From assembly GCF_000993785.3 (NCBI RefSeq), contig NZ_CP009922.3, positions 1,302,001 to 1,366,000 of the forward strand: 64,000 bases of DNA. The letters run 5' to 3'. Positions 1 to 64,000 of this stretch are shown piece after piece. Below the pieces are notes generated by a model, which was not told the origin of the DNA, did not search any database, and saw only the letters and a program-made list of their open reading frames with translations. The position numbers were made by a program, and so were the translations under genes. This DNA comes from Streptomyces xiamenensis. Lineage in GTDB: Bacteria; Actinomycetota; Actinomycetes; Streptomycetales; Streptomycetaceae. The first letter of the stretch is position 1. The number at the start of each line of letters is the position of its first letter.

Positions 1-1
1 G

Positions 2-1444
2 CCGATCAGCGCGGTGGACCCGGTCTCCGGCGAGATCGAGACGGTGGTGCCGCTGGACGGCCCCGTACAGGCGCCGGACGACCTGGCGTTCGGCGCGGAC
101 GGCTCGATGTACATCGCCGACCTGCCGGCCGGGCGGGTGTGGCGGCGTACCCCGGCCGGCGCGTACCACCTGGTGTCGGACGAGGTGGAGGTGCCGAACG
201 GCATCACCTGTATCGGCGACCGGCTGTTCGTCAACGAGATGCGGGTGGACGGCCGGCTGCTGGAGCTGTTCCCGGACGGTTCGCGCGGGCCGAAGGTGGT
301 GGCCGAGGGGCTGGCCATGGGCAACGCGATGCAGCAGGGCCCGGACGGGCTGCTGTACTACCCGCAGATCGTGGTGGGCGAGTTGTGGCGGGTCCCGCCG
401 GACGGCGGTGTCCCGGAGCTGGTCGCCTCGGACGTACCGGGGCCGGTCGGGGCGCGGTTCGACCGGGACGGGATGCTGGTGGGGGTCTCCAGCGGGATGT
501 CGGGGCAGCTCACCAGGATCGACGTGTTCGGCGACGGGCGCCGTTCGGTGCTGGCCACGGGAGTGCCGGGCATCGACAACCTGGCCATCGACGCCGCGGG
601 CCGGATGTTCCTGTCCAGCTACGCGGGCGGCGGCGTCACGGTGCTGCGTCCCGATGGCCGGTCCCGGGAACTGGTGCCGCAGAGCCTCAACGGCCCGTTC
701 GGGGTGACGGCGGACGCGCGGGGCACCGTGTACGCGGCGGACCACTACCGCCTGGGCCGGGTCGAGGGCCGGGCGGACGGCGGCGTGCAGACCCTGGAGA
801 TCTTCAACGGCGCGCACGGAGTGGTGGCGCTGGGCCGGGAACTGCACCTCACGTCCGAGACGGGCGAGGTGCTGACGTACCACCTCGGGGAGCGCACCCC
901 GCGGGTACGGGCGGCCGGCCTGCGTCTGCCGATGGGGATCGCGGTGGGTGCGGGCGGCGTGCCGGTGGTCGCGGAGACCGGTGCCGGCCGGGTGGTGGCC
1001 GTGCCGGCGGCGGGCGGGATCACCGTGCTGGCGGCGGGACTTGACCATCCGGTGGATGTGGCGTTCGACGAGGAGGGCCGCTGCTATGTGAGTGAGGAGC
1101 GGCGGGGTGCGGTGCTGCGCGTGGAGTCGAACGGCGCGCTGACGACGTTCGCGAGCGGGCTCGGCGGGCCGCAGGGTCTGGTGGTGCGCGGCTCGGAGCT
1201 GTTCACGGTGGAGACGGAGCACCGGCGGCTGGTGTCGTTCTGTCTGGAGACGGGACGGCGGCGGGTGGAGGCGGAGCGGCTGCCGGTGGGGCTGCCCCCT
1301 GGGATCGAGCGGGAGGAGCCGGATCCGGTGCCGGGTGTGGCGGGCCGGCCACGGCGCTTCGCGGGGCTGGCTCTGGCGCCGGACGGCTCGCTGTTGCTGT
1401 CGGCGAACGGGGAGGGCACCGTTCTGCGCCTGTCGCCGCGCTGA
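2..1444 (+). CDS. SMP-30/Vgb-like beta-propeller protein, 5' partial
   Basis: The reading frame is open to the window edge (residues read P-I-S-A-V-D-P before the GTG at 14), so the true start probably lies outside the window. About 476 residues are visible. They form repeated blades with gluconolactonase/NHL-type signatures: pairs such as G-x-D-N-L-A-I-D, repeated G-P-D-G or A-D-G turns, and several N-G-P-F-G-V or P-x-G-I strands. This is a six-bladed-type propeller of the SMP-30/virginiamycin-B-lyase superfamily. The family includes lactonases and lyases, but no substrate can be assigned from sequence alone. It ends at a TGA just before a strong hairpin and converges with the pectate lyase gene. 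Confidence 0.75.
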   Translation, partial: PISAVDPVSGEIETVVPLDGPVQAPDDLAFGADGSMYIADLPAGRVWRRTPAGAYHLVSDEVEVPNGITCIGDRLFVNEMRVDGRLLELFPDGSRGPKVVAEGLAMGNAMQQGPDGLLYYPQIVVGELWRVPPDGGVPELVASDVPGPVGARFDRDGMLVGVSSGMSGQLTRIDVFGDGRRSVLATGVPGIDNLAIDAAGRMFLSSYAGGGVTVLRPDGRSRELVPQSLNGPFGVTADARGTVYAADHYRLGRVEGRADGGVQTLEIFNGAHGVVALGRELHLTSETGEVLTYHLGERTPRVRAAGLRLPMGIAVGAGGVPVVAETGAGRVVAVPAAGGITVLAAGLDHPVDVAFDEEGRCYVSEERRGAVLRVESNGALTTFASGLGGPQGLVVRGSELFTVETEHRRLVSFCLETGRRRVEAERLPVGLPPGIEREEPDPVPGVAGRPRRFAGLALAPDGSLLLSANGEGTVLRLSPR

Positions 1445-1455
1445 GCGGAGCCGGT

Positions 1456-1489
1456 GGGCCGGGCCGCCCCCGGGGGAGCGGCCCGGCCC
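1456..1489. terminator. Bidirectional hairpin terminator
   Basis: GGGCCGGGCCGC (1456-1467) pairs perfectly with GCGGCCCGGCCC (1478-1489) around a 10-nt loop. It lies between two convergent genes that end at 1444 and 1504. As usual in Streptomyces there is no U-tract. A near copy of this hairpin lies at 37583-37615. Confidence 0.75.
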
Positions 1490-1503
1490 CGGTGCTGTGC
1501 CGG

Positions 1504-3060
1504 TCAGGAGGCGTAGGTCTCGTACTCCGCGATCCTGGGGGTGCTGCTCGCGCTGGTGATCTCGAAGGTGATCTTCCGTACCGAGGTGGCCGGGAAGGAG
1601 ATGACGCCCGCTCCGCTGCCGGTGGCCAGGACGGCGCCGGTGTCGGCGTTCAGCACCCGGTAGGAGCCGATGCGGCCGGTGGCGCCCGACGCCTCCCTGA
1701 TGTTGATCTTGGAGACGGTGGTGGCGGAGCTCCACTTGATCGAGATGGAGCCGGTGGTGCCGTTCGGGGACCAGTAGGTGTTCATGTTGGCGTCCCGCAC
1801 GTTCCCGTAGCTGGTGCCGCTGGCCTTGCTGCTGCCGTCGGAGTCACCGGTGAGGCTCAGGTTGGTGCCGCCGGGGGTGCCGGGGTCCGGGTTGCCCGGG
1901 TCGGGGTTGCCGGGGTCGGGGTTGCCGGGGTTGCCCGGGTCGGGGTTCTGCGGGGTGCAGCTGCCGTCCGAGACGCGGTTGCCCTTGTTGGCGCCCGCCG
2001 TCTGGGCGACCACGCCCGGCACGCAGTTGGCCGGGTCGAGGCTGTGGGAGTAGGGGATGCTCACCGAGGTGGTGGAGGTCGGGTTGGGGCCGGCCGGGTT
2101 GGTGGTGCCGCCGCGGCTGGACCAGGTCACGTTGTCGAACGTGTTGCCGTTGACGTGCCAGTAGCCGGCCTCGGAGGTGTAGAAGGTGCCCAGGACGTCC
2201 TTGGAGTCCTCGAAGTAGTTGTTGTCCACCCGGACGCGGGCCCCGGCCCGGGAGTTGATCCCCGAGTCGTTGATGTTCAGGAAGTGGTTGTTGTACGTGT
2301 GGGCGATCCCGCCGCGCATCAGCGGGGCGCGGGAGTCGATGTTCTGGTACAGGTTGTGGTGGTAGGTGACGTAGCCGTTGGAGAGGTCGCTCTCGCTGGA
2401 CCCGACCAGGCCGCCACGGCCCGAGTTGCGCAGGATGCTGTAGGACAGGGTCACGTACTGGGTGTTGTTCTTCAGGTCGAACAGCCCGTCGTAGCCCTCG
2501 GATTCGCCGCCCGACGCCTCCAGGGTGACGTGGTCCACCCACACGTTGCGGACGTTGTTCTCCATGCCGATGGCGTCACCGCCGTTGGAGGTCGGCGAAC
2601 CCGACTTCTTGACGTTCCGCACGGTCACGTTCTGGATGATGATGTTGCTCGACTCGCGGACGTGGATGCCCACCTGGTCGAACAGGGCACCGGTCCCGAC
2701 GCCGATCAGCGTGACGTTGCTGATCTGCTTGAGTTCGATGACCCCGTCGGCGGTGTTGCAGCTGCCGCCCGACACCTTGCTGGTGTTGCCGTGGTTGATG
2801 GTGCCCTGCACCTCGATGATGATCGGGGTGCTGCTGCTGGCCCGGCCGCACAGGGCCGCGTGGATCTGGGTTCCCGTGGTGGCCCGGACGGTCTGGCCGC
2901 CGGCGCCGCCGGTGGTGCCGCCGTTCTGGGACGCGTAACCGGTGGCGGTGCCGACCGCGGCCGATGCCTGCGGCACCGACAGGAACGCGCCGGTCGCGAC
3001 CACCAGGGCCGTCAGGGCCATGGTCACGCAGAGTCGCACAAGCGCGACTGATCCTCTCAT
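1504..3060 (-). CDS. Secreted pectate lyase (PL1 family) with C-terminal F5/8-type domain
   Basis: The 518-residue protein has a Sec signal peptide (about 1-34, ending Q-A-S-A). A PL1-type right-handed parallel beta-helix follows (about 36-365), with the W-V-D-H motif at 174-177 and R-A-P-L-M-R at 244-249, which carries the expected catalytic arginine. Residues 371-398 are a flexible N-P-D-P-G repeat linker. The C-terminal domain (about 400-518) resembles an F5/8 type C or carbohydrate-binding module. By family it cleaves pectate by Ca2+-dependent beta-elimination outside the cell. The ATG start at 3058-3060 directly precedes the basic N-region of the signal. The gene is monocistronic, with a possible LacI-type operator about 230 bp upstream. 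Confidence 0.93.
   Translation of the reverse strand: MRGSVALVRLCVTMALTALVVATGAFLSVPQASAAVGTATGYASQNGGTTGGAGGQTVRATTGTQIHAALCGRASSSTPIIIEVQGTINHGNTSKVSGGSCNTADGVIELKQISNVTLIGVGTGALFDQVGIHVRESSNIIIQNVTVRNVKKSGSPTSNGGDAIGMENNVRNVWVDHVTLEASGGESEGYDGLFDLKNNTQYVTLSYSILRNSGRGGLVGSSESDLSNGYVTYHHNLYQNIDSRAPLMRGGIAHTYNNHFLNINDSGINSRAGARVRVDNNYFEDSKDVLGTFYTSEAGYWHVNGNTFDNVTWSSRGGTTNPAGPNPTSTTSVSIPYSHSLDPANCVPGVVAQTAGANKGNRVSDGSCTPQNPDPGNPGNPDPGNPDPGNPDPGTPGGTNLSLTGDSDGSSKASGTSYGNVRDANMNTYWSPNGTTGSISIKWSSATTVSKINIREASGATGRIGSYRVLNADTGAVLATGSGAGVISFPATSVRKITFEITSASSTPRIAEYETYAS
1880..1949 (-). repeat. Tandem 15-nt repeat encoding the pectate lyase linker
   Basis: Four to five imperfect units of GGGGTTGCCGGGGTC (plus-strand sense) encode N-P-D-P-G and N-P-G blocks joining the catalytic and C-terminal domains of the pectate lyase. 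Linkers of this kind vary in length between strains through slippage. Confidence 0.8.
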
Positions 3061-3416
3061 TGCTCCGCTCGCCTCTCATTTCCACATCGTGGGGGGTTGC
3101 TGGGCGTTGCTGGGCATTACTGGATGACACGTGGTGCGACCGCTCGCTGGGGCCACATCCCGGCATGGCGCAGTACGCCCTTTCCCTCCACGGCGGGTTG
3201 GCGCCGTGGCGGGCGGAGTCACACGGGATCAGTAGCGGCTGATGCGCAGAACACAGCGGGTGTCCGGCAGTTACGGCTCACCGGACGCCCGTTGCAAGCG
3301 CTTTCTGGCATCGGAGAATAGAAGTGCGACCGCCCGGTGGCAAGAGATCGGGCAGCATCCGTGGCCGACCGGGAAAACCGGTTGCCCGCCCGGAGCGGCG
3401 CGGGCACGGTGGCCCG
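3061..3416. other. Intergenic region between pectate lyase and kinase
   Basis: These 356 bp separate two divergent genes. Apart from the AAGCGCTT palindrome at 3292-3306 (own entry) I see no ORF with coding-like third-position G+C and no RNA motif. The part near 3061-3130 is relatively T-rich and probably holds the pectate lyase promoter. Confidence 0.5.
3292..3306. promoter_or_regulatory. Putative LacI-family operator
   Basis: TTGCAAGCGCTTTCT contains the 8-bp palindrome AAGCGCTT with G and C at the next symmetrical positions. It resembles the core bound by LacI/GalR regulators of sugar-utilisation genes. It lies 232 bp upstream of the pectate lyase ATG and 111 bp upstream of the kinase GTG. 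Control of the pectate lyase by a sugar regulator is an inference. No LacI gene is present in the window. Confidence 0.4.
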
Positions 3417-4319
3417 GTGAACGAACCGGAGGTACGCCCCCACATCGACGCGGCACTGGTCCGCCGGCTGATCGCCGCGCAATTCCCGCGATGGGCCCAC
3501 CTGCCCGTCGAGCAGGTGCTGCCCGGAGGCAACGACAACCGCACGTTCCGGCTCGGGGAGACCATGACCGTACGGCTGCCGAGCGCCACCGGCTACGCGG
3601 GGCAGGTCCGCAAGGAGCAGCGCTGGCTGCCGGAGCTGGCGCCGCTGCTGCCGCTGCCGATCCCGGCGCCGGTGGCCGCGGGCACGCCGGGTGAGGGGTT
3701 CCCCTTCCCCTGGTCGGTCAACCGCTGGCTGGAGGGCCGTCCGGCGCGGGAGCACCGGATCGCCGACGTGCGGGCCTTCGCCGTCGATCTGGCGGGCTTC
3801 CTCACCGCGCTCCAGCGGATCGACCCCACCGGCGGACCTGCCCCGGCGCTGCACACCGGCTTCCGCGGCGGGCCGTTGAGGACCTACGACGCGGACACCC
3901 GTACGGCCATCGACGCGTTGCGCGACGGCGAGGTGCCGGGGGCGCTCGCCACCGAGATCTGGGAAAAGGCGCTGGGGGCCGGGTGGCCGGGCCCACCGGT
4001 GTGGTTCCACGGCGACATCGCGTGGGGCAATCTGCTGGTCGACGGGGACGGCCGGCTGTCGGCGGTGATCGACTTCGGCTGCATGGGCGTCGGGGACCCG
4101 GCGTGCGAGGCGGTGATCGCCTGGACGCTGTTCACGGGCGAGAGCCGCCGGGCCTTCCGGGAGGCCCTCGGGGTGGACGACGCGACCTGGGCCCGGGCGC
4201 GCGGCTGGGCGCTGTGGAAGGCGCTGATCGTGCTGGCCGCGAGCCGGGAGAGCGACGAGGCGTCCGCGGCGGAGTCCCGGCGGGTACTGGCCGGGATCTT
4301 CTCGGAGTACGGCGGGTGA
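3417..4319 (+). CDS. Aminoglycoside phosphotransferase-family (APH) kinase-like protein
   Basis: The 300-residue protein has the APH/choline-kinase fold. The N-lobe carries a nucleotide-binding segment (L-P-G-G-N-D-N at 35-41). The catalytic loop H-G-D-I-A-W-G-N is at 198-205, and D-F-G at 219-221 supplies the metal-binding aspartate. Family members phosphorylate small hydroxylated substrates. Only some confer aminoglycoside resistance, so the substrate here is open. The frame runs upstream to 3324, but GTG 3417 gives the usual family N-terminus. No strong Shine-Dalgarno is visible. It stands alone and its stop is 118 bp before the next gene. Confidence 0.85.
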   Translation: MNEPEVRPHIDAALVRRLIAAQFPRWAHLPVEQVLPGGNDNRTFRLGETMTVRLPSATGYAGQVRKEQRWLPELAPLLPLPIPAPVAAGTPGEGFPFPWSVNRWLEGRPAREHRIADVRAFAVDLAGFLTALQRIDPTGGPAPALHTGFRGGPLRTYDADTRTAIDALRDGEVPGALATEIWEKALGAGWPGPPVWFHGDIAWGNLLVDGDGRLSAVIDFGCMGVGDPACEAVIAWTLFTGESRRAFREALGVDDATWARARGWALWKALIVLAASRESDEASAAESRRVLAGIFSEYGG

Positions 4320-4437
4320 GTTGCGGCTAGCCTGAGGCCATGCCGCGCCGCGACAAGGACCATGAGCCGACGATCGCACACCAACACCCCGGCAGGGGCC
4401 GGGCGTTGAGCCGGGCGATCCCGGGGGGCACGGCCGC

Positions 4438-5889
4438 GTGGCTCCCCTGACGGCCGGGCCCGGACAACGGGCCGTTCTGTCACGGCCGCTGTCGGTGCCG
4501 CTGGTGGCCGGGGTGGTGGGGCTGCTGCCGTTCGCGGTGGCCGCGCAGCCGGGTGAGGGGGTGCGGGACACCGCGTTCTGGCTTCAGTTGGTGGTCGCCG
4601 GGTACGCCGGAGTACGGCTGTGCACCATGGTGCTGTCGGGGCGGCGGCGGCTGGTCCAGGGCGTTTTCTGGCTGTTCTGCTATCTGGCGATGGGCATCGC
4701 CCCGCTCGCCCAGTCGGTGCTCGGCCGTGATCCCACCCCGGTGCTGGGCCCGCGCTCGGACACGCTGCTGGCGACCGTGCTGGTGCTGACCGGGATGGTC
4801 GCCTTCGACGTCGGGGCGCTGCTGGCCCGGCACCGGCCCTCGCTGCGCAGCATGCGCGCGCCGGCCGCCACCGTGCACCGGCGCCGGCTGTTCGTGCTGG
4901 TCGCGGTGGCGTACGTGGCGAGCGGGCTGCTGATCGTGCGGCTGGGCGGCCCGGCGGTCTTCTTCAGCAGCCGGCAGGAAGTGGGCGCCGCGCTGAACGA
5001 GGCGACGGCCTCCGGTGCGGACGGGGCCGGGGGCGAGGCGGGCAACGCACTGCTGCGCGGCTTCGGCACCGTGCCGGCGCTGCTGGCGCTGCTGTTCCTC
5101 ACCCGCTGGCTGGTCACCTCGCGGCGGGCGCGGCGGCGGCTGTGGCTGGTGCTGTGCTGGGCCGGTCTGCTCGTCCTCAACGTCATCGTCAACAACCCGA
5201 TCTCCAATCCCCGTTACTGGTTCCTGACGGTGCTGTTCGCGCTGCTGTTCACGCTCTTTCCGCGCAGCAGCGTGATGTACCGGGCGGCGCTGGCGCTGGG
5301 CCTGGTGGTGGCGCTGCTGGTGTTCCCGTTCACCGACCGGTTCCGGTACGACGAGGAGGGGCGGCAGCCGGTGGAGACCGGGTCGCTGATGGAGCCGCTG
5401 GTCATCAAGGACTACGACCAGGTGGGGATGTTCGCGAACACGGTGACGTACGCGGGGGACGGCAACGGGCACACGCTGGGCCGCCAGGTGGTGGGCGCGG
5501 CGCTGTTCTTCGTGCCGCGCACGGTGTGGGAGTCCAAGCCGGAGGACACCGGGTTCCTGGTGGGCGGCTGGATGGGCACCTCCAGCGCCAATCTGTCCTC
5601 GCCGCTGTGGGCGGAACTGTGGCTGGACTTCGGCCCGCTGGGCATGGCGGCGGGTTTTGTCGCGGTGGGCTATCTGGCGGCGCGCACGGACCGCCGCTAT
5701 GTGGCCCGGACGCTGGACGATCCCTCACCGGGCAATGTGCTGGCGGTGGTGGCGCCCGTGCTGGCCGGGTACAGCTTCATCCTGCTGCGCGGTTCGCTGC
5801 TCCAGGCGTCGGGGCGGATCGGGATCGCGCTGCTGTGTCTGGCGCTGGTGACGAGTTGGCGGGGGGATCCGCGGACGCAGTTGCGCTGA
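4438..5889 (+). CDS. Multispanning membrane protein, Wzy/O-antigen-polymerase-like
   Basis: The 483-residue protein has roughly ten to twelve hydrophobic segments and a larger hydrophilic stretch after about residue 290 (R-F-R-Y-D-E-E-G and following), the layout of polysaccharide polymerases of the Wzy type. It is inferred to sit in the cytoplasmic membrane and polymerise lipid-linked repeat units. Support comes from the Wzx-, Wzz- and glycosyltransferase-like genes 5 kb downstream, although several unrelated genes intervene. The start is GTG. A 36-codon ORF (4340-4450) overlaps it in another frame and is probably not a gene. The polymerase call rests on topology, not on a catalytic motif. 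Confidence 0.6.
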   Translation: MAPLTAGPGQRAVLSRPLSVPLVAGVVGLLPFAVAAQPGEGVRDTAFWLQLVVAGYAGVRLCTMVLSGRRRLVQGVFWLFCYLAMGIAPLAQSVLGRDPTPVLGPRSDTLLATVLVLTGMVAFDVGALLARHRPSLRSMRAPAATVHRRRLFVLVAVAYVASGLLIVRLGGPAVFFSSRQEVGAALNEATASGADGAGGEAGNALLRGFGTVPALLALLFLTRWLVTSRRARRRLWLVLCWAGLLVLNVIVNNPISNPRYWFLTVLFALLFTLFPRSSVMYRAALALGLVVALLVFPFTDRFRYDEEGRQPVETGSLMEPLVIKDYDQVGMFANTVTYAGDGNGHTLGRQVVGAALFFVPRTVWESKPEDTGFLVGGWMGTSSANLSSPLWAELWLDFGPLGMAAGFVAVGYLAARTDRRYVARTLDDPSPGNVLAVVAPVLAGYSFILLRGSLLQASGRIGIALLCLALVTSWRGDPRTQLR

Positions 5890-5900
5890 CGGGCTCTTGA

Positions 5901-6926
<1,026 letters not shown>

Positions 6927-6938
6927 GCACCGCCCCGC

Positions 6939-7889
6939 TCACGCCCTGACCGCCTGCCGATGGTGGCTGGGCCGGACCCCGTACACCCGCTGGAACGCCA
7001 CACTCAGCCCGAACGCGCTGCCGTAGCCGACCTGGTGGGCGATCGACTCCACCGTGGCGTCGGTGCGGGCCAGCAGGTCGGCCGCCTGGGCCAGCCGCCA
7101 GCCCGTCAGGTACGCCATCGGCGGCTCGCCGACGAGTTCGGTGAAGCGGCGCGCGAACGTGGCCCGGGAGACGCCGGATTCGGCGGCCAGCGCCTCCACC
7201 GTCCAGGCCCTGGCCGGCCGGTCGTGGATCAGCCGCAGCGCCGGGCCCACCACCGGATCGCCCAACGCGCGGTACCAGCCCGGCGGATCGGCCTCGGGAC
7301 GGGCGAACCACTCGCGCAGGGTGGCGAGCAGCAGCAGGTCGAGCAGCCGGTCAAGAACGGCCTGCTGGCCGGGGTCGTCCCGGCTGATCTCCAGCGCGGC
7401 GAGGTCGAGGATCGGCCGGGGCCCGTCGCCGTGCGCGACGACCAGCACCCGGGGCAGCGCGCGCAGCAGCCGCTCGGAGACGCGGCCCCCGACCTGGTAG
7501 GTGCCGGTGAGCAGGATCGCCTCCGGGCACTCCAGGCAGTTGCCGCAGGTGCGCAGGGAGAGCAGCAGATCGTCACTGATCGCCTCGCCGTCCGCCGTCG
7601 TGCAGAGGTCGGGGCCGTGCACGACGTACAGCGGGGCGGTGCCGGGATCCGGGGAATCGGCGACGGTGAACGGCTCGGCCCCCACCACGATGGCCACATC
7701 GCCCGGCCCGGCCGCGACGGGCGCGGCCCCGCCGCCCGGGTGGATGTGGCCGGTGCCGCGCACCATGGTGACCAGGGTCAGCGGGGTCCGGGCGGCGAAC
7801 CCCACCGACCAGGGCGGGGCCATCAGGTTCCGGCTGAAGAGGGCGCCGTCGGACCGTACCTCGTACAGCAGTTGGGCGAGTGCGTCCAT
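6939..7889 (-). CDS. AraC-family regulator with cupin-type sensor domain
   Basis: The 316-residue protein has an N-terminal AraC-binding/cupin domain (about 5-190), including H-I-H-P-G-G-G and a C-G-N-C-L-E-C cysteine cluster near 118-124. The C-terminal double helix-turn-helix (about 215-312) ends in G-Y-G-S-A-F-G-L-S-V-A-F-Q and the usual G-V-R-P-S-x-x-R. It is divergent from the NmrA-like gene across 82 bp and so is the likely regulator of that gene. The cysteine cluster could be a redox or metal sensor, which is inference. ATG 7889 was chosen because the domain starts right there; the frame extends upstream only over the neighbouring gene. Confidence 0.88.
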   Translation of the reverse strand: MDALAQLLYEVRSDGALFSRNLMAPPWSVGFAARTPLTLVTMVRGTGHIHPGGGAAPVAAGPGDVAIVVGAEPFTVADSPDPGTAPLYVVHGPDLCTTADGEAISDDLLLSLRTCGNCLECPEAILLTGTYQVGGRVSERLLRALPRVLVVAHGDGPRPILDLAALEISRDDPGQQAVLDRLLDLLLLATLREWFARPEADPPGWYRALGDPVVGPALRLIHDRPARAWTVEALAAESGVSRATFARRFTELVGEPPMAYLTGWRLAQAADLLARTDATVESIAHQVGYGSAFGLSVAFQRVYGVRPSHHRQAVRA

Positions 7890-7971
7890 GCTCCCCAGTT
7901 TGGACGATCGGACATCCGAGTGAGCCGATGAACCATTCCCGCGCTCACCGCTGCCGGGTTTGACTCTCCTC

Positions 7972-8823
7972 ATGACAAGCACAGCGACAACGACAGTACA
8001 GCCCGTCCTGGTCCTGGGCGCCACCGGCAAGACCGGTCGCCGGGTGGCCGCCGGGCTGCGGGAACGCGGCCACACCGTCCGGGAGGCGACGCGCCGCGGG
8101 CGGACCCGCTTCGACTGGTACGACGAGAACACCTGGGAGCCGGCCCTCGAAGGGGTCCGCGCGGCCTATCTGGTCGACTCGCAGCGCGCGGACGCGGCCA
8201 CACCACTGCGCGCCTTCGGCAAGCTGGCGGTCGAACGCGGCGTGCGGCGGCTGGTGTTCCTGTCCGCCCGGGACTGGGTGGTGCCGGCGGGCGAGGAGAA
8301 GCTGCCGGGCGAGCGCGCGGTGCGCGAGTCGGGAGCGGAGTGGACCATCCTGAAGCCGTCCTGGTTCGCGCAGAACTTCAGCGAGGATCCGTTCTTCCTG
8401 AGCCAGGTCCTGGACGGCGAGCTCGCCTGGTCCACCGGGCAGGGCGTCGAACCGTACGTCGACGCCCGGGACATCGCCGAGGTGGCGATCGCCGCGCTGA
8501 CCGAGGACGGCCACGCCGGGCAGGCGTACGAACTGACCGGGCCGCGCACGCTGGGCACCGGCGAGGTGGCGGCCCTGATCGCGCGGGCCACGGGCCGGGA
8601 CCTCCGCTACCGCCCGCTGACGCCCGAGGAGTTCCGGCGCCACGCCACCGGCCGTGGCCTGGACGGCGAGTACGCGGACCTGCTGAACGAGTTGTTCGGC
8701 TGGATCGCGGAGAGCCGGTTCGGCACCCTGGCGGACGGCGTCCAGCGGGCGCTGGGGCGCGCGCCGCGCGACATCACCGACTACGTCCGCGAGACGGCGG
8801 GCACGGGAGTGTGGCACCCCTGA
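7972..8823 (+). CDS. NmrA-family NAD(P)-binding protein
   Basis: The 283-residue protein starts with the atypical-SDR dinucleotide motif G-A-T-G-K-T-G-R near residue 16. It continues with NmrA-like signatures: F-D-W-Y-D, a S-A-R-D-W pocket in place of the classical SDR catalytic Tyr-Lys, and W-x-I-L-K-P-S-W-F-x-Q-N-F. Family members sense redox state or act as NAD(P)H:quinone oxidoreductases (QorB-like), so the activity is uncertain. It is transcribed away from the AraC-family gene, its probable controller. A clear paralogue lies at 19325-20161 beside a TetR gene. ATG 7972 is favoured over the TTG at 7960. Confidence 0.85.
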   Translation: MTSTATTTVQPVLVLGATGKTGRRVAAGLRERGHTVREATRRGRTRFDWYDENTWEPALEGVRAAYLVDSQRADAATPLRAFGKLAVERGVRRLVFLSARDWVVPAGEEKLPGERAVRESGAEWTILKPSWFAQNFSEDPFFLSQVLDGELAWSTGQGVEPYVDARDIAEVAIAALTEDGHAGQAYELTGPRTLGTGEVAALIARATGRDLRYRPLTPEEFRRHATGRGLDGEYADLLNELFGWIAESRFGTLADGVQRALGRAPRDITDYVRETAGTGVWHP

Positions 8824-8881
8824 CTCCCCGGAGCGGAAATCCGTTCGACCAACGGGGGCGGGCGGAGCAGGATCAGCGGAT

Positions 8882-9607
8882 GTGACACCGAACGAATCCC
8901 CCGCGTCCCTGGTCCTGGCCGCCGCCCGCAACAACGCCGAGTGGTGCGCCGTGATGAGCGCCGCCCACGGCGTGACCGGCGGCGGCTTCGGCCCGCAGTC
9001 CTGGGCCGCCCCCACCCGTACCCCGCCGTACTACCCGGACGCGGTCACGCTGACGCCGGGCGCCGACCCGGCCGCGCTGGTGGCCCGGATCGACACGGCC
9101 ACCCCGGGTGCCTCGGTCAAGGACAGCTTCGCCGACCTGGAGCTGACCGGGGCCGGGTTCCGGGTGCTGTTCGAGGCGGCGTGGATCCACCGGCCGGCCG
9201 GCGCACCGGCGACCGCCTCCGGCCTGGGGTGGGAGGTGGTCCGCGACCCGGACGCGCTGCGTACCTGGGCACTGGCCTGGGACGACGGCGCCGGGGACGC
9301 CGCTCTCTTCCCGCCCGCGCTGCTCGCCGACCCGGACACCTTCGTGCTGGCCGGGCGGCATCCCGGTGACCGCGGGGTGGTCGCCGGGGCGGTGGCCGGC
9401 CGCGCCGCCGGTGTGATCGGCGTCTCCAACGTCTTCCGGCGGGACGACGCCACCCCCGATACCGCCTGGCCGTTCGTACTGGAGGCGGTGCACCACCTCT
9501 TCCCCGGCCTGCCGGTGGTGGGCTACGAGCACGGCGAGGACCTCACGGCCGCCCTTGCACACGGCTTCGCGACGGTGGGCCCGCTCCGGATCTGGCTGCA
9601 CGGATAG
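8882..9607 (+). CDS. GNAT-like conserved protein
   Basis: This 241-residue protein starts at GTG. I do not recognise the N-terminal half. The C-terminal part reads like a degenerate GNAT acetyltransferase: G-V-I-G-V-S-N-V-F (strand 4-like), a helix with P-F-V-L-E-A-V, then V-V-G-Y-E-H-G-E-D-L and a terminal G-F-A-T-V-G-P-L-R-I-W-L. No acetyl-CoA Q/R-x-x-G-x-G/A loop is obvious, so enzymatic activity is doubtful. It lies 58 bp after the NmrA-like gene on the same strand and could share its transcript. The riboswitch of the next gene begins about 26 bp after its stop. Confidence 0.6.
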   Translation: MTPNESPASLVLAAARNNAEWCAVMSAAHGVTGGGFGPQSWAAPTRTPPYYPDAVTLTPGADPAALVARIDTATPGASVKDSFADLELTGAGFRVLFEAAWIHRPAGAPATASGLGWEVVRDPDALRTWALAWDDGAGDAALFPPALLADPDTFVLAGRHPGDRGVVAGAVAGRAAGVIGVSNVFRRDDATPDTAWPFVLEAVHHLFPGLPVVGYEHGEDLTAALAHGFATVGPLRIWLHG

Positions 9608-9633
9608 CGGATGCCCAGGTCAGGTACAGTGGG

Positions 9634-9755
9634 CGGCTGCGAAGGGGAGTAGCCCCGCGATACCGGTCGTCGACACACTGGAACCCCCGGGTTCCCGGTG
9701 GCCGGGCCCGCCATCCGGTCCAGGCCGGTGCACGGGCGGGCGAGACCTTCGGCCC
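9634..9755 (+). promoter_or_regulatory. yybP-ykoY-type manganese riboswitch
   Basis: The leader shows the hallmark sequences of this class in order. GAAGGGGAGTAGC (9641-9653) carries the loop L1 GGGGAGUAGC. The central CGTCGACAC region at about 9668-9676 follows, then two hairpins, then GGGCGAGACCTTC (9738-9750), which carries the L3 C-G-A-G-A-C-C. P1 closes through GAAGG (9641-9645) pairing with CCTTC (9746-9750), extendable by GC. Members bind Mn2+ and switch on Mn2+ exporters or related cation proteins. The 114 nt from the aptamer to GTG 9870 would be the expression platform; a GGCGG/CCGCC hairpin can form there. TACAGT at 9625-9630 is a possible -10 element. Confidence 0.85.
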
Positions 9756-9869
9756 ATTTGTCGACGACGTATGTCATGCGGTGCGTCGGCGGGGTCGAAG
9801 CTGCCGCCGCTCCCCCGCGCCGGACGTCCTCGATGCCCCGCCGTCGCGCGGGAAGGCCGGACGATAACC

Positions 9870-10934
9870 GTGATCCATTTCGTACTGCTCATCTTGTGTG
9901 CGGTGGCGATCTATCTCTCGTGCGAGTGGTTCGTCAATGCCGTGGAGTGGCTGGGCGAGCGCCTCAACGTGGGGAAGATGGCCGTCGGGACCATCCTCGC
10001 CGCCTTCGGTACGGCGCTGCCCGAGTCCGTGGTCACGCTGGTCGCGGTGACGACCGGCGCCACCGACGAGGCCAAGGACATCGGCGTGGGAGCGGCCATG
10101 GGCGGCCCGCTCGCGCTGGCGACCGTCGCGTACGGCGTGACCGGCACGATGCTGCTGCTCAAGCGGCGCCGGGACCGCGCCCTGGTGGCAACCGGCGGCT
10201 CCGGCTCCGGCGGCGTGGGCGCCGCGTCCGAGGCGCTGGGTGACGAGCGCGACATGCGGCGGCTGGCCAAGGACCAGAAGTGGTTCCTGCCGATCTTCAT
10301 CGTGAAGGTGGCACTCGGCCTGGTGGCGTTCGCGTTCAAGCCCGCGCTGGGCGTGCTGTTCTTCGCCGCGTACGCCGCCTACTTCTGGCGCGAGATCCGC
10401 AACAGCCGCGCCGCCGAGGGCTCGCTGGACGGCGAGGAGGAGGACGAGCTGGAGCCGCTGAAGCTCCAGCCCCACGCCGCCTCCCCGGCGACCTGGGCCG
10501 TGGTGCTCCAGACCCTGGCCAGCCTCGCGGTGATCTTCGTCGCCGCCCACGCGTTCGTGGGTCAGCTCGACAGCATCGGCCCCATGCTGGGGCTGTCCGC
10601 GACGGTCACCGCGCTGCTGCTGTCGCCGATCGCCACCGAACTGCCGGAGATCATGAACGCGGTGATCTGGGTCAGGCAGGGCAAGATCAAGTTGGCGCTC
10701 GCCAACATCTCGGGTTCGATGATGATCCAGGCCACCGTGCCCAGCGGGATCGGACTGATCTTCACCCGCTGGCACTTCGACGGCGCGCTGCTGTGGTCCG
10801 GGCTGATCACCATGGCCGCGATCGGCTATCTGCTGCTGACGATGCGGACGCACCGGCTGACCCCGGCGCGGCTGGCGGTGACGGCGGGCTTCTACGTCGT
10901 CTTCGCGCTCGGCCTGATCCCGATCCTCGGCTGA
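9870..10934 (+). CDS. Sodium/calcium exchanger-family cation antiporter (probable Mn2+/Ca2+ export)
   Basis: The 354-residue membrane protein has two homologous halves, each with an alpha-repeat of the CaCA superfamily: G-T-I-L-A-A-F-G-T-A-L-P-E-S-V (about 41-55) and L-L-L-S-P-I-A-T-E-L-P-E-I-M (about 250-263). Both carry the ion-binding glutamate. A cytoplasmic acidic loop (E-E-E-D-E-L-E) sits between the halves. GTG 9870 is chosen because it opens the first membrane helix (I-H-F-V-L-L-I-L-C); GGAAGG lies 13 nt upstream. The riboswitch in its leader suggests Mn2+ induction, so Mn2+ efflux is the best inference, although the family is usually described for Ca2+ or Na+. Confidence 0.88.
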   Translation: MIHFVLLILCAVAIYLSCEWFVNAVEWLGERLNVGKMAVGTILAAFGTALPESVVTLVAVTTGATDEAKDIGVGAAMGGPLALATVAYGVTGTMLLLKRRRDRALVATGGSGSGGVGAASEALGDERDMRRLAKDQKWFLPIFIVKVALGLVAFAFKPALGVLFFAAYAAYFWREIRNSRAAEGSLDGEEEDELEPLKLQPHAASPATWAVVLQTLASLAVIFVAAHAFVGQLDSIGPMLGLSATVTALLLSPIATELPEIMNAVIWVRQGKIKLALANISGSMMIQATVPSGIGLIFTRWHFDGALLWSGLITMAAIGYLLLTMRTHRLTPARLAVTAGFYVVFALGLIPILG

Positions 10935-10961
10935 CAGCGACAGCCGACGGGCCCGGCAAGG

Positions 10962-10985
10962 GGGTGGCCGGCTACCCGGCCACCC
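10962..10985. terminator. Bidirectional hairpin terminator
   Basis: GGGTGGCCGG (10962-10971) pairs perfectly with CCGGCCACCC (10976-10985) around CTAC. It lies between the antiporter stop (10934) and the convergent flippase gene, overlapping the last codons and TAG of the latter. Confidence 0.7.
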
Positions 10986-12249
10986 GCCCGTCCCGCTCCG
11001 GGGCCGGCTCCCCGTCCGGCGGTTCCGCCTCCGGTTCCCGCTCGGCGGCGACCCGCACCTCGAAGGCCACCCGGGTCCAGGCCGCGACCGCCTTCGCCGC
11101 CGAGCCCGCACACAGGCCCCAGGCCGCGCCCAGGATGCCGCCCAGCGCGTAGCCGGTCAGCAGGGCCACCACCGAGACCAGTGAGAACACCAGCTGGATC
11201 GGCAAGGTGGCGCGCGGGCTCAGCACGCGCAGCGCCAGCAGGCCGCAGGTGCCCATGGCCATCGCCGCGTACTGGCTGCCGGTGGCCGGGATGAGCGCGG
11301 ACGCCGACTGCCAGGTGTCGCCCAGCAGTTGGCGGCCCCAGCTGTCCGGCAGCATGGACAGCAGCAGCGCCCAGAGCGCCGCCACCGCCGCGAGCGCGCC
11401 GCCCGCGAGCGCCGCCGTACGGGCCTTGCCGGCGCCCGATCGCTGCTCGCCGAGCAGCGGCGGGCCGAAGCCGGTGGCGGTGTTGAACAGCACGTTCAGC
11501 GGGCCGAAGACGGTACCGGCGCCGCGCAGCGCGCCGACGGCCAGCGGGTTGGCCAGCGCTCCGAGCCCGATGATCGCCAGCTGCGAGGAGGCGTTGCCGA
11601 CGCCGAACTCCACCACGAACCGCTGCCCCAGATGCCCGCGCGCCAGCAGCGCCGCCGGGCGCGGCCGGCCGGCCGCGTCCGCGGTGGCCCGGTACAGCAG
11701 CCAGCTCGCGAGCCCGAGCGCGGGCAGTGCCGAAAGACCCCAGGCCAGCACGAGCGTCGCGGCGCCGGGACCGGCCGGCAGCAGCGACAGCGCGGGTACG
11801 GCCACCGCCAGCCGCAGAACGTCGGCCGCCAGCGCGAGTTGGGGCCGCCGCAGCACCGAGAAGGCGTAGCGCAGGGTGTCCTGGGTGAGCACGATCGGCA
11901 GCACCGCGCCCAGCGCCGCCAGCGCCCCGGCCGACAGCGCGTACGCGGGCAGCGCCAGCACCAGCCCCACGGCGGTGGCGGCGGCGAGCGCGAACAGGGC
12001 GGCCGAGCGGCAGTCCCTGGCCAGTTCGGCGGGGTCGCGGCCGGCGCCGCCGCGCAGCACGAGCGATTGGCCGACGTACGCGGTGCAGGCGCCGAGCAGG
12101 ACGGCGAACACGGCGTAGACGAGGGCGAAATCGGCGAAGGCCCCGGCGGAGGACTGGCGGGCGGCGAACACCACCACCGCGATGTTGGTGAGGGCCGCCA
12201 CCCCCTGATCGGCGATGGAGAAGGCGACGGCGCGCCCGGGTCGTATCAC
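10972..12249 (-). CDS. Wzx/MATE-like polysaccharide flippase
   Basis: The 425-residue protein has about 12 hydrophobic helices and starts at GTG (V-I-R-P-G-R-A-V-A-F). The MOP-superfamily look is clear: an N-terminal helix pair, a long central hydrophilic link, and a C-terminal helix bundle followed by a charged tail (E-R-E-P-E-A-E). By family it moves lipid-linked oligosaccharide units across the membrane. It is the last gene of a minus-strand operon, glycosyltransferase - Wzz-like - flippase, separated from the Wzz-like gene by 41 bp. Substrate specificity cannot be read from sequence. Confidence 0.75.
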   Translation of the reverse strand: MIRPGRAVAFSIADQGVAALTNIAVVVFAARQSSAGAFADFALVYAVFAVLLGACTAYVGQSLVLRGGAGRDPAELARDCRSAALFALAAATAVGLVLALPAYALSAGALAALGAVLPIVLTQDTLRYAFSVLRRPQLALAADVLRLAVAVPALSLLPAGPGAATLVLAWGLSALPALGLASWLLYRATADAAGRPRPAALLARGHLGQRFVVEFGVGNASSQLAIIGLGALANPLAVGALRGAGTVFGPLNVLFNTATGFGPPLLGEQRSGAGKARTAALAGGALAAVAALWALLLSMLPDSWGRQLLGDTWQSASALIPATGSQYAAMAMGTCGLLALRVLSPRATLPIQLVFSLVSVVALLTGYALGGILGAAWGLCAGSAAKAVAAWTRVAFEVRVAAEREPEAEPPDGEPAPERDGRVAG

Positions 12250-12290
12250 TGCGGTCTGCTCACGGCTTTCTCTCGGATCCCTGGTGTCGC

Positions 12291-14084
12291 TCAGTGGTGC
12301 CCTTCATGATCACCCAGCGCGCCGGGATCGAGGATCCGCAGTCCCATGGTTTCCGAATTGCTCCCCTGGGGCTCCCGGTTGACGCCACCCGGCGGCTGCC
12401 GGTGCCGCGCCCCGTGCGGCTGCCCCGGCACGGGGCGGACCGCCGGGGCCCGGCCGTCGCGGTCGCGGCCCTCGGCCTCGCCGGTCCGTTCCCCCGGACG
12501 TGCGCCATCCCCCTCGCCCTCGCCCTCGCGCGGGTCGGTGCCGCTGCCCCACGAGTGCAGGACCGCCCCCAGCAGCAGGCCGCCGGCCCCGACCACCAAC
12601 TCCCGTACCCGGGTCAGGTCGTCGCGGTGTACCTCGCTGGGGTCGCACACCACCAGCACCCCGTCCACCCGGTCCGTGAGGGCGATGGCGTCCGCGTACA
12701 GCAGCACGGCGGGGGCCAGTACCACCACCACGGCGCCCTTGGCGTCGGCGTGGTTGATCAACTGGCTGGCGGCCGGTGAGGTCAGGGCGCGCGGCACGTT
12801 GCGCACGCGGCGGCCGGGCACCAGGTCGAAGATGCCGGACTCCTCCGCGTCGATCGGTACCCGCAGCCCGCTGGGCCAGTCGGTGCTCTCGCCGCGCCCG
12901 CCGGGCGAGCTGGCCCAGCCGGGCCGTACGCCGTCCGCGTGCCGCAGTTGTTCGGTCAGGGTGGGGGTGCGCAGGTCGGCCTCCACCAGCAGGGCGTCCA
13001 TGCCCATCTCGGCGAAGGCGGCGGTGAGGTTGACGGCGGCGGCCAGCGGGGTCTCTATGCTGCCGCGCGGCGCGACCACCAGCAGCCGGCGGCGCTGCGC
13101 GAACGCCTCGTCGTAGGCGAGCCGGAACGCCACCGAGCGGTACTCCTCGGCCAGCCGGCCCTGGGCGAGCAGTTCCTCCGGGCCGTCGCCGCGCGCGGGC
13201 CGGGGCAGCACGCCGAGCACGGGGGCGTGCAGGGCCCGGGTGACATCGCCGGGCGAGCGCACGGTCGGGTCGAACACCAGCCGGACCCAGGCGGCGAGCA
13301 GTCCGATGCCGATGCCGACGACGTAGCCGAGCGCGAGCAGCAGCGGCAGGCCGGGGCCCGAGGGGCTGCCGGGCGGGGTGGCCTCGGTGATGACCCGGCC
13401 GCCGGTGGTGTCCAGCGAGGTGAGGCGGGCGATGGCGGCGTTGAGGTCGGAGATGGCGCTGGTGACGCCGGACAGGTCGGCGAGGGCGTTGTCGTAGGCG
13501 GCGCTGCCCTCGAAGAGGGTGCCGAGTTCGTCCTCCAGTGCGTCGCGGCGCTCCAGTTGGGGGGCGCGCTGGCTCTCCAGGGAGGCGACGCCGGCGGCGA
13601 TGGTGGCGTCGGCGTCGGCCTGCCGGTTGCCGAGGTAGGCCTGGACGAAGGCGTTGGCGCGCTCGGCGGCCAGCTGCGGGTCGTCGGCCGAGTAGGCGAA
13701 GCGCAGGACCTCGGTGTTGGGCGGGTTGGTGACCTGGAGTCCGCGCTTGAGCTGCTGGGCGCGGTCGGGGTCGCCGAGTGCCTCGGCGGCGCGCTGGGCG
13801 ACGATGTCGCTGACGGCGGTGCGGCGTTCGGAGCCCATCGCGACGCGGTCGACGGTGCCGCCGGCGAACGGGTCGGCGGTGGGGGTGCGTACGGTGACCT
13901 CGGCGGTGGCCACGTACGTCTCGTTGGCCGTGAGCCCCAGCCAGCCGCCGCCCGCCAGGCCCAGCACGATGCCGCAGACGATGAGCAGGCGGTAGCGCAG
14001 CAGTTGCCGGAACTGGTCGCGCAGCAGGTCGGGTTCGTCGTACGGGGCGGCTGCGGCCGGGCTGCCCGCGGGGGCCTCCTTCAA
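12291..14084 (-). CDS. Wzz/BY-kinase-like chain-length protein with degenerate ATPase domain
   Basis: In this 597-residue protein a first membrane helix (about 33-51) and a second one (about 245-268) flank a Wzz-type extracellular/coiled-coil domain. The cytoplasmic domain (about 270-500) is homologous to bacterial tyrosine kinases. The Walker A position reads A-P-R-G-S-I-E-T instead of G-x-x-G-x-G-K-S/T, Walker A' reads L-L-V-E-A-D-L-R, and no C-terminal tyrosine cluster exists. It is therefore probably a structural co-polymerase rather than an active kinase. The TTG start overlaps the TGA of the glycosyltransferase (TTGA), indicating translational coupling. The C-terminal 90 residues are acidic, Pro/Gly-rich and probably disordered. 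Confidence 0.78.
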   Translation of the reverse strand: MKEAPAGSPAAAAPYDEPDLLRDQFRQLLRYRLLIVCGIVLGLAGGGWLGLTANETYVATAEVTVRTPTADPFAGGTVDRVAMGSERRTAVSDIVAQRAAEALGDPDRAQQLKRGLQVTNPPNTEVLRFAYSADDPQLAAERANAFVQAYLGNRQADADATIAAGVASLESQRAPQLERRDALEDELGTLFEGSAAYDNALADLSGVTSAISDLNAAIARLTSLDTTGGRVITEATPPGSPSGPGLPLLLALGYVVGIGIGLLAAWVRLVFDPTVRSPGDVTRALHAPVLGVLPRPARGDGPEELLAQGRLAEEYRSVAFRLAYDEAFAQRRRLLVVAPRGSIETPLAAAVNLTAAFAEMGMDALLVEADLRTPTLTEQLRHADGVRPGWASSPGGRGESTDWPSGLRVPIDAEESGIFDLVPGRRVRNVPRALTSPAASQLINHADAKGAVVVVLAPAVLLYADAIALTDRVDGVLVVCDPSEVHRDDLTRVRELVVGAGGLLLGAVLHSWGSGTDPREGEGEGDGARPGERTGEAEGRDRDGRAPAVRPVPGQPHGARHRQPPGGVNREPQGSNSETMGLRILDPGALGDHEGHH

Positions 14085-15376
14085 CGGGACTCCTTGAACG
14101 CGAGGGCCGGGTCCGTGGGCTCCGGGCGGGGTGCGGAACGGGAGGGGAGCGCGCGCCCCAGGGCCTCGTCCAGCAGGGCGTCGACCCGGGCGAGACCGGC
14201 GGCGCGGCCGAGCCGGGTACGGGCGTAGTCGGCGCCGCGCACGCCGATGGCGTCGGCGGCGGCCGGGTCGGCGGCCAGTTCCCGGGCGGCGGCGGCGAGC
14301 GCGGCGGGGTGCTCGGGCGCCACCAGCCAGCCGGCGGCGGAGTCGCGGATCTCCTGGGCCGTTCCGCCCTCCGCCGCGACCGAGGCGATGACGGGGCGTC
14401 CCGCGGTGAAGTAGGAGGTGAGCTTGGAGGGGACGCTCATGTCCAGGACGGCGGCCCGCTGGGTGACCACGAGGGCGTCGGCGGCGGCGAGGACGTCGGG
14501 GAAGTCGGCGTCGGCGGCGGGTGGCAGGAACTCCACGTTGGGCGTTCCCGCCGCCAGCTCCCGCAGGCGTTCGCGCTGGCTGCCGTCGCCCATCAGCACC
14601 ACCCGGATCTCGGGCGCCTCGCGGGCCGCGCCGATCAGCACCTCAAGTCCCTGCTTGAGGCCCATGTTGCCGGAGTGCAGGAGCACGGTCTGCTCCGGCG
14701 GCCAGCCCAGGCGGGCGCGGACGGCGGCGCGCGGCGTGGCCGGTCCTGACACGTGCGACCAGTTGGGGACGAGCCGGATCCGCTCGTCGGGGACGCCCAG
14801 CGCCCGGACCCGCTCCCGGAACGTCTCGTGGATGATGCCGACCAGCGTGGCGCCGCGCAGCATGCGCCGCTCCACGGCGGCGGCGGCGGACGCGGCGCGG
14901 TCCCCGCCCCGGATGCCGCTCTGTGCGGCGGCGGCGCCCATCAGGTCCTGGATGACGGGGATGTACGGGGCGCGGTGGCGGCGCGCGATCCGCGCGGCGA
15001 GCACCCCGCCGGCGAGGCTGGGCACCTGGGCGACCACGGCGTCCGGGCGGCCCATGCGGGGCGGGGCCAGCAGGCCGTGGCCGAGGATCGTCGCCTCGTA
15101 CAGCGCGCGGCGCAGCGCGGACTGGCGCGGGGGGACGGTGTGCCGGCGCCGGTGGACGAGGACCCCGGCGCGTTCGTCGACGGTGCGCCACACATGGCGG
15201 TAGGCGGGGTCCAGACGCCAGGCGGGGTAGTGCGGTAACCCGGCCAGGACGTGTACTTCCGCGCCGCGCGCGTGCGCCCAGTGCTCGGCGAGCTGGGTGG
15301 CGTACGGGCCGATGCCGGCCTGTTCGGGCGCGTAGTTCGTGGAGACCAGCAGCAGCCGTTCGTGTCGTTCGCCCAC
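14081..15376 (-). CDS. GT4-family glycosyltransferase (WcaI-like)
   Basis: The 431-residue protein has two Rossmann-like halves. The N-terminal half reads L-L-V-S-T-N-Y-A-P-E-Q-A-G-I-G-P-Y, the typical WcaI/WbuB start. The C-terminal half has H-S-G-N-M-G-L-K-Q-G near 250, a G-D-G-S strand and the GT4 donor-binding S-V-P-S-K-L motif. It is inferred to transfer a sugar in envelope polysaccharide or glycolipid synthesis at the cytoplasmic face. GTG 15376 is preferred because GGGGGAGAAG lies upstream at good spacing; the frame runs open to 15460 without a better start. It is first in the three-gene operon and divergent from the cytidylyltransferase gene. Confidence 0.85.
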   Translation of the reverse strand: MGERHERLLLVSTNYAPEQAGIGPYATQLAEHWAHARGAEVHVLAGLPHYPAWRLDPAYRHVWRTVDERAGVLVHRRRHTVPPRQSALRRALYEATILGHGLLAPPRMGRPDAVVAQVPSLAGGVLAARIARRHRAPYIPVIQDLMGAAAAQSGIRGGDRAASAAAAVERRMLRGATLVGIIHETFRERVRALGVPDERIRLVPNWSHVSGPATPRAAVRARLGWPPEQTVLLHSGNMGLKQGLEVLIGAAREAPEIRVVLMGDGSQRERLRELAAGTPNVEFLPPAADADFPDVLAAADALVVTQRAAVLDMSVPSKLTSYFTAGRPVIASVAAEGGTAQEIRDSAAGWLVAPEHPAALAAAARELAADPAAADAIGVRGADYARTRLGRAAGLARVDALLDEALGRALPSRSAPRPEPTDPALAFKESR

Positions 15377-15561
15377 AGTCGAACTTCTCCCCCCTGAACG
15401 GGAATCCCGACAGCGCTCAGTGTCCACCCTATCCGCAGAACCTGCACCGCATGTCATCAATCAGGCCCGGGGAGTGAGGGTTTGGGATTAAGGTCGGGTG
15501 GATCCGCCGCCCGTGCCGCCCTGGCCGGGCGGTCCCAGCGACCGCGTGGGGGGCACGAGTC

Positions 15562-16026
15562 ATGCCGCAGGGACACGGGCAGCAGCGGGTACCGCACCTG
15601 GTGGGTTACGCACCCGGCGTCTACGACCTCTTCCACATCGGCCATCTCAACATCCTGCGGCACGCGCGCAGTCGCTGCGACTACCTGGTGGCCGGGGTGG
15701 TATCCGACGAGATGGCGGAGCTGGCGAAGGGCAGACCGCCGGTGATACCGCTGGTGGAGCGGCTGGAGATCGTGCGATCGATCCGGTACGTGGACGCGGC
15801 GTTCGTGGAGACCGTGCCGGACAAGGTGACGACCTGGCAACAGGTGCGCTTCGACATCCTGTTCAAGGGCGACGACTGGCGGGGCACGCCGAAGGGCGAG
15901 AAGCTGGAGCGCGACTTCCGGCAGGTGGGCGTTGAGGTCGTGTACTTCCCCTACACCGTGCACACCTCCAGCACCCAGCTGCGCGGCGCGCTGGACGCCC
16001 TGGCGACCCGGGCGGAACAGGGCTGA
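15562..16026 (+). CDS. TagD/RfaE2-like nucleotidylyltransferase
   Basis: This compact 154-residue nucleotidyltransferase has H-I-G-H at 25-28, the R-S-I-R-Y-V-D strand near 72-78 and G-D-D-W at 103-106. The G-D-D-W-x-G-T-P-K-G stretch is closest to glycerol-3-phosphate cytidylyltransferases (TagD), which make CDP-glycerol for teichoic-acid-like polymers. An RfaE2-type ADP-heptose role is less likely. ATG 15562 follows GGGGGG. Position next to the glycosyltransferase/Wzz/flippase operon suggests that a CDP-activated polyol or sugar phosphate feeds the same polymer, which is inference. Confidence 0.82.
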   Translation: MPQGHGQQRVPHLVGYAPGVYDLFHIGHLNILRHARSRCDYLVAGVVSDEMAELAKGRPPVIPLVERLEIVRSIRYVDAAFVETVPDKVTTWQQVRFDILFKGDDWRGTPKGEKLERDFRQVGVEVVYFPYTVHTSSTQLRGALDALATRAEQG

Positions 16027-16058
16027 CGCGGCCCGGGGCACGCTGCTTTGATGGCCCC

Positions 16059-16700
16059 ATGATTTCCGCCGACCGCCTGCTGGCCTTCGCCGTCATGTCC
16101 TTCCTGCTGATCATCATCCCGGGGCCGAGCGTGCTGTTCGTGGTCGGCCGGGCCCTGTCCCAGGGCCGCCGCGCCGCGCTGATGACGGTCGCGGGCAACG
16201 CGGTCGGCGCGTACGTGCTGATCGTGGCGGTTGCGGCCGGAATCGGGGAGCTGGTGGAGCGTTCGGCACTGGTCTTCACCGCACTGAAGTTCGCGGGCGG
16301 AGCGTACCTGGTCTATCTGGGCGTGGCCGCCTGGCGCTCGCGCCGCGCCCTGTCGTCCGCGCTTCCCGCCGCCCGGGCGGGGACGGGCGGCGGGAAGCGT
16401 ACGTTCTGGGAGGGGTTCGTCGTCGGGGTGACCAACCCCAAGACGATCGTGTTCTTCGCGGCCGTCCTGCCGCAGTTCGTGGATCGCGGGCAGCAGCACC
16501 CGGCGCTCCAGATGCTGCTGCTCGGCGTGGTGTTCAACGTGATAGCGCTGGCCTCGGACAGCGTCTGGGGCCTGACGGCGGCCACCGCCCGCGACTGGTT
16601 CGCGCGCTCACCGGAGCGGCTGTCCATGGTCGGCGGCGCCGGCGGCCTGGCGATGATCGGCCTGGGCGTCACGGTGGCGGTGACGGGCCGCTCGGACTGA
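16059..16700 (+). CDS. LysE-family exporter
   Basis: The 213-residue protein has about six membrane helices. The N-terminal P-G-P-S-V-L-F-V signature near 21-28 and the second-half F-V-V-G-V-T-N-P-K-T-I motif are diagnostic for the LysE/RhtB superfamily of amino-acid and small-metabolite exporters. The start ATG lies 32 bp after the cytidylyltransferase stop, so co-transcription is possible. Substrate is not predictable. It ends 80 bp before the convergent LysR gene. Confidence 0.88.
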   Translation: MISADRLLAFAVMSFLLIIIPGPSVLFVVGRALSQGRRAALMTVAGNAVGAYVLIVAVAAGIGELVERSALVFTALKFAGGAYLVYLGVAAWRSRRALSSALPAARAGTGGGKRTFWEGFVVGVTNPKTIVFFAAVLPQFVDRGQQHPALQMLLLGVVFNVIALASDSVWGLTAATARDWFARSPERLSMVGGAGGLAMIGLGVTVAVTGRSD

Positions 16701-16780
16701 TCCCGGACGCCCCGGACGGCCACGGTCAACAGCACGGCGGCGCGAGGGCGTTCCGCCCCCCTGCGGCCGCGGCAGTCCCC

Positions 16781-17647
16781 TCAGCCGTCCTCGCGGTACA
16801 GGCCCCTGAGCAGGTCGACGACGGCCTGCGTCGCCGGGTGCGGGTCGGTGTGCCGCCACAGGAGATGGACCGGGACGGGCGGGGCGTCGCGCAGCGGCCG
16901 GTAGACGATGCCGTCGCGGCGGTACTGGGTGGCGGTGGAGCCGGGCGTCACCCCCACACAGCGCCCGGTGGCGATGGCGGCGAGCCAGTCGTCGATGTCG
17001 TGCGTGTACTCGACGGCGGGCCGTTCGCCCTCGGGCCACAGGTCCAGGGTGGTGGTGCCGGTGCGCCGGTCCAGGACGAGGGTGCGCTCGCGGATCTCGG
17101 CCAGCCGGATGCTCCGGCGCCGCGCCCACGGATCGTCGGAGGCGAGCGCGATGACCCGCGACTCCTGGCCGACGAGGGCGTGGGCCCAGCGGCGGGTGTC
17201 GAAGGGCAGCCGGACCAGGGCCAGGTCGCAGCGGCCCTCGGCCAGGCCGCTGGTGGGGGTGTTGTGGCGCACGAGGTGCAGTTCGACGTCCGGGTGCTGG
17301 GCGTGCCAGCGCCGCTGGAACTCGGTGGTGTGCCCGCCCATCGCGGACCAGGCGTGCCCGAGGTGGAGCCGGGTGTGTCCGGTGGTGGCCCGGGCGACGA
17401 GCGCGTCGGCCTCGCCGAGCAGGTGCCGGGCGCGGGCCAGGACGTGCACCCCGGCGGCGGTGGGGGTGACGGTGCGGCTGGTGCGGTGCAGCAGCCGCAC
17501 GCCGAGGATCCGCTCCAGGGCGAGCAGGTTGCGGGAGACGGCGGCCTGGGAGACGCCCAGCGCGATGGCGGCGTCGGTGAAGGTGCCGGCGTCGGCGATC
17601 GCGACGAGACAGCGCAGGTGCCGCAGCTCCAGTTCCTTTCCCTCCAT
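16781..17647 (-). CDS. LysR-family transcriptional regulator
   Basis: The 288-residue LTTR starts at ATG 17647. The winged helix-turn-helix spans about 1-65 (R-H-L-R-C-L-V-A-I-A-D-A-G-T-F, A-A-V-S-R-N-L). The substrate-binding domain spans about 95-285 and has a shortened C-terminus. It is divergent from the EamA exporter across 68 bp with a dyad operator in between, so it probably controls that exporter and itself. The upstream in-frame extension to 17800 lies over the neighbour and is not used. Confidence 0.9.
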   Translation of the reverse strand: MEGKELELRHLRCLVAIADAGTFTDAAIALGVSQAAVSRNLLALERILGVRLLHRTSRTVTPTAAGVHVLARARHLLGEADALVARATTGHTRLHLGHAWSAMGGHTTEFQRRWHAQHPDVELHLVRHNTPTSGLAEGRCDLALVRLPFDTRRWAHALVGQESRVIALASDDPWARRRSIRLAEIRERTLVLDRRTGTTTLDLWPEGERPAVEYTHDIDDWLAAIATGRCVGVTPGSTATQYRRDGIVYRPLRDAPPVPVHLLWRHTDPHPATQAVVDLLRGLYREDG

Positions 17648-17662
17648 GCGTCCAGCGTATAG

Positions 17663-17680
17663 ATGCGCCGCACGGTGCAT
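17663..17680. promoter_or_regulatory. LysR-type dyad operator
   Basis: ATGCGCCG and CGGTGCAT form an 18-bp dyad (seven of eight pairs) with an A-T-G-C...G-C-A-T border. It sits 16 bp from the LysR ATG and 36 bp from the EamA ATG, where an LTTR recognition site is expected. Confidence 0.5.
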
Positions 17681-17715
17681 TTTGTCCGCGCCCGGCCGCG
17701 GCGGAGGGTCGGGGC

Positions 17716-18552
17716 ATGAGAGCCGGAGAACGCGCGTCGGGGATATCGCTGATGGTGGGCAGTGGCCTGGCCAACCAGGCCGGGGCCTCGATCGGCGCAC
17801 TCGCCTTCCCCGTCCTGGGCCCGGTGGGCGTGGTGGCCGTACGGCAGTGGGTGGCCGCCGCCGTCCTGCTGGGCGTGGGGCGCCCCCGGCTGCGGGCCTT
17901 CAGCGCCGGGCAGTGGCGTCTGGTGCTGGCGCTCGCGCTTGTCTACGGGGCCATGAACCTGACCCTGTACGCGGCGATCGACCGGATCGGGCTCGGCCTC
18001 GCGGTCACCCTGGAGTTCCTCGGGCCGCTGGCCGTGGCCCTGGCCACCGCCGGGCGGCGCACCGGTGTCCTGTCGGCGCTGGCCGCCACGGCGGCCGTGA
18101 TGGTCCTGGTCCGGCCGCAGCCGAGCACCGACTACGCGGGCATCGCCCTGGGGCTGACGGCCGCCGCGTGCTGGGCCTGCTACATCCTGCTGAACCGCGC
18201 CATCGGCCGACGGCTGCCGGGTCTGGAGGGCTCGGCAGCGGCGGCGGGCGTCTCCGGGCTGCTGTATCTGCCGGTCGGCGCGGTCGTCCTGTGGCTCTGC
18301 GGCCCCACCCCGCTCGCCCTGCTGTGCGCGCTGGCGGCGGGCGTCCTGTCCTCGGTCGTCCCGCTCCTGGCGGACCTGCTGGCGCTGCGCCGGGTCCCCG
18401 CCCACCTCTTCAGCGTCTTCATGAGCGTGAACCCGGTGTTCGCCGCGCTGATCGGGCTGCTGGTCCTGGACCAGCACCTCGACCCGTGGTCGTGGGCGGC
18501 CATCACGGTGATCGCCGCGGCCAACACGGTGACGGCGGGCGCGGACCGCTGA
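17716..18552 (+). CDS. EamA-family transporter (RhtA-like exporter)
   Basis: The 278-residue drug/metabolite transporter has ten hydrophobic helices arranged as two EamA repeats. The family-typical L-Y-A-A-I-D-R-I-G-L-G-L-A-V-T-L-E-F-L-G-P-L stretch near 88-110 closely matches RhtA-type threonine/homoserine exporters. It is divergent from the LysR gene that probably senses its substrate. Its stop TGA abuts the convergent TetR gene's stop (TGATCA), leaving no intergenic base. Confidence 0.88.
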   Translation: MRAGERASGISLMVGSGLANQAGASIGALAFPVLGPVGVVAVRQWVAAAVLLGVGRPRLRAFSAGQWRLVLALALVYGAMNLTLYAAIDRIGLGLAVTLEFLGPLAVALATAGRRTGVLSALAATAAVMVLVRPQPSTDYAGIALGLTAAACWACYILLNRAIGRRLPGLEGSAAAAGVSGLLYLPVGAVVLWLCGPTPLALLCALAAGVLSSVVPLLADLLALRRVPAHLFSVFMSVNPVFAALIGLLVLDQHLDPWSWAAITVIAAANTVTAGADR

Positions 18553-19140
18553 TCAGCCCCGGTGTCCGCGCAGGACCCCGGCGGTGAACTCCGCCAGCTG
18601 GGCCCGCAGGTCGGCGCGGGAGACGCCCTGCCGCCCGACGAGGTCCTCCACGAGGTCGGCCCGGACGGCGGCGAGGAGGGCGTGCGCGGCGAAGCCGCCG
18701 TCGCCCCACTCCGGGATCCGTTCCAGTTCGGCGCGCAGCAGGGCGTGCCAGCGGTCGTAGTGGGCCATCTCGTACGGGCTGCCGCTGCCGGACTCCTCCA
18801 GGGCCAGGGCGAGATGGCGGTTGTCGATCTTGAAGCACAGGACGGCGTCGAGCACGGCGGGCACCCGTTCGAGCGCGGGCGCGCCCGGTCCGAGTGGGGG
18901 CGGTCCGGTCTCGACGGCCTCGCGGAGCGGCGTGAACCGGATCTCGTACAGTGCGCGGATGAGTCCGGTGCGGTCGCCGAAGGCCCGGAAGAGGGTGCCC
19001 TTGCCGACGCCCGCCGCCGCGGCGATGTCGGCCATGGTGAGGTCGGCCGGGCTGTCGCAGTCGGCGAACAGCGTGTCGGCGGCCTCCAGTACGGCCGCCC
19101 GGTTGCGGAGGGCGTCCTTGCGCGGCTTGCGTTCGGTCAT
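18553..19140 (-). CDS. TetR-family repressor
   Basis: The 195-residue protein has a TetR helix-turn-helix at about 10-55 (R-N-R-A-A-V-L-E-A-A-D-T-L-F, then M-A-D-I-A-A-A-A-G-V-G-K-G-T-L-F-R-A-F). The alpha-helical ligand domain follows. ATG 19140 has AGGAGGAA upstream. The gene is divergent from the NmrA-like gene, and two copies of a 15-bp palindrome fill the shared promoter, so it very likely represses both directions. Confidence 0.92.
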   Translation of the reverse strand: MTERKPRKDALRNRAAVLEAADTLFADCDSPADLTMADIAAAAGVGKGTLFRAFGDRTGLIRALYEIRFTPLREAVETGPPPLGPGAPALERVPAVLDAVLCFKIDNRHLALALEESGSGSPYEMAHYDRWHALLRAELERIPEWGDGGFAAHALLAAVRADLVEDLVGRQGVSRADLRAQLAEFTAGVLRGHRG

Positions 19141-19166
19141 GGTGGGCCGTTCCTCCTGTTGCAATC

Positions 19167-19211
19167 CGGACCGCCGGTCCGTATCGTCCAACGTAACGGA
19201 CCCTGGGTCCG
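19167..19211. promoter_or_regulatory. Double TetR operator
   Basis: CGGACCGCCGGTCCG (19167-19181) and CGGACCCTGGGTCCG (19197-19211) are both CGGACC-N3-GGTCCG, 30 bp centre to centre and followed by the same downstream T/C-A-T-C-G. Two identical-arm palindromes about three helical turns apart between a TetR gene and its target indicate cooperative binding of two dimers. Confidence 0.8.
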
Positions 19212-19235
19212 CATCGTACGCGTTGGAGGAAACCC

Positions 19236-19328
19236 ATGCCCATGGCCGCCGCAGCGAGGAACCCCGACCGCGCGAGGACACACCTGCCACCGGACCGCAC
19301 GACCACCGAAGCCGGAGGCACCCGATGA
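19236..19328 (+). CDS. 30-codon upstream ORF (possible leader peptide)
   Basis: ATG 19236 has an ideal Shine-Dalgarno (GGAGGAA at 19225-19231, spacing 6). The 30-residue ORF starts M-P-M-A-A-A-A-R and ends in T-E-A-G-G-T-R. Its TGA overlaps the ATG of the NmrA-like gene (ATGA at 19325-19328), which favours translational coupling. The peptide has no recognisable domain. It may be only the 5' leader of the NmrA-like gene. Confidence 0.45.
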   Translation: MPMAAAARNPDRARTHLPPDRTTTEAGGTR

Positions 19329-20161
19329 CCTCCATCCTCGTGACCGGCGCGACCGGCACCACCGGCAGCCGCACCGCCGCCCAACTGCGGGCCGCAGGCC
19401 ACCCGGTCCGGGCTGCCACCCGCAACGGCGACCCGCGCTTCGACTGGTACGACCCCGCCACCCACGACGCCGCCCTCGCCGGGGTCGACCGTGTCTACCT
19501 CGTCCCGCCCCCGGGCGAGACCGACCCCGCCCGGATCATGCTGCCGTTCCTGGACCGGGCACGCGCCGCCGGCGTCCGGCGGGCGGTGCTCCTCAGCTCA
19601 TCGGCCATCCCCCTGGGCGGCCCGGCGGTGGGCGAGGTGCACGCGGCCCTGCCCGGCCTGTTCGCGGAATGGGCGGTGCTGCGCCCCTCCTGGTTCATGC
19701 AGAACTTCCTGCGCGACCACGCCCACGCGCGGAGCATCCGGGCCACCGGAACCCTGGCGTCCGCGACCGGCACCGGCCGGGTCGCCTTCATCGACGCGGA
19801 CGACATCGCGGCCGTCGCCGCCCACGCCCTGACCACCGCCGAGGCGCCCAACACGGACCTGATCCTGACCGGCCCGCAGGCGCTGGCCTTCGACGACATC
19901 GCCGCCACCCTCACCGAGGTCACCGGCCGCCCGGTCACCCACCAGCACCTGAGCCACGACCAGTTGAGCGAGCACCTGGCGGCCGGAATGCCGGCGGAGT
20001 TCGCGGCGCTGCTGGCGTCCCTGGACCTCGCCATCGCGGAAGGCGCGGAGGACCGCACCACCCCCACGGTCCACCACCTGACCGGCCGCCCCCCGACGGA
20101 CTTCCGCACGGTGGCCGTGCGGGAACTGGGACGTTCGGGCGGCGTGAACGACCGCTCATAA
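19325..20161 (+). CDS. NmrA-family NAD(P)-binding protein (paralogue of the 8-kb gene)
   Basis: The 278-residue protein has G-A-T-G-T-T-G-S at the N-terminus, F-D-W-Y-D-P, S-S-A-I-P and L-R-P-S-W-F-M-Q-N-F, the same order of motifs as the gene at 7972. It is an NAD(P)H-binding atypical SDR, a quinone-reductase-like or redox-sensing type by family. ATG 19325 has GGAGG at 19314-19318 and overlaps the preceding 30-codon ORF by 4 nt. It is regulated by the adjacent TetR gene through the double operator. Confidence 0.87.
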   Translation: MTSILVTGATGTTGSRTAAQLRAAGHPVRAATRNGDPRFDWYDPATHDAALAGVDRVYLVPPPGETDPARIMLPFLDRARAAGVRRAVLLSSSAIPLGGPAVGEVHAALPGLFAEWAVLRPSWFMQNFLRDHAHARSIRATGTLASATGTGRVAFIDADDIAAVAAHALTTAEAPNTDLILTGPQALAFDDIAATLTEVTGRPVTHQHLSHDQLSEHLAAGMPAEFAALLASLDLAIAEGAEDRTTPTVHHLTGRPPTDFRTVAVRELGRSGGVNDRS

Positions 20162-20230
20162 CAGAGGTGGTGGAGGTGATCGGGACCAAGTGGCCCGACG
20201 CCCCGGGCCGCTACCTTCCGATGGCAACTC

Positions 20231-20256
20231 GTCAGCGGTGAGCGGCAGTCGCTGAC
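20231..20256. terminator. Possible hairpin terminator
   Basis: GTCAGCG (20231-20237) pairs with CGCTGAC (20250-20256) across a 12-nt loop, between convergent genes that end at 20161 and 20261. The stem is short, so this is a weak call. Confidence 0.4.
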
Positions 20257-20260
20257 CGGC

Positions 20261-20461
20261 TCAGCGCGGCAGCCGGCCCGCCTTGATCGCCAGGAGCAAG
20301 GCGCTCAGCGCGGGCGGCTTCGCTCTCAGGACCATGCCGGGGTCGTCACTCTCGCGCAGGCGAAGCCTGCCGTCAGCCGGCGGGGTGCCTATCTCCAGGC
20401 ATTCATTGCCGACACCATTGCCGGAGAAGCTCGACTTCTGCCAACTCGTTCCCTTGGGCAC
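20261..20461 (-). CDS. DUF397 domain protein
   Basis: The 66-residue DUF397 protein has the typical W-x-K-S-S-F-S-G-N-G...C-L-E-I near its N-terminus and a central R-x-S-D-D-P-G. GTG 20461 is chosen because a GAGGA sits 8 nt upstream and the family start (V-P-K-G-T-S-W-Q-K-S-S) fits; a frame up to 20521 overlaps the upstream gene. It follows the XRE regulator by 10 bp on the same strand, a standard Streptomyces two-gene unit. In the Scr1/WhiJ-type systems the DUF397 partner is proposed to antagonise the XRE regulator or act as its toxin-like partner. Confidence 0.88.
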   Translation of the reverse strand: MPKGTSWQKSSFSGNGVGNECLEIGTPPADGRLRLRESDDPGMVLRAKPPALSALLLAIKAGRLPR

Positions 20462-20471
20462 AGTGACATCC

Positions 20472-21323
20472 TCACAGTTCTCGCTCGATCCGAAGGATGC
20501 GGTCCCGTGACTCAACCACATCCAGTGTGTCCCTCTTCAGTTTGCCGAAGAGGGTTCGGTAGCGCGCGAGCTGCGAGAGGGCATCGAGGAAGACGACGCC
20601 GTGGGGCGCGTCCAGTTGGACCGTATCGAGTTGCGGCACCGCTCCGCCCGCGTAGTACATCGTGGCACCCGCACCGGCGAACGCGTCCGCTTCGAAGGGA
20701 ATGACACGAATCTCCACGAGGCCCGACTCGGAGAACTCACAGAGATGCCGCAACTGCTGCCGGGCGACAGCCACTCCACCGACCCTGATCCGGAGGGCCG
20801 CCTCGTGGATGATCGCCACCACCTCGGGCACGGTTGAGCGTTCGAAGACCACTTGCCGGTGCATCCGATGTGCTACAAGGGCGTCCAGTGCGTCCGGCTC
20901 CAGCTCAGGGACGGCATAGGCGAAGCTGGCACGGGCATGGGCCTCGGTCTGCAACAGCCCAGGGATGTGGGAGATCTGCACGAGGTGCAGATGGACGGCC
21001 CGGTGCTCCAGCTCGGCCAGATCCAGCGACACCGGTGGCAGAACGTCGCGATAGGCATCCCACCAGCCCTTACCGTTCTCCCCCGCCATGGCGACCAGAG
21101 CATCGATCAACGCCCGGTCCTGGCAGGCGTACAGCGCCGCCATCCGCCGCAGGCGTTCCTCGCTGACCCCGGACCGCCCGGCTTCCGTATGGCTCATCTG
21201 GATCGGGTTGGTGCCCAGCAGTTCAGCCGCGTACTTGGCTGAGAACCCAGCGGTCTCCCGCAACTTGCGAAGCTCCGCGCCCAGACGCTGCTGCCGGGCT
21301 GTTGGCTGACCCCTCGGTGGCAT
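20472..21323 (-). CDS. XRE regulator with Scr1/DUF5753 domain
   Basis: The 283-residue protein has an HTH_31/XRE helix-turn-helix at about 15-70 (L-G-A-E-L-R-K-L-R-E-T-A-G, A-A-E-L-L-G-T-N-P-I-Q-M-S-H-T-E). The DUF5753 region follows at about 95-275 (I-P-G-L-L-Q-T-E-A-H-A-R, R-M-H-R-Q-V). These regulators recur dozens of times per Streptomyces genome, paired with DUF397 proteins, and several affect development or antibiotic production. The ATG start is clear. It is divergent from a small ORF at 21438. Confidence 0.92.
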   Translation of the reverse strand: MPPRGQPTARQQRLGAELRKLRETAGFSAKYAAELLGTNPIQMSHTEAGRSGVSEERLRRMAALYACQDRALIDALVAMAGENGKGWWDAYRDVLPPVSLDLAELEHRAVHLHLVQISHIPGLLQTEAHARASFAYAVPELEPDALDALVAHRMHRQVVFERSTVPEVVAIIHEAALRIRVGGVAVARQQLRHLCEFSESGLVEIRVIPFEADAFAGAGATMYYAGGAVPQLDTVQLDAPHGVVFLDALSQLARYRTLFGKLKRDTLDVVESRDRILRIEREL

Positions 21324-21437
21324 CCGCCCGCTCCCTCACTTGGTTGAATCCACCCTCATTAACACAACCTTGCGCCGTCGCATCATTATGCCCTACCGTC
21401 TGTGTTGTTCAGATCACACTCCGACAGGCGGGAGTAC

Positions 21438-21785
21438 ATGATGACGCACGACGGCGTCGAGTTGGGCGACGATCCTTACGACGAGAAGCTGCATGCCTAC
21501 GTCCGGAGCTGCGCTCCACGGCCCTACGCGCTGGTCGAGGAGTCCTTCGGCGAGGACGACAGGGCCCGGGTCAGCGTGGTGGGGTGGGGGCTCGCGTTTC
21601 CCACCGGGCCCACGGAAGTGGTGCGGGAGGGAGAGCCGATGCGCGTGTACTGCGCGTCGCCCGAATCGGCCGCCGACCATCTGGCGTTCGTACGGCGGCA
21701 GTCCGTCTTTCTCGTGTGGCCCGACGCCGCTCAGCGGAGCTCGCAGAACCACTTCGTCAGGAACGCGGCGCAGAACAGGACGTAG
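21438..21785 (+). CDS. Small acidic protein beside the XRE/DUF397 pair, unknown function
   Basis: The protein has 115 residues if it starts at ATG 21438, or one fewer at ATG 21441, which has better spacing (6 nt) to GGAG at 21431-21434. It is acidic (E-L-G-D-D-P-Y-D-E-K-L, E-E-S-F-G-E-D-D) with a V-V-G-W-G-L-A-F strand-like centre, and I recognise no domain. It is divergent from the XRE gene and its last 55 bp overlap the convergent CDP-alcohol transferase gene. It may be the accessory gene of the XRE/DUF397 unit. Confidence 0.55.
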   Translation: MMTHDGVELGDDPYDEKLHAYVRSCAPRPYALVEESFGEDDRARVSVVGWGLAFPTGPTEVVREGEPMRVYCASPESAADHLAFVRRQSVFLVWPDAAQRSSQNHFVRNAAQNRT

Positions 21786-22450
21786 GCGGCACACAGCGCC
21801 AGGTAGCCCAGCCGGAAGGCGGTTTGGCTGCCCAGGAGCAGGAACAGGGCGCACAGGACGCCGTAGTCCACCGGAAGGAGCGCCACCGCCCTGACGCGGG
21901 AAGGGGGTGGGGGCGCCAGGGCTCCGGGCGCGGGCTTCGGGGCCGGCTTGAGTTTCTCCCGCAGCAGGCCGCCGAAGAAGATGACCACGGCTGCCAGTTG
22001 GAACAGCAGCGGGAGGAGGAGCCAGCCGTCGTGCGGCAGGTCGAAGTGGCGGTAGAAGGTGATCAGGACGACGGCGTGCAGGGCGGTGATCTTCGCCGCG
22101 TCGACCACATGGTCCAGCCACTCCCCCACCGCGCTGGACTCGCGGCGCAGCCGCGCCAGTTGGCCGTCCGCCGAGTCCAGGGCGAAACCGAGGACCAGCC
22201 CGGCGTACACCCCCGCCGCGAGGGCCCATGACGGCGGGAGCAGGGCGACCGCCGCCAGGGCGGCGTAGCTCACCAGCGCCGACAGCAGCGTGACCCGGTT
22301 GGGGGTGAGGCCCGCGCGGAAGGCAGCCGCCGCCAGGACGCGGCCCAGCGGGCGGTTGATGTGGCGGGAGTAGAGCGAGACGCCCTTGGAGGTCTTCTGT
22401 GCGGTGCGCAGTTCCCGTAACGCCGCCGTGAAAGTCATGGTCCCCACCAT
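21731..22450 (-). CDS. CDP-alcohol phosphatidyltransferase-family membrane enzyme
   Basis: In this 239-residue protein the full CDP-OH-P signature D-x2-D-G-x2-A-R-x8-G-x3-D-x3-D is intact at residues 92-117. Five to six membrane helices follow, plus a proline-rich linker near 175-190. It transfers a phosphoalcohol from a CDP-alcohol to an acceptor in phospholipid or phosphoinositide-type synthesis, acceptor unknown. ATG 22450 is favoured because GGGAGG lies 9 nt upstream; ATGs at 22459 and 22438 are alternatives. Confidence 0.87.
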   Translation of the reverse strand: MVGTMTFTAALRELRTAQKTSKGVSLYSRHINRPLGRVLAAAAFRAGLTPNRVTLLSALVSYAALAAVALLPPSWALAAGVYAGLVLGFALDSADGQLARLRRESSAVGEWLDHVVDAAKITALHAVVLITFYRHFDLPHDGWLLLPLLFQLAAVVIFFGGLLREKLKPAPKPAPGALAPPPPSRVRAVALLPVDYGVLCALFLLLGSQTAFRLGYLALCAAYVLFCAAFLTKWFCELR

Positions 22451-22556
22451 GGTTCGCATCCTCCCATGCGAGGGCCGTCGGCGGGCACGGTTACGATGCC
22501 TGGGCCCGTGGCCACAGGGCCGGGGCTGAGCAAGAGGGTATGGGGAGGGCTTCACG

Positions 22557-23558
22557 ATGCGGGTGCGAGCGCGGGTGGCCAGGACCGCCGTGGGCGTGGT
22601 CATGGCTGTGGCCACGGCGGCGTCCGTGTCGGGGTGCGTCACGGTGCACGGGGAGACCGCCATCGTGCCGGCGGCCTCCGAGGAGGAGGCGGAGGCGGCG
22701 CTCGACCGCTTCGTCGAGGTGAGCAACGAGTCCAATGCCGCGTACGACGCCGAGTTGAACGAGACGATCGAGAACGGCCCGCTGGGCGAGATCGATCACG
22801 CGGGCCTGGTGGCGCGCGGCGAGGTGACCCCGGGCGGCAACCCGGACTTCGAGCCGCTGGAGCTGACGGACGCGACGTTCCACATACCGCAGCAGGCGGG
22901 CTGGCCGAAGTTCTTTGTGGCCGACACCGCCACCAACCGCAGCGGGGACAACCGCTGGCTGCTGGTGTTCACCCGCAACGGGATGGACGAGGAGTGGCTC
23001 GCGTCCTATCTGAGCGTGCTGGAGCCGTCCGCGGTGCCCGAGTTCGCGGTCGACGACGACGGCTACGCCGAGGACATCCCGATCCCGGCGGACGCCGAGC
23101 AGGCGGCCGGGGACGACGCGGGGCTCGTCCTGCCGCCGGCGCTGCTGGGCCCGGCGTACAACGACTTCCTCGGGTCGAAGGCCGGGCCGTTCGCCGACGG
23201 TCCGTACACCACCGAGGCCGTCGAGCGGCGCGAGGAGTCCAACAGCAACCCGGCCTATGCCATGCAGTACCAGGACTCGGTGCCCACCGAGCCGGGTTTC
23301 GCCCCGGTGGCGCTGCGTGACACGGACGGCGGCGCGCTGGTGTTCTTCGCGACCCGGCACCACGAGAAGCAGACCATGGCGGAGGGCGAGACCCCGGTGG
23401 TCGATCCGCTGGTGGAGGCGCTCATGGAGGGCAGCGCAGAGACCTCGGTGACGCTGGTACGGATGGCCATGCACGCCGCTCTCGTCCCGGCTTCCGGTGC
23501 GGGCGATGTGGCGGTGCCGAGCCGGATCACCGGGGTGACGTCGGCCATCGGCGAATGA
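22557..23558 (+). CDS. Lipoprotein of unknown function
   Basis: The 333-residue protein has a lipoprotein signal: R-V-R-A-R-V-A-R, a hydrophobic core, and the lipobox A-S-V-S-G-C with Cys at about 27. The mature part is soluble, acidic and without a motif I can name. It contains an A-x-D-R-F helix and a D-T-D-G-G-A-L-V-F-F strand typical of Streptomyces-specific exported proteins. ATG has GGGGAGGG upstream. It lies 106 bp from the divergent CDP-alcohol transferase gene. Confidence 0.75.
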   Translation: MRVRARVARTAVGVVMAVATAASVSGCVTVHGETAIVPAASEEEAEAALDRFVEVSNESNAAYDAELNETIENGPLGEIDHAGLVARGEVTPGGNPDFEPLELTDATFHIPQQAGWPKFFVADTATNRSGDNRWLLVFTRNGMDEEWLASYLSVLEPSAVPEFAVDDDGYAEDIPIPADAEQAAGDDAGLVLPPALLGPAYNDFLGSKAGPFADGPYTTEAVERREESNSNPAYAMQYQDSVPTEPGFAPVALRDTDGGALVFFATRHHEKQTMAEGETPVVDPLVEALMEGSAETSVTLVRMAMHAALVPASGAGDVAVPSRITGVTSAIGE

Positions 23559-23606
23559 CGACGGTGCGCCGGCGGGCCGGTTCACCCCGGTGGCGTCGGC
23601 CATCGG
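23526..23606 (+). repeat. Imperfect tandem duplication at the lipoprotein 3' end
   Basis: TCACCGGGGTGACGTCGGCC (from 23527) and TCACCCCGGTGGCGTCGGCC (from 23582), both followed by ATCGG, form a 25-bp block with three mismatches and a 55-bp period. The first copy encodes the last residues of the lipoprotein; the second lies after its stop. This looks like an old local duplication. Confidence 0.55.
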
Positions 23607-23645
23607 TGGCCGGCCGCGGCGCGGTGCGCGCCGCCGGTCAGGTGG

Positions 23646-24356
23646 TCAGCCGGTGAGCCAGTCGGCCGGGATCTCCTTCTCGGCCTCCCTGGCCAGTTCG
23701 GCGGCGCAGGCGTCCGTCAGTGCTTCGAGCAGGGTGAGCGGTTCGGGCAGCGGCAGGTGCGGTTCGCGCAGCCAGCGGACGCCGCCGCCCGCCACCTGGG
23801 ACGGGGGCACCAGCACGTAGCTGCCGCGGCAGTGCCAGCGCAGGCCGGGGTGCTCGTCCATGGTTTCGGGGAGGCAGTCCAGCGCGCAGGGCCACCACTC
23901 GTCCTCGTCGTCCGGGGTGCCGCGGGTGGCGGTGAAGAAGAGCATCCGGTCGGGGTCGGCGATGGCGACCGGGCCGGTGTCGGTGCCCTCGGAGGCGAGA
24001 CGTTTCAGCGCGGCGTGACCCGCCTCGGCCGGGACGTCCAGGACGTCGTGGGTGACGCCGGTGGCCGTAATGAAATTCGCCTCCTGGTCGGCGCGGAGCC
24101 AGGCCAGGAGGCGTTCGGGGTCGGTGGTCGCCTGGGTCTGCCAGGCGAGGGATACCGGGTGGCGTCCGGGGGTGGGGCACCCGATCCGCTCGCAGGAGCA
24201 GCCATAGCCCTGGGGGTGGGCGGCGGGAGCCAGCGGGAAGCCGGCTCCGGCGGCGGCGAGCAGCAGTTCCTCACGGGCCTGGGCGGCGGCGGCCGAATCG
24301 GCGGCGGCGCGGGCGCCCCTGCGCATCCAGCGGGGAAGTTTGCGCTCTTTTTCCAT
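23646..24356 (-). CDS. Bifunctional DNA primase/polymerase (PrimPol) N-terminal-type protein
   Basis: The 236-residue protein resembles the AEP prim-pol family. A basic N-terminus is followed by a cysteine-rich S-C-E-R-I-G-C-P-T-P-G-R-H-P segment near 54-67, then V-L-D-V-P at the position of the catalytic D-x-D strand (only one acidic residue remains), and R-W-H-C-R-G-S-Y in place of the S-x-H motif. Stand-alone versions are common in Streptomyces and are usually not plasmid-borne. Loss of the second aspartate suggests that catalysis may be absent. ATG 24356. Confidence 0.72.
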   Translation of the reverse strand: MEKERKLPRWMRRGARAAADSAAAAQAREELLLAAAGAGFPLAPAAHPQGYGCSCERIGCPTPGRHPVSLAWQTQATTDPERLLAWLRADQEANFITATGVTHDVLDVPAEAGHAALKRLASEGTDTGPVAIADPDRMLFFTATRGTPDDEDEWWPCALDCLPETMDEHPGLRWHCRGSYVLVPPSQVAGGGVRWLREPHLPLPEPLTLLEALTDACAAELAREAEKEIPADWLTG

Positions 24357-24460
24357 GGGCTGAGGTCGCCTCACTTCCGTCCCGCTCGTCCTGCGTGCTC
24401 CGTGACATTACCGGATCGGACATCACCACGGGGGCGGATGGGGGCGGGGTGCGGCGAGGG

Positions 24461-25108
24461 TCACTCCCGGGGGGCGCGGGTGAGCAGTCCGCGCAGCGCG
24501 TGATCGACGAGGGCGTCGGTGAACTCGTACGTGAGCGGGGCGCTGCGGGTGAGCCAGCGCTGGGAGAACGGGGACAGGATCAGCTCGGTGGCGATCCGCA
24601 GATCCGTGCGGGGGTCGATCTCACCGGCCTGCTGGGCGGTGCGGAGGCGGTCCATGTAGACCTGGACGCCGCGTTCGGAGAGCCGGGTGACGAAGGAGTG
24701 GGCCAGCTCGGGGTCGCCGGCGGAGGCGATGGCCAGAGCGCGGTAGGGGGCTTCGAAAGCGGGGTCGTTGAACTCGTCGACGGTGGCGCGCAGCACGCCC
24801 TTGAGGTCGGCGACGAGGTCGCCGGAGTCGGGGAACTCGGCGTCGTAGTCCGGATGTTCGACGGTGGCGGTGAAGGCGTCGAGGAGGACGGCCGCCTTGG
24901 AGGGCCACCAGCGGTAGATGGTCTGCTTGCCGACCCCGGCCTGGGCGGCGATGGCCTCGATGGTGAGTTTCTCGTAGCCGACCTTGCCGACGAGGTCCAG
25001 GCTGGCGTCGAAGATCGCCTGCCGGGAGCGGGGGTTGCGGCGCGCGGGGTCGGGGGCGGAGGGGCCCCGGGTGGCGCGGGGCGTGTCGTGCGGAGAGGTC
25101 GTTCCCAT
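24461..25108 (-). CDS. TetR-family repressor
   Basis: The 215-residue protein has its helix-turn-helix at about 28-75 (A-I-F-D-A-S-L-D-L-V-G, I-E-A-I-A-A-Q-A-G-V-G-K-Q-T-I-Y-R-W-W). The TetR_C domain carries the L-T-R-S-A-P-L-T region near its end. ATG 25108 has no Shine-Dalgarno, but TACACT lies only about 6 nt upstream of it, so a leaderless mRNA is plausible. It is divergent from a 57-aa gene; the palindrome at 25141-25153 sits in the shared promoter. Confidence 0.88.
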   Translation of the reverse strand: MGTTSPHDTPRATRGPSAPDPARRNPRSRQAIFDASLDLVGKVGYEKLTIEAIAAQAGVGKQTIYRWWPSKAAVLLDAFTATVEHPDYDAEFPDSGDLVADLKGVLRATVDEFNDPAFEAPYRALAIASAGDPELAHSFVTRLSERGVQVYMDRLRTAQQAGEIDPRTDLRIATELILSPFSQRWLTRSAPLTYEFTDALVDHALRGLLTRAPRE

Positions 25109-25140
25109 GAGGGCAGTGTAATGAGAAAAGGCGTTTGACA

Positions 25141-25153
25141 AGACGATACGTCT
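25141..25153. promoter_or_regulatory. Probable TetR operator
   Basis: AGACGATACGTCT has perfect 5-bp arms (AGACG/CGTCT) and overlaps a TTGACA-like box on the plus strand (25135-25140). It sits between the TetR gene (33 bp away) and the small gene at 25221. Confidence 0.6.
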
Positions 25154-25220
25154 CGTTCAGCCTTGGTGGTGACGGATCCACTCCGCAACGACGGAGCGAC
25201 GGAAGGAAGGAGGACCGGCC

Positions 25221-25394
25221 ATGAGCAAGGGACGCAGTGGCGCCATGATGGGCGTCGGCGGGCCGCGCACCCACCTGTCACGCAAGCAGTTGCGCGGCGG
25301 CAGGGGCGGCGCCGGAGCGGGCGGCGCCGGCCAGGACGCGGCGGCGCAGAAGCGGGAGCTGCTGAGGAGACTGCGCGAGCGGCGCGATGCGTAG
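25221..25394 (+). CDS. 57-residue basic protein, DUF6243-like
   Basis: ATG 25221 follows the purine-rich Shine-Dalgarno GGAAGGAAGGAGGA (25201-25214). The product begins M-S-K-G-R-S-G and continues with M-M-G-V-G-G, L-S-R-K-Q-L-R-G-G and an Arg/Glu-rich C-terminal helix (K-R-E-L-L-R-R-L-R-E-R). The layout matches a small Streptomyces family I know as DUF6243; its function is unknown. Divergence from TetR with an operator in between suggests repression by it. Confidence 0.72.
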   Translation: MSKGRSGAMMGVGGPRTHLSRKQLRGGRGGAGAGGAGQDAAAQKRELLRRLRERRDA

Positions 25395-25444
25395 CCCCGG
25401 GGAAACGGGCGGCGGTGCCGGGGCGCCGCCGCCCGTTCGCGGGT

Positions 25445-25885
25445 CTACGGGGCGGGCTTGAGGTTCTTCATCGTGAAGTGCGAGGTGACGTTCCTGACCC
25501 CGGGGATTGTCATGACCCGTCCGCTCAGGAACGCCTCGTAGGCGACGAGATCGGCCACCGCCACCCGCGCGAAGTAGTCGGGGCTGCCGAACAGCCGGCG
25601 CAGCTCGATGACCTCCTCGGCCTCGGTGAGGGTGCGCTCGAAGTGCTCCACGATCCCGGACGCCTGACTGTCCAGGGTCAGGTCGAGCAGCACCTCGAAG
25701 GACCGGCCCAGCGCCGCCGGGTCGACCACGGCCCGGTAACCCCGGATCACTCCGTCCGCCTCCAGACGCTGCACCCGCCGCAGGCACGGGCCGGTGGTCA
25801 GGCCGATCCGCTGGGCCAGCTGGACGTTGGTCAGCCGCCCGTCCCGTTCCAGCTCGGCAATGATTGCGCGATCCGTGGCATCCAT
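25445..25885 (-). CDS. Lrp/AsnC-family regulator
   Basis: The 146-residue protein has an AsnC-type helix-turn-helix (D-R-A-I-I-A-E-L-E-R-D-G-R-L-T, L-A-Q-R-I-G-L-T) and a RAM ligand domain (about 65-140). It is divergent from azlC-azlD across 50 bp containing an inverted repeat, so it very likely senses branched-chain amino acids or analogues and switches the AzlCD exporter. ATG 25885. Confidence 0.92.
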   Translation of the reverse strand: MDATDRAIIAELERDGRLTNVQLAQRIGLTTGPCLRRVQRLEADGVIRGYRAVVDPAALGRSFEVLLDLTLDSQASGIVEHFERTLTEAEEVIELRRLFGSPDYFARVAVADLVAYEAFLSGRVMTIPGVRNVTSHFTMKNLKPAP

Positions 25886-25892
25886 GGCCCAT

Positions 25893-25925
25893 ACATTGCA
25901 CGATGTAGCTTCCTTTGGGCAATGT
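25893..25925. promoter_or_regulatory. Putative Lrp/AsnC operator half-sites
   Basis: ACATTGC (25893-25899) and GCAATGT (25919-25925) are perfect inverted half-sites, 26 bp centre to centre, in the Lrp-azlC divergent promoter. Widely spaced half-sites fit octameric Lrp-type proteins. Confidence 0.55.
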
Positions 25926-25935
25926 TCGCCACCAT

Positions 25936-26742
25936 ATGGCGCGCTTTCTGCGCGACCATGGAGACGTGCGAGAGAACACCCCGGGCCCGGCCACGGCGCC
26001 CGGCCCCACCGCCCCCACCGCTCCCCCTCCCCCGGCCCCCTGCGCTCCCCCGCCCGGCCTCCGCCGGGAACGGATCACCGCCGGCGTACGCGACTCCTTC
26101 TCCGCCGGGCTCGGGATCTTCCCGCTGGGCATCGCGCTCGGCCTGCTCGTCGTCCAGGCCGGTCTGCCCTGGTGGCTGACGCCCGCCCTGTCCGTGGCCG
26201 CCTTCGCGGGCTCCCTGGAACTGCTGCTGGTCGGCATGGTCGCGGCCGTCACCCCGCTGGCCGCCGTGGCGCTGACCACGCTGGTGGTCAACTTCCGGCA
26301 CGTCTTCTACGCCTTCTCGTTCCCCCTGCACCTCGTGCGGAACCGGTACGCCAGGGCCTACGCCGTGTACGCGATGATCGACGAGGCGTACGCCGTCACC
26401 GCAACCCAGTCCGCGGCCGAACGTTCGGCGCCCCGGCTGCTGGCGATGCAACTCGCCTGCCAGCTCTACTGGGTCGGCGGCGGCCTGCTCGGCGTCGCGC
26501 TCGGCGCGGCACTGCCCGCCCCCGTCGAGGGCCTGGAGTTCGCGCTGTGCGCGCTGTTCACCGTGCTCACCCTCGACGCCTTCCGCTCCCGCCGGGAGAT
26601 CCCCTCGGTGCTGCTCGCCGCGGCCGGGGTGACGGCGGCGCTGCTGCTGACCCCGGACGTCGCCCTGTTCACCGCGCTGCTGCTGTTCGTCGGGCTGCTG
26701 CTCGCCCGCCACGCCCTGGCAGGGAGGCGCGCCGATGCCTAG
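25936..26742 (+). CDS. azlC: AzlC-family branched-chain amino acid exporter, large subunit
   Basis: The protein has about 268 residues. A Pro/Ala-rich tail (about 10-40) precedes the AzlC core, which opens R-E-R-I-T-A-G-V-R-D-S-F and has about seven membrane helices, including G-S-L-E-L-L-L-V-G-M and F-R-H-V-F-Y-A-F-S. With AzlD it exports branched-chain amino acids by family precedent (YgaZH, AzlCD). The start is uncertain: ATG 25936 or GTG 25966; neither has a good Shine-Dalgarno. The 3' end overlaps azlD by 8 bp, and Lrp-type control is inferred from the divergent regulator. Confidence 0.86.
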   Translation: MARFLRDHGDVRENTPGPATAPGPTAPTAPPPPAPCAPPPGLRRERITAGVRDSFSAGLGIFPLGIALGLLVVQAGLPWWLTPALSVAAFAGSLELLLVGMVAAVTPLAAVALTTLVVNFRHVFYAFSFPLHLVRNRYARAYAVYAMIDEAYAVTATQSAAERSAPRLLAMQLACQLYWVGGGLLGVALGAALPAPVEGLEFALCALFTVLTLDAFRSRREIPSVLLAAAGVTAALLLTPDVALFTALLLFVGLLLARHALAGRRADA

Positions 26743-27061
26743 TACGCCCTATCTGCTCGCCGTGCTCGCGATCGTCTTCGGCATCACGCTGGCGCTGCGC
26801 GCCGTGCCGTTCGCCGTGCTGCGCACCCTGCGCGGCTCGGCCGTCGTCCAGCGGCTCGCGCTGTGGATGCCGGTCGGGATCCTGGGGATCCTCGCCGTCA
26901 CCTCGCTGCGCTCCACCCTGACCGCCGCCCCCGGCACCCTGCCGTACGCGCTGCTCGCCGTCGCGGTCACGGCCGCCGTTCATCTGGCGTTCGGGCGCCG
27001 CACGATCCTGAGCGTGGGCATAGGCACCGCCGTCTTCGTGGTGCTCGTCAACGCGGTGTGA
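26735..27061 (+). CDS. azlD: AzlD-family exporter small subunit
   Basis: The 108-residue membrane protein has four helices and the AzlD motif T-L-A-L-R-A-V-P-F-A-V-L near 18-29. It starts inside the azlC reading frame (8-bp overlap), the normal coupling for this two-subunit exporter. It ends 14 bp inside the convergent Rsm22-like gene. Confidence 0.88.
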   Translation: MPSTPYLLAVLAIVFGITLALRAVPFAVLRTLRGSAVVQRLALWMPVGILGILAVTSLRSTLTAAPGTLPYALLAVAVTAAVHLAFGRRTILSVGIGTAVFVVLVNAV

Positions 27062-28136
27062 CGTCCGTGCCCTCCGGCGGCGGCCACGCCGCGCCCCAGG
27101 GGGTGTCGCGGGCGGTGCGGTAGGTGTCACCGTGCCGCTTGGTGACGGTGGTGCGGGTGAGGGCACCCTCCGGGGTGCACAGGTCCAGGAGCACCTGGCC
27201 CTTGCGCAGTTGCGGCTTGCGCACGACCCGGGCGACGGGGCGCGGCGCGTTGTCCGGCGCGGCGGCGGGGGCTGCGGTGGCCGCGACGTAGGCGAACTTC
27301 TCGTCCTCGTACGGCAGTACGCCGCCCTTCACCTGGCGGTGCAGGGCCGAGCGCGCGACCCGGGCGGCGAAGTGGCACCAGTCGGAGCCGGGTTCGATCG
27401 GGCAGCGGTCGCTGTGCGGGCAGGGAGCCAGGACGCGCAGCCCGGCGGCGACCAGCCGGTCCCGGGCATCTCTGATCCGCAGATAGCCCTCCGGGGTGCC
27501 CGGCTCGATCAGCACCACCGTGGAACCGGCCCGGGCCGCCGCGTCGGTCAGGCTGTCGCGGTCGGCCCCGGTCAGCTCTCCGAGCACGTACGAGACGGTG
27601 ATCAGGTCGGCCGCGGGCAGTTCGGGCTCGGCACCGATCCGCTGCTGCCGCCACCGCGCGGAGCGGACTGCGGGCTGGGCGGCGCCGGCGGCCAGTTCAC
27701 GGCCCAGGTCCAGGGCGGGTCCTGCCCAGTCGATGACCTCGGCACCGCGCGACATGGGCCACACCTCGGCGGCGGCCCACAGCGCGGCGCCCGTCCCCCC
27801 ACCGACGTCCACATGGCTGCCGGGCGCCCAGCCGGCGGGCATCCGCGCCGCGCACGCCTCCAGCGCCGCGGTGACCGCCTCGAAGGTGGCGGGCATCCGG
27901 TAGGCGGCGTAGGCGATGGCGTCGGCCCGGTCGCGCAGCACCGGCGCGTGGGTCTGGGTACGGCCCCGGTAGCTGGTGATCAGCCGCTCCACGGCGGCGG
28001 CCGTCCGCTTGGGCGGCAGCCCGTCGAGCAGCCGGTCCAGCGCGCCGCGCAGCTCATCGGCCGCGGCGGGCGCGGGGGCGGCGAGAGGCGCGGGGGACGC
28101 GGCGGTGCCGGCGACGGGGGGCGTGCTGCTGTTCAC
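27048..28136 (-). CDS. Rsm22-family ribosomal-RNA methyltransferase-like protein
   Basis: The 362-residue protein has a class I SAM-binding core at about 105-200 (V-D-V-G-G-G-T-G-A-A-L-W-A-A). The C-terminal part has a cysteine/histidine cluster C-P-H-S-D-R-C-P-I-E...W-C-H-F-A-A-R, the Rsm22 signature thought to bind a metal. Mitochondrial relatives are required for small-subunit assembly. The bacterial role is presumed to be rRNA modification or assembly. GTG 28136 is used; frames reaching further upstream run into the divergent VOC gene. Confidence 0.82.
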   Translation of the reverse strand: MNSSTPPVAGTAASPAPLAAPAPAAADELRGALDRLLDGLPPKRTAAAVERLITSYRGRTQTHAPVLRDRADAIAYAAYRMPATFEAVTAALEACAARMPAGWAPGSHVDVGGGTGAALWAAAEVWPMSRGAEVIDWAGPALDLGRELAAGAAQPAVRSARWRQQRIGAEPELPAADLITVSYVLGELTGADRDSLTDAAARAGSTVVLIEPGTPEGYLRIRDARDRLVAAGLRVLAPCPHSDRCPIEPGSDWCHFAARVARSALHRQVKGGVLPYEDEKFAYVAATAAPAAAPDNAPRPVARVVRKPQLRKGQVLLDLCTPEGALTRTTVTKRHGDTYRTARDTPWGAAWPPPEGTDVTPR

Positions 28137-28202
28137 CGGCCCATCGTAGGCGTCCGCCGGGGTGGATGGCCGGGGCGTCCCGACGGCGGGCATCATCACC
28201 GG

Positions 28203-28631
28203 ATGGCACATCTGGGACTCACGGCGCTGCTGGTGCACGACTACGACGAGGCCATCGCGTTCTACCGGGACGCGCTCGGCTTCGCGCTGGTGGAGGACAC
28301 CGCGCTGGGCGGCGGCAAGCGGTGGGTGGTGGTGGCCCCGCCGGGGGCGCGGGAGTCGGGGCTCCTGCTGGCCCGAGCGGTGGGCGCCGGGCAGGAGGCC
28401 CGGGTGGGGGACCAGACGGGCGGGCGGGTCGGCTGGTTCCTCAACACCGAGGACTTCGCCCGCGACCACGCGCGGATGCGGGCGGCCGGGGTGGTCTTCG
28501 AGGAGCCGCCGCGCCACGAGCCGTACGGCACGGTCGCCGTCTTCCGCGACCTGTACGGGAACCGCTGGGATCTGATCCAGCTGGACGGGTCCCGGGAACG
28601 GGACGCGGAAGGCGCGGAGGGGGCTGGCTGA
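28203..28631 (+). CDS. VOC/glyoxalase-family protein
   Basis: The 142-residue protein has two beta-alpha-beta-beta-beta modules. The first is L-T-A-L-L-V-H-D-Y-D-E-A-I-A-F-Y-R-D-A-L-G-F. The second ends in Y-G-T-V-A-V-F-R-D-L-Y-G-N-R-W-D-L-I-Q, where a metal-binding acidic residue is replaced by D. Members are isomerases, dioxygenases or binding/resistance proteins, and no substrate can be assigned. It is divergent from the Rsm22-like gene (66 bp). Confidence 0.82.
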   Translation: MAHLGLTALLVHDYDEAIAFYRDALGFALVEDTALGGGKRWVVVAPPGARESGLLLARAVGAGQEARVGDQTGGRVGWFLNTEDFARDHARMRAAGVVFEEPPRHEPYGTVAVFRDLYGNRWDLIQLDGSRERDAEGAEGAG

Positions 28632-28772
28632 ACCCCGGGCCGCTCCCGTCCGTCCCCGCTCCCGTCCGTCCCGGCGATCGGGTCGCGGCCGCGCGGACGG
28701 AGCGGGTGCCCGGTGGGACCGGGGTGCCGCGACGCCCGGAGGGACGCCCGCGCCCCGGCCCACACAGGGTCG

Positions 28773-28806
28773 CGCGGGCCGGGGCGGCACACCGCCCCGG
28801 CCCGCG
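28773..28806. terminator. Strong bidirectional hairpin terminator
   Basis: A perfect 15-bp stem (28773-28787 with 28792-28806, arms rich in GGGCCGGGGCGG) closes a CACA tetraloop. It lies between the VOC gene and the convergent methyltransferase gene, 24 bp from the latter's stop. The rest of the ~200-bp gap holds nothing recognisable. Confidence 0.8.
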
Positions 28807-28829
28807 TCGACCGCACCCTCAGCGAGCCA

Positions 28830-29576
28830 TCAGCGCGCCATCAGGGCGAAGACCCCCCAGCCGAGGTACTCCCGCTGGTACCGCGTGTAGCGGACGGGTT
28901 CGGTGGTGAGTTCGGCCCGTACTTCGGCGGCCAGCTCGTCGTCGGGGTGCGCGTCGAGCCAGCGGCGGAGGTTGAGCCACTGTGCCGCCTGGTAGCGGTC
29001 CCAGCTGTCCTGGTCGGCCAGCACCATCTCGACGACGTCGTAGCCGAGCGTGCCGAAGTGGCCGATCAGTTCCGGCAGGGCCAGGAAGTCGTCCGGGCCG
29101 CCGGCGAGGCAGGCTTCGGCCGTCTCCCGGTCCGGCACGTCCCGGCGCCAGTACGGCTCGCCGATGAGCATCAGTCCGCCGGGCCGCAGGCTGCGGCCCA
29201 GCAGTTCGACGGTGCCGGCGACGCCGTTCCCGATCCAGGTGGCCCCGACACACGCGGCGAGATCGACCGGCTCGTCCGAGACATGGCCGGTGGCGTCGCC
29301 GTGGACGAAGGTGACCCGGTCGGCCACCCCGAGCTCGGCGGCACGGGCGCGGGCCTGACCGGTGAACACCGTGCTGATGTCCACGCCGGTTCCGGTCACG
29401 CCGTGGTCCCGGGCCCAGGTGCAGAGCATCTCGCCCGATCCGCTGGCGAGGTCGAGCACGCGGGTGCCGGGCTCCAGGCGCAGCGCCTCGCCCAGGACGG
29501 CGAGCTTGCCGGGGGTGAACGGGTTGTGGAGCCGGTGGCTACTTTCGCGAAGGGTGAAGATGCGGGGAAGATCCAC
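28830..29576 (-). CDS. Class I SAM-dependent methyltransferase
   Basis: The 248-residue protein has motif I L-D-L-A-S-G-S-G-E near 41-49, motif II G-V-D-I-S near 64, and a Methyltransf_11/25 fold. Its N-terminal helix I-F-T-L-R-E-S-S-H-R-L-H-N-P-F-T is characteristic of a Streptomyces subgroup. Substrate unknown. GTG 29576 is followed upstream by a 250-bp leader region with no gene. CGATGAGGT (29596) and ACCTCATCG (29669) form a distant inverted repeat that could be a regulatory site. Confidence 0.82.
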   Translation of the reverse strand: MDLPRIFTLRESSHRLHNPFTPGKLAVLGEALRLEPGTRVLDLASGSGEMLCTWARDHGVTGTGVDISTVFTGQARARAAELGVADRVTFVHGDATGHVSDEPVDLAACVGATWIGNGVAGTVELLGRSLRPGGLMLIGEPYWRRDVPDRETAEACLAGGPDDFLALPELIGHFGTLGYDVVEMVLADQDSWDRYQAAQWLNLRRWLDAHPDDELAAEVRAELTTEPVRYTRYQREYLGWGVFALMAR

Positions 29577-29828
29577 GAGAGGTGTCCCTTGGGTTCGATG
29601 AGGTCATGGTCCTGGGGAAGGACGGCCGGCCAAAGTCGGCCGCCGCTGCTCGGACCGTCATCGAATACACCTCATCGCGAACGCGTGGATCGTGGACCCG
29701 GCCACGGTAGACCTTCCGGGCCCGCGCCTCCACCGATTTCTCCGCGCCGGTCCTCCGGGGCCGCACGGACCGCGTACCCGGCGGCCCACTGCGGGCGGTG
29801 GTCGACGACGGCCACCGCCCGGGTGGTC

Positions 29829-31166
29829 TCATCGGGGAACGGCGCGGTTCCGCCTGGGCAGGCACAGGAAGACGAAGCACAGCGCGGCCAGCACCACCGA
29901 GCTGAGCTGGACGACCGCCATGGGGACGGCCGTGTCCTCACCGGCGACGCCCACCAGCGGAGAGGCGACGGCGCCGATGAAGAACTGCGAGGCGCCGAGC
30001 AGGGCCGAGGCGGAGCCGGCGGCGTGCGGGGCGCGCATCAGGCCCTCGGAGTTGGCGTTGGGCAGGACCAGGGCCATCAGGCCCATCAGGCAGAACAGGC
30101 CGATGGAGACCGCGACCAGGCCGGCTTCCCCGAAGACGCCGCCGGTCAGCAGCAGCAGCGCGACGGAGACCAGGATCAGCAGGGTGAGGCCGATGCCGAT
30201 GATGCGGTTGAAGGACACCCGGCCCACCAGGATCTTGCCGTTGATCTGGCTGACCGCCACCAGCGCGATGGAGTTGACCATGAACAGCAGGCTGAAGGTC
30301 TGGGGCGAGGCGCCGTAGATCTCCTGGACGACGAACGGCGAGGCCGCCACGTACGCGAACAGGGCCGCGAAGGTGAGGGAGCCGACCAGCAGATAGCCGG
30401 TGAAGACCCGGTCCTTGAACAGTCCGCCCATGGCCCGCAGCGCGGCGCCCACGCCGCCGCCGTCGCGCTTGCCGGGCGGCAGTGTCTCGGGCAGCCAGCG
30501 GGCGACGATCAGGGTGAGGACGAGGCCGGAGGCGGCCAGGGTGAGGAAGACGCCGCGCCAGTCGGTCAGCCGCAGCAGCTGGCCGCCGAAGACGGGGGCC
30601 AGGATGGGGGCGGCGCCGGAGATCAGCATGAGGGTGGAGAAGAACCGGGCCATGGCGAGGCCGTCGAACATGTCGCGGACGACGGCGCGGGCGATGACGA
30701 TGCCGGCCGCGCCGGCTACGCCCTGGACCGCCCGGCAGGCGGTGAGGATCTCCACCGTGGGGGCGACCGCGCAGGCCAGCGAGGCGGCGACGTAGCAGAC
30801 CATGCCGACGAGCAGCGGGCGGCGGCGGCCCAGCTGGTCGCTCATGGGGCCGACGATCAGCTGGCCCAGGCCGAGGCCCAGGAGGCAGGCGGTGAGGGTG
30901 AGCTGGACGGTGGCGGCGCCGGTGTTCAGGTCCTCGGTGACGTCGGGGAGCGCCGGGAGGTACATGTCGATGGAGAGCGCGGGCAGCGCGGAGAGGCTGC
31001 CGAGGATGAGCGTGATCAGCAGTCCGGCCCGCTGCCGCTTGCTGAGTTCTGGTGCAGCGGAGGGAGCGGGCCGGACGTCGGGGCTCTGGGTCTGAAGGGG
31101 GGTGGCGGTGGGGACGGGGACGGAAGCGGGGGCGGCCGTGTTCGGCTGGCTGCCGGGCTGATTCAT
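29829..31166 (-). CDS. Bcr/CflA-type multidrug efflux MFS transporter
   Basis: The 445-residue protein has 12 hydrophobic helices after a 45-residue Pro/Ala-rich tail. The Bcr/CflA signatures are present: S-I-D-M-Y-L-P-A-L-P in helix 1, then G-Q-L-I-V-G-P-M-S-D-Q-L-G-R-R-R-P and R-A-V-Q-G-V-A-G-A-A-G. It is a proton-driven drug exporter by family; the compounds are not predictable. ATG 31166 has GGAGAGG upstream. It stands 79 bp downstream of phoD on the same strand, possibly co-transcribed. Confidence 0.9.
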   Translation of the reverse strand: MNQPGSQPNTAAPASVPVPTATPLQTQSPDVRPAPSAAPELSKRQRAGLLITLILGSLSALPALSIDMYLPALPDVTEDLNTGAATVQLTLTACLLGLGLGQLIVGPMSDQLGRRRPLLVGMVCYVAASLACAVAPTVEILTACRAVQGVAGAAGIVIARAVVRDMFDGLAMARFFSTLMLISGAAPILAPVFGGQLLRLTDWRGVFLTLAASGLVLTLIVARWLPETLPPGKRDGGGVGAALRAMGGLFKDRVFTGYLLVGSLTFAALFAYVAASPFVVQEIYGASPQTFSLLFMVNSIALVAVSQINGKILVGRVSFNRIIGIGLTLLILVSVALLLLTGGVFGEAGLVAVSIGLFCLMGLMALVLPNANSEGLMRAPHAAGSASALLGASQFFIGAVASPLVGVAGEDTAVPMAVVQLSSVVLAALCFVFLCLPRRNRAVPR

Positions 31167-31245
31167 GCACCTCTCCGGTACTCGCTGAGACCGCCCAATC
31201 GTCCCATGATCCGGCCACCGTTCTATATGGTTTTCGTTCGTAAGA

Positions 31246-32919
31246 TCACGCTGGGAAGAGCCCGGGGTCCCCCGCACGGGACACGAACGAGCCCGCCGTG
31301 CTCACCTCGCCGCCCGGAACCGTGACCCCCGAGACCACCCGGTAATCGGCCCGCACCTGCCGCTCGTCCAGGCTGACCAGCACATAACCGCGCCGGCCGT
31401 CGTAGAAGCGCAGATGCGGATTGACCGTCATCATCGCCTCCCAGTTGGCCGGCCGCCGGTTCCCGTTCCCGCCGCTGGAGATCGAGGTGGTGACCAGTTC
31501 CACACCGAGCGTCCGGGACGCCGGATCGTCGAAGTCCTCCTTGATGTCGAATCCGTGATGGACGTGCACGTCCCCGGTGAACACCACCAGGTTGCGCACC
31601 CCGCTCTCGCGGACCGTGCGCAACAGCCGCTCCCGCGCCCACGGATAGCCGTCCCAGGCGTCCATCGCCAGCGGCCACGGCTCGGCCAGCTGGTTGCGGC
31701 GGCGCGCGACGACGATCTGCTGCGGCACGAGGTTCCACACCGCGCGCGAGGTGCGCCAGCCGTCCGCGAGCCAGCGCTCCTGCGCCGCCCCCAGCAGCTG
31801 CCGGTCAGGCGCCCGCGAGGCGTCGGTGGGCAGCTTCCAGCCGTCGCCGTTCGCCTGGTCCGCCCGGTACTGCCGGGTGTCCAGCACATCGAGCTGGGCC
31901 AGCCGGCCGTAGTGCAGCCGGCGGTAGAGCCGCAGGTCGGGGCCGTCGGGGAGCTGAGGACGGCGCAGCGGCATGTTCTCGTAGTACGCGCGGTACGCCG
32001 CCGCCCGGCGCACCAGGAACTCCGCCTGGGCGTCGTCGTCCTGGGAGACGGCGGAGGCGTAGTTGTTGTCCACCTCGTGGTCGTCCCACGTCACGATCCA
32101 CGGGTGCGCGGCGTGCGCGGCCTGGAGGTCGGGATCGGCGTGGTAGAGCGAGTACCGCAGCCGGTAGTCGTCCAGGGTGACGGTCTCGCGGTTGTAGTGC
32201 GCGGGCAGCCGCTGCTCACCGGTGTACGCGCGGGCGCCGGCGGCGGCGTTGATCGCGTACTCGTACAGGTAGTCGCCGAGGTGGATGACGGCATCGATGT
32301 TCCCCTCGGCCGCCAGGTGCCGGTACGCGGTGTAGTACCCCTGGTCGTACCGCTGGCAGGAGACGAGCGCGAACCGCAGCCCGGCGCCGACCCGCGCGTG
32401 GCGGGCGGGGGCGGTGCGAGCGCGCCCGGTGGTGGAGGTCCACGGCCCGGCCTGGAAGCGGTAGTAGTAGTCGGTGCCGGGGGCCAGCCGGCCGGCCTCC
32501 ACATGGACGGAGTGGTGGAACTCGGGGTGTGCCAGGACCGTGCCGCCGTCCACCGGACGCTCGAACGCGCGGTCGCGGGCGATCTCCCAGCGGACGGGCA
32601 GGGGTTCGGCCGGCAGGCCGGAGTCCGGAGCGTGCGGGTCGGTGGCCAGCCGGGTCCACAGCACGACGGAGTCGGGCTGTGGATCGCCGGAGGCGACGCC
32701 GAGGGTGAAGGGATTGCCGTCCAGGCCCGCCGCGTCGGCGGGGGCGGCGGCGTGGGCGGTGCCGGCCCCCGGCAGGCCCACGGAGAACGCGAGCGCGGCG
32801 GCGGCGCCGGTCACGGTGACGAATCTCCGCCGTCCCAGGGACCGGACGGCGGCACGCAGGTGTGCGGAGAATTCTTCGGAGATCTGCGTCATGGACATGA
32901 GTGCACCGGGAGCACTCAT
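31246..32919 (-). CDS. phoD: PhoD-family alkaline phosphatase/phosphodiesterase, Tat-exported
   Basis: The 557-residue protein has a twin-arginine signal (L-G-R-R-R-F-V-T-V-T-G-A-A, about 28-57). A PhoD_N immunoglobulin-like domain (about 68-165) precedes the catalytic domain (about 180-520), which carries V-S-C-Q-R-Y, H-L-G-D-Y-L-Y-E-Y, W-D-D-H-E-V-D-N-N and F-T-G-D-V-H-V-H-H, the Fe3+/Ca2+ ligands of the family. It releases phosphate from extracellular mono- and diesters and is usually PhoP-controlled; I could not pick out convincing PHO boxes. The start may instead be ATG 32898 or 32892, which shorten only the n-region. Confidence 0.92.
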   Translation of the reverse strand: MSAPGALMSMTQISEEFSAHLRAAVRSLGRRRFVTVTGAAAALAFSVGLPGAGTAHAAAPADAAGLDGNPFTLGVASGDPQPDSVVLWTRLATDPHAPDSGLPAEPLPVRWEIARDRAFERPVDGGTVLAHPEFHHSVHVEAGRLAPGTDYYYRFQAGPWTSTTGRARTAPARHARVGAGLRFALVSCQRYDQGYYTAYRHLAAEGNIDAVIHLGDYLYEYAINAAAGARAYTGEQRLPAHYNRETVTLDDYRLRYSLYHADPDLQAAHAAHPWIVTWDDHEVDNNYASAVSQDDDAQAEFLVRRAAAYRAYYENMPLRRPQLPDGPDLRLYRRLHYGRLAQLDVLDTRQYRADQANGDGWKLPTDASRAPDRQLLGAAQERWLADGWRTSRAVWNLVPQQIVVARRRNQLAEPWPLAMDAWDGYPWARERLLRTVRESGVRNLVVFTGDVHVHHGFDIKEDFDDPASRTLGVELVTTSISSGGNGNRRPANWEAMMTVNPHLRFYDGRRGYVLVSLDERQVRADYRVVSGVTVPGGEVSTAGSFVSRAGDPGLFPA

Positions 32920-33034
32920 CCTGTGGCTGGCAGGTATGCGTCAACGACATGGCGATCCGATGACGCTTCGGCCACGATCGGACACACCGTGTCACAGAGG
33001 TCGCTCATGCCGCACCTCATGCGTGCGGCGGCGC

Positions 33035-33060
33035 GGCGCGCACGGTGTGTCCCGCGCGCC
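33035..33060. terminator. Possible hairpin terminator
   Basis: GGCGCGC (33035-33041) pairs with GCGCGCC (33054-33060), 19 bp downstream of the DUF1876 gene (minus strand) and well before phoD. It is short but GC-only. Confidence 0.45.
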
Positions 33061-33078
33061 ACCGCGCCCGGCGCACCG

Positions 33079-33357
33079 TCAGCGCTCGCGCAGCTCCGTC
33101 ACTTCCTGGTGGGTGTGCGCCTCGATGTCCCGGGCGCCCTGGTACAGCAGCTGGTACGACAGGTCGGACAGTGCCCGCGCCGCCGCCAGCTCGTGACCGA
33201 TCGCCGCGTCGTACTCGTCCCCCGGCTTGGCCTGCGCCGATCCCTCCCCCACCAGGCCACGCGAGGTCTTGCCCTGCAAGCGGGCCTCGGCCCGGCAGGA
33301 CCGGCCCTCATCCTCGATGTCGATCTTGGTCTTCCATGTCTGGTGCGACGACGACAT
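33079..33357 (-). CDS. DUF1876 domain protein
   Basis: The 92-residue protein begins W-K-T-K-I-D-I-E-D-E-G-R-S-C-R-A-E-A and continues to E-L-A-A-A-R-A-L-S-D-L-S-Y-Q-L-L, the DUF1876 pattern with a dsRBD-like alpha/beta fold. Its biochemical role is unknown; relatives are abundant in actinomycetes. ATG 33357 has GGAGG at spacing 7. It is separated by 122 bp from the oxidoreductase upstream and so is probably transcribed separately. Confidence 0.87.
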   Translation of the reverse strand: MSSSHQTWKTKIDIEDEGRSCRAEARLQGKTSRGLVGEGSAQAKPGDEYDAAIGHELAAARALSDLSYQLLYQGARDIEAHTHQEVTELRER

Positions 33358-33479
33358 GACTGCACCTCCAAGGGAACACTGGGACAGGAGTCGGGAGCAC
33401 CACTCCACTCCTTCTCCCCCCATGCTCCCTCCGATGGCCCAACCTCGCAGCTCGAGAAAACCGGGGACGTCTCCGCAGC

Positions 33480-34118
33480 TCAGGCGGGGTTCGCATGGGC
33501 GGTACGCAGCGCGTGCAGGAAGGTGTCGACGGGCTGGGCGCCCGAAACGCCGTACTTCCCCTCCAGGACGAAGAACGGCACCCCGCTCACCCCGATCCGC
33601 CGCGCCTCGGCGATGTCGGCCGCCACCTCGTCCGCGTACGCGTCGCCGGCCAGCGCCGCCCGGGTCTCCGCCTCGTCCAGGCCCAGCTCGACCCCGAGCC
33701 GTACCAGTGTGTCCAGGTCGTCCACTGTCGCGCCCTCGCACAGGTGGGCGGCGAGCAGCCGCTCGTGCGCGGCGTCGCCCAGGCCCTGCCGGTCGGCGAG
33801 GTGCAGCAGCCGGTGCGCGTCCAGGGTGTTGACGGAGATCGCGCGCTCCAGGTCGTACGTGAGGCCCTCGGCTGCGGCGAGGTCCGTCACCCGCTGCTGC
33901 ATCTCGCGGATCTGCTCGGGGCCGGCGCCCATCTTCCGCTCCAGCATCGCGGTGGTCGGCTCGCGCAGCCCCGCCGGGTGCGAGGGGTCGAGCTGGAAGC
34001 TGTGCCAGCGCAGCTCCACCTCGTCCGCGTGCTCGAACCGCGCCAGCGCGCTCTCCAGCCGGCGCTTGCCGATGTAGCACCAGGGGCAGACCACGTCCGA
34101 CCAGACATCGATCCTCAC
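33480..34118 (-). CDS. DsbA-family (FrnE-like) thiol oxidoreductase
   Basis: The 212-residue protein has a thioredoxin fold with the active site C-P-W-C at residues 11-14 (W-S-D-V-V-C-P-W-C-Y-I-G). The FrnE-type helical insertion and the cis-proline strand V-S-G-V-P-F-F-V-L follow. There is no signal peptide, so it is cytosolic. GTG 34118 overlaps the stop of the upstream 60-codon gene (GTGA), fixing the start and implying coupling. FrnE-like proteins are implicated in oxidative-stress tolerance or polyketide tailoring; no polyketide genes are nearby. Confidence 0.9.
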   Translation of the reverse strand: MRIDVWSDVVCPWCYIGKRRLESALARFEHADEVELRWHSFQLDPSHPAGLREPTTAMLERKMGAGPEQIREMQQRVTDLAAAEGLTYDLERAISVNTLDAHRLLHLADRQGLGDAAHERLLAAHLCEGATVDDLDTLVRLGVELGLDEAETRAALAGDAYADEVAADIAEARRIGVSGVPFFVLEGKYGVSGAQPVDTFLHALRTAHANPA

Positions 34119-34297
34119 AGCGCGCACGCCCCGTCCACGCACAGCGGGCCGGAGCCTTCGCCGGGGGCCTGGCCGGCGCCCGGGCCGTCCTCCTGGCCGA
34201 TGACGATCAGCGCGGGCGGCCGTGGCCCGTCGTCGGTGCCGGTCTGCGACGGGGCCGGCGGCTCCGCGGCCGGGGAGGCGGGCTGTAGGGGAGACAT
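34115..34297 (-). CDS. 60-residue protein with C-terminal CX4C, coupled to the DsbA-family gene
   Basis: ATG 34297 has GGAG at spacing 7. The TGA overlaps the GTG of the oxidoreductase (GTGA), strong evidence that both are translated. The peptide is Pro/Ala/Gly-rich, has one short hydrophobic strand (A-L-I-V-I-G-Q-E-D) and ends in C-V-D-G-A-C-A-L with two cysteines spaced CX4C. I recognise no family. The dithiol tail next to a C-P-W-C enzyme suggests a redox substrate or partner (inference). Confidence 0.68.
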   Translation of the reverse strand: MSPLQPASPAAEPPAPSQTGTDDGPRPPALIVIGQEDGPGAGQAPGEGSGPLCVDGACAL

Positions 34298-34418
34298 GAT
34301 CACTCCGGGGGGCGAGGGGGCGGACCGGGCGGGACCGTACGGGACCGCCATGGTTACTTCTGGTGTGGTACCCCACCGTACGCAACCGCCCCGGCCACCG
34401 TAAGAACGTACCTTCAGG

Positions 34419-37400
34419 TCAGTCACACACCCAGGGGTGAGCCCGCAGCCCGTGCGGCGGACTCGTCTCCGTGTCCACGAGCCGCTCGATCACCCCGCCC
34501 AGGCCCTGCGCCCGCGCCGAGAGCGCGAACAGCCGCCGCAGCAGCGTCTCCGTCAGCTCCGGCACCCGGGACAACTCGCCGACGAGCCCCCGCAGCTCGT
34601 CGATCAGCACCCCGAGTCCGGCCGGCACGTCCGCCGGCGGGCAGCCCGCCCGGTGCAGCTCCAGATAGTCCACCAGCCGCTGCCCGGCCCGCACCGCCGT
34701 GCCCCGCGCCGGGCCCGCCTCCCCCGCCCACCGTTCGTCCGCCGCCAGATACAGCAGCGAGTGGATCAGGGCGGTCATGGCGTGCGAGTTCCGCTTGTCC
34801 ACCGCGCCCAGCGACGCGTGCAGTTCGGCGGCCCGCCGCCAGTACCCGATCGCCTCCCGGTGCCGGCCCAGATGGTGATGCGCGTACGCGATCAGGTCCA
34901 TCGTGCGCGCCATGTCGCTCAGCTCACCGGCCTCCTCCAGCATGCTCAGCGCCCGCTCCGCCGAGACCAGTGCCTCCCCGTAACGCCGCATCCGGCCCTG
35001 CGCCTTGGCGATCACGCTCAGCGCCGCGCCCTCCCCGACCGTCCAGCCCAGCTCGCCGAAGATCTTCAGGGAGGTACGCGCCTCGGCCAGCATCTTCTCG
35101 TACACGCCGGCCGACGCGTGCACCCCGGCCAGCTGCCGGTGGGTGTAGGCGGCGACCAGCCGATCGCCCTCCCCTCGATCAGCTCCAGCGCCCGGTGCAG
35201 ATGCCGCTCCGCCTCGCCCCACTGGCCCGCGTTGTACTCGGCGCGGCTCAGCCCGCGGTGCCCCATGGCCATGCCGAGCCGGCTGCCCTCGCGGCCCGCC
35301 GCGCGCAGCGCCAGGGTGCTGGTGGCGCGCAGTTCGTCCCAGTGCCCGTTGACGTCGAGGTAGTGCCGCACCATCCAGGCCAGTTGCCACACCGTACGGT
35401 CGTGGCCGGCGCGGTACGCGGTGTCGATCAGATGCAGGATCGCCCCGTGCTCGGTCTCGAACCAGGACCGCGCCTCGGCGTACGTGCTCAGCGAGCAGCG
35501 CCCCAGCGGGCGGATCGGCGGCATGTCGTGGTGCCGGGACAGGATCCGGGCCGCCTCGTGGGCGGTGTGCAGATAGTGGCTCAGCACCCGCCGCAGCCCG
35601 GCGTCGCGCTCCTCGGGCGTGGTGGTCTCCGCGAGCACCTCCACCGCGTACGCGCGTACCAGGTCGTGCCAGCCGTACTGACCGGGACTGCGCTCCTCCA
35701 GCAGCCGCATGGCGGTGAGTTCGTCCAGCAACTCCTGGACGCGGCCCAGCGGCTGGGCCAGCAGGTCGGCGATGAACGGGGCCGTGGCGGAGCGGCCCGG
35801 GTGCAGCGGCAGCAGCCGGAACAGGCCGGCCGCCGCCCGGCTCAGCGCCCGGTAGGAGGAGGACAGCACCGAGCGGACCCCGGGCGAGCTGTCCTGGCCG
35901 GTGAGGAAGGAGATGCGGGCGCGCGCGTCGCGCAGTTCCCCGGCGATGGCGGCGAGCGAGAACGAGGGATTGGCGATCGCCTTGGCGCACACCACGGCGA
36001 GGGCCAGCGGCAGCCCGCCGCAGCAGTCCACGATGTCCTGGGCCGCCCGTTCCTGTCCGCGCATCCGCTCGGGCCCGAGCTTGCCGCGCATCAGCTCCAG
36101 GGCCTCCTGCCGTGCGAAGGGCCGCAGTTCGCTCACCCGGGCGCCGCGTGCCGTGATCAGTCCGGCCAGCGGGGAGCGGCTGGTCACCAGCACCAGCGGG
36201 CCCGGCGCCGACTCGGGGATCAGCGGCAGCACATGGGCGGCGTCGCGCGCGTTGTCCAGGAACAGCAGCAGGCGGCGGCCCGCCAACTGGCGGCGCAGGA
36301 AGGCGGTACGGGCCTCCGCGTCGCGCGGTATCCGCTGCCGGGGTACGTCCAGGGCCTCGATCAGCCGGTCCACGGCGTGCGCGGTGGGCATCATCGGCCG
36401 GTCCGCGTCGAAGCCGTGCAGGTTCAGGTAGAGCTGCCCGTCGGGGTGTTCGCGGCGGAGCCGGTGCGCGAGGAGGGTGGCGAACTCGGTCTTGCCGACG
36501 CCCGCCATGCCGCTCACCACGATCACCCGGGTGCCGCGTCCGATGTCCCGCAGCGCTGCCGCCAGATCCGGGCCGCGCCCGATGAATAACGGTGCCGGGA
36601 GCGGCAGTTGTGCCGGCCCGCAGGGCCGCGGCGGCACGGGCTCACCGCCCGCCGCCCCGCCCGTGCCGCTGTCCGCGCCCGGCGGGGCACCCGCGAGCGC
36701 GTGGTCCCCGTCCCCGTGCCGCGGGCCGAGCGCCGGGTCGCCGCGCAGGATGCGCTCGTACAGGGTGGTGAGGGAGGCGGCGGGGTCGACGCCCAACTCG
36801 TGGCGGAGGACGGTGCGTACCCGTCCGTACGCCGAGATCGCCTCGGCCTGCCGGCCCGCCCGGTACAGGGCCAGCATCAGCAGTTCGTGGAACCGCTCGT
36901 GCAGCGGGTCCTCGACGACGGCAACCGACATCAGCTGGATGACCTCGTCGTCCCGCCCCAGGGTGAGCGCGGCGGAACCGTACAGATCGAGTGCGCTGGT
37001 GCGGGTCTGCCGCAGCCCGACCCGTTCGCGCTCGGCAGCCTCGCCGTGGATCTCGCGCAGGGGTTCGCCGCGCCACAGGTCCAGCGCCTGGCGGCTGAGG
37101 CGCGCGGTGCCGCGGTGGTCGCCCGCGCCGTGCGCCGTGCGTGCGGAGCCGACCAGGTGCCGGAAGCGGTGCGCGTCGATGGCGGTCGGCTCGACCATGA
37201 GCGCGTACCCGTGGGTGCCGGACTCGATGTGCGCGCCCTGGGGCTCCAGGGCGCGGCGCAGCCGGTGGATGTACGTGCGCACCGTGCCGCGTGCTCCCCT
37301 GGGCGGGGCGCCGTCCCACAGCGCGCTGGCGAACTGGCCGGCCGGTACGGTGCCACCGGCGTGCAGCAGCAACACGCTGAGGGTGGAGCGCTGTTGTGGC

Positions 37401-37477
37401 GATCCCAGCGGGATTTCGGCGCCGTCGTGCCAGGCGCGTACCGGTCCGAGGAGGGAGAAGCGGAGCCCCGTTGTCAT
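34419..37477 (-). pseudogene. AfsR/SARP-family regulator interrupted by a -1 frameshift
   Basis: The N-terminal frame runs 37477 to 35066: an OmpR-type winged helix (about 10-95), a bacterial transcriptional activator domain (about 100-245), and NB-ARC with P-loop G-M-A-G-V-G-K-T-E and L-L-F-L-D-N-A. The tetratricopeptide part then continues in another frame down to 34419 (A-Y-T-H-R-Q-L-A-G-V-H through H-P-W-V-C-D). The switch is at about 35171-35174: the coding strand reads G-A-G-G-G-G-A-G-G-G, and one extra G in the run restores I-E-G-E-G-D-R-L-V-A-A. Reconstructed length is about 1,019 residues, normal for AfsR-type proteins. A homopolymer sequencing error is as likely as a real mutation. 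By family it activates secondary metabolism or morphology genes. Confidence 0.82.
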
Positions 37478-37543
37478 AGATCTCGTCCTTGGCGCAGGTT
37501 CCAGCCGATTGGACGAATGTATGACGTGATGAAGATCGAGGCG

Positions 37544-37555
37544 ACGGTTTACCGT
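37544..37555. promoter_or_regulatory. Small palindrome upstream of the AfsR-type gene
   Basis: ACGGTTTACCGT (arms ACGGT/ACCGT) lies 67 bp upstream of the ATG in the only stretch of the promoter with moderate A+T. It is a candidate operator only. Confidence 0.3.
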
Positions 37556-37582
37556 GCAACTGTATGAACGGGCCGTTGGTAC

Positions 37583-37615
37583 GGGCCGGGCCGCCCCCGT
37601 GGTGCGGCCCGGCCC
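37583..37615 (-). terminator. Hairpin terminator after the O-methyltransferase gene
   Basis: GGGCCGGGCCGC (37583-37594) pairs with GCGGCCCGGCCC (37604-37615), 16 bp beyond the methyltransferase stop. The stem is identical in sequence to the one at 1456-1489. Confidence 0.75.
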
Positions 37616-37630
37616 CGGAGCACCGGACGG

Positions 37631-38683
37631 TCAGTCCAGACGCTCCAGCTCGATGAGCGCGAACATCGAACGGGTGGGACGCAGCCCCGTCCGCTTCCAC
37701 CCCGCCTCGGCGAACAGCGCGTCGTACGCCTCCAGGGAACGCTCCTGACCCGCCGACACCGACAGCATGTTCATGTCCAGCAGCGCGACCGGATCGGGCG
37801 AACCCGTCTCCCCCAGCAGCGCCTCGATCACCAGGATCCGCCCGCCCGGCCGGGCCGCCTCGCGGCAGTTGCGCAGAATCCGCACGCACTGCTCGTCCGA
37901 CCAGTCGTGCAGCACCCACTTGAGCAGGTAGTAGTCGGCCTGCGGCACGCTCTCGAAGAAGTCCCCCGCGACTGCCTCGAAACGCTCCGCCACCCCGGCC
38001 GCCTTGGCCGCCGCCTCGGCGGCCGGCAGCGCGTGCGGCAGATCGAACACCACGCCCTCCAGGTGCGCGTGCTCCGCCATCAGCCCCAGGACCAGCGCCC
38101 CGTCCGCACCGCCGATGTCCGCGATCCGGGCCGCCCCGTCCAGATCGAGCAGCGCGACCGTGTCCTGCACGACCTGCTCGGTGGCGTTGTTCATGGCCCG
38201 CGAGAACAGCTCGGCGTCCTCGGGGTGCTGGGCCAGATACGTGAACAGATCCGAACCCAGGGCCCGTTCCCACTGCGGACGCCCCTCGCGCACCGCCTCG
38301 GGGAACGGCTGCCACACCTGCCAGTGCGCCGGCGCCCCCGACAGCAGCGCCGCGTCCCGCAGCGACCCGGGCACCCCGTCGCGCAGCAGCGCCCCGACGG
38401 GCGTGAGGTCGAACCGACCGCCGCCCTCGTGCGCGAGCAGCCCGATCGAGGCACAGGCGCGCAACAGCCGTTGGGTGGCGCCGGGATGGCTCGACTCGCG
38501 CTCGGCGATCTCCTCGGCCGTACGGGCCCCGTCCGCGATGTGGTCGGCCACCCGCAGGACGGCGGCGGCCCGGACCACCTGGGTGATCCAGTGCGCCGTC
38601 GTCATCTGGTACAGGGCCTGGGCGTGCTGTGCCGCCTCCACTTCCGCTGGCGAGAGTTCTGGTGCGGTGCCGGTCAGGGGCAT
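37631..38683 (-). CDS. O-methyltransferase (family 2, plant-COMT/DnrK type)
   Basis: The 350-residue protein has an N-terminal winged-helix dimerisation domain (about 20-105). The SAM domain carries I-A-D-I-G-G-A-D-G-A-L near 186-196, V-F-D-L-P near 212, and L-L-K-W-V-L-H-D-W-S-D-E near 252-263 with the catalytic H-D-W. Natural-product O-methyltransferases have this architecture. It sits directly upstream of the AfsR-type gene but no biosynthetic enzymes surround it, so it may be an orphan tailoring gene. ATG 38683 has AAGG at spacing 6. The 289-bp region between this gene and the MmpS-like gene (38684-38972) shows no further gene. Confidence 0.87.
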   Translation of the reverse strand: MPLTGTAPELSPAEVEAAQHAQALYQMTTAHWITQVVRAAAVLRVADHIADGARTAEEIAERESSHPGATQRLLRACASIGLLAHEGGGRFDLTPVGALLRDGVPGSLRDAALLSGAPAHWQVWQPFPEAVREGRPQWERALGSDLFTYLAQHPEDAELFSRAMNNATEQVVQDTVALLDLDGAARIADIGGADGALVLGLMAEHAHLEGVVFDLPHALPAAEAAAKAAGVAERFEAVAGDFFESVPQADYYLLKWVLHDWSDEQCVRILRNCREAARPGGRILVIEALLGETGSPDPVALLDMNMLSVSAGQERSLEAYDALFAEAGWKRTGLRPTRSMFALIELERLD

Positions 38684-38972
38684 GAACATCCTTGTCGGGG
38701 GATTCACTGGCGAAGGACACCCCGAAAACCGCACGCGGCCACGGACGACTCCGCCCGGTGGGGCCCGGATGTCTCCCCGTAGCCACCCGGACCCCACCGG
38801 AACGGCCGCTCCGTTCCTCGGGATGGAGCATGTGTAAAGCCCGCCTGTCGACAAAGCGTTGACGCCGCGACGAAACCACGGAAGGGGCGGGGAGGAGCCG
38901 CCCGGAACAGCGCCGGCCGGGGAGGAGGAACGACGGACCACGCGAGTTGCGCCGCTCCCCGGGAGGACACAC

Positions 38973-39338
38973 TCACTGCAGATTCACGAAGCATCCCACC
39001 GTGCCCTCGGCATCCGGCTCCCGCTGCTCGTCCTTGAGCTTCCCGTCGACGTAGATACGGCAGACGGTTCCCGGTGCCGCGTCGGTGACGGCGACGTCGT
39101 TGAAGCCATACCCGACGTTCTGGCTCATGCTCCAGGGCAGCATGACACCGCTCTCCGACGTGCCGTCGCTGTCTCCGGAGAAGGCATAGCTGACGTCACC
39201 GCTTCCCTCACCTGTCACTTCGAGCGTGACGTCCCAGCTGCCTGTGAACACACCGCAGCCAGTGACTGCGGTCAACGACAGGGCCGAGGCTGAGGCGGTC
39301 AGCAGCAACTTGGCAACGGGGCTGGTCAGGGAAGGCAT
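38973..39338 (-). CDS. MmpS-like small lipoprotein
   Basis: The 121-residue protein has a lipoprotein signal ending in L-T-A-V-T-G-C (Cys about 27). A single beta-sandwich-like domain follows (V-T-L-E-V-T-G-E-G-S-G-D-V-S-Y, C-R-I-Y-V-D-G-K), with two further cysteines. It resembles the MmpS/transport-accessory fold of actinobacteria, although no MmpL partner is adjacent. ATG 39338 is preferred over 39374 because AGGA lies about 9 nt upstream and it gives a compact signal. Confidence 0.65.
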   Translation of the reverse strand: MPSLTSPVAKLLLTASASALSLTAVTGCGVFTGSWDVTLEVTGEGSGDVSYAFSGDSDGTSESGVMLPWSMSQNVGYGFNDVAVTDAAPGTVCRIYVDGKLKDEQREPDAEGTVGCFVNLQ

Positions 39339-39508
39339 CACGGAATTCCTGCGGGTAGGTGGTCGGCTTGTCATGCATGACCCATCGTTCACGCGCGGCG
39401 GGCCGGCCGGTTCGGTCAAGAGGTGGAATGTGAGGCCCGGAGGTCGGCCGAAAGTACGAAGCCTCCCCGTCCCCGAAGGGCCGCCCGAGCTTCAGCCCGT
39501 GGGCCGGG

Positions 39509-39908
39509 TCACCCTCGGTGGGTGGTGGCGAGGACGGAGGTGAGGTCGTCGACGAGCACGGTGTCGCGGCTGTCACCACTCGCCCAGGCGACGTGGCCAT
39601 CGGGGCGGATGAGGGCGGCGCGCGTACGGCGGACCACTCGGCCGGGAGCAGGTGGGGGGTTCCGGTGTGCACGCGCAGGCCGGGCCGGGCGAGGTGGTGG
39701 AGGGGTCGGTCCGGGCCGCCGGTGAGGTCGAGCAGCAGGTAGCTGCCGGCGCGCAGCGAGGAGAACAGGCCGTTGTCGCCGACGGCGAGGTCACCGGCCC
39801 GGGTACCGGTCAGCGGGTGGGCGTTCGTCACGGTCGGCGGATAGGTGACGGCGAGAGAACTGACCTGTGCGGCGAATTCGTCGTTGAGCTCGGGCAGGGC
39901 GGTGCGCA
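39509..39908 (-). pseudogene. C-terminal remnant of an FAD-dependent aromatic monooxygenase
   Basis: About 130 codons remain. L-N-D-E-F-A-A-Q-V-S-S-L-A-V-T-Y-P, L-R-A-G-S-Y-L-L-L-D-L and L-I-R-P-D-G-H-V-A-W-A match the C-terminal domain of PHBH/RdmE-type hydroxylases. The frame is broken near 39615-39620 (A-V-R-A switching to A-L-I-R-P-D). Everything N-terminal, including the FAD-binding G-x-G-x-x-G, is missing. It abuts a decapitated TetR fragment on the opposite strand. Confidence 0.75.
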
Positions 39909-40130
39909 CACCGCGACGGCGCCGCCCTGGTGACCGGGACCTACCCGGCCCGCCTGATCGACGCCGTGCTGGAAGCGGGAGCGAAAGAGGAGCAGGCGGC
40001 CTGGACGGCGTGGACGGTCCTCTACTTCCTCCTGTGGCTGGTCCAGGAGGAACAGGCCGCGCCCGGCAGGTTCGACGACCGGCCGGCCGGGGCCGTGGAC
40101 GCCGGCACGCACCCAGCGGGCCGGCCGTAG
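39906..40130 (+). pseudogene. C-terminal remnant of a TetR-family regulator
   Basis: The remnant reads A-H-R-D-G-A-A-L-V-T-G-T-Y-P-A and continues over about 70 codons with W-T-V-L-Y-F-L-L-W-L-V-Q-E-E-Q, the pattern of the tetracycline-repressor C-terminal domain. No start codon or DNA-binding half precedes it, because the sequence switches to the opposite-strand monooxygenase remnant at about 39905. It is inferred to be the other half of a divergent regulator/monooxygenase pair whose centre was deleted. Confidence 0.65.
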
Positions 40131-40231
40131 CGGGCCGAGGGTGGCCGTCCGCCCCGTTGGCCGCGACGGCCTCGGCGCGGCCGTACGGATCGTGACGGAG
40201 ACCGGTGAGACGGCCGCCAAGGTCGCGCGTG

Positions 40232-40334
40232 ATCCCGGAATCCGAGCGGCGACGCCACCTCCTGGACGATACGTAAAGAAAGTCGGACTGTGCGTCATGG
40301 AGAGCGTCGCCGATCTCCCGCAGTATCGATGTCG
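40232..40334. repeat. Inverted second copy of the AraC/SDR divergent promoter
   Basis: Read on the minus strand this matches 50801-50903 over about 100 bp, including CGACATCGATACTGCGG, CACAGTCCGA followed by TTTCTTTACGTATCG, the Shine-Dalgarno AGGAGGTGGC, and GCTCGGATTCCGGGA. The start codon of the AraC gene is lost here (GTC in place of GTG), and no AraC coding similarity follows. On the other side it leads into the SnoaL-like gene 56 bp away. It probably still carries the AraC operator. Confidence 0.8.
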
Positions 40335-40389
40335 CGGGTGAACCGTGAGCACACGAGCACAGTCCGGACCCCGGGCGAGAAAGGCAGTC

Positions 40390-40764
40390 ATGTCCGACTT
40401 CGACATGCGCGAGTTCTACGATCGCTACTGCGAGGCGCTCAACGCGCATGAGTTCGACCGCATGGACGAGTTCGTCCACGAGTCCATCCTCTCGCACGGC
40501 GAGCCGGCCACGCGGGCGGATGTCGTCGCGGCACTCAAGAGCATCACGGACGCGGTTCCCGACATGCGCTGGGAGATCAAGGAGGTGGCGATCCACGGTG
40601 AAACCCTGGCCTGCCACTCCGTCAACCACGGTACTCCCACCAAGGAATGGCTCGGGGTGGCCCCCACGGGCGCGCCGATGGAGATCGACGAGTTCGCTCT
40701 GTACCGGATCCGCGACGGGAAGTTCGCGCAGATGTCCAACGTCCACGACGTCGAGGCCCTGTAG
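40390..40764 (+). CDS. SnoaL-like polyketide cyclase-family protein
   Basis: The 124-residue protein has the SnoaL/NTF2-like alpha+beta cone. An N-terminal F-Y-D-R-Y-C-E-A-L-N helix is followed by a V-P-D-M-R-W-E-I strand and D-E-F-A-L-Y-R-I-R-D-G-K-F near the end. Family members are cyclases, ester cyclases or small ligand-binding proteins; no polyketide genes are nearby, so a binding or detoxification role is equally likely. Its promoter is the duplicated AraC/SDR module. ATG 40390. Confidence 0.84.
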   Translation: MSDFDMREFYDRYCEALNAHEFDRMDEFVHESILSHGEPATRADVVAALKSITDAVPDMRWEIKEVAIHGETLACHSVNHGTPTKEWLGVAPTGAPMEIDEFALYRIRDGKFAQMSNVHDVEAL

Positions 40765-40787
40765 AAGCAGCTCGCGGGCTGACCGGT

Positions 40788-41126
40788 TCAGCCGAGCTGT
40801 GCCTTCAGCCATCGCAGGACCTCAGGTGTGACCGGGTCGGTGATGTCCGCGAACTCGTCGTGCCGCTTGAGGAACTTGGCGACGTAGGGGCAGACCGGGA
40901 CGATCCGCATCCCGGATGCGCGCACGTCGGTGAGTGCCTGCTGCACCAGTTGCGAGCCCAGCCCTTGGCCGGCGAATGCCTCGTCGGTCTCCGTGTGGAA
41001 GAAGACACGCCGCGTGCCCTGGTCACGGTAGGCGGTCAGACCGGCGCGTCGGCCATCGACCAGGATCTCGTACCGGCTGTCGGCGTCCACACGCTCGACG
41101 ACCTTGGCGGTGGAGGACTCGCTCAT
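40788..41126 (-). CDS. YjdJ-type GNAT acetyltransferase
   Basis: The 112-residue minimal GNAT protein has F-A-G-Q-G-L-G-S-Q-L-V near 51-61, the Q-x-x-G-x-G acetyl-CoA loop, and P-V-C-P-Y-V near 77-82. Stand-alone versions of this size are common; the acceptor is unknown. It converges with the SnoaL-like gene (23-bp gap) and lies downstream of the pirin gene on the same strand (22 bp), likely in one transcript. Confidence 0.87.
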   Translation of the reverse strand: MSESSTAKVVERVDADSRYEILVDGRRAGLTAYRDQGTRRVFFHTETDEAFAGQGLGSQLVQQALTDVRASGMRIVPVCPYVAKFLKRHDEFADITDPVTPEVLRWLKAQLG

Positions 41127-41148
41127 GGTGTGCCTTTCGTCAGGGAGG

Positions 41149-42132
41149 TCAGCGGGTCGGCGGGTTCCGGCGCGGTGTGATGACGGCGTTCGGCAGGGCC
41201 GGTGCGGGAAGGCGGCGGCCGGGAAGCTCCTCGCCGAAGCGGTCGGAGGATGCCTCCCAGTCCTCGCGGGCTTTCACGATGTCCTCGTGGCTGCGGCCGA
41301 TGAAGTTCCACCACATGACGATCTCCTCCCCGAAGGGAGGTCCTCCGAGGAGGATCGTCCGCGCCGGCGCGTCGGTCTCGTTCACCAGCGTCAGGGTGTC
41401 CGCGCCGCGAGCAACGTATCCGAGTTCGGCGGGCCGCAGCACCGTGTCGAGCAGGCGGATGTCCCCGCTGTCCACGAGCAGGCCGTGCTCGAAAGCCGCG
41501 TCAACGGCGAGCGTGAGTGTCGCGTGCGGTTCGATGACGATCTCGGCGCCGAGCAGCGGTGTGAAGGTCCGGACCGGGGAGGTGCTTCCGGCGAGCGTGC
41601 CCAGGAACACCCTGATCCCGGCCCCGTCGACCCGCGCGAGTTCGGGCACGTAGTGCTGGAAGTCCCGGTCGGCGTCGCGGTGTTCCCCGGGCAGCGCGAC
41701 CCACAACTGGACGCCGTGGACAACGGCGGCGTTCGGGGTGGAGACCTCCGAGTGGGCGATGCCGTAACCGCCGGTCATGAGGTTCATCTGGCCGGGCCGG
41801 ATCAGGGCATGGGTGCCGAGGGTGTCGCGGTGTTCGATCTCGCCGCTGAACAGCCAGCTCACCGTCTGCAGTCCGGTGTGCGGATGCTGGGGCATGTTCA
41901 TTCCACCCGACGCGGCGACCCCATGAGGTCCGAAGTGATCGGCGAAGCACCAGGCACCGATGAGTGTGCGCTTTCGCTGCGGCAGTGTCCGCCGCACGCG
42001 CAACGCACGCGGACCGCCGAGGGGCACCTCTCGCGCCGACAGGACATCGACCCGGGAAGCTCCGGTCGACCGGTCATCTTCGACGGGCGCACTGCCCAGC
42101 AGCGCCGCGGCATCGGCTTCCGTACTGCTCAC
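41149..42132 (-). CDS. Pirin-family protein
   Basis: The 327-residue protein has the bicupin pirin fold: P-H-P-H-x-G metal motif variant (Q-H-P-H-T-G-L-Q-T near 83-91), T-G-G-Y-G-I-A-H-S-E-V near 120-130, and F-G-E-E-I-V-M-W-W-N-F in the second cupin. Bacterial pirins act as quercetinase-like dioxygenases or redox cofactors. GTG 42132 is chosen because AGGGGG lies 8 nt upstream; GTG 42141 is the alternative. Its -10 (TATAGT) overlaps a copy of the GTTGA-N4-TCAAC operator. Confidence 0.9.
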   Translation of the reverse strand: MSSTEADAAALLGSAPVEDDRSTGASRVDVLSAREVPLGGPRALRVRRTLPQRKRTLIGAWCFADHFGPHGVAASGGMNMPQHPHTGLQTVSWLFSGEIEHRDTLGTHALIRPGQMNLMTGGYGIAHSEVSTPNAAVVHGVQLWVALPGEHRDADRDFQHYVPELARVDGAGIRVFLGTLAGSTSPVRTFTPLLGAEIVIEPHATLTLAVDAAFEHGLLVDSGDIRLLDTVLRPAELGYVARGADTLTLVNETDAPARTILLGGPPFGEEIVMWWNFIGRSHEDIVKAREDWEASSDRFGEELPGRRLPAPALPNAVITPRRNPPTR

Positions 42133-42156
42133 CGAGAGCACCCCCTACCCAATCTG

Positions 42157-42170
42157 GTTGCCACATCAAC
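42157..42170. promoter_or_regulatory. MarR-type operator copy 1 (pirin/CMD promoter)
   Basis: GTTGCCACATCAAC matches GTTGA-N4-TCAAC with one mismatch. On the minus strand it reads TATAGTTGATGTGG, so a TATAGT -10 box overlaps the operator, as at 44601 and 52401. It lies between the divergent pirin and CMD genes. Confidence 0.65.
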
Positions 42171-42255
42171 TATAGTGCCATGGAGGCAGGCCACTGGCCA
42201 CAGCACCCGCCCGGACACAGGCCACTCCCGGCGCGACCCGAAGGAGCCCCCCGAC

Positions 42256-42744
42256 GTGAGCGACCCCACCCACAGCTCCCCACCCCGCAGGGTCTTCATC
42301 GACAAACAGAGCCCCCATGCCTTCCAGGCACTGGTGCAGGCCGCCGAGGCGGTCCGCACCACCGCCGCCGAGGCAGGACTCGACCGCACCACCGCGGAAC
42401 TGATCAACATCCGCGTTTCGCAACTCAACGGCTGCGCCTACTGCCTGGACATCCACACCAGAGCGGCGCTGCGCGCCGGTGAGTCACCGCAGAGACTCGG
42501 AACCCTGAGCGCATGGCGGGACACCGCCCTGTTCACCCCTGTGGAGCGCGCCGCCCTGGCGCTGGCCGAGAGCACGACCGAGCCGGCCGACGCCACGGCC
42601 CAGGCTTCCGCCTACGAGGCCGCCCGGCGGGTCCTCTCCGAAGACCAGATCTCGGCCGCGATCTGGGTGGCGATCACCATCAACGCCTTCAATCGCGTGT
42701 CGATCATGAGCAAGCACCCCGTGTCGCCGCGCCCCGGCACGTAG
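42256..42744 (+). CDS. AhpD-like/carboxymuconolactone decarboxylase-family protein
   Basis: The 162-residue all-alpha protein has the peroxidatic motif C-A-Y-C-L-D-I-H near 57-64 (C-x-x-C plus distal His), as in AhpD. It is inferred to be an alkylhydroperoxidase-type redox protein. GTG 42256 has AAGGAG at 42241-42246, spacing 9. It is divergent from pirin and shares the operator region with it. Confidence 0.9.
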   Translation: MSDPTHSSPPRRVFIDKQSPHAFQALVQAAEAVRTTAAEAGLDRTTAELINIRVSQLNGCAYCLDIHTRAALRAGESPQRLGTLSAWRDTALFTPVERAALALAESTTEPADATAQASAYEAARRVLSEDQISAAIWVAITINAFNRVSIMSKHPVSPRPGT

Positions 42745-42766
42745 CGGGCCTGCCGACGGCGGCGGG

Positions 42767-43717
42767 TCAGTCCACCTGGATGTTCGCGGCGTTCTCGGCG
42801 AGCCAGTCGTCGAAGCTCTTGAGCGCCGGGTTGATCCCCCGCAGCAGGTTCAGGTCGCGGGCGCCGGTGAACTCCTGGTCGAAGTCGCCGTAGTACTGGA
42901 ACATGTTGGCGATCTCCTCGCCCGCCGGGATGTCCAGGGAGCGGAAGACGTCGTAGGGCACCGGCTGGAAGCGCACCGGCTCACCGATCGCGGCGCCCAG
43001 CTTCCGCGCGTACTGGGCGCCGGTCAGGTGGTCGCCGGCGAGACCGACGGTCCGGCCGATGAACCGCTCGCCGCCCTTGAGGAGGGCCAGCGCCGTGCGG
43101 CCGATGTCGTTCACGTCCACGCCGGCCAGCAGCTTGCCGTCCTCGAACGGCAGGGTCAGCGTCAGTACGCCGTCCTCGGCACGCTTGGGACCCATCGACG
43201 ACAGGAAGCCCTGGAAGTAGAAGGTGGTGTTCAGGAAGGTGGTCGGCACCCCGGCCTGCCGGAACAGCTCGTTTCCCTCGCCCTTGACGTCGAAGTGCGG
43301 GACGTTGTAGTGCTCCTGCAGGACGGGCATCCGCTCGTCGCGCAGCGGCAGCAGTTCACGGGTGTCCTCCAGCGTCGACCACACCACGTGCCGCAGTCCG
43401 GCGCTCTTCGCGGCCCGCACCAGAACCTCGATCTCCTCCCTCTCCTTGGCCGCCGAACCGTGCGCCCAGAAGTTGGTGACGAGGAAGGCGCCGTAGGCAC
43501 CCTCGAGCGCTGCGCGCACGGTCGGCTCGTCGGAGAAGTCCGCCCGCACGACCTCGGCACCGAGCTGCGCGAGCTCCTTGGCCGCCGGCGAGCCGGGGTT
43601 CCGGGTCAGCGCACGCACGGTGAACCCCGAGTCCGGGTCGGCGAGGATCGCCCGCGCGGCACCGCCACCCTGGGCACCCGTGGCTCCGGCGACGGCAACA
43701 ACCTTCTTCGCACTCAT
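42767..43717 (-). CDS. NmrA/HSCARG-like NAD(P)-binding protein
   Basis: The 316-residue protein has G-A-T-G-A-Q-G-G-G near 11-19. The NmrA body follows with V-R-A-D-F-S-D near 57, N-F-W near 82, and H-V-V-W-S-T-L-E-D, typical of HSCARG/NmrA-like redox-sensing proteins. It is a third, more distant NmrA-family member in the window. Two GTTGA-N4-TCAAC palindromes lie in its promoter (43745-43786), so the nearby MarR protein probably controls it. ATG 43717. Confidence 0.88.
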   Translation of the reverse strand: MSAKKVVAVAGATGAQGGGAARAILADPDSGFTVRALTRNPGSPAAKELAQLGAEVVRADFSDEPTVRAALEGAYGAFLVTNFWAHGSAAKEREEIEVLVRAAKSAGLRHVVWSTLEDTRELLPLRDERMPVLQEHYNVPHFDVKGEGNELFRQAGVPTTFLNTTFYFQGFLSSMGPKRAEDGVLTLTLPFEDGKLLAGVDVNDIGRTALALLKGGERFIGRTVGLAGDHLTGAQYARKLGAAIGEPVRFQPVPYDVFRSLDIPAGEEIANMFQYYGDFDQEFTGARDLNLLRGINPALKSFDDWLAENAANIQVD

Positions 43718-43744
43718 GCTCTTACCCCTACCCGAGGAGATGTC

Positions 43745-43786
43745 GTTGACGGATCAACTGAAGCGCATTCTGGTTGATTAATCAAC
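43745..43786. promoter_or_regulatory. MarR-type operator copies 2 and 3 (NmrA promoter)
   Basis: GTTGACGGATCAAC (43745-43758) and GTTGATTAATCAAC (43773-43786) both fit GTTGA-N4-TCAAC exactly, start to start 28 bp. The second is a perfect 14-bp palindrome. They lie 28 bp upstream of the NmrA-like ATG. Confidence 0.75.
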
Positions 43787-43913
43787 TTGTGGCACAGGAT
43801 TCAGCGCGCTCGCCGCGCAGGGTCACCCGAGGGGCCCAACGCGACTGACAGGACGCCCGGTGCGACCCACGGCGGGAAGGCGCTCAGGACCCGAGCCGCC
43901 GCCCTCGCTGTTA

Positions 43914-43927
43914 GATGAGCTGTCAAC
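43914..43927. promoter_or_regulatory. MarR-type operator copy 4 (marR own promoter)
   Basis: GATGAGCTGTCAAC matches GTTGA-N4-TCAAC with one mismatch and ends 20 bp before the MarR ATG. It suggests autorepression. TTAGAC at 43935-43940 is a possible -10 for a leaderless mRNA. Confidence 0.6.
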
Positions 43928-43947
43928 GACTTCGTTAGACTGCCCCC

Positions 43948-44415
43948 ATGGATGCACCGCCACGCTGGCTCGACCCCGGGCAGCAGGCCGCCTGGGACAG
44001 CTTCATCCGCATGCAGGAGAAGCTCATCGGACGGCTGTCCCGGCACATCCAGGCCGACTCCGGCATGTCGGGCTCCGACTACATCGTGCTCGTCAGCCTT
44101 ACCGAAAGAGGCGACGGACGGATGCGCTTCTCGGAGTTGGCCAAACGCGTGGAGTGGGAGAAGAGCCGGGCTTCCCACCAGGTCACACGGATGGCGAAAC
44201 GCGGACTCGTGGCCAAGGAGGAATGCCCCGAGGACGGTCGCGGAGCCTTCGTCACCGTCACCCCGGCCGGCTACGAGGCGATCGAAGCAGCCGCACCTCA
44301 GCACGTCGAACACGTCCGCCGCCTGCTCATCGACGCCCTGACACCCAGCGAGCTCAGCGCACTCGCCCGGATCTCCCGGCGCGTCCTGGACCACATGGAG
44401 AAGCAGCCGGACTGA
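43948..44415 (+). CDS. MarR-family regulator
   Basis: The 155-residue protein has a MarR winged helix at about 35-110 (M-S-G-S-D-Y-I-V-L-V-S-L-T-E-R, F-S-E-L-A-K-R-V-E-W-E-K-S-R-A-S-H-Q-V) and a wing D-G-R-G-A-F-V-T-V-T. No cysteine lies in the sensor position typical of OhrR, so it probably binds a small ligand. It is divergent from the NmrA-like gene. Operator copies at its own and four other local control regions make it the likely master repressor of this redox block. No Shine-Dalgarno is seen. Confidence 0.92.
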   Translation: MDAPPRWLDPGQQAAWDSFIRMQEKLIGRLSRHIQADSGMSGSDYIVLVSLTERGDGRMRFSELAKRVEWEKSRASHQVTRMAKRGLVAKEECPEDGRGAFVTVTPAGYEAIEAAAPQHVEHVRRLLIDALTPSELSALARISRRVLDHMEKQPD

Positions 44416-44600
44416 CCCGGCGAGGGGACACGGCCTCCCCCATCACCGGACGTCCGCCCCGCGCCGTCCGGGCGGGAACGTCCCGGGTACGGGAATCCGC
44501 CGACTGCGGCAAGTCCGGATGGCATCGTGAGCCCGGGCCCCGCGGCCAGGCCCCGGGCGTCAGTTCACCGCTGCGCGCGTGCACGTGCCGCACCCCGGCA

Positions 44601-44647
44601 TAGTTGACACATAAACCAAAGGAGTGCCATGGTTTATGTGTCAACTA
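44601..44647. promoter_or_regulatory. 18-bp perfect inverted repeat with paired MarR-type operators
   Basis: TAGTTGACACATAAACCA (44601-44618) and its exact complement TGGTTTATGTGTCAACTA (44630-44647) flank AAGGAGTGCCA. Each arm contains an operator variant (GTTGACACATAAAC, GTTTATGTGTCAAC; 29 bp apart). In RNA the arms would form a long stem with AAGGAG in the loop, just ahead of an ATG at 44629. The element can therefore act as a double operator, as an RNA hairpin, or as both. Confidence 0.75.
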
Positions 44648-44715
44648 GATCGGTGGAGATGGTGTGGGTCGTCACGGACGCCGCACGCCACACCCCGACA
44701 CAACGAAAGCGTTGA
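44629..44715 (+). CDS. 28-codon leader ORF ahead of the LLM oxidoreductase
   Basis: ATG 44629 has AAGGAG at spacing 5, inside the loop of the inverted repeat. The ORF reads M-V-Y-V-S-T-R-S-V-E-M-V-W and ends in Q-R-K-R with TGA at 44713-44715, 3 nt before the GTG of the LLM gene. That gene has no Shine-Dalgarno of its own other than an A-A-A-G-C stretch. Translational coupling through the leader ORF is plausible. The peptide resembles nothing I know. Confidence 0.45.
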   Translation: MVYVSTRSVEMVWVVTDAARHTPTQRKR

Positions 44716-44718
44716 ACA

Positions 44719-45798
44719 GTGAACACGACGGATGCTCCGCACATCGAGTTCGGTATCGACAGCTTCGGAGACCGGCCCCGTGACGACCGGGGCGCGATCC
44801 TCTCCCATGCGCGGGCGATCCGCGCCGCGGTGGCCGAAGCGGTCCTCGCCGACCAGGCCGGTATCGACGTGGTCGCGCTGGGCGAGCACCACCGGCCCGA
44901 GTACGCGATCTCCAGCCCTGAGACGGTGCTGGCCGGCATCGCGACGAGCACGCGACGCATCCGGCTCGCCTCGGGCGTGACCGTGCTGTCCTCGGACGAC
45001 CCGGTGCGGGTCTTCCAGCGGTTCGCCACGGTCGACGCGCTCTCCGAAGGTCGCGCCGAGGTGATCCTCGGACGCGGTTCCTTCACCGAGTCGTTCCCCC
45101 TGTTCGGGTACGACCTCAAGGACTACGACGTGCTGTTCGAGGAGAAGATCGACCTTTTCCACCGGCTCCTCGACGAGAAGCCGGTCACCTGGGAAGGCAC
45201 CACGCGCGCCGCTCTGCACAACGCGGACGTGTTCCCGAAGACCGATACGGGGCGTCTGCCCACCTGGGTCGGGGTCGGCGGAACACCGCAGTCCGTGCTC
45301 CGCACCGCCCAGTACGGCTTCCGGCTCATGCTGGCCATCATCGGCGGCGCCCCGGACCGGTTCGCTCCCTACGTGGATCTGTACCAGCGTGCCAGCGAGG
45401 AGTTCGGCACGACCGCACAGCCGGTCGGGATGCATTCGCCCGGCTTCGTCGCCGCCACCGACCAGGAGGCCAAGGAGCTCTTCTACCCCGGGTACAAGGA
45501 GATCCGCGACCGGATCGGGCGGGAGCGCGGCTGGCCGCCGCTCCGCCGGGAGGAGTTCAACGCCGAGGTGGAACGCGGGTCCCTGTACGTCGGCTCTGTG
45601 GAGACGGTCGCCACCAAGATCGCTCGTGCCGTGCGAGTTCTGAACGCGGGCCGGTTCGACTTGATCTACTCCGCGGCCGGCACCGTTTCCGCCTCCGCGC
45701 GTCTGCGTTCGGTCGAGCTGTACGGCACCCAGGTCATCCCTCGGGTCCGCGAACTGCTGGCCGAGCGGCCCGCGGCCGCGGCGGGAGCGACACGATGA
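44719..45798 (+). CDS. LLM-class flavin-dependent oxidoreductase (luciferase-like)
   Basis: The 359-residue TIM-barrel protein of the bacterial luciferase family begins [12 protein letters not shown]. It has G-E-H-H-R-P-E-Y near 55-62, [13 protein letters not shown] near 90-102, and G-R-G-S-F-T-E-S-F near 120-128. It uses FMNH2 or F420H2; the coupled downstream F420-reductase-like gene favours a deazaflavin link. GTG 44719. ATGA overlap with the next gene. The promoter carries the paired MarR-type operators. Confidence 0.9.
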
Positions 45799-46463
45799 CC
45801 AGCCCCGTCACCACGGTCGGGATCCTGGGAGCCGGGAAAGTCGGCACCGTCCTGGCGCGCCTGGCCGTCGCCGCCGGCTGTCGCGTCCTGATCTCGGGGT
45901 CCGGTGACCCCTCCAGGATCGCGCTCACCATCAAGGTCCTCACCCCCGGGGCGACCGCCGTGTGGCCGGCCCAGGCCGCGGAGGCGGCGGACGTGGTGAT
46001 CCTGGCTCTCCCCCTCGGCAAACACCGCGACCTCCCGCGCGCGGAGTTGGCGGGCAAGCTGGTCATCGACGCGATGAACCACTGGTGGGAGGTCGATGGT
46101 CCCCGTGACGCGATCCTCCCGCCCGACACCTCTTCCAGCGAGGTCGTTCGGCGGTTCCTGACGGGAGCACATGTCGTGAAGGCCTTCAACCACATGGGCT
46201 ACCACGACCTCGAGGACGAGGCTCGTCCCGCCGGCGCCCCCGGACGCAAGGCCATCGCGCTCGCCGGTGACTCGCCCGAGGATCTCACCGTGGTGTCCAT
46301 GCTGATCGACACGCTCGGATTCGACCCCGTCCCCATCGGCGACCTCGCGGCGGGCATCCGGCTCGAGCCGGGAAACCCCGCCTTCGGAGCCAATGTCGAC
46401 GCCGACCGGCTTCGCGTGCTCACCGACGCCGCTGCTCCGGAGAAACTCATGGAACCCTCGTAA
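45795..46463 (+). CDS. NADPH-dependent F420 reductase-like NAD(P)-binding protein
   Basis: The 222-residue protein has a Rossmann motif [15 protein letters not shown] near 8-22, V-I-L-A-L-P-L near 68, and a K-A-F-N-H-M-G-Y segment near 130-137, as in NADP oxidoreductase/F420 reductase family proteins. ATG 45795 overlaps the LLM stop (ATGA). It likely supplies reduced cofactor to the LLM enzyme. A true F420 specificity is not provable from sequence. Confidence 0.82.
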
Positions 46464-46673
46464 CAGCGACACCGGTGCGTCCATGACGCTCCAGCTCGAT
46501 CTCGTCGGATTCCAGGAGCGGTCACGCGCGCCACGCCCGGCGAGCCGCGAGGTCATCTCCTCGGCCGCATCGATAATTTGGCGCCGTGCGGCGCTGTCAG
46601 GTGGCGCCCGGTACCAGGGCGCACACAACCCGGTTCTCACAGCGTGACGACGTGAATTGTGCATGGAGGACGA

Positions 46674-47945
46674 ATGCGGCCCATCATTCCCGACTATCTG
46701 GCCGAGGTGCTGGGAGACGTGGAGCCGGACGCGTCCGGAGAGCCGGCGGGATATATTCCTGAGCTGGCGGCAGCGGACCCCGACCGCCTCGGAGCGGCCT
46801 TCGCCACGATCGGCGGAGAGGTCTACGGTGTCGGCGACTCCGACATCGAGTTCACCATCCAATCGATCTCCAAACCGTTCGCCTATGCACTGGCCCTGTC
46901 CGATCGCGGATTCGACTCCGTACTCGCCAAGGTCGGTGTCGAGCCGTCCGGAGAGGCGTTCAACGAGATCTCCCTCGAAAGCGACACCGGGCGCCCGCTC
47001 AATCCCATGATCAACGCCGGCGCGATCACCGTGCACTCACTGACCGGAGCGGAGGACCTGAATCCGGCGGAGCGTGTGGAACGCGTACTCCACGGCCTCT
47101 CGGCCTTCGCCGGGCGCCGGCTGCGGATGGATGAGGCGGTCTGTGCGTCGGAGATGGAGACCGCGCACCGCAATCTCGCCATCGCGCACATGCTGCGCGG
47201 TCACGGCATCCTCACCGGCGATCCCCGGCCCATCGTGGAGGGCTACGTCCGCCAGTGTTCCGTGCTCGTCACCACACGGGATCTGGCCGTGATGGCCGCG
47301 ACGTTGGCCAACCGCGGCAGGAACCCTCTCTCGGGTGATCAGGTGGTTCCGGAAACGGTGGTACGTCAGGTGCTGAGCGTCATGTTCAGCTGCGGCATGT
47401 ATGACGCCGCCGGCGACTGGGCGACGCAGGTCGGTATTCCGGCGAAGAGCGGAGTGGCCGGGGGCCTGATCGGCGCGCTCCCCGGGCAGATCGGCATCGC
47501 CACCTTCTCACCACGACTGGACAGGCACGGGAACAGCGTTCGCGGGGTGTCACTGTTCGAGCGATTCTCCTCGGACATGGGTCTGCATGTGATGGAGGTC
47601 CCCGCCGCCGCGCGTGCCGTCGTGCGCTCCCACCACGTCGTCGGCAGCGGACCGGGCGCGCTCCGGGTCCTGCGGCTGCAAGGCGGTATCGGCTTTGCCG
47701 GGGCCGAGAGAATTGTGCGGGAGGCCGAGGAAATTCCGTCCTCGGACGTCAGGGTGGCTCTGGACCTGACACGGGTCCATTCGATCGACGACGTGGCACG
47801 GCGCATGGTGCTGGAGGTCGCACGCCGACTGACGCTGGATGGTCACGAAGTCTACCTAGTTGACCCAGAATCGATCATTCCCGATCCCGATCCCGGCGAT
47901 GGTGGCCGCGTCACGGTCGTCGACACATGGAACGCGCTGACCTGA
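46674..47945 (+). CDS. glsA: Glutaminase A with C-terminal STAS domain
   Basis: The 423-residue protein has a glutaminase (serine-beta-lactamase-like) domain at about 1-300. Q-S-I-S-K-P-F near 63-69 supplies the Ser-x-x-Lys dyad, and N-P-M-I-N-A-G-A-I, S-V-L-V-T-T-R-D-L-A and K-S-G-V-A-G-G match the family. A STAS domain follows (about 320-423: L-R-V-L-R-L-Q-G, V-A-L-D-L-T-R-V-H-S). It hydrolyses glutamine to glutamate and ammonia. The STAS fusion occurs in several actinobacteria and may serve regulation. ATG 46674 with GGAGG at spacing 4; GTG 46659 is an alternative. The 210 bp upstream hold no recognised feature. Confidence 0.92.
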   Translation: MRPIIPDYLAEVLGDVEPDASGEPAGYIPELAAADPDRLGAAFATIGGEVYGVGDSDIEFTIQSISKPFAYALALSDRGFDSVLAKVGVEPSGEAFNEISLESDTGRPLNPMINAGAITVHSLTGAEDLNPAERVERVLHGLSAFAGRRLRMDEAVCASEMETAHRNLAIAHMLRGHGILTGDPRPIVEGYVRQCSVLVTTRDLAVMAATLANRGRNPLSGDQVVPETVVRQVLSVMFSCGMYDAAGDWATQVGIPAKSGVAGGLIGALPGQIGIATFSPRLDRHGNSVRGVSLFERFSSDMGLHVMEVPAAARAVVRSHHVVGSGPGALRVLRLQGGIGFAGAERIVREAEEIPSSDVRVALDLTRVHSIDDVARRMVLEVARRLTLDGHEVYLVDPESIIPDPDPGDGGRVTVVDTWNALT

Positions 47946-47993
47946 CCACGGCGACCGCGGGAAGAGGTCACAGCGGTTGAACGCACACAGTGA

Positions 47994-48962
<969 letters not shown>

Positions 48963-49129
48963 CGGCGGATGACGCCCGGTCGCCCTGACGGCTTCTCATG
49001 ACGCGGGACCGCGTCATCGCTGTCGAAGAGGGGCGTATGTGACGCCGAACCGATGCCGAGGCGCCGCATACGCCCCTCCGGGTCCATCAACGCGACGGAC
49101 GCCTGACCTTCGACCGTCAGGTCACCCAC

Positions 49130-49867
49130 GTGTCGCCAACGCCGTCCGGCGGAACCCGCCGCCTCGGCAGCGCCCGCACGTACGACACCTTCCTCGCCGC
49201 TGAAGGGCTGCCCGAGGTTCTGCCCATGCTCCGTGACGACCAGGAGATGATGAGGACGGGTTTCCGCCTGATCCTGGAGGCGCAGGACGAGATATCCGTG
49301 ATCGGTGAGGCGTCCGACGGTGTGGAGGCTGTCGAGGTGGTGCGCCGGCTACGCCCCGACGTGTGTCTCATGGACATCCGGATGCCGAAGCTGGACGGAA
49401 TCGAGGCCACCCGGCGGCTCCGGCGGACGCCGGGGAACGCGACGGACGACACGAGGATCGTCATCGTGACCACTTTCGACCTCGACGCGTACGTGTACCG
49501 TGCGCTGCGCGCCGGCGCGAACGGCTTCGTGGTCAAGAACTCCGGGCCCCGGCTGCTGATCGAGGCCGTGCACGCCGCGGCCCGGGGGGACTCCCTCATC
49601 TCTCCGTCCGTCACCGTGCGGCTTCTGGAGCACCTGAGCCCACCGCGGCACACCGAGAACCCGGCCGCCGCACAGCGGCTGAGCCCGCAGGAGCACAAGA
49701 TCGTCCGCTTCGTGGCGCGAGGGCGCACGAACAACGAGATCGCGCAGGAGCTGACCCTCTCCCTGAGCACGGTGAAGAGCCACCTGAGCCGGATTCAGGA
49801 CAAACTGCGGGCCCGCAACCGCGTGGAGACCGCCGCGTGGGCGTGGGAGCACGGCGTGGTCAACTGA
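49130..49867 (+). CDS. NarL/LuxR-family response regulator with atypical N-terminus
   Basis: The receiver domain has D-D-Q-E-M, the phosphoacceptor in C-L-M-D-I-R-M-P, and T-T-F-D and V-V-K-N at the switch positions. The LuxR helix-turn-helix (L-S-P-Q-E-H-K-I-V-R-F-V-A-R-G, L-S-T-V-K-S-H-L-S-R-I) ends the protein. The first beta strand is odd: V-L-P-M-L-R-D-D-Q replaces the usual I-R-V-L-L-A-D-D-Q, preceded by about 30 non-homologous residues from GTG 49130. Starting at ATG 49226 would leave strand 1 incomplete. No histidine kinase is adjacent. The 5' end may have been replaced by recombination. Confidence 0.78.
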   Translation: MSPTPSGGTRRLGSARTYDTFLAAEGLPEVLPMLRDDQEMMRTGFRLILEAQDEISVIGEASDGVEAVEVVRRLRPDVCLMDIRMPKLDGIEATRRLRRTPGNATDDTRIVIVTTFDLDAYVYRALRAGANGFVVKNSGPRLLIEAVHAAARGDSLISPSVTVRLLEHLSPPRHTENPAAAQRLSPQEHKIVRFVARGRTNNEIAQELTLSLSTVKSHLSRIQDKLRARNRVETAAWAWEHGVVN

Positions 49868-50009
49868 CCCGGACGGAAGGCTCATGAGCATGCGTCGTGC
49901 TGCCGCGGGCCGTCCGCGGTGCGGCGGTACGTCCGAACGCCGCGAGGCGCAGGCGCCGGAAGCGGCGTGGCGGCCGGGCCGTTTCGGCCGCCACCCGCCG
50001 TGTGGTGCC

Positions 50010-50762
50010 TCAGGTCTGGTTCTCGCCGCCGTCGACGTAGACGTTCGAGCCGACGACATAGCCGCTCTGTTCCGAGGCCAGGAAGGCCACCACCGCGGCG
50101 GCCTCCTGGGGCCTGCCCATACGGCCCTTGGGCACGGTCGCGGCGACCTTCTCCTTGATGGCCCGGGCGGTCTCCTCGTCGCCGAAGGCGGCGGTACCCC
50201 CGGGAGTCTCGATCCACGCCGGCGAGACCACGTTGACCCGGATCCCGCGGCCCCTGAGCTCGGTCGACCAGGTCCGCGCGAAGGACCGGACGGCCGCCTT
50301 CGACGCCGCGTACGCGCCGAACGCCTCCATCCCGCGGTCGGCTGCCGTCGAACCGACCATGACGATCGAGGCTCCGTCGTTGAGCACCGGCAGCGCCTTC
50401 TGCACAGTGAACAGCGTGCCTCGGGCGTTGACCGCGAAGGTCTGGTCGAAGTGCTCCTCGGTGGTCTGTTCCAGCGTCATGAACGAACCGATCGCCGCGT
50501 TCGCCACCAGGACGTCCAGACCCCGGCCTCGCGCCTGGACCGCCTCGTAGAGTCGGTCCAGGTCCTCCAGGTTCGCGATGTCGCCGGCGACCGCGGTGGC
50601 CCGGTCCGCTCCGATGGTCTTGACGGCGGCCGCCAGTTCGGCCTCGCGTCGCCCGGTGACGAACACGTACGCACCCTCGTCCGCCAGCCGCACGGCGGTG
50701 GCCAGACCGATACCGGTGCTGCCCCCGGTGACCACCGCCGTCTTGCCTTCCAGCTGTCCCAT
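50010..50762 (-). CDS. Classical SDR-family oxidoreductase
   Basis: The 250-residue protein has T-G-G-S-T-G-I-G-L near 11-19, N-A-A-I-G near 88, catalytic Ser in V-G-S-T-A-A and Tyr-x-x-x-Lys in A-Y-A-A-S-K, with the C-terminal Y-V-V-G-S-N-V-Y-V-D-G-G. It is an NAD(P)-dependent alcohol/ketone oxidoreductase. ATG 50762 (M-G-Q-L-E-G-K-T) has GGAGA at spacing 8 and is preferred over ATG 50777. It is divergent from the AraC-family gene and is its likely target. Confidence 0.92.
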   Translation of the reverse strand: MGQLEGKTAVVTGGSTGIGLATAVRLADEGAYVFVTGRREAELAAAVKTIGADRATAVAGDIANLEDLDRLYEAVQARGRGLDVLVANAAIGSFMTLEQTTEEHFDQTFAVNARGTLFTVQKALPVLNDGASIVMVGSTAADRGMEAFGAYAASKAAVRSFARTWSTELRGRGIRVNVVSPAWIETPGGTAAFGDEETARAIKEKVAATVPKGRMGRPQEAAAVVAFLASEQSGYVVGSNVYVDGGENQT

Positions 50763-50800
50763 GGTGGATGTCTCCATCGCTCTCTCGATGCCGATCCGTT

Positions 50801-50903
50801 CGACATCGATACTGCGGAAGTTCGGGAGTACTATCCATGATGCACAGTCCGAGTTTCTTTACGTATCGTCCAGGAGGTGGCGTGTGGTGCTCGGATTCCG
50901 GGA
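50801..50903. promoter_or_regulatory. AraC/SDR divergent control region (duplicated module)
   Basis: This segment holds the upstream region of both genes plus the AraC Shine-Dalgarno and first codons. About 100 bp are repeated in inverted orientation at 40232-40334 upstream of the SnoaL-like gene. The best conserved core is CACAGTCCGA, a G/C difference, then TTTCTTTACGTATCGTCC and AGGAGGTGGC. The conserved core is the best candidate for the AraC binding site. Confidence 0.75.
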
Positions 50904-51849
50904 CCCGGTGGCTGACGCGATCGGTCTGCTCCGGCCCCGCACGGTGATCGGGCCGAGTCTGCGGGCCGCGGGCGAGTGGGCGCTGAGCTTCGACACGTTC
51001 CCGCACGTGCGGATCGGTGGCCTCGTGCGCGGCACATGCTGGTTGATCCTGGATGGGCACGAACCGGTGCCTCTGCGGGAGGGCGACACCTTCATGCTGG
51101 GCAACCCGCCGCCCTACGTGCTGGCCAGCACACCCGACGCGAGCCCGCGCCCGGCGGAGCGGGTGTGGGCGGGTGCCGAGGACGGGTTCGTGCGGATCGG
51201 CCCCGAGTCCGAGGAGCACCTCTACCTGTGCGTCGGTCACATCGCGTTCGACGACCGGAACGCGGCCCTCCTGACCGATCTTCTGCCGCCGCTGGTGATC
51301 GTCCGCGTGGGCGATCCCCATGGCGGGCGGCTCGCGCAGCTGATCGATCTCCTGGCCACCGAGGTCGGGGTCTGCGCCGCCGGCGGCCCGCTGGTGCAGA
51401 ACCACCTCGCACAGATCCTTCTCGTGCACATGCTGCGGGCTCACGCCGGTCGGACGGACCGGCCCACCGGCTGGCTGGGCGCCCTGAACGAGGACGGCAT
51501 CGGTGCCGCGCTGCGGGCCGTGCACGCGGATCTGGCCCACTCCTGGAACCTGAGGGAACTCGCCGAGATCAGCCACATGTCGCGTTCCGCGTTCGCCCAG
51601 GCATTCAAGAGCCATGTCGGGATCCCGCCGTTGGAGTACCTGATCCAATGGCGCATGAGCCTCGCGCGCGACGCCCTGGCCCGTGACTCCCTGTCGATCT
51701 CCGAGCTCGCACGGGCCACCGGCTACCTCTCCGAGAGCGCGTTCAGTACCGCGTTCCGCCGCGTGGTCGGCTCCTCACCCGCCCAGTTCCGGAACCGGAT
51801 ACGGCAGTCGGCGCACTCCACCGCGGTACCGGTGGCGCCGGGATCGTGA
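50884..51849 (+). CDS. AraC-family regulator (cupin_6 sensor)
   Basis: The 321-residue protein has an N-terminal cupin-type ligand domain (about 10-195: F-P-H-V-R-I-G-G-L-V-R-G, V-P-L-R-E-G-D-T-F-M-L) and a C-terminal AraC double helix-turn-helix (about 215-310: L-A-E-I-S-H-M-S-R-S-A-F-A-Q-A-F, G-Y-L-S-E-S-A-F-S-T-A-F). GTG 50884 has AGGAGG six nt upstream. It controls the divergent SDR gene by position and, through the copied promoter, perhaps the SnoaL-like gene at 40.4 kb. Confidence 0.9.
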   Translation: MVLGFRDPVADAIGLLRPRTVIGPSLRAAGEWALSFDTFPHVRIGGLVRGTCWLILDGHEPVPLREGDTFMLGNPPPYVLASTPDASPRPAERVWAGAEDGFVRIGPESEEHLYLCVGHIAFDDRNAALLTDLLPPLVIVRVGDPHGGRLAQLIDLLATEVGVCAAGGPLVQNHLAQILLVHMLRAHAGRTDRPTGWLGALNEDGIGAALRAVHADLAHSWNLRELAEISHMSRSAFAQAFKSHVGIPPLEYLIQWRMSLARDALARDSLSISELARATGYLSESAFSTAFRRVVGSSPAQFRNRIRQSAHSTAVPVAPGS

Positions 51850-51877
51850 GGCCGGACCCCGGAGGGCGGTGACCAGT

Positions 51878-52342
51878 TCAAGGGCGGGGAACGTTGCGCA
51901 GGTTGGAGCGGGCCAGGTCGAGCAGGAACGGTCCGTCATGGGCCAGCGCACCCTTGAGCCCTTTGACGACATCCTCGGAGCGCTCGACCCGGATCGCCTC
52001 GATGCCGGCGCCACGGTGAACACCACGTCCTCAGCGGCGAGATCGTCCAGCACCGAGGCCGCGTACTCAGGGTGGATCGGGGTGTGCCGCCCGACGTCGC
52101 GGGTGCAGGCGGAGACCACGGTCTCCAGCGGCTTGGCACGCTTGCTCGGCCCCCGGTCCAGATGGGCACGCTCCCGCTCCGCCCCGACCCCCGGCAGCAC
52201 AGCCCGCTGCGCCTGCCGGACGTCGCCGTGCAACCCGAGTTCCAGCACCGTGCGAGATCCGCGGCGCCCGGCGTCGTGGTCGATCTACATGGTCCGCGCA
52301 CAGAATGTCCACCAGTTGCTGGGCCTCCGTCGGATTCCGCAT
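51878..52342 (-). pseudogene. Internally deleted TPP-dependent pyruvate oxidase/dehydrogenase (PoxB-like)
   Basis: Three pieces are left in order. The N-terminus is E-A-Q-Q-L-V-D-I-L-C-A-D-H-V-D-R (from ATG 52342). The middle is I-H-P-E-Y-A-A-S-V-L-D-D-L-A-A-E-D-V-V-F-T-V. The C-terminus is A-G-I-E-A-I-R-V-E-R-S-E-D-V-V-K-G-L to TGA 51878, in a different frame. Together they are about 465 bp instead of roughly 1.7 kb, so the cofactor domains are gone. It lies between the AraC gene and the GPP34 gene. Confidence 0.75.
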
Positions 52343-52404
52343 CGTCGGACCTCAACCCTGAGGCTGTACACCTGTTGCACAGGACGATCGACAGCCCCGA
52401 TATA

Positions 52405-52418
52405 GTTGATGCATCCAC
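52405..52418. promoter_or_regulatory. MarR-type operator copy 7 (GPP34/PoxB-remnant promoter)
   Basis: GTTGATGCATCCAC matches GTTGA-N4-TCAAC with one mismatch and overlaps a TATAGT -10 box (52401-52406), in the same phase as in the pirin and LLM promoters. It sits 62 bp upstream of the PoxB remnant and 102 bp upstream of the GPP34 gene. Confidence 0.55.
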
Positions 52419-52520
52419 TTTAATGTGGGTGCCGAGGACGGCATACCGAGCGGCGGAAGGACCGCGGGACCGCGCCAGTTGTACGACGCAAGGGTGAACG
52501 GCACCGCTCAAGGAGAAGTC

Positions 52521-53198
52521 ATGCGGGAAGAGATGTTGATCGTCGAGGATCTGCTGCTCACGCTGATGGACGACACATCCGGGGCGATCGCCGGCGAGGG
52601 TACGTTGTACTACACGCTCGGAGGAGCCGTACTGGCCGAGCTCGCCCTTCGCGGCCATGTGACGGCCGCCGAAGGCGACACGGGGCTGACCGGCCTCAAG
52701 GTGCACGCCGTTTCCGGCCGTTCGATCGAGGACCCGCTGCTCCGGGACGCATACCGGAAGACCGCCGAACGCACACGAGGCGTCCAGACGCTCCTTGTCG
52801 AGATCGGCGCCGAGCTGCGCGGCACGGTCCTGGACCGACTCGTCGACCGGGGCGTGGTGAGCCGGGAGCGCAAGCGCAGGCTGGGCCTTTTCCACACGAC
52901 ATCCCTGTCCGTGGCGGATACCCGGCACAAGGCCGAAGTCCTGCGGGAGGTACGCGCCACGCTGGTGGACGGGCGGACGCCCGGCGAGCGTACGGCGGTG
53001 CTGATCGGGCTCCTCTCCGCCAGTGGCAGCCTGCCCGGCCTCCACCCCGCCATTCCGTGGTCGGGGAAGGTCTACGAGCGGGCGAAGGAATACGAGAAGG
53101 GAACCTGGGGAGCGGACGCGGTCAGCGCCGCCGTGACGCGCACGGTGGTGGCGGTCACGGTGGGAAGTGCCGTCGCCGTGACCGGCGCCGCCGACTGA
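52521..53198 (+). CDS. GPP34 (GOLPH3/Vps74)-family protein
   Basis: The 225-residue protein has the GPP34 fold: I-V-E-D-L-L-L-T-L-M-D-D near the N-terminus, L-G-G-A-V-L-A-E-L-A-L-R-G near 34-46, and L-R-E-V-R-A-T-L near 140. The eukaryotic relatives bind phosphatidylinositol-4-phosphate. Bacterial copies are frequent in Streptomyces and their role is unknown. The C-terminal 25 residues are hydrophobic (V-V-A-V-T-V-G-S-A-V-A-V-T) and may insert in the membrane. ATG 52521 with AAGGAG at spacing 6. Confidence 0.88.
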   Translation: MREEMLIVEDLLLTLMDDTSGAIAGEGTLYYTLGGAVLAELALRGHVTAAEGDTGLTGLKVHAVSGRSIEDPLLRDAYRKTAERTRGVQTLLVEIGAELRGTVLDRLVDRGVVSRERKRRLGLFHTTSLSVADTRHKAEVLREVRATLVDGRTPGERTAVLIGLLSASGSLPGLHPAIPWSGKVYERAKEYEKGTWGADAVSAAVTRTVVAVTVGSAVAVTGAAD

Positions 53199-53299
53199 GG
53201 CCTGATTCCGGCGCGGGCCGGTGGAACCGGTGGAGATGCGGCATCGATGACGAACCCGGTCACCCCGACGGCTCGGCGGCGCACCACCGCCCGGAGAGA

Positions 53300-53718
53300 C
53301 GGCAGACGAGTCGGGCTGTACGCCGGGTTCTGTTCCCGCCCCCAAAGGGGTGGGTGGCGGTCATCCATCTAGGGCTGCCGTCGCCGACAGCCTCCAGCGG
53401 TCTACCCGCGGACTCGGGCGGGCCGCCCTCAGTCATCCGCGCGAGGCCATCGCCGATGGCCCCTTCTTGACCTTGCTCCGGGTGGGGTTTACCGAGCCGG
53501 CCGGGTCACCCCGGTCGCTGGTGGTCTCTTACACCACCGTTTCACCCTTACCGGGTGCCGTTCGCACGGCCCCGGCGGTCTGTTTTCTGTGGCACTGTCC
53601 CGTGGGTCGCCCCAGGTAGGCGTTACCTACCACCCTGCCCTGTGGAGCCCGGACGTTCCTCGGCGGCACCCGGCCTGAACCGGACACCAACGCGACCGCC
53701 CGCGCGACTCGTCTGCCG
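53300..53718 (-). ncRNA. rnpB: RNase P RNA (bacterial class A)
   Basis: On the minus strand the 5' end GGCAGACGAGTCG (53717-53705) pairs perfectly with the 3' end CGACTCGTCTGCC (53313-53301), forming P1. The universal core is present: GAGGAACGTCCGGGCTC (53661-53645), the AGGGTGAAACGGTG stretch near 53550-53536 followed by GTAAGAG, and ACAGAACCCGGC (53333-53322) near the 3' end. Length of about 419 nt is normal for Streptomyces. It is the catalytic RNA that matures tRNA 5' ends. The neighbouring yaaA and RNase H/phosphatase genes are its usual context. Confidence 0.95.
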
Positions 53719-53777
53719 CACCTCCCACCCTACCCGGCGTACCCTGCTGCTTTGCGCCCCACAGAGGAGACCCGATC

Positions 53778-54554
53778 GTGCTCGTACTGCTGCCACCGTC
53801 CGAGGGCAAGGCCGCCGGCCCCGAACGCGGGGAGCCGGTCGAGCCGGAGGCGCTGTCCCTGCCCGCGCTGACTGCGGCCCGCGAGACGGTGCTGAACGAG
53901 CTGACCGCCCTGTGCGCCGCCGACCCGGACAAGGCGCGCACCATCCTGGGGCTCGGCGAGCGGCTGGCCGGCGAGATCACCAAGAACGCCGCCCTGCGCA
54001 CCGCCCCCGCCGCACCGGCCGGCGAGGTGTACACCGGCGTGCTGTACGACGCGCTCGGGCTCGGCACCCTGGAGCCCGCGGCCCGGCGGCGGGCCGGGGA
54101 ATCGCTGCTGATCTTCTCCGGACTGTGGGGCGCGCTGCGTGTGACGGACCGCATCCCCTCCTACCGCCTGGGCGCCGGGGTCAGGCTCCCCGCGCTCGGC
54201 GGCCTGCCCGCCTACTGGCGCCGCCCGCTCGCCGAGGCCCTGGAGCCCGCCGCCGAGGCGGACGGCGGCCCGCTGCTCGACCTGCGCTCGGCCGCCTACC
54301 GCGGCATGTGGAAGCCCACCGGCGAGCTCGCGGCGCGCACCGTCACCGTGCGGGTGCTGCACGCCCCGACCCGGACCGTCGTCAGCCACTTCAACAAGGC
54401 CACCAAGGGCAAGGTGGTGCGGGAACTGCTGAGCGCGGGCGAGCTGCCCGGCACCCTCCCGGAACTGACCGCCGCGCTGCGCGACCTCGGCCACACGGTG
54501 GAGCGGCCGGCCGGCGACGACCGGCAGCTCGACATCGTGGTCGACCAGGTCTGA
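53778..54554 (+). CDS. yaaA: Peroxide stress protein YaaA/DUF328
   Basis: The 258-residue protein has L-L-P-P-S-E-G-K near the N-terminus, L-L-I-F-S-G-L-W-G-A-L-R near 109-120, Y-R-L-G near 130 and F-N-K-A-T-K-G near 199-205, the YaaA signatures. E. coli YaaA lowers free iron and limits Fenton damage during peroxide stress. GTG 53778 has GAGGAG at spacing 9. It is divergent from rnpB, with about 60 bp between. Confidence 0.93.
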   Translation: MLVLLPPSEGKAAGPERGEPVEPEALSLPALTAARETVLNELTALCAADPDKARTILGLGERLAGEITKNAALRTAPAAPAGEVYTGVLYDALGLGTLEPAARRRAGESLLIFSGLWGALRVTDRIPSYRLGAGVRLPALGGLPAYWRRPLAEALEPAAEADGGPLLDLRSAAYRGMWKPTGELAARTVTVRVLHAPTRTVVSHFNKATKGKVVRELLSAGELPGTLPELTAALRDLGHTVERPAGDDRQLDIVVDQV

Positions 54555-54572
54555 GCGCCCCGGCCCCCGCGC

Positions 54573-55808
54573 TCAGCGCCAGGCGGGGGCCGCCGCGTAC
54601 GGGCCGAGCGGGCCGGCCCCGTCCGCCGTCCGCAGGTGCGCGGTGTCGTTGAACAGCCGCATCGAGGCGTGCCCGTCGTTGTAGTACGTCACCGCGGACA
54701 GCGCCGCCGGGGACAGCTCCATCCGGAACATCGCCTCGGTCGGCGCGCCGAGCGCCAGCCGCAGCAGCGACTTGATCGGCGTGACGTGCGAGACGAGCAG
54801 CACCGTCCGGCCCGCGTACCGGGCCATGATCTTGTCCCGGGCCAGCGCCGTACGCCGCGCCACGGCCGTGAGGCTCTCTCCGCCGCCGGTGGGTTCGGCC
54901 TGGGCCGAGGCGAGCCAGCGCGCCAGGTCCTGCGGGTGCCGCTCGTTCACCTCGGCGAACGTCAGGCCCTCCCAGGCGGCGAAGTCGGTCTCGCGCAGCC
55001 CCGCCTCGATCCGCACCTCCAGGCCGAGCCGGTCGGCGACGGCCTGCGCCGTCTGCCGGCAGCGGCGCAGCGGGGAGGCGACGATCGCCTCGATCCGCCG
55101 GCCCTCGGGCGCGGCGGCCAGCGCCACCGCCGCCGCCTCGGCCTGCCGCACTCCGGCCGGGGCCAGTTCGGGGTCGGCGTCCCCGGTGCTGCCGCTGCCG
55201 CTGAACCGCTTCTCGCGGGTCAGCGCCGTCTCGCCGTGCCGCAGCAGCACGAACGTCGTGCCGGGGCCCTGATCCGCGCCCCAGCCCACGGCCGGGGTGC
55301 CGACGGTGACCGCCTCGGGCTGGGTGGGCTCGGGCCGGTCCCGTACGGCGGGTTCGGCGGTCAGTGCCTTCGACTCGGAGGGCTGCCAGCTGCGGCCCTT
55401 GGCCGCCGCATCCATCGCCTCGTTCGCCAGCCGGTCGGCGTGCTTGTTGCGCTCACGCGGGATCCACTCGTAACGCACCGCGCCCGAGCGGAAGATGTCG
55501 CGGGCCTCGACCGCCAGCGGCCGCATGTCGGGGTGCTTGATCTTCCAGCGGCCCGACATCTGCTCGACGACCAGCTTGGAGTCCATCCGCACCAGGACGG
55601 TGGCGGACGGGTCCAGCGCGTGCGCCGCCCGCAGGCCGGCGATCAGCCCCCGGTACTCGGCGACGTTGTTGGTCGCCCTGCCGATCGACTCGGCGGTCTC
55701 CGCCAGCACTTCACCGCTGGCGGCGTCCAGCACCAGCGCGCCGTACCCGGCCGGGCCCGGGTTGCCCCGGGACCCGCCGTCCGCCTCCACGATGAAGCGG
55801 CGGCTCAC
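54573..55808 (-). CDS. Bifunctional RNase H (type I)/acid phosphatase
   Basis: The 411-residue protein has an RNase H domain (about 1-140) with E-A-D-G-G-S-R-G-N-P-G, A-T-N-N-V-A-E-Y and H-A-D-R-L-A-N-E-A. A linker (about 140-190) joins it to a histidine phosphatase domain of the CobC/PGAM type with L-L-R-H-G-E-T-A near 194-201 and S-H-V-T-P near 345. The fusion is the actinobacterial Rv2228c type, in which the phosphatase part acts on alpha-ribazole phosphate. GTG 55808 overlaps the stop of the zinc-ribbon gene (GTGA). Last gene of a three-gene coupled operon. Confidence 0.94.
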   Translation of the reverse strand: MSRRFIVEADGGSRGNPGPAGYGALVLDAASGEVLAETAESIGRATNNVAEYRGLIAGLRAAHALDPSATVLVRMDSKLVVEQMSGRWKIKHPDMRPLAVEARDIFRSGAVRYEWIPRERNKHADRLANEAMDAAAKGRSWQPSESKALTAEPAVRDRPEPTQPEAVTVGTPAVGWGADQGPGTTFVLLRHGETALTREKRFSGSGSTGDADPELAPAGVRQAEAAAVALAAAPEGRRIEAIVASPLRRCRQTAQAVADRLGLEVRIEAGLRETDFAAWEGLTFAEVNERHPQDLARWLASAQAEPTGGGESLTAVARRTALARDKIMARYAGRTVLLVSHVTPIKSLLRLALGAPTEAMFRMELSPAALSAVTYYNDGHASMRLFNDTAHLRTADGAGPLGPYAAAPAWR

Positions 55809-56548
55809 AGGCCGGACTCGGGGGTACGGACCAGGATGCGGCTGCAGTTCTCACAGCGCACGACATCGTCGGCGGCGGCGGCCTTCACCTCGTTCACCAC
55901 CGTGACATCGAGTTCCAGGCGGCAGCCCTCGCAACGCCGCTGGTACAGCCGCGCCGCGCCGACCCCGCCCTGCTTCTCGCGCAGCCGGTCGTACAGCTTC
56001 AGCAGGTCGGCGGGCACGCCCTGCGCGATCTGCTCGCGCTGCTTGCGGACGGTGTCCTCCTCGGCGTCGATGACGGACAGCGCCTCGTCGCGGCGCTCGA
56101 CCAGCTCCGCCTCCCTGGCCTCCAGGTCGGTGACGGCGGTGGCCAGTTCGGCGGCGCGCGCCTCGGCGGCCTCCTGCCGCTCCATGACCTCCAGGACGAC
56201 GGTCTCCAGGTCGTCCTGGCGGCGGGAGAGCGAGGCGATCTCGCTCTGCAGCCCGGACAGGTCCTTGGGGTTGGTGACCAGGCCGGAGTCCAGCCGCTCC
56301 TGGTCGCGGGCGGCCCGCTTGCGCACCTGGTCGACGTCCGCCTCGGCCTTGGCCTGCTCGCGGGCGGTGTCGCTGCTCTCGGTGCGGGCGGCCACCAGCA
56401 GCGAGCGCTGCTGGGTCAGTTCGCCCTCCAGGGCGCGGATCTCGGCGTGCTGGGGGAGGTTCTTGCGCTGGTGTGCGAGCTGGGTGAGCCGGACGTCCAG
56501 GTCCTGGACGTCGAGCAGCCGGATCTGATCGACGGGCGCGGCTTTCAG
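55805..56548 (-). CDS. C4-type zinc-ribbon coiled-coil protein with probable CTG start
   Basis: The 247-residue protein is a long coiled coil (about 25-180) ending in a zinc ribbon with C-E-G-C near 205 and C-E-N-C near 230 (zf-RING_7 type). The family start K-A-A-P-V-D-Q-I-R-L-L-D-V-Q aligns only if translation begins at CTG 56546-56548. That codon forms CTGA with the TGA of the upstream Nif3-like gene and has GGGAG about 8 nt before it. No ATG, GTG or TTG fits. It is always linked to the Nif3 and RNase H genes in actinobacteria; function not established. Confidence 0.85.
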   Translation of the reverse strand: MKAAPVDQIRLLDVQDLDVRLTQLAHQRKNLPQHAEIRALEGELTQQRSLLVAARTESSDTAREQAKAEADVDQVRKRAARDQERLDSGLVTNPKDLSGLQSEIASLSRRQDDLETVVLEVMERQEAAEARAAELATAVTDLEAREAELVERRDEALSVIDAEEDTVRKQREQIAQGVPADLLKLYDRLREKQGGVGAARLYQRRCEGCRLELDVTVVNEVKAAAADDVVRCENCSRILVRTPESGL

Positions 56549-57411
56549 TTGGGGGCTCCCGGGGTGGTGTTGGGGTCGGATGATGCGTGCGCGGTCCAGG
56601 GGTCCGTGATCCGGTGGGAGACGTGCGTGCGCAGCCCCCAGCCGTGCCGTTCGGAGACCGCGTCCAGTTCGGCGGCGGCCAGCGCGCACCAGGGCCATTC
56701 GGTGGCCCAGTGCGCGGCGTCCACCAGGGTCAGCCCGGTGTGCTCACGGGCCTCGGAGGCGGGGTGGTGCCGCAGGTCGGCGGTGACGTAGGCGTCGACG
56801 CCGGCCGCCCGGACCGCCGCGAAGAGGCTGTCCCCGCTGCCGCCGCAGACCGCGACCGTACGGATCGGGCGGTCGGGGGCGGCCGGGTCGGCGGCCACGC
56901 GGACGCCCTGCGCGGTGGCGGGCAGCCGCTCGGCGGCGTACCGGGCGAACTCGGCGGGGGTCAGCGGCCGGTCGAGCGCGCAGATCCGGCCGAGTCCGCG
57001 CCGTCCGGCCGGGTCGGTGGGATCGGGGATCAGGGGCCCGGTGACCCGCAGATCAAGGGCGCCAGCGAGCGCGTCGGAGACGCCCGGGTCGGCGCGATCG
57101 GCGTTGGTGTGGGCGACGAACAGCGCCACATCGTGTTTGATCAGCTGGTGGACCACGCGCCCCTTGAAGGTGTCGGCGGCCACCGAAGTGGTACCGCGCA
57201 GATACAGGGGGTGGTGGGTGATGAGCAGTTGGGCGCCGCGTTCGATCGCCTCGTCCGCGATCTCCTGGACCGGGTCGACGGCGAACAGTACGCGGGAGAC
57301 GGGGGCTTGCGGATCGCCGCAGACCAGGCCCGTGGCGTCCCAGTCCTCGGCCAGCGCGGGGGGCCACAGAGCGTCGAGCGCGGAGATGACATCGGAGAGT
57401 ACGGGCGGCAC
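56545..57411 (-). CDS. Nif3-like dinuclear metal centre protein (YbgI/YqfO family)
   Basis: The 288-residue protein has the Nif3 metal ligands: L-I-T-H-H-P-L near 63-69, a D in V-A-H-T-N-A-D near 100-106, and the C-terminal H-W-A-T-E-W near 233 (His, Glu). The middle G-R-I-C-A-L and V-A-V-C-G-G-S-G-D-S fit the family. It was once labelled GTP cyclohydrolase I type 2, but its true reaction is unsettled. GTG 57411. First gene of the Nif3 - zinc ribbon - RNase H/phosphatase operon, each joined by a 4-nt overlap. Confidence 0.92.
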   Translation of the reverse strand: MPPVLSDVISALDALWPPALAEDWDATGLVCGDPQAPVSRVLFAVDPVQEIADEAIERGAQLLITHHPLYLRGTTSVAADTFKGRVVHQLIKHDVALFVAHTNADRADPGVSDALAGALDLRVTGPLIPDPTDPAGRRGLGRICALDRPLTPAEFARYAAERLPATAQGVRVAADPAAPDRPIRTVAVCGGSGDSLFAAVRAAGVDAYVTADLRHHPASEAREHTGLTLVDAAHWATEWPWCALAAAELDAVSERHGWGLRTHVSHRITDPWTAHASSDPNTTPGAPN

Positions 57412-57601
57412 GCGCTCAGGCTACCCGGCCCCGCGCCCGCCCGGTTTCCGGTGCGGCCCCGGCCCGGCCCGGCCGATGCACACCCCACCCAGGTTGATCT
57501 TGCAAACCCCGCTGGGTCACCCTTATGCGTGAAGCGGAGCACGGCGGGTTGTTCGGTCGGCGCGCGAAATCTACCGTCCTGGCCTGGAGGTGAGCGATTT
57601 C

Positions 57602-58747
57602 ATGATGTCGATCGCGGCGGACGGATCGTACGCCGCCCGGCTCGTACGGGCCCCGGGCGGGGCGGAAGACGCCTGGTACACGGAACGCTGGACGCTGGAC
57701 GGTCCCGAACCGTACGCCGTTCCGCTGCCCGCCGGCCAGCCGGAGGAGCCGGACAGCCCGGTGCAGCCGCTCGCGGACGGCCGGGTGCTGATCGCCCGCT
57801 ACGCGGACGGCCACTATCACCTGGCGCTGCTCTATCCCTCCGGGCCCGAGACCGGCGAACTGCCGCTGGGCGCGCTGGAGTCGTCGGGAGCGCTGCGGCT
57901 GCTGCCGCCGGCCCCCGACGGGGCGCGGGTGTACGCGCTGGTGGCGGACGACGCGGCCGGTGAGACGGCGCTGTGGCTGGTGTGCGGCGGGGCGTTCGGT
58001 CCCGAGCCGGTGACGCGGGTCCCGGGCCACTGCTCGGGCGGCGCCTGGCTGGACGCGGGCGGCCGGCTGCTGGCCCTGGACCGCACGGACCCGGCGACCG
58101 GCCACACCCGCACGGTGACGGTGGACGTGGAGGGCGGCGGGCTCCCGAGCGAGCTGCTGCGGATCACCGAGCACAGCAACGACCGGCTGCTGCTGGCCGA
58201 CCCGGACAGCGGGCTGCTGATGGTCGTCTCCGACGCCCCGGGCGAGGACCGCATCGGGTGGGGGGTGCTCGGCAGCCGGCTGCCGGTGCGCTTCCCCGAG
58301 GCGCTGCACCCGGACGGCGTGGCGATAAGACCCTTCGCCGTGCAGCCCGGGCAGATGCTGACGCCCGAGGCGTGCGCGGTGGCGCTGGAGCTGTCGGCGC
58401 CCGAGGTCGGCGTGCGGTGGGTGGCGGTGTGGCGGGCGCAGCAGCGCGAGGTGCAGCCGATAGCGGCGCCGGAGGGCTGGCTGGCGGGCGTCGGGCGGTG
58501 GACGGCGGCCGGGGAGCTGCTGCTGCCGTACGCGACGGAGGAGTTGCCGTGGGGCCTGGAGCGGGTGCTGGTGCCGGTCCCCGAGCCGCAGCCGCTGCGG
58601 CCCGCGCCGGAGACGGCGGTGCCGTACGTGCCCGGTGGGCAGGAGGCGCCCGCGGGGCACGGGCCGCCGGTGTCCGCGGCGCCGGCGAACCAGGGCGTCA
58701 CCAAGCCCGTGCCGTTGCACCACTCGCCGCTGGCCCGGACCGACTGA
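57602..58747 (+). CDS. Conserved Streptomyces protein, beta-propeller-like
   Basis: The 381-residue protein has many short strands (L-A-L-L-Y-P-S-G, V-Y-A-L-V-A-D-D, L-L-M-V-V-S-D) and an aspartate-rich turn in each block, suggestive of a degenerate propeller. I recognise no catalytic motif. The tail (about 335-381) is Pro/Ala/His-rich. ATG 57602 is chosen with GGAGG 11 nt upstream; GTG 57590 would overlap that Shine-Dalgarno. Divergent from the Nif3-like operon. Confidence 0.65.
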   Translation: MMSIAADGSYAARLVRAPGGAEDAWYTERWTLDGPEPYAVPLPAGQPEEPDSPVQPLADGRVLIARYADGHYHLALLYPSGPETGELPLGALESSGALRLLPPAPDGARVYALVADDAAGETALWLVCGGAFGPEPVTRVPGHCSGGAWLDAGGRLLALDRTDPATGHTRTVTVDVEGGGLPSELLRITEHSNDRLLLADPDSGLLMVVSDAPGEDRIGWGVLGSRLPVRFPEALHPDGVAIRPFAVQPGQMLTPEACAVALELSAPEVGVRWVAVWRAQQREVQPIAAPEGWLAGVGRWTAAGELLLPYATEELPWGLERVLVPVPEPQPLRPAPETAVPYVPGGQEAPAGHGPPVSAAPANQGVTKPVPLHHSPLARTD

Positions 58748-58921
58748 TCGGGCGGCCGGGTTCGCACGGCGCGGGGGGTCGGCGGGTCGGTCGGGCGGGT
58801 GCTTCCCACGGTCCGGCCGGTCCGTGCCGGGACCCCGGGGCGCGGCTGTCGGCGGGATGGTGCAGCATGGTGGCCACGGACAGCTCGCGGGGGCGGGCAA
58901 CGGGGACCGTAGGGGGACGAT

Positions 58922-59590
58922 GTGTCCGAAGCCGAGGACACCACGGACATCTTTGACCACGTCCGGCGGGCCAGGGGTTTCATGCCGCTGGACGAGGGCC
59001 GGGCGCTGCACGGCGCCGCCGTGGAGGCCGCCCGGACGCTCGGGCTGCCACTGCTGGAGATCGGCAGTTACTGCGGCCGGTCCACCCTGCTGCTCGCGGA
59101 CGCCGCGCGCGCGGCCGGTACGGTCGCGGTCACCGTGGACCACCACCGCGGCAGCGAGGAACAGCAGCCGGGCGAGGAGTACCACGATCCGGCGACCGCC
59201 GACCCGGCGGATCCCGGGCGGATGGACACGCTGCCGCTGTTCCGGCGCACCCTGGCCGAGGCGGGCGTGGAGGAGTACGTGGTGGCCGTCGTCGGCGGCT
59301 CGGCCCGGGCGGCGAGTGCCCTGGGCGGGGGCGGCGGCGGACGGTACGGCCTGGTGTTCATCGACGGCGGGCACTCCGAAGCCCAGGCCGTGGAGGACTA
59401 CGAGAGCTGGGTGCCGCAGCTGGCGGTGGACGGACTGCTGGTCATCCACGACGTGTTCCCCGACCCGGCGGACGGCGGCCAGGCCCCGTACCGGATCTGG
59501 CGGCGGGCGGTGGAGTCGGGGGCCTTCGCGGAGGTCTCCGTGTGCCGTTCGCTGCGGGTGCTGCGGCGGACCGTTTCCGACCGCGTCTGA
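58922..59590 (+). CDS. Class I SAM-dependent methyltransferase (Methyltransf_24 type)
   Basis: The 222-residue protein has motif I L-E-I-G-S-Y-C-G-R-S-T near 45-55, V-D-H-H-R-G near 74, F-I-D-G-G-H-S near 144 and V-I-H-D-V-F near 171. This H-D-G/G-H-S pattern occurs in cephalosporin-hydroxylase-like and Methyltransf_24 proteins. Substrate unknown. GTG 58922 preceded by GGGGG. The upstream 174 bp hold no recognised element. Confidence 0.82.
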   Translation: MSEAEDTTDIFDHVRRARGFMPLDEGRALHGAAVEAARTLGLPLLEIGSYCGRSTLLLADAARAAGTVAVTVDHHRGSEEQQPGEEYHDPATADPADPGRMDTLPLFRRTLAEAGVEEYVVAVVGGSARAASALGGGGGGRYGLVFIDGGHSEAQAVEDYESWVPQLAVDGLLVIHDVFPDPADGGQAPYRIWRRAVESGAFAEVSVCRSLRVLRRTVSDRV

Positions 59591-59785
59591 GCAGGTGGAA
59601 GGACGTTCCCGGCACGCGATGTTCGGACGCTGTGGGGAAAGTCACGACAACATCACAAGCGTGCCGTCTGGGAAACAGATCAGCCCTCCCCACGGACCGG
59701 CGGCGGACTTCATCCGTACGATGGGCCCGCCTAGTGTCTGACCAGACCATGACGACGAGACCGACAAGACGACGAAGGATCTGAT

Positions 59786-60592
59786 GTGAACAACCGCTCA
59801 CTCACCCGAGGCGACGCTGGAGTGATCGGAGCAGCGGTCCTGCTCTTCATCGCCTCGTTTCTCGACCTGTACGACACGGACGGCGGCGGCAGCTGGAACG
59901 GCTGGTCCTCCGACTTCTTTCCGGCGCTGCCCTCGATCTACCTGGCCGGCATCATCGGCGGCGGCCTGATCGTCGGTTCGCGCTTCCTGCCGCAGGCGGA
60001 CAAGGAGTTCGCCGGGCTGAAGCTGGCCCAGTGGGGCACCGCGCTGTCGGTGACCTCCTTCTGGGCCGCGTTCTGGACCATGACCGGTGGCCCGGAGATG
60101 GCCAACAAGGGCGTGGGCTTCGTGCTCGCGTTCATCGCCACCCTGATCCTGGCCGCGCTCGCCATCGCCGCCCCGATGGTGCCCGCCCTCCAGGCTCCGC
60201 TGATCCCCGCCGGTGGCCCCAAGGCCCCGCCGTCCGCCTACGGTCAGCCGCAGGCGTACGGCGCGCAGCCCGGTCAGCCCCAGCCCGGTCAGCCGCAGGC
60301 CGGTTACGGCTACCCCGGCCCGGGTGCCCAGCAGCCGCCGTACGGTTCGCAGCCCGGTGTGAGCGCCGTGCAGCAGCCGGCCGCCGCCGACCCGAACTTC
60401 CAGCCGTTCTGGTTCGCCGTGCCCGCCGCCCGCCCGCTGTACGACGAGAACGGCGCGCCGACCCCGGTCGCCGAGCTGGCGCCCGGTACCTGGTACCTGG
60501 CCGTCGAGCAGCGCGGTCAGGCCCTGGTCGCCCAGACCCAGGACGGCCGTCGCGGCGTGCTCCAGGACACCTCCGGGATCCAGCGCGGCTGA
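59786..60592 (+). CDS. DUF5336-like membrane protein
   Basis: The 268-residue protein has four membrane helices (about 12-28, 50-66, 84-98, 108-130). A Q/P/G-rich cytoplasmic or surface segment with repeated Q-P-G-Q-P follows (about 148-200), then a small soluble domain ending in V-L-Q-D-T-S-G-I. Layout and N-terminus fit DUF5336. GTG 59786. The low-complexity part is coded by imperfect repeats of CAGCCCGGTCAGCC at 60266-60300. Terminated by the hairpin at 60635-60670. Confidence 0.75.
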   Translation: MNNRSLTRGDAGVIGAAVLLFIASFLDLYDTDGGGSWNGWSSDFFPALPSIYLAGIIGGGLIVGSRFLPQADKEFAGLKLAQWGTALSVTSFWAAFWTMTGGPEMANKGVGFVLAFIATLILAALAIAAPMVPALQAPLIPAGGPKAPPSAYGQPQAYGAQPGQPQPGQPQAGYGYPGPGAQQPPYGSQPGVSAVQQPAAADPNFQPFWFAVPAARPLYDENGAPTPVAELAPGTWYLAVEQRGQALVAQTQDGRRGVLQDTSGIQRG

Positions 60593-60634
60593 GTCGGGCC
60601 GTGAGGCCGTAAACAGGTCTGGCAGACGGACACA

Positions 60635-60670
60635 CGAGGGCGGCGGGCCGGCAACGGCCCGCCGCCCTCG
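60635..60670. terminator. Strong bidirectional terminator with GCAA tetraloop
   Basis: CGAGGGCGGCGGGCCG (60635-60650) pairs without mismatch with CGGCCCGCCGCCCTCG (60655-60670) around GCAA, a stable GNRA loop. It ends 7 bp before the stop of the convergent prenyltransferase-like gene. Confidence 0.85.
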
Positions 60671-60677
60671 GCCGTGT

Positions 60678-61766
60678 TCAGGACCGGTCGCAGCACTCCT
60701 CGGCCTCCAGGCCGCGCGGCAGCCCCGCACCGCCGAAGACTGCCCCGGTGGCCTCGTCCCCGGTCAGCGCGGCCACCGCCAGCAGGACGGAGCCGGCCGT
60801 CCACGCGGTGCGTTCGCGCGGCCAGATCGCCTCGTCCGCGTACACGTACCCGGTCCAGTACAGCCCGTCCGGCGCCCGCAGATGTCCGATCCAGCGCAGG
60901 ACGCGCGCGGCCCGCTCGCTGTCGCCGACCGCCCACAGGGCCAGCGCCAGCTCGGCGCTCTCCCCGCCCGTCACCCACGGGTTGGTGGACACGCAGCGCA
61001 CGCCGAGCCCTTCGACCACGAACTCCGGCCAGCGGTCCTCGATCCGGGCCCGCCCCGCCGCGCCGCGCAGCGCGCCCGCGAGCACCGGGTAGTACCAGTC
61101 CATCGAGTAACTCGACTTGTCGAGAAAGCACTCGGGGTGGTGCCGCAGCGCGTGTCCGAGCCGCCCGGTGGCCAGTTCCCAGTCCGGCTGCGGGTCGTCC
61201 CGCAGTTCGGCCAGGGCGAGCGCGCAGCGCAGCGCCTGGTGGATCGAGGAGCAGCCGGTGAGCAGGGCCCCGTCGCAGGCGCTGCCGTCCGGGTCCCGGC
61301 GCCAGCCGATCTCGCCTCCCTCGCGCTGGAGTTCCAGCACGAATTCGACGGCCGCGTACACCACGGGCCACATCCGTTCCCGGAACTCCTCGTCCCCGGT
61401 GGCGAGATAGTGGTGCAGGACCCCTGCCGCCACGTAGGCGCAGAAGTTGGTCTCCTTGCCCCGGTCGGTGGGCCGGGTGGCGTCGCCGTCGGCGTACGCG
61501 GCGTACCAGGAGCCGTCCGGCAACTGGTGGCGGGCGAGCCAGTGGTAGGCGGCGGCGGCGCGGCGGTGGTCGCCGGCCGCGTCCAGGGCCATGGCGGCCT
61601 CGATGTGGTCCCAGGGGTCCAGGTGGTGCCCCCGGAACCACGGTATGGCGCCGTCCGCGCGCTGGATCCCGGCGATGGCGGCGGCGGTGACGGCGGCCTG
61701 CTCGGCGGTGAACACACCGGGCAGCGCGAGCCGTTGGGTGCCGTGCCCGGTGTCCTTGCCGCTCAC
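60678..61766 (-). CDS. Prenyltransferase/terpenoid-cyclase-fold protein
   Basis: The 362-residue protein has an alpha/alpha-toroid of repeated helices with G-A-I-P-W-F-R-G, L-P-D-G-S-W-Y-A-A-Y and L-R-A-P-D-G-L-Y-W-T-G-Y QW-like repeats, typical of the six-hairpin-glycosidase/squalene-cyclase superfamily. It lacks D-x-D-D and is usually just labelled prenyltransferase. GTG 61766 overlaps the methyltransferase stop (GTGA). Third gene of the operon with a GT4 glycosyltransferase and a methyltransferase; the shared product is unknown, perhaps a glycolipid. Confidence 0.75.
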   Translation of the reverse strand: MSGKDTGHGTQRLALPGVFTAEQAAVTAAAIAGIQRADGAIPWFRGHHLDPWDHIEAAMALDAAGDHRRAAAAYHWLARHQLPDGSWYAAYADGDATRPTDRGKETNFCAYVAAGVLHHYLATGDEEFRERMWPVVYAAVEFVLELQREGGEIGWRRDPDGSACDGALLTGCSSIHQALRCALALAELRDDPQPDWELATGRLGHALRHHPECFLDKSSYSMDWYYPVLAGALRGAAGRARIEDRWPEFVVEGLGVRCVSTNPWVTGGESAELALALWAVGDSERAARVLRWIGHLRAPDGLYWTGYVYADEAIWPRERTAWTAGSVLLAVAALTGDEATGAVFGGAGLPRGLEAEECCDRS

Positions 61767-62491
61767 GCGCGCACCTGCCGCCGGGGCTTGGTCGCGTACA
61801 CCACGAAGCTCTTGCCGATGAGCGGGTTGAGCAGGTCCTCGGCGAGCCGGGTCGCCAGCGGCTTCTTCATGATGTCCCACACGAGCAGCTTGTGGTACGC
61901 GCGCACCGGCAGCGCCTTGTCGTTGTCCACGCCGAAGGCGCACTTCAGCCACCAGTACGGCGAGTGCAGGGCGTGCGCCCAGTGGCTGCCGTACGGGCGC
62001 AGGCCGGCCTCCCGGACGCGGGCGAGCAGTTGGCGCGGCCGGTAGATGCGGATGTGGCCGCCCTCGACCTGGTGGTAGGCGTCGCTGAGCGCCCAGCACA
62101 CCCGCTCCGGGCCGTACCGGGGCACGGTGACGGCGATCCGGCCGCCCGGCTTGAGCACCCGCACCAGTTCGGCCAGGACGCCCTTGTCGTCGGGGATGTG
62201 CTCCATGACCTCGGAGATGATGACGGCGTCGAAGGTGGCGTCGGCGAACGGCAGCGCGAACGCGTCGCCCTCGATGGCGACGGCGCTCGCCGCGGCCGGT
62301 GCCTCGCCCGCCTCCCGCATGGCGGCGAGCCAGCCGGCCACCGTGCGGACCTCCTCGCCGTTGCGGTCCAGGGCGACGACGTGGGCGCCGCGCCGGTAAC
62401 ACTCGAAGGCGTGCCGTCCCGCGCCGCAGCCCAGATCCAGGACGCGGTCCCCCGGGGCGATCGGGAAGCGGGTGAAGTCCACGGTCAGCAC
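61763..62491 (-). CDS. Class I SAM-dependent methyltransferase
   Basis: The 242-residue protein has V-L-D-L-G-C-G-A-G-R-H near 18-28, V-A-L-D-R-N near 39, I-I-S-E-V-M-E-H-I near 93 and a UbiE-like L-K-P-G-G-R-I-A-V-T-V. The C-terminal 70 residues contain aromatic P-Y-W-W-L-K-C-A-F, probably for a lipid-like acceptor. GTG 62491 has AAGGAG at spacing 8. Coupled to the prenyltransferase-like gene and 65 bp downstream of the glycosyltransferase gene. Confidence 0.85.
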   Translation of the reverse strand: MLTVDFTRFPIAPGDRVLDLGCGAGRHAFECYRRGAHVVALDRNGEEVRTVAGWLAAMREAGEAPAAASAVAIEGDAFALPFADATFDAVIISEVMEHIPDDKGVLAELVRVLKPGGRIAVTVPRYGPERVCWALSDAYHQVEGGHIRIYRPRQLLARVREAGLRPYGSHWAHALHSPYWWLKCAFGVDNDKALPVRAYHKLLVWDIMKKPLATRLAEDLLNPLIGKSFVVYATKPRRQVRA

Positions 62492-62556
62492 CGGGCGGCT
62501 CCTTCGGCTGTGGTTCTGTGCGATCAATCCCTGATCGGGTCAGGATCGGGACCGGG

Positions 62557-63843
62557 TCAGGCGGTGACGGCGGCGCGGTAGCGCTCGACCGTCCCGATGG
62601 CGGCCTGCCGCCAGGTGAAACGGGCCAGCACGCGCTCGCGTCCCGCGGCGCCGATGCGCGCCCGCAGGTCGCGGTCCGCCAGCAGCCGGCCGAGGGCGGC
62701 GGCGAGCGCACCGGCGTCACCGGGCGGTACGGCCAGGCAGGTCTCGCCGTCCGCACCCGCGACCTCGGGGATGGCGCCGCCGGTGGTGGCGACGAGCGGG
62801 GTGCCGGTGGCCATGGCCTCGGCGGCGGGCAGCGAGAACCCCTCGTACAGGGAGGGCACGGCGGCGACCTGGGCGCCGCGCACCAGGTCACCGAGTTCGG
62901 TGTCGCTGATGCCCTTGACGAACTCGACGGCTCCACTGCCCTCTTCGAAGCCGAAGCGCTCCATGGCGTCGGCCACCGGGCTGCCGGCCGGGGGGCGCGA
63001 GCCGACCACCACCAGGTGGGCGGTGGGGTGTTCGGTGCGGACCTTGGCGAGCGCCTCGATGAGGTGGACCAGTCCCTTGAGGGGGACGTCGGCGCTGGAG
63101 GTGGTGACGATGCGTCCCGCGATCTCGGGGACGGCCGGGTCGGGGTGGAAGACACGGGTGTCGGCGCCGATGGGCACGACCCGGACCCGGTCGGGGCGGA
63201 CCCCGAGGTCGTCGATGATCTGCTGCCGGGAGGAGCCGGAGACGGTGACGACGGACGGCAGCCGGCGGGCGACACGTTTCTGCATGCGCGTGAAGCCGTA
63301 CCAGCGGCGCAGCGACATACGGCGGCCCCGGGTGGGGGCGGCGGCCAGTTCCAGGCGGCGGTCCACCGTGATGGGGTGGTGGATGGTGGTGACCAGTGGC
63401 AGGCCGAGACGTTGCGGCAGCCCGAGCAGCCCGTAGCCGAGGGTCTGGTTGTCGTGCACCACGTCGAAGTCGGCGGCGCGGGCGGCGAGGGCGCGGCGGG
63501 CGCGCAGCGAGAAGGTGAGCGGCTCGGGGAAGCCGCCGGTGCGCATGGTGGCGACTTCCAGGCGGTCGATCCAGTCCCGGTACTCGTCGCGGCGCGGGCT
63601 GCGGAACGGATCGGGCTGCCGGTACAGGTCGAGGCTGGGCAGCGGGGTGAAGGTGACGCCCTCGCCGAGGGAGTCCAGGACGGGGTAGGGCTGGGCGCCC
63701 ATGACCTCGACCCGGTGGCCGAGCGCGGCGAGTTCACGGGAGAGGTGCCGCACGTACACGCCCTGGCCGCCGCAGAAGGGGTTGCCCTTGTAGGTCAGCA
63801 ACGCGATGCTCAGTGGGCGGTCCACGCCTGCCTCTGCGGTCAC
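62557..63843 (-). CDS. GT4-family glycosyltransferase
   Basis: The 428-residue protein has GT-B fold with G-G-Q-G-V-Y-V-R-H-L near 25-34 (N-terminal acceptor domain), V-V-P-I-G-A-D-T near 223, and the donor-binding E-G-F-S-L-P-A-A-E-A-M near 331-341 with its E-x7-E retaining-GT4 motif. It transfers an activated sugar in the cytosol; acceptor unknown. GTG 63843. First recognised gene of the operon with the methyltransferase and prenyltransferase-like genes. Confidence 0.9.
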   Translation of the reverse strand: MTAEAGVDRPLSIALLTYKGNPFCGGQGVYVRHLSRELAALGHRVEVMGAQPYPVLDSLGEGVTFTPLPSLDLYRQPDPFRSPRRDEYRDWIDRLEVATMRTGGFPEPLTFSLRARRALAARAADFDVVHDNQTLGYGLLGLPQRLGLPLVTTIHHPITVDRRLELAAAPTRGRRMSLRRWYGFTRMQKRVARRLPSVVTVSGSSRQQIIDDLGVRPDRVRVVPIGADTRVFHPDPAVPEIAGRIVTTSSADVPLKGLVHLIEALAKVRTEHPTAHLVVVGSRPPAGSPVADAMERFGFEEGSGAVEFVKGISDTELGDLVRGAQVAAVPSLYEGFSLPAAEAMATGTPLVATTGGAIPEVAGADGETCLAVPPGDAGALAAALGRLLADRDLRARIGAAGRERVLARFTWRQAAIGTVERYRAAVTA

Positions 63844-64000
63844 GCCCGGCCCCCTCGGTCAAGCGGCTACTCACGGGTAAGTCACAAGGTTCCGGAGAAA
63901 CATAGCCTGCCCACCACGAACGGGTCGTAGCCGGGGAAGGTGATGAACACCACGTGCCGGCCCGTGAGTGGGGCGCGGACGTGCGGGAAAGCGGCTGAAA
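63844..64000. other. Right edge, upstream of the glycosyltransferase gene
   Basis: These 157 bp hold no complete gene. A minus-strand frame ends at TGA 63886 (reading V-V-F-I-T-F-P-G-Y-D-P-F), which could be the 3' end of a gene outside the window or chance. I see no terminator. Confidence 0.35.

Follow-up and report, generated by a model that had tools for sequence, protein, structure and literature searches.

A yybP-ykoY-type leader of actinobacterial form upstream of a CaCA-superfamily antiporter gene, a probable Mn2+ exporter, in Streptomyces xiamenensis

Proteins of the CaCA superfamily mostly handle Ca2+, and GDT1/UPF0016 is a known family of Mn2+ exporters. Among screened strains with a UPF0016 gene, that gene lies under a yybP-ykoY leader in 328 of 333, according to the available text of PMC7380456. 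A CaCA-superfamily protein under such a leader has been described in Bordetella, where BP3410 exports Mn2+; the available sections of that report (PMC8546581, published in 2021) give an Rfam E of 8.5e-15 for the leader, induction by Mn2+ but none by Ca2+ (the Ca2+ result being stated as data not shown), and about 5-fold more cell Mn in Bordetella without working BP3410. Because the Bordetella case is published, the link between CaCA proteins and the Mn2+ riboswitch is already known and is not new here. In the two known aptamers the Mn2+-sensing adenosine is A48 in X. oryzae (ACA48U49ACU52) and A41 in L. lactis (UCA41AU43UC), the Mn2+-specific contact is the N7 of A48, and the U49 position differs between the two, being U in X. 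oryzae and A in L. lactis (PMC6754395, in its available parts). A partial literature search returned no actinobacterial CaCA gene under yybP-ykoY; the 2015 target lists of Price and of Dambach may name CaCA. What is added here is an actinobacterial form of the leader that is missed at the Rfam cut-off, the occurrence of a CaCA branch together with the riboswitch in two phyla, and the altered site of the proteins of this branch.

The leader and the gene downstream

We analysed a 64-kb window (the whole stretch of DNA studied here) of S. xiamenensis, the genome of which is a single contig of 5.96 Mb. In the window, a yybP-ykoY-type leader precedes a gene of the CaCA superfamily, and the extents of aptamer and gene agree with the span of 9634-10934 given in the preliminary description. 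The features are as follows, where A1 is an alignment of 47 leaders and R1 is the covariance-type model made from the same 47 (that of the window, 45 of the 68 CaCA leaders described below and that of the GDT1 gene in this genome).

9625-9630, + strand: -10-like box TACAGT, read from the sequence, immediately 5' of the aptamer
9636-9758, + strand: yybP-ykoY-type Mn2+ aptamer of actinobacterial form (R1 99.8 bits; RF00080 23.7 bits; covariation)
9640-9645, + strand: 5' strand of P1, CGAAGG, pairing with 9746-9751; helix 1 of A1, 99.3% of cells paired
9644-9652, + strand: segment GGGGAGUAG of loop L1, with GGGGAGTA invariant in the 47 aligned leaders
9652-9655, + strand: 5' strand of helix 2, pairing with 9738-9741; one pair changes from C-G to U-A in 14 of 47 leaders
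9673-9679, + strand: loop L3, ACACACU, with ACA invariant in A1 and A9675 the equivalent of the Mn2+-sensing A
9742-9751, + strand: GAGACCUUCG, the 3' side of L1 and the 3' strand of P1, invariant or at least 90% conserved in A1
9747-9755, + strand: 5' side of a possible alternative helix, CUUCGGCCC, with bases common to P1, pairing with 9792-9800
9792-9800, + strand: 3' side of the possible alternative helix, GGGUCGAAG, a competitor of P1, partner of 9747-9755
9850-9856, + strand: ribosome-binding-like GGGAAGG, read from the sequence, 13 nt 5' of the GTG start
9870-10934, + strand: CaCA-superfamily antiporter gene, 354 aa, GTG start, stop included (PF01699, E = 3.8e-27)

The aptamer is separated from the start of the CaCA gene by 111 nt. 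A frame upstream, on the same strand as the CaCA gene, ends at 9607, and the next long frame past the gene (10972-12249) is on the opposite strand.

The yybP-ykoY hallmark segments that had been reported for this leader are all present and in the correct order, a combination matched in none of 100 dinucleotide shuffles: the pattern GGGGAGTAG...GAGACCTTC, at 9644-9750 (+), occurs once in the 64 kb, and the L1 segment has GAGACC opposite it, these bases being invariant or at least 90% conserved across the 47 leaders. Rfam includes a sequence in RF00080 at a gathering cut-off of 45 bits, and in a scan of the window at gathering score RF00080 is absent, the sole Rfam match being a class A RNase P RNA (53303-53711, -, 272.7 bits). 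When the leader is scanned alone, RF00080 is the top Rfam family, at 9642-9741 with 23.7 bits and E = 1e-4. Because this score is below 45, we name the leader an actinobacterial yybP-ykoY-type aptamer and do not count it among the RF00080 members. The covariance check suggested in the preliminary description held insofar as RF00080 is the best-scoring family and failed at the cut-off; the absence of a covariance hit, which had been offered there as grounds for giving up the riboswitch, would apply at the Rfam cut-off and mislead. The weak score reflects divergence of the actinobacterial aptamer form, the same leader recurring in homologue loci. The R1 score is that of a member of the model's own training set.

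The structure of the leader is established by covariation. Within A1, 97.3% of the pair cells of the 47 leaders are paired, and 16 of 28 pairs show double-sided changes. The alignment has a covariation score of 0.358, compared with 0.170 +/- 0.008 after shuffling, with 0 of 500 shuffles as high, and with at most 0.102 when the partners are slid. Chance resemblance is rejected by covariation beyond the 500 shuffles together with the absence of the motif from the 100 dinucleotide shuffles. The promoter-like box also recurs, with TANNNT just 5' of the aptamer in 55 of the 68 leaders for which 300 nt of upstream sequence were available, and in 0-4 of 68 at each of 11 shifted positions, an enrichment which suggests that transcripts probably start at the aptamer.

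The potential for a helix that competes with P1 is likewise conserved. A run of at least 8 pairs is found in 66 of 68 CaCA leaders, where 6.8 are expected from shuffles (L043, which has no GACCTTCG, was left out), and in 56 of 74 GDT1 leaders, where 5.8 are expected; the 74 are those of 95 GDT1 leaders with a perfect motif match and enough sequence, and TerC leaders were left out. True helix partners are paired in 744 of 1020 cells versus 719.6 +/- 3.8 for swapped partners, an excess favoured by kinship and motif choice (L009, anchored on a later motif, was omitted from this comparison). Fold energies, which are blind to Mn2+ and tertiary contacts, were computed for 18 leaders. Forcing the alternative helix gave the free-fold energy in 16 of the 18, so the free fold can contain this helix, and forcing P1 costs energy in all 18. 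The alternative helix is not in the unconstrained best fold of the window, where forcing it gives -118.1 versus -123.6 kcal/mol for the free fold, i.e., 5.5 kcal/mol worse, and 7.5 kcal/mol better than the P1-forced fold (-110.6); in L054, forcing it is 18 kcal/mol worse than the free fold. Its absence from the free fold of the window slightly lowers our confidence in the main explanation set out below. Competition between P1 and the alternative helix in the window may nevertheless fit the published anti-termination scheme, in which, as far as the available text describes it, Mn2+ stabilises P1.1.

Two modes of control were considered. By pattern search, a U-tract follows the competing helix in only 2 of 69 leaders, both from Actinoallomurus (L061 and L069) and terminator-like in having the helix and then the tract; no U-tract follows the helix in the window, which rejects an intrinsic terminator there. 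Translational control by hiding the ribosome site is not claimed here, as constrained folds of the 18 leaders give no consistent change in accessibility between the two states.

Occurrence in Actinobacteria and Proteobacteria

Homologue loci were drawn from the GTDB collection as the best 80 of 128 relatives, and in 68 of these the leader lies upstream of the start on the coding strand, recognised there by the pattern GGGGAGTA[GA] followed by [GA]AGACCT[TG]. R1 scores these 68 leaders at 71-114 bits, 45 of them being in its training set. The pattern is missing from its usual place in 12 of 80 loci (L010, L022, L029, L035, L037, L044, L046, L047, L049, L053, L071 and L083), three of which have lower R1 matches: decayed ones in L010 and L037, and one about 670 nt farther upstream in L071. 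A quick protein tree of 86 rows places Streptomyces rows nearest to the window protein. The leader label changes 10 times on this tree versus 13.2 times when shuffled, and 5 of the changes are forced by well-supported branches, a distribution that would fit an ancient leader which has been lost on several occasions. Few genomes have the CaCA gene at all: 3 of the 121 from the genus and 6 of the 246 from the class. Three of the six class genomes have an intact leader; among the three genus genomes the leader is present in two and decayed in the third (47.2 bits).

Further aptamers were seen close to several of these loci. Streptomyces sp. L-9-10 (L013) has a second one at 318-435 (+; 96.8 bits), about 2.4 kb before its CaCA leader, which precedes a CorA-like protein (about 636-1661; PF01544, E 4.6e-44); CorA under an Mn2+ switch is unexpected. 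Adjoining the CaCA leader of Sphaerisporangium perillae (L056) is a divergent aptamer at 2446-2557 (-; 98.5 bits), with a YibE/F-like protein (PF07907, E 3.1e-66) encoded about 330 nt past it. In Streptomyces bluensis (L006), a GDT1 gene with its own aptamer at 5146-5257 (+) lies about 1 kb past the CaCA gene on the same strand.

Across the S. xiamenensis genome R1 has only two matches, both in its training set. The second, G000:C1:1374542-1374649 (-), scores 70.8 bits and precedes a 193-aa GDT1/UPF0016 protein. At E <= 1e-4, R1 matches were found in 135 of 246 class genomes. RF00080 exceeded its cut-off in 0 of 246 class genomes and in 2 of 14 control genomes, in a search with stricter filters that considered 10 candidates per genome, leaves the window copy itself unlisted and gives a lower bound on the number of weak matches. 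By these model searches, actinobacterial Mn2+ riboswitches seem largely missed at the Rfam threshold. We examined 148 class hits among the R1 matches listed, including the two of S. xiamenensis and leaving out two at contig edges, and 138 of them precede a gene of Mn2+ homeostasis (GDT1, TerC or CaCA). The genes comprise 95 GDT1, 39 TerC (10 of them recognised by tblastn and the other 29 from the predicted frame), 3 CaCA with the window included, and 1 of a second CaCA type; 10 of the 148 hits have no assigned gene. Two R1 hits (L181 and L222) are followed by frames whose starts look alike and which belong to none of GDT1, TerC and CaCA. The second CaCA type, behind the aptamer at L199 (genome G121), is 413 aa long and 25.7% identical to the window protein, and has relatives carried by plasmids from Proteobacteria, Bacteroidota and haloarchaea.

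Co-occurrence with GDT1 was scored at 40 chosen loci in 39 genomes, a non-random sample in which genomes may be incomplete. A GDT1 match was found in 24 of these genomes with a CaCA gene and none in 15. Where the CaCA gene bears the leader, 14 of 32 genomes have no GDT1 match, and where it is leaderless GDT1 is present in 6 of 7.

Outside Actinobacteria, a tblastn search of plasmid records with the window protein returned 15 records, of which we analysed 13 loci (H6 and H11 were left out), 10 of them proteobacterial. Upstream of the homologue, RF00080 is over its cut-off at 7 of the 10 proteobacterial loci:

Massilia L246, 101 bits; Azospirillum L239, 76.7 bits; Aeromonas L240, 64.9 bits
Burkholderia L242, 67.6 bits, and L243, 66.6 bits; Novosphingobium L238, 52.4 bits, and L247, 51.5 bits

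The homologues from Massilia, Azospirillum, Aeromonas and Novosphingobium are 42-53% identical to the window protein and those from Burkholderia 32-33%. A Streptomyces plasmid locus (L235) gives RF00080 at 23.4 bits, and no RF00080 match at E <= 0.1 was found at L236, Legionella L237, Enterobacter L244 or the archaeal L241 and L245; at L236 an IS256 transposase gene is directly upstream of the homologue. The gene dmeF occurs near the Massilia and Azospirillum homologues, and the Legionella homologue is two genes away from one for a heavy-metal P-type ATPase. The homologues of L236, L246, L239 and L237 lie in metal islands on plasmids, accompanied by dmeF or by a gene for a heavy-metal P-type ATPase.

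The antiporter, its site and the metal sensed

The preliminary description had called the gene a member of the sodium/calcium-exchanger family, and this is borne out by PF01699, which matches the protein in two Na_Ca_ex stretches (E = 3.8e-27; 95.5 bits for the whole protein versus a cut-off of 24.9). The predicted fold has the 10 helices of CaCA proteins (mean pLDDT 83.3) and compares with CaCA structures at Z scores of 19.6-32.9, the next rows being at 7.3 or less: NCLX 32.9 (rmsd 2.5, 310 aligned), NCX1 31.7, CAX 28.4 and NCX_Mj 21.8. E52 and E260 of the window protein correspond to the key glutamates of NCX_Mj. In the residue numbering that we take to be that of NCX_Mj, N81, D240, S51, S77 and S210 are replaced in the window protein by L83, Q287, A49, G79 and E257, the second repeat having been aligned by hand. 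With L83 and Q287 at the N81 and D240 equivalents, the protein does not have the residues of an NCX-type Na+/Ca2+ exchanger.

These data bear on the best-surviving alternative, by which the RNA senses Mn2+ and the antiporter carries Ca2+ or a broad range of divalent ions, being induced by Mn2+ so that the balance of other cations is restored. We regard this as unlikely. It is in keeping with the PF01699 match, with NCBIfam calcium/sodium antiporter and calcium/proton exchanger matches, all below their cut-offs (TIGR00367, calcium/sodium antiporter, 83.8 bits versus 179.65), and with a fold nearest to NCLX, NCX1 and CAX, all Ca2+ carriers, while the altered site residues are found in leaderless archaeal homologues as well. 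It is opposed by the replacement of NCX-type residues (N81 to L83, D240 to Q287 and S210 to E257), by the 15 of 39 genomes that have the CaCA gene and no GDT1 match, and by the Bordetella precedent, in which a working CaCA protein under yybP-ykoY means about 5-fold less Mn (PMC8546581, available sections). E257 and Q287 are invariant in the protein alignments A2 (41 rows) and A3 (17 rows). Because A3 includes two archaeal homologues and one from Enterobacter, all leaderless and with both residues, E257 and Q287 mark a wider group and not Mn2+ control. Judged from the alignments, the altered site residues argue against a standard Na+/Ca2+ exchanger and do not by themselves point to Mn2+ specificity. 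The annotation "sodium:calcium antiporter" for this branch is probably wrong about the ion.

Considerably less probable is that this leader represents an aptamer variant that responds to a different metal, e.g., Co2+, Cd2+ or Fe2+. Sensing of other metals by some yybP variants is anticipated in a review (PMC7266159, in the part available), the window and many other leaders have C after the sensing A, and the Co/Ni exporter gene dmeF is beside some of the proteobacterial homologues. However, the metal-ligand A is invariant, the ACA of L3 being the same in 47 of 47 leaders, with A9675 at the place of the Mn2+-sensing adenosine by the correspondence drawn from the available parts of PMC6754395. 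The base 3' of it, a U or C in almost every CaCA leader, is the position of X. oryzae U49 and is A in L. lactis, and ACACACU, with its C after the sensing A, is present on GDT1 leaders too. Re-tuning of the metal through the L3 U-to-C change is rejected on these grounds, the contact being made by A48 N7 (PMC6754395, same parts). That the conserved leader is not a riboswitch at all, e.g., a protein-binding or mRNA-stability element resembling yybP-ykoY by chance, would account for an RF00080 score under the gathering cut-off and can be dismissed as extremely improbable against the L1/L3 core, the covarying helices and the over-cut-off RF00080 leaders before homologues of the same protein.

Proposed role and comparison with known systems

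We hypothesize, with a probability of roughly 0.8, that the leader is an Mn2+-sensing ON riboswitch and that the CaCA antiporter downstream exports Mn2+. The Mn riboswitch on a CaCA antiporter put forward in the preliminary description is supported by covariation, the invariant metal-site bases, gene context, the proteobacterial RF00080 leaders and BP3410. The 14 of 32 genomes with a leader-bearing CaCA gene and no GDT1 match, the metal-related neighbours of some homologues and the conserved competing helix also speak for it. Points that count against it are the RF00080 score under the cut-off, the homologues with no intact leader in its usual place (12 of 80 loci, 3 of 6 class genomes and 3 of 10 proteobacterial loci), the C at the U49 position, the fold energies of the window, the scarcity of U-tracts, the steady ribosome-site accessibility, the occurrence of E257 and Q287 in leaderless archaeal homologues, and the Ca2+ habit of most CaCA proteins. 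With Mn2+ bound, the invariant A9675 would hold L1 and L3 locked together, and this locking would stabilise P1 (9640-9645/9746-9751); a stable P1 would block CUUCGGCCC from pairing with the downstream GGGUCGAAG, a helix that would otherwise break the aptamer and lower expression. High cytosolic Mn2+ would in this way turn the CaCA antiporter on and lead to Mn2+ export, beside or instead of the GDT1/UPF0016 exporter on a like switch. Mn2+ is presumed to be both the ligand and the transported ion, and the ON sign would be that of the class by analogy. The competing helix is presumably put to use, the counter-ion would be H+ or Na+, and control would be exerted by termination, Rho or translation.

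A broader proposal, to which we give even odds, is that this CaCA branch of Actinobacteria and Proteobacteria consists of dedicated Mn2+ exporters whose altered metal site has an additional glutamate and none of the sodium-site residues of NCX, that it moves between genomes with its own riboswitch and replaces GDT1 in many actinobacteria, and that the actinobacterial Mn2+ regulon, which would include CorA-like and YibE/F-like genes as well, is largely invisible at the Rfam cut-off. It is weakened because leaderless archaeal homologues share the altered site residues. Mn2+ export would provide a likely function for the CaCA branch of many actinobacteria, would add a second phylum to the Bordetella case of CaCA under yybP-ykoY, and makes the tuning of a CaCA site from Ca2+ to Mn2+ testable.

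The window gene and BP3410 are alike in being CaCA-superfamily genes under yybP-ykoY, a likeness at the level of the superfamily; BP3410 differs in its proteobacterial host and, by the available account, in the strong Rfam match of its leader. With the RF00080 riboswitches of L. lactis and X. oryzae, the window leader shares GGGGAGUAG in L1, an L3 with the sensing A, P1 and the order of the helices, as well as a possible competing helix from the 3' strand of P1, whereas it is high in GC, compact, carries C at the position of U49 in X. oryzae, and lacks a U-tract after the competing helix. The window protein has the ten-helix fold, the two alpha-repeats and the conserved glutamates of NCX_Mj, NCLX and CAX, but is only 15-20% identical to them in structural alignment and, unlike NCX_Mj, has the extra glutamate E257 right after T256. 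GDT1/UPF0016 leaders, one of them in the same genome, share both the leader type and the competing helix with the window, whereas their proteins belong to PF01169 and the window protein to PF01699.
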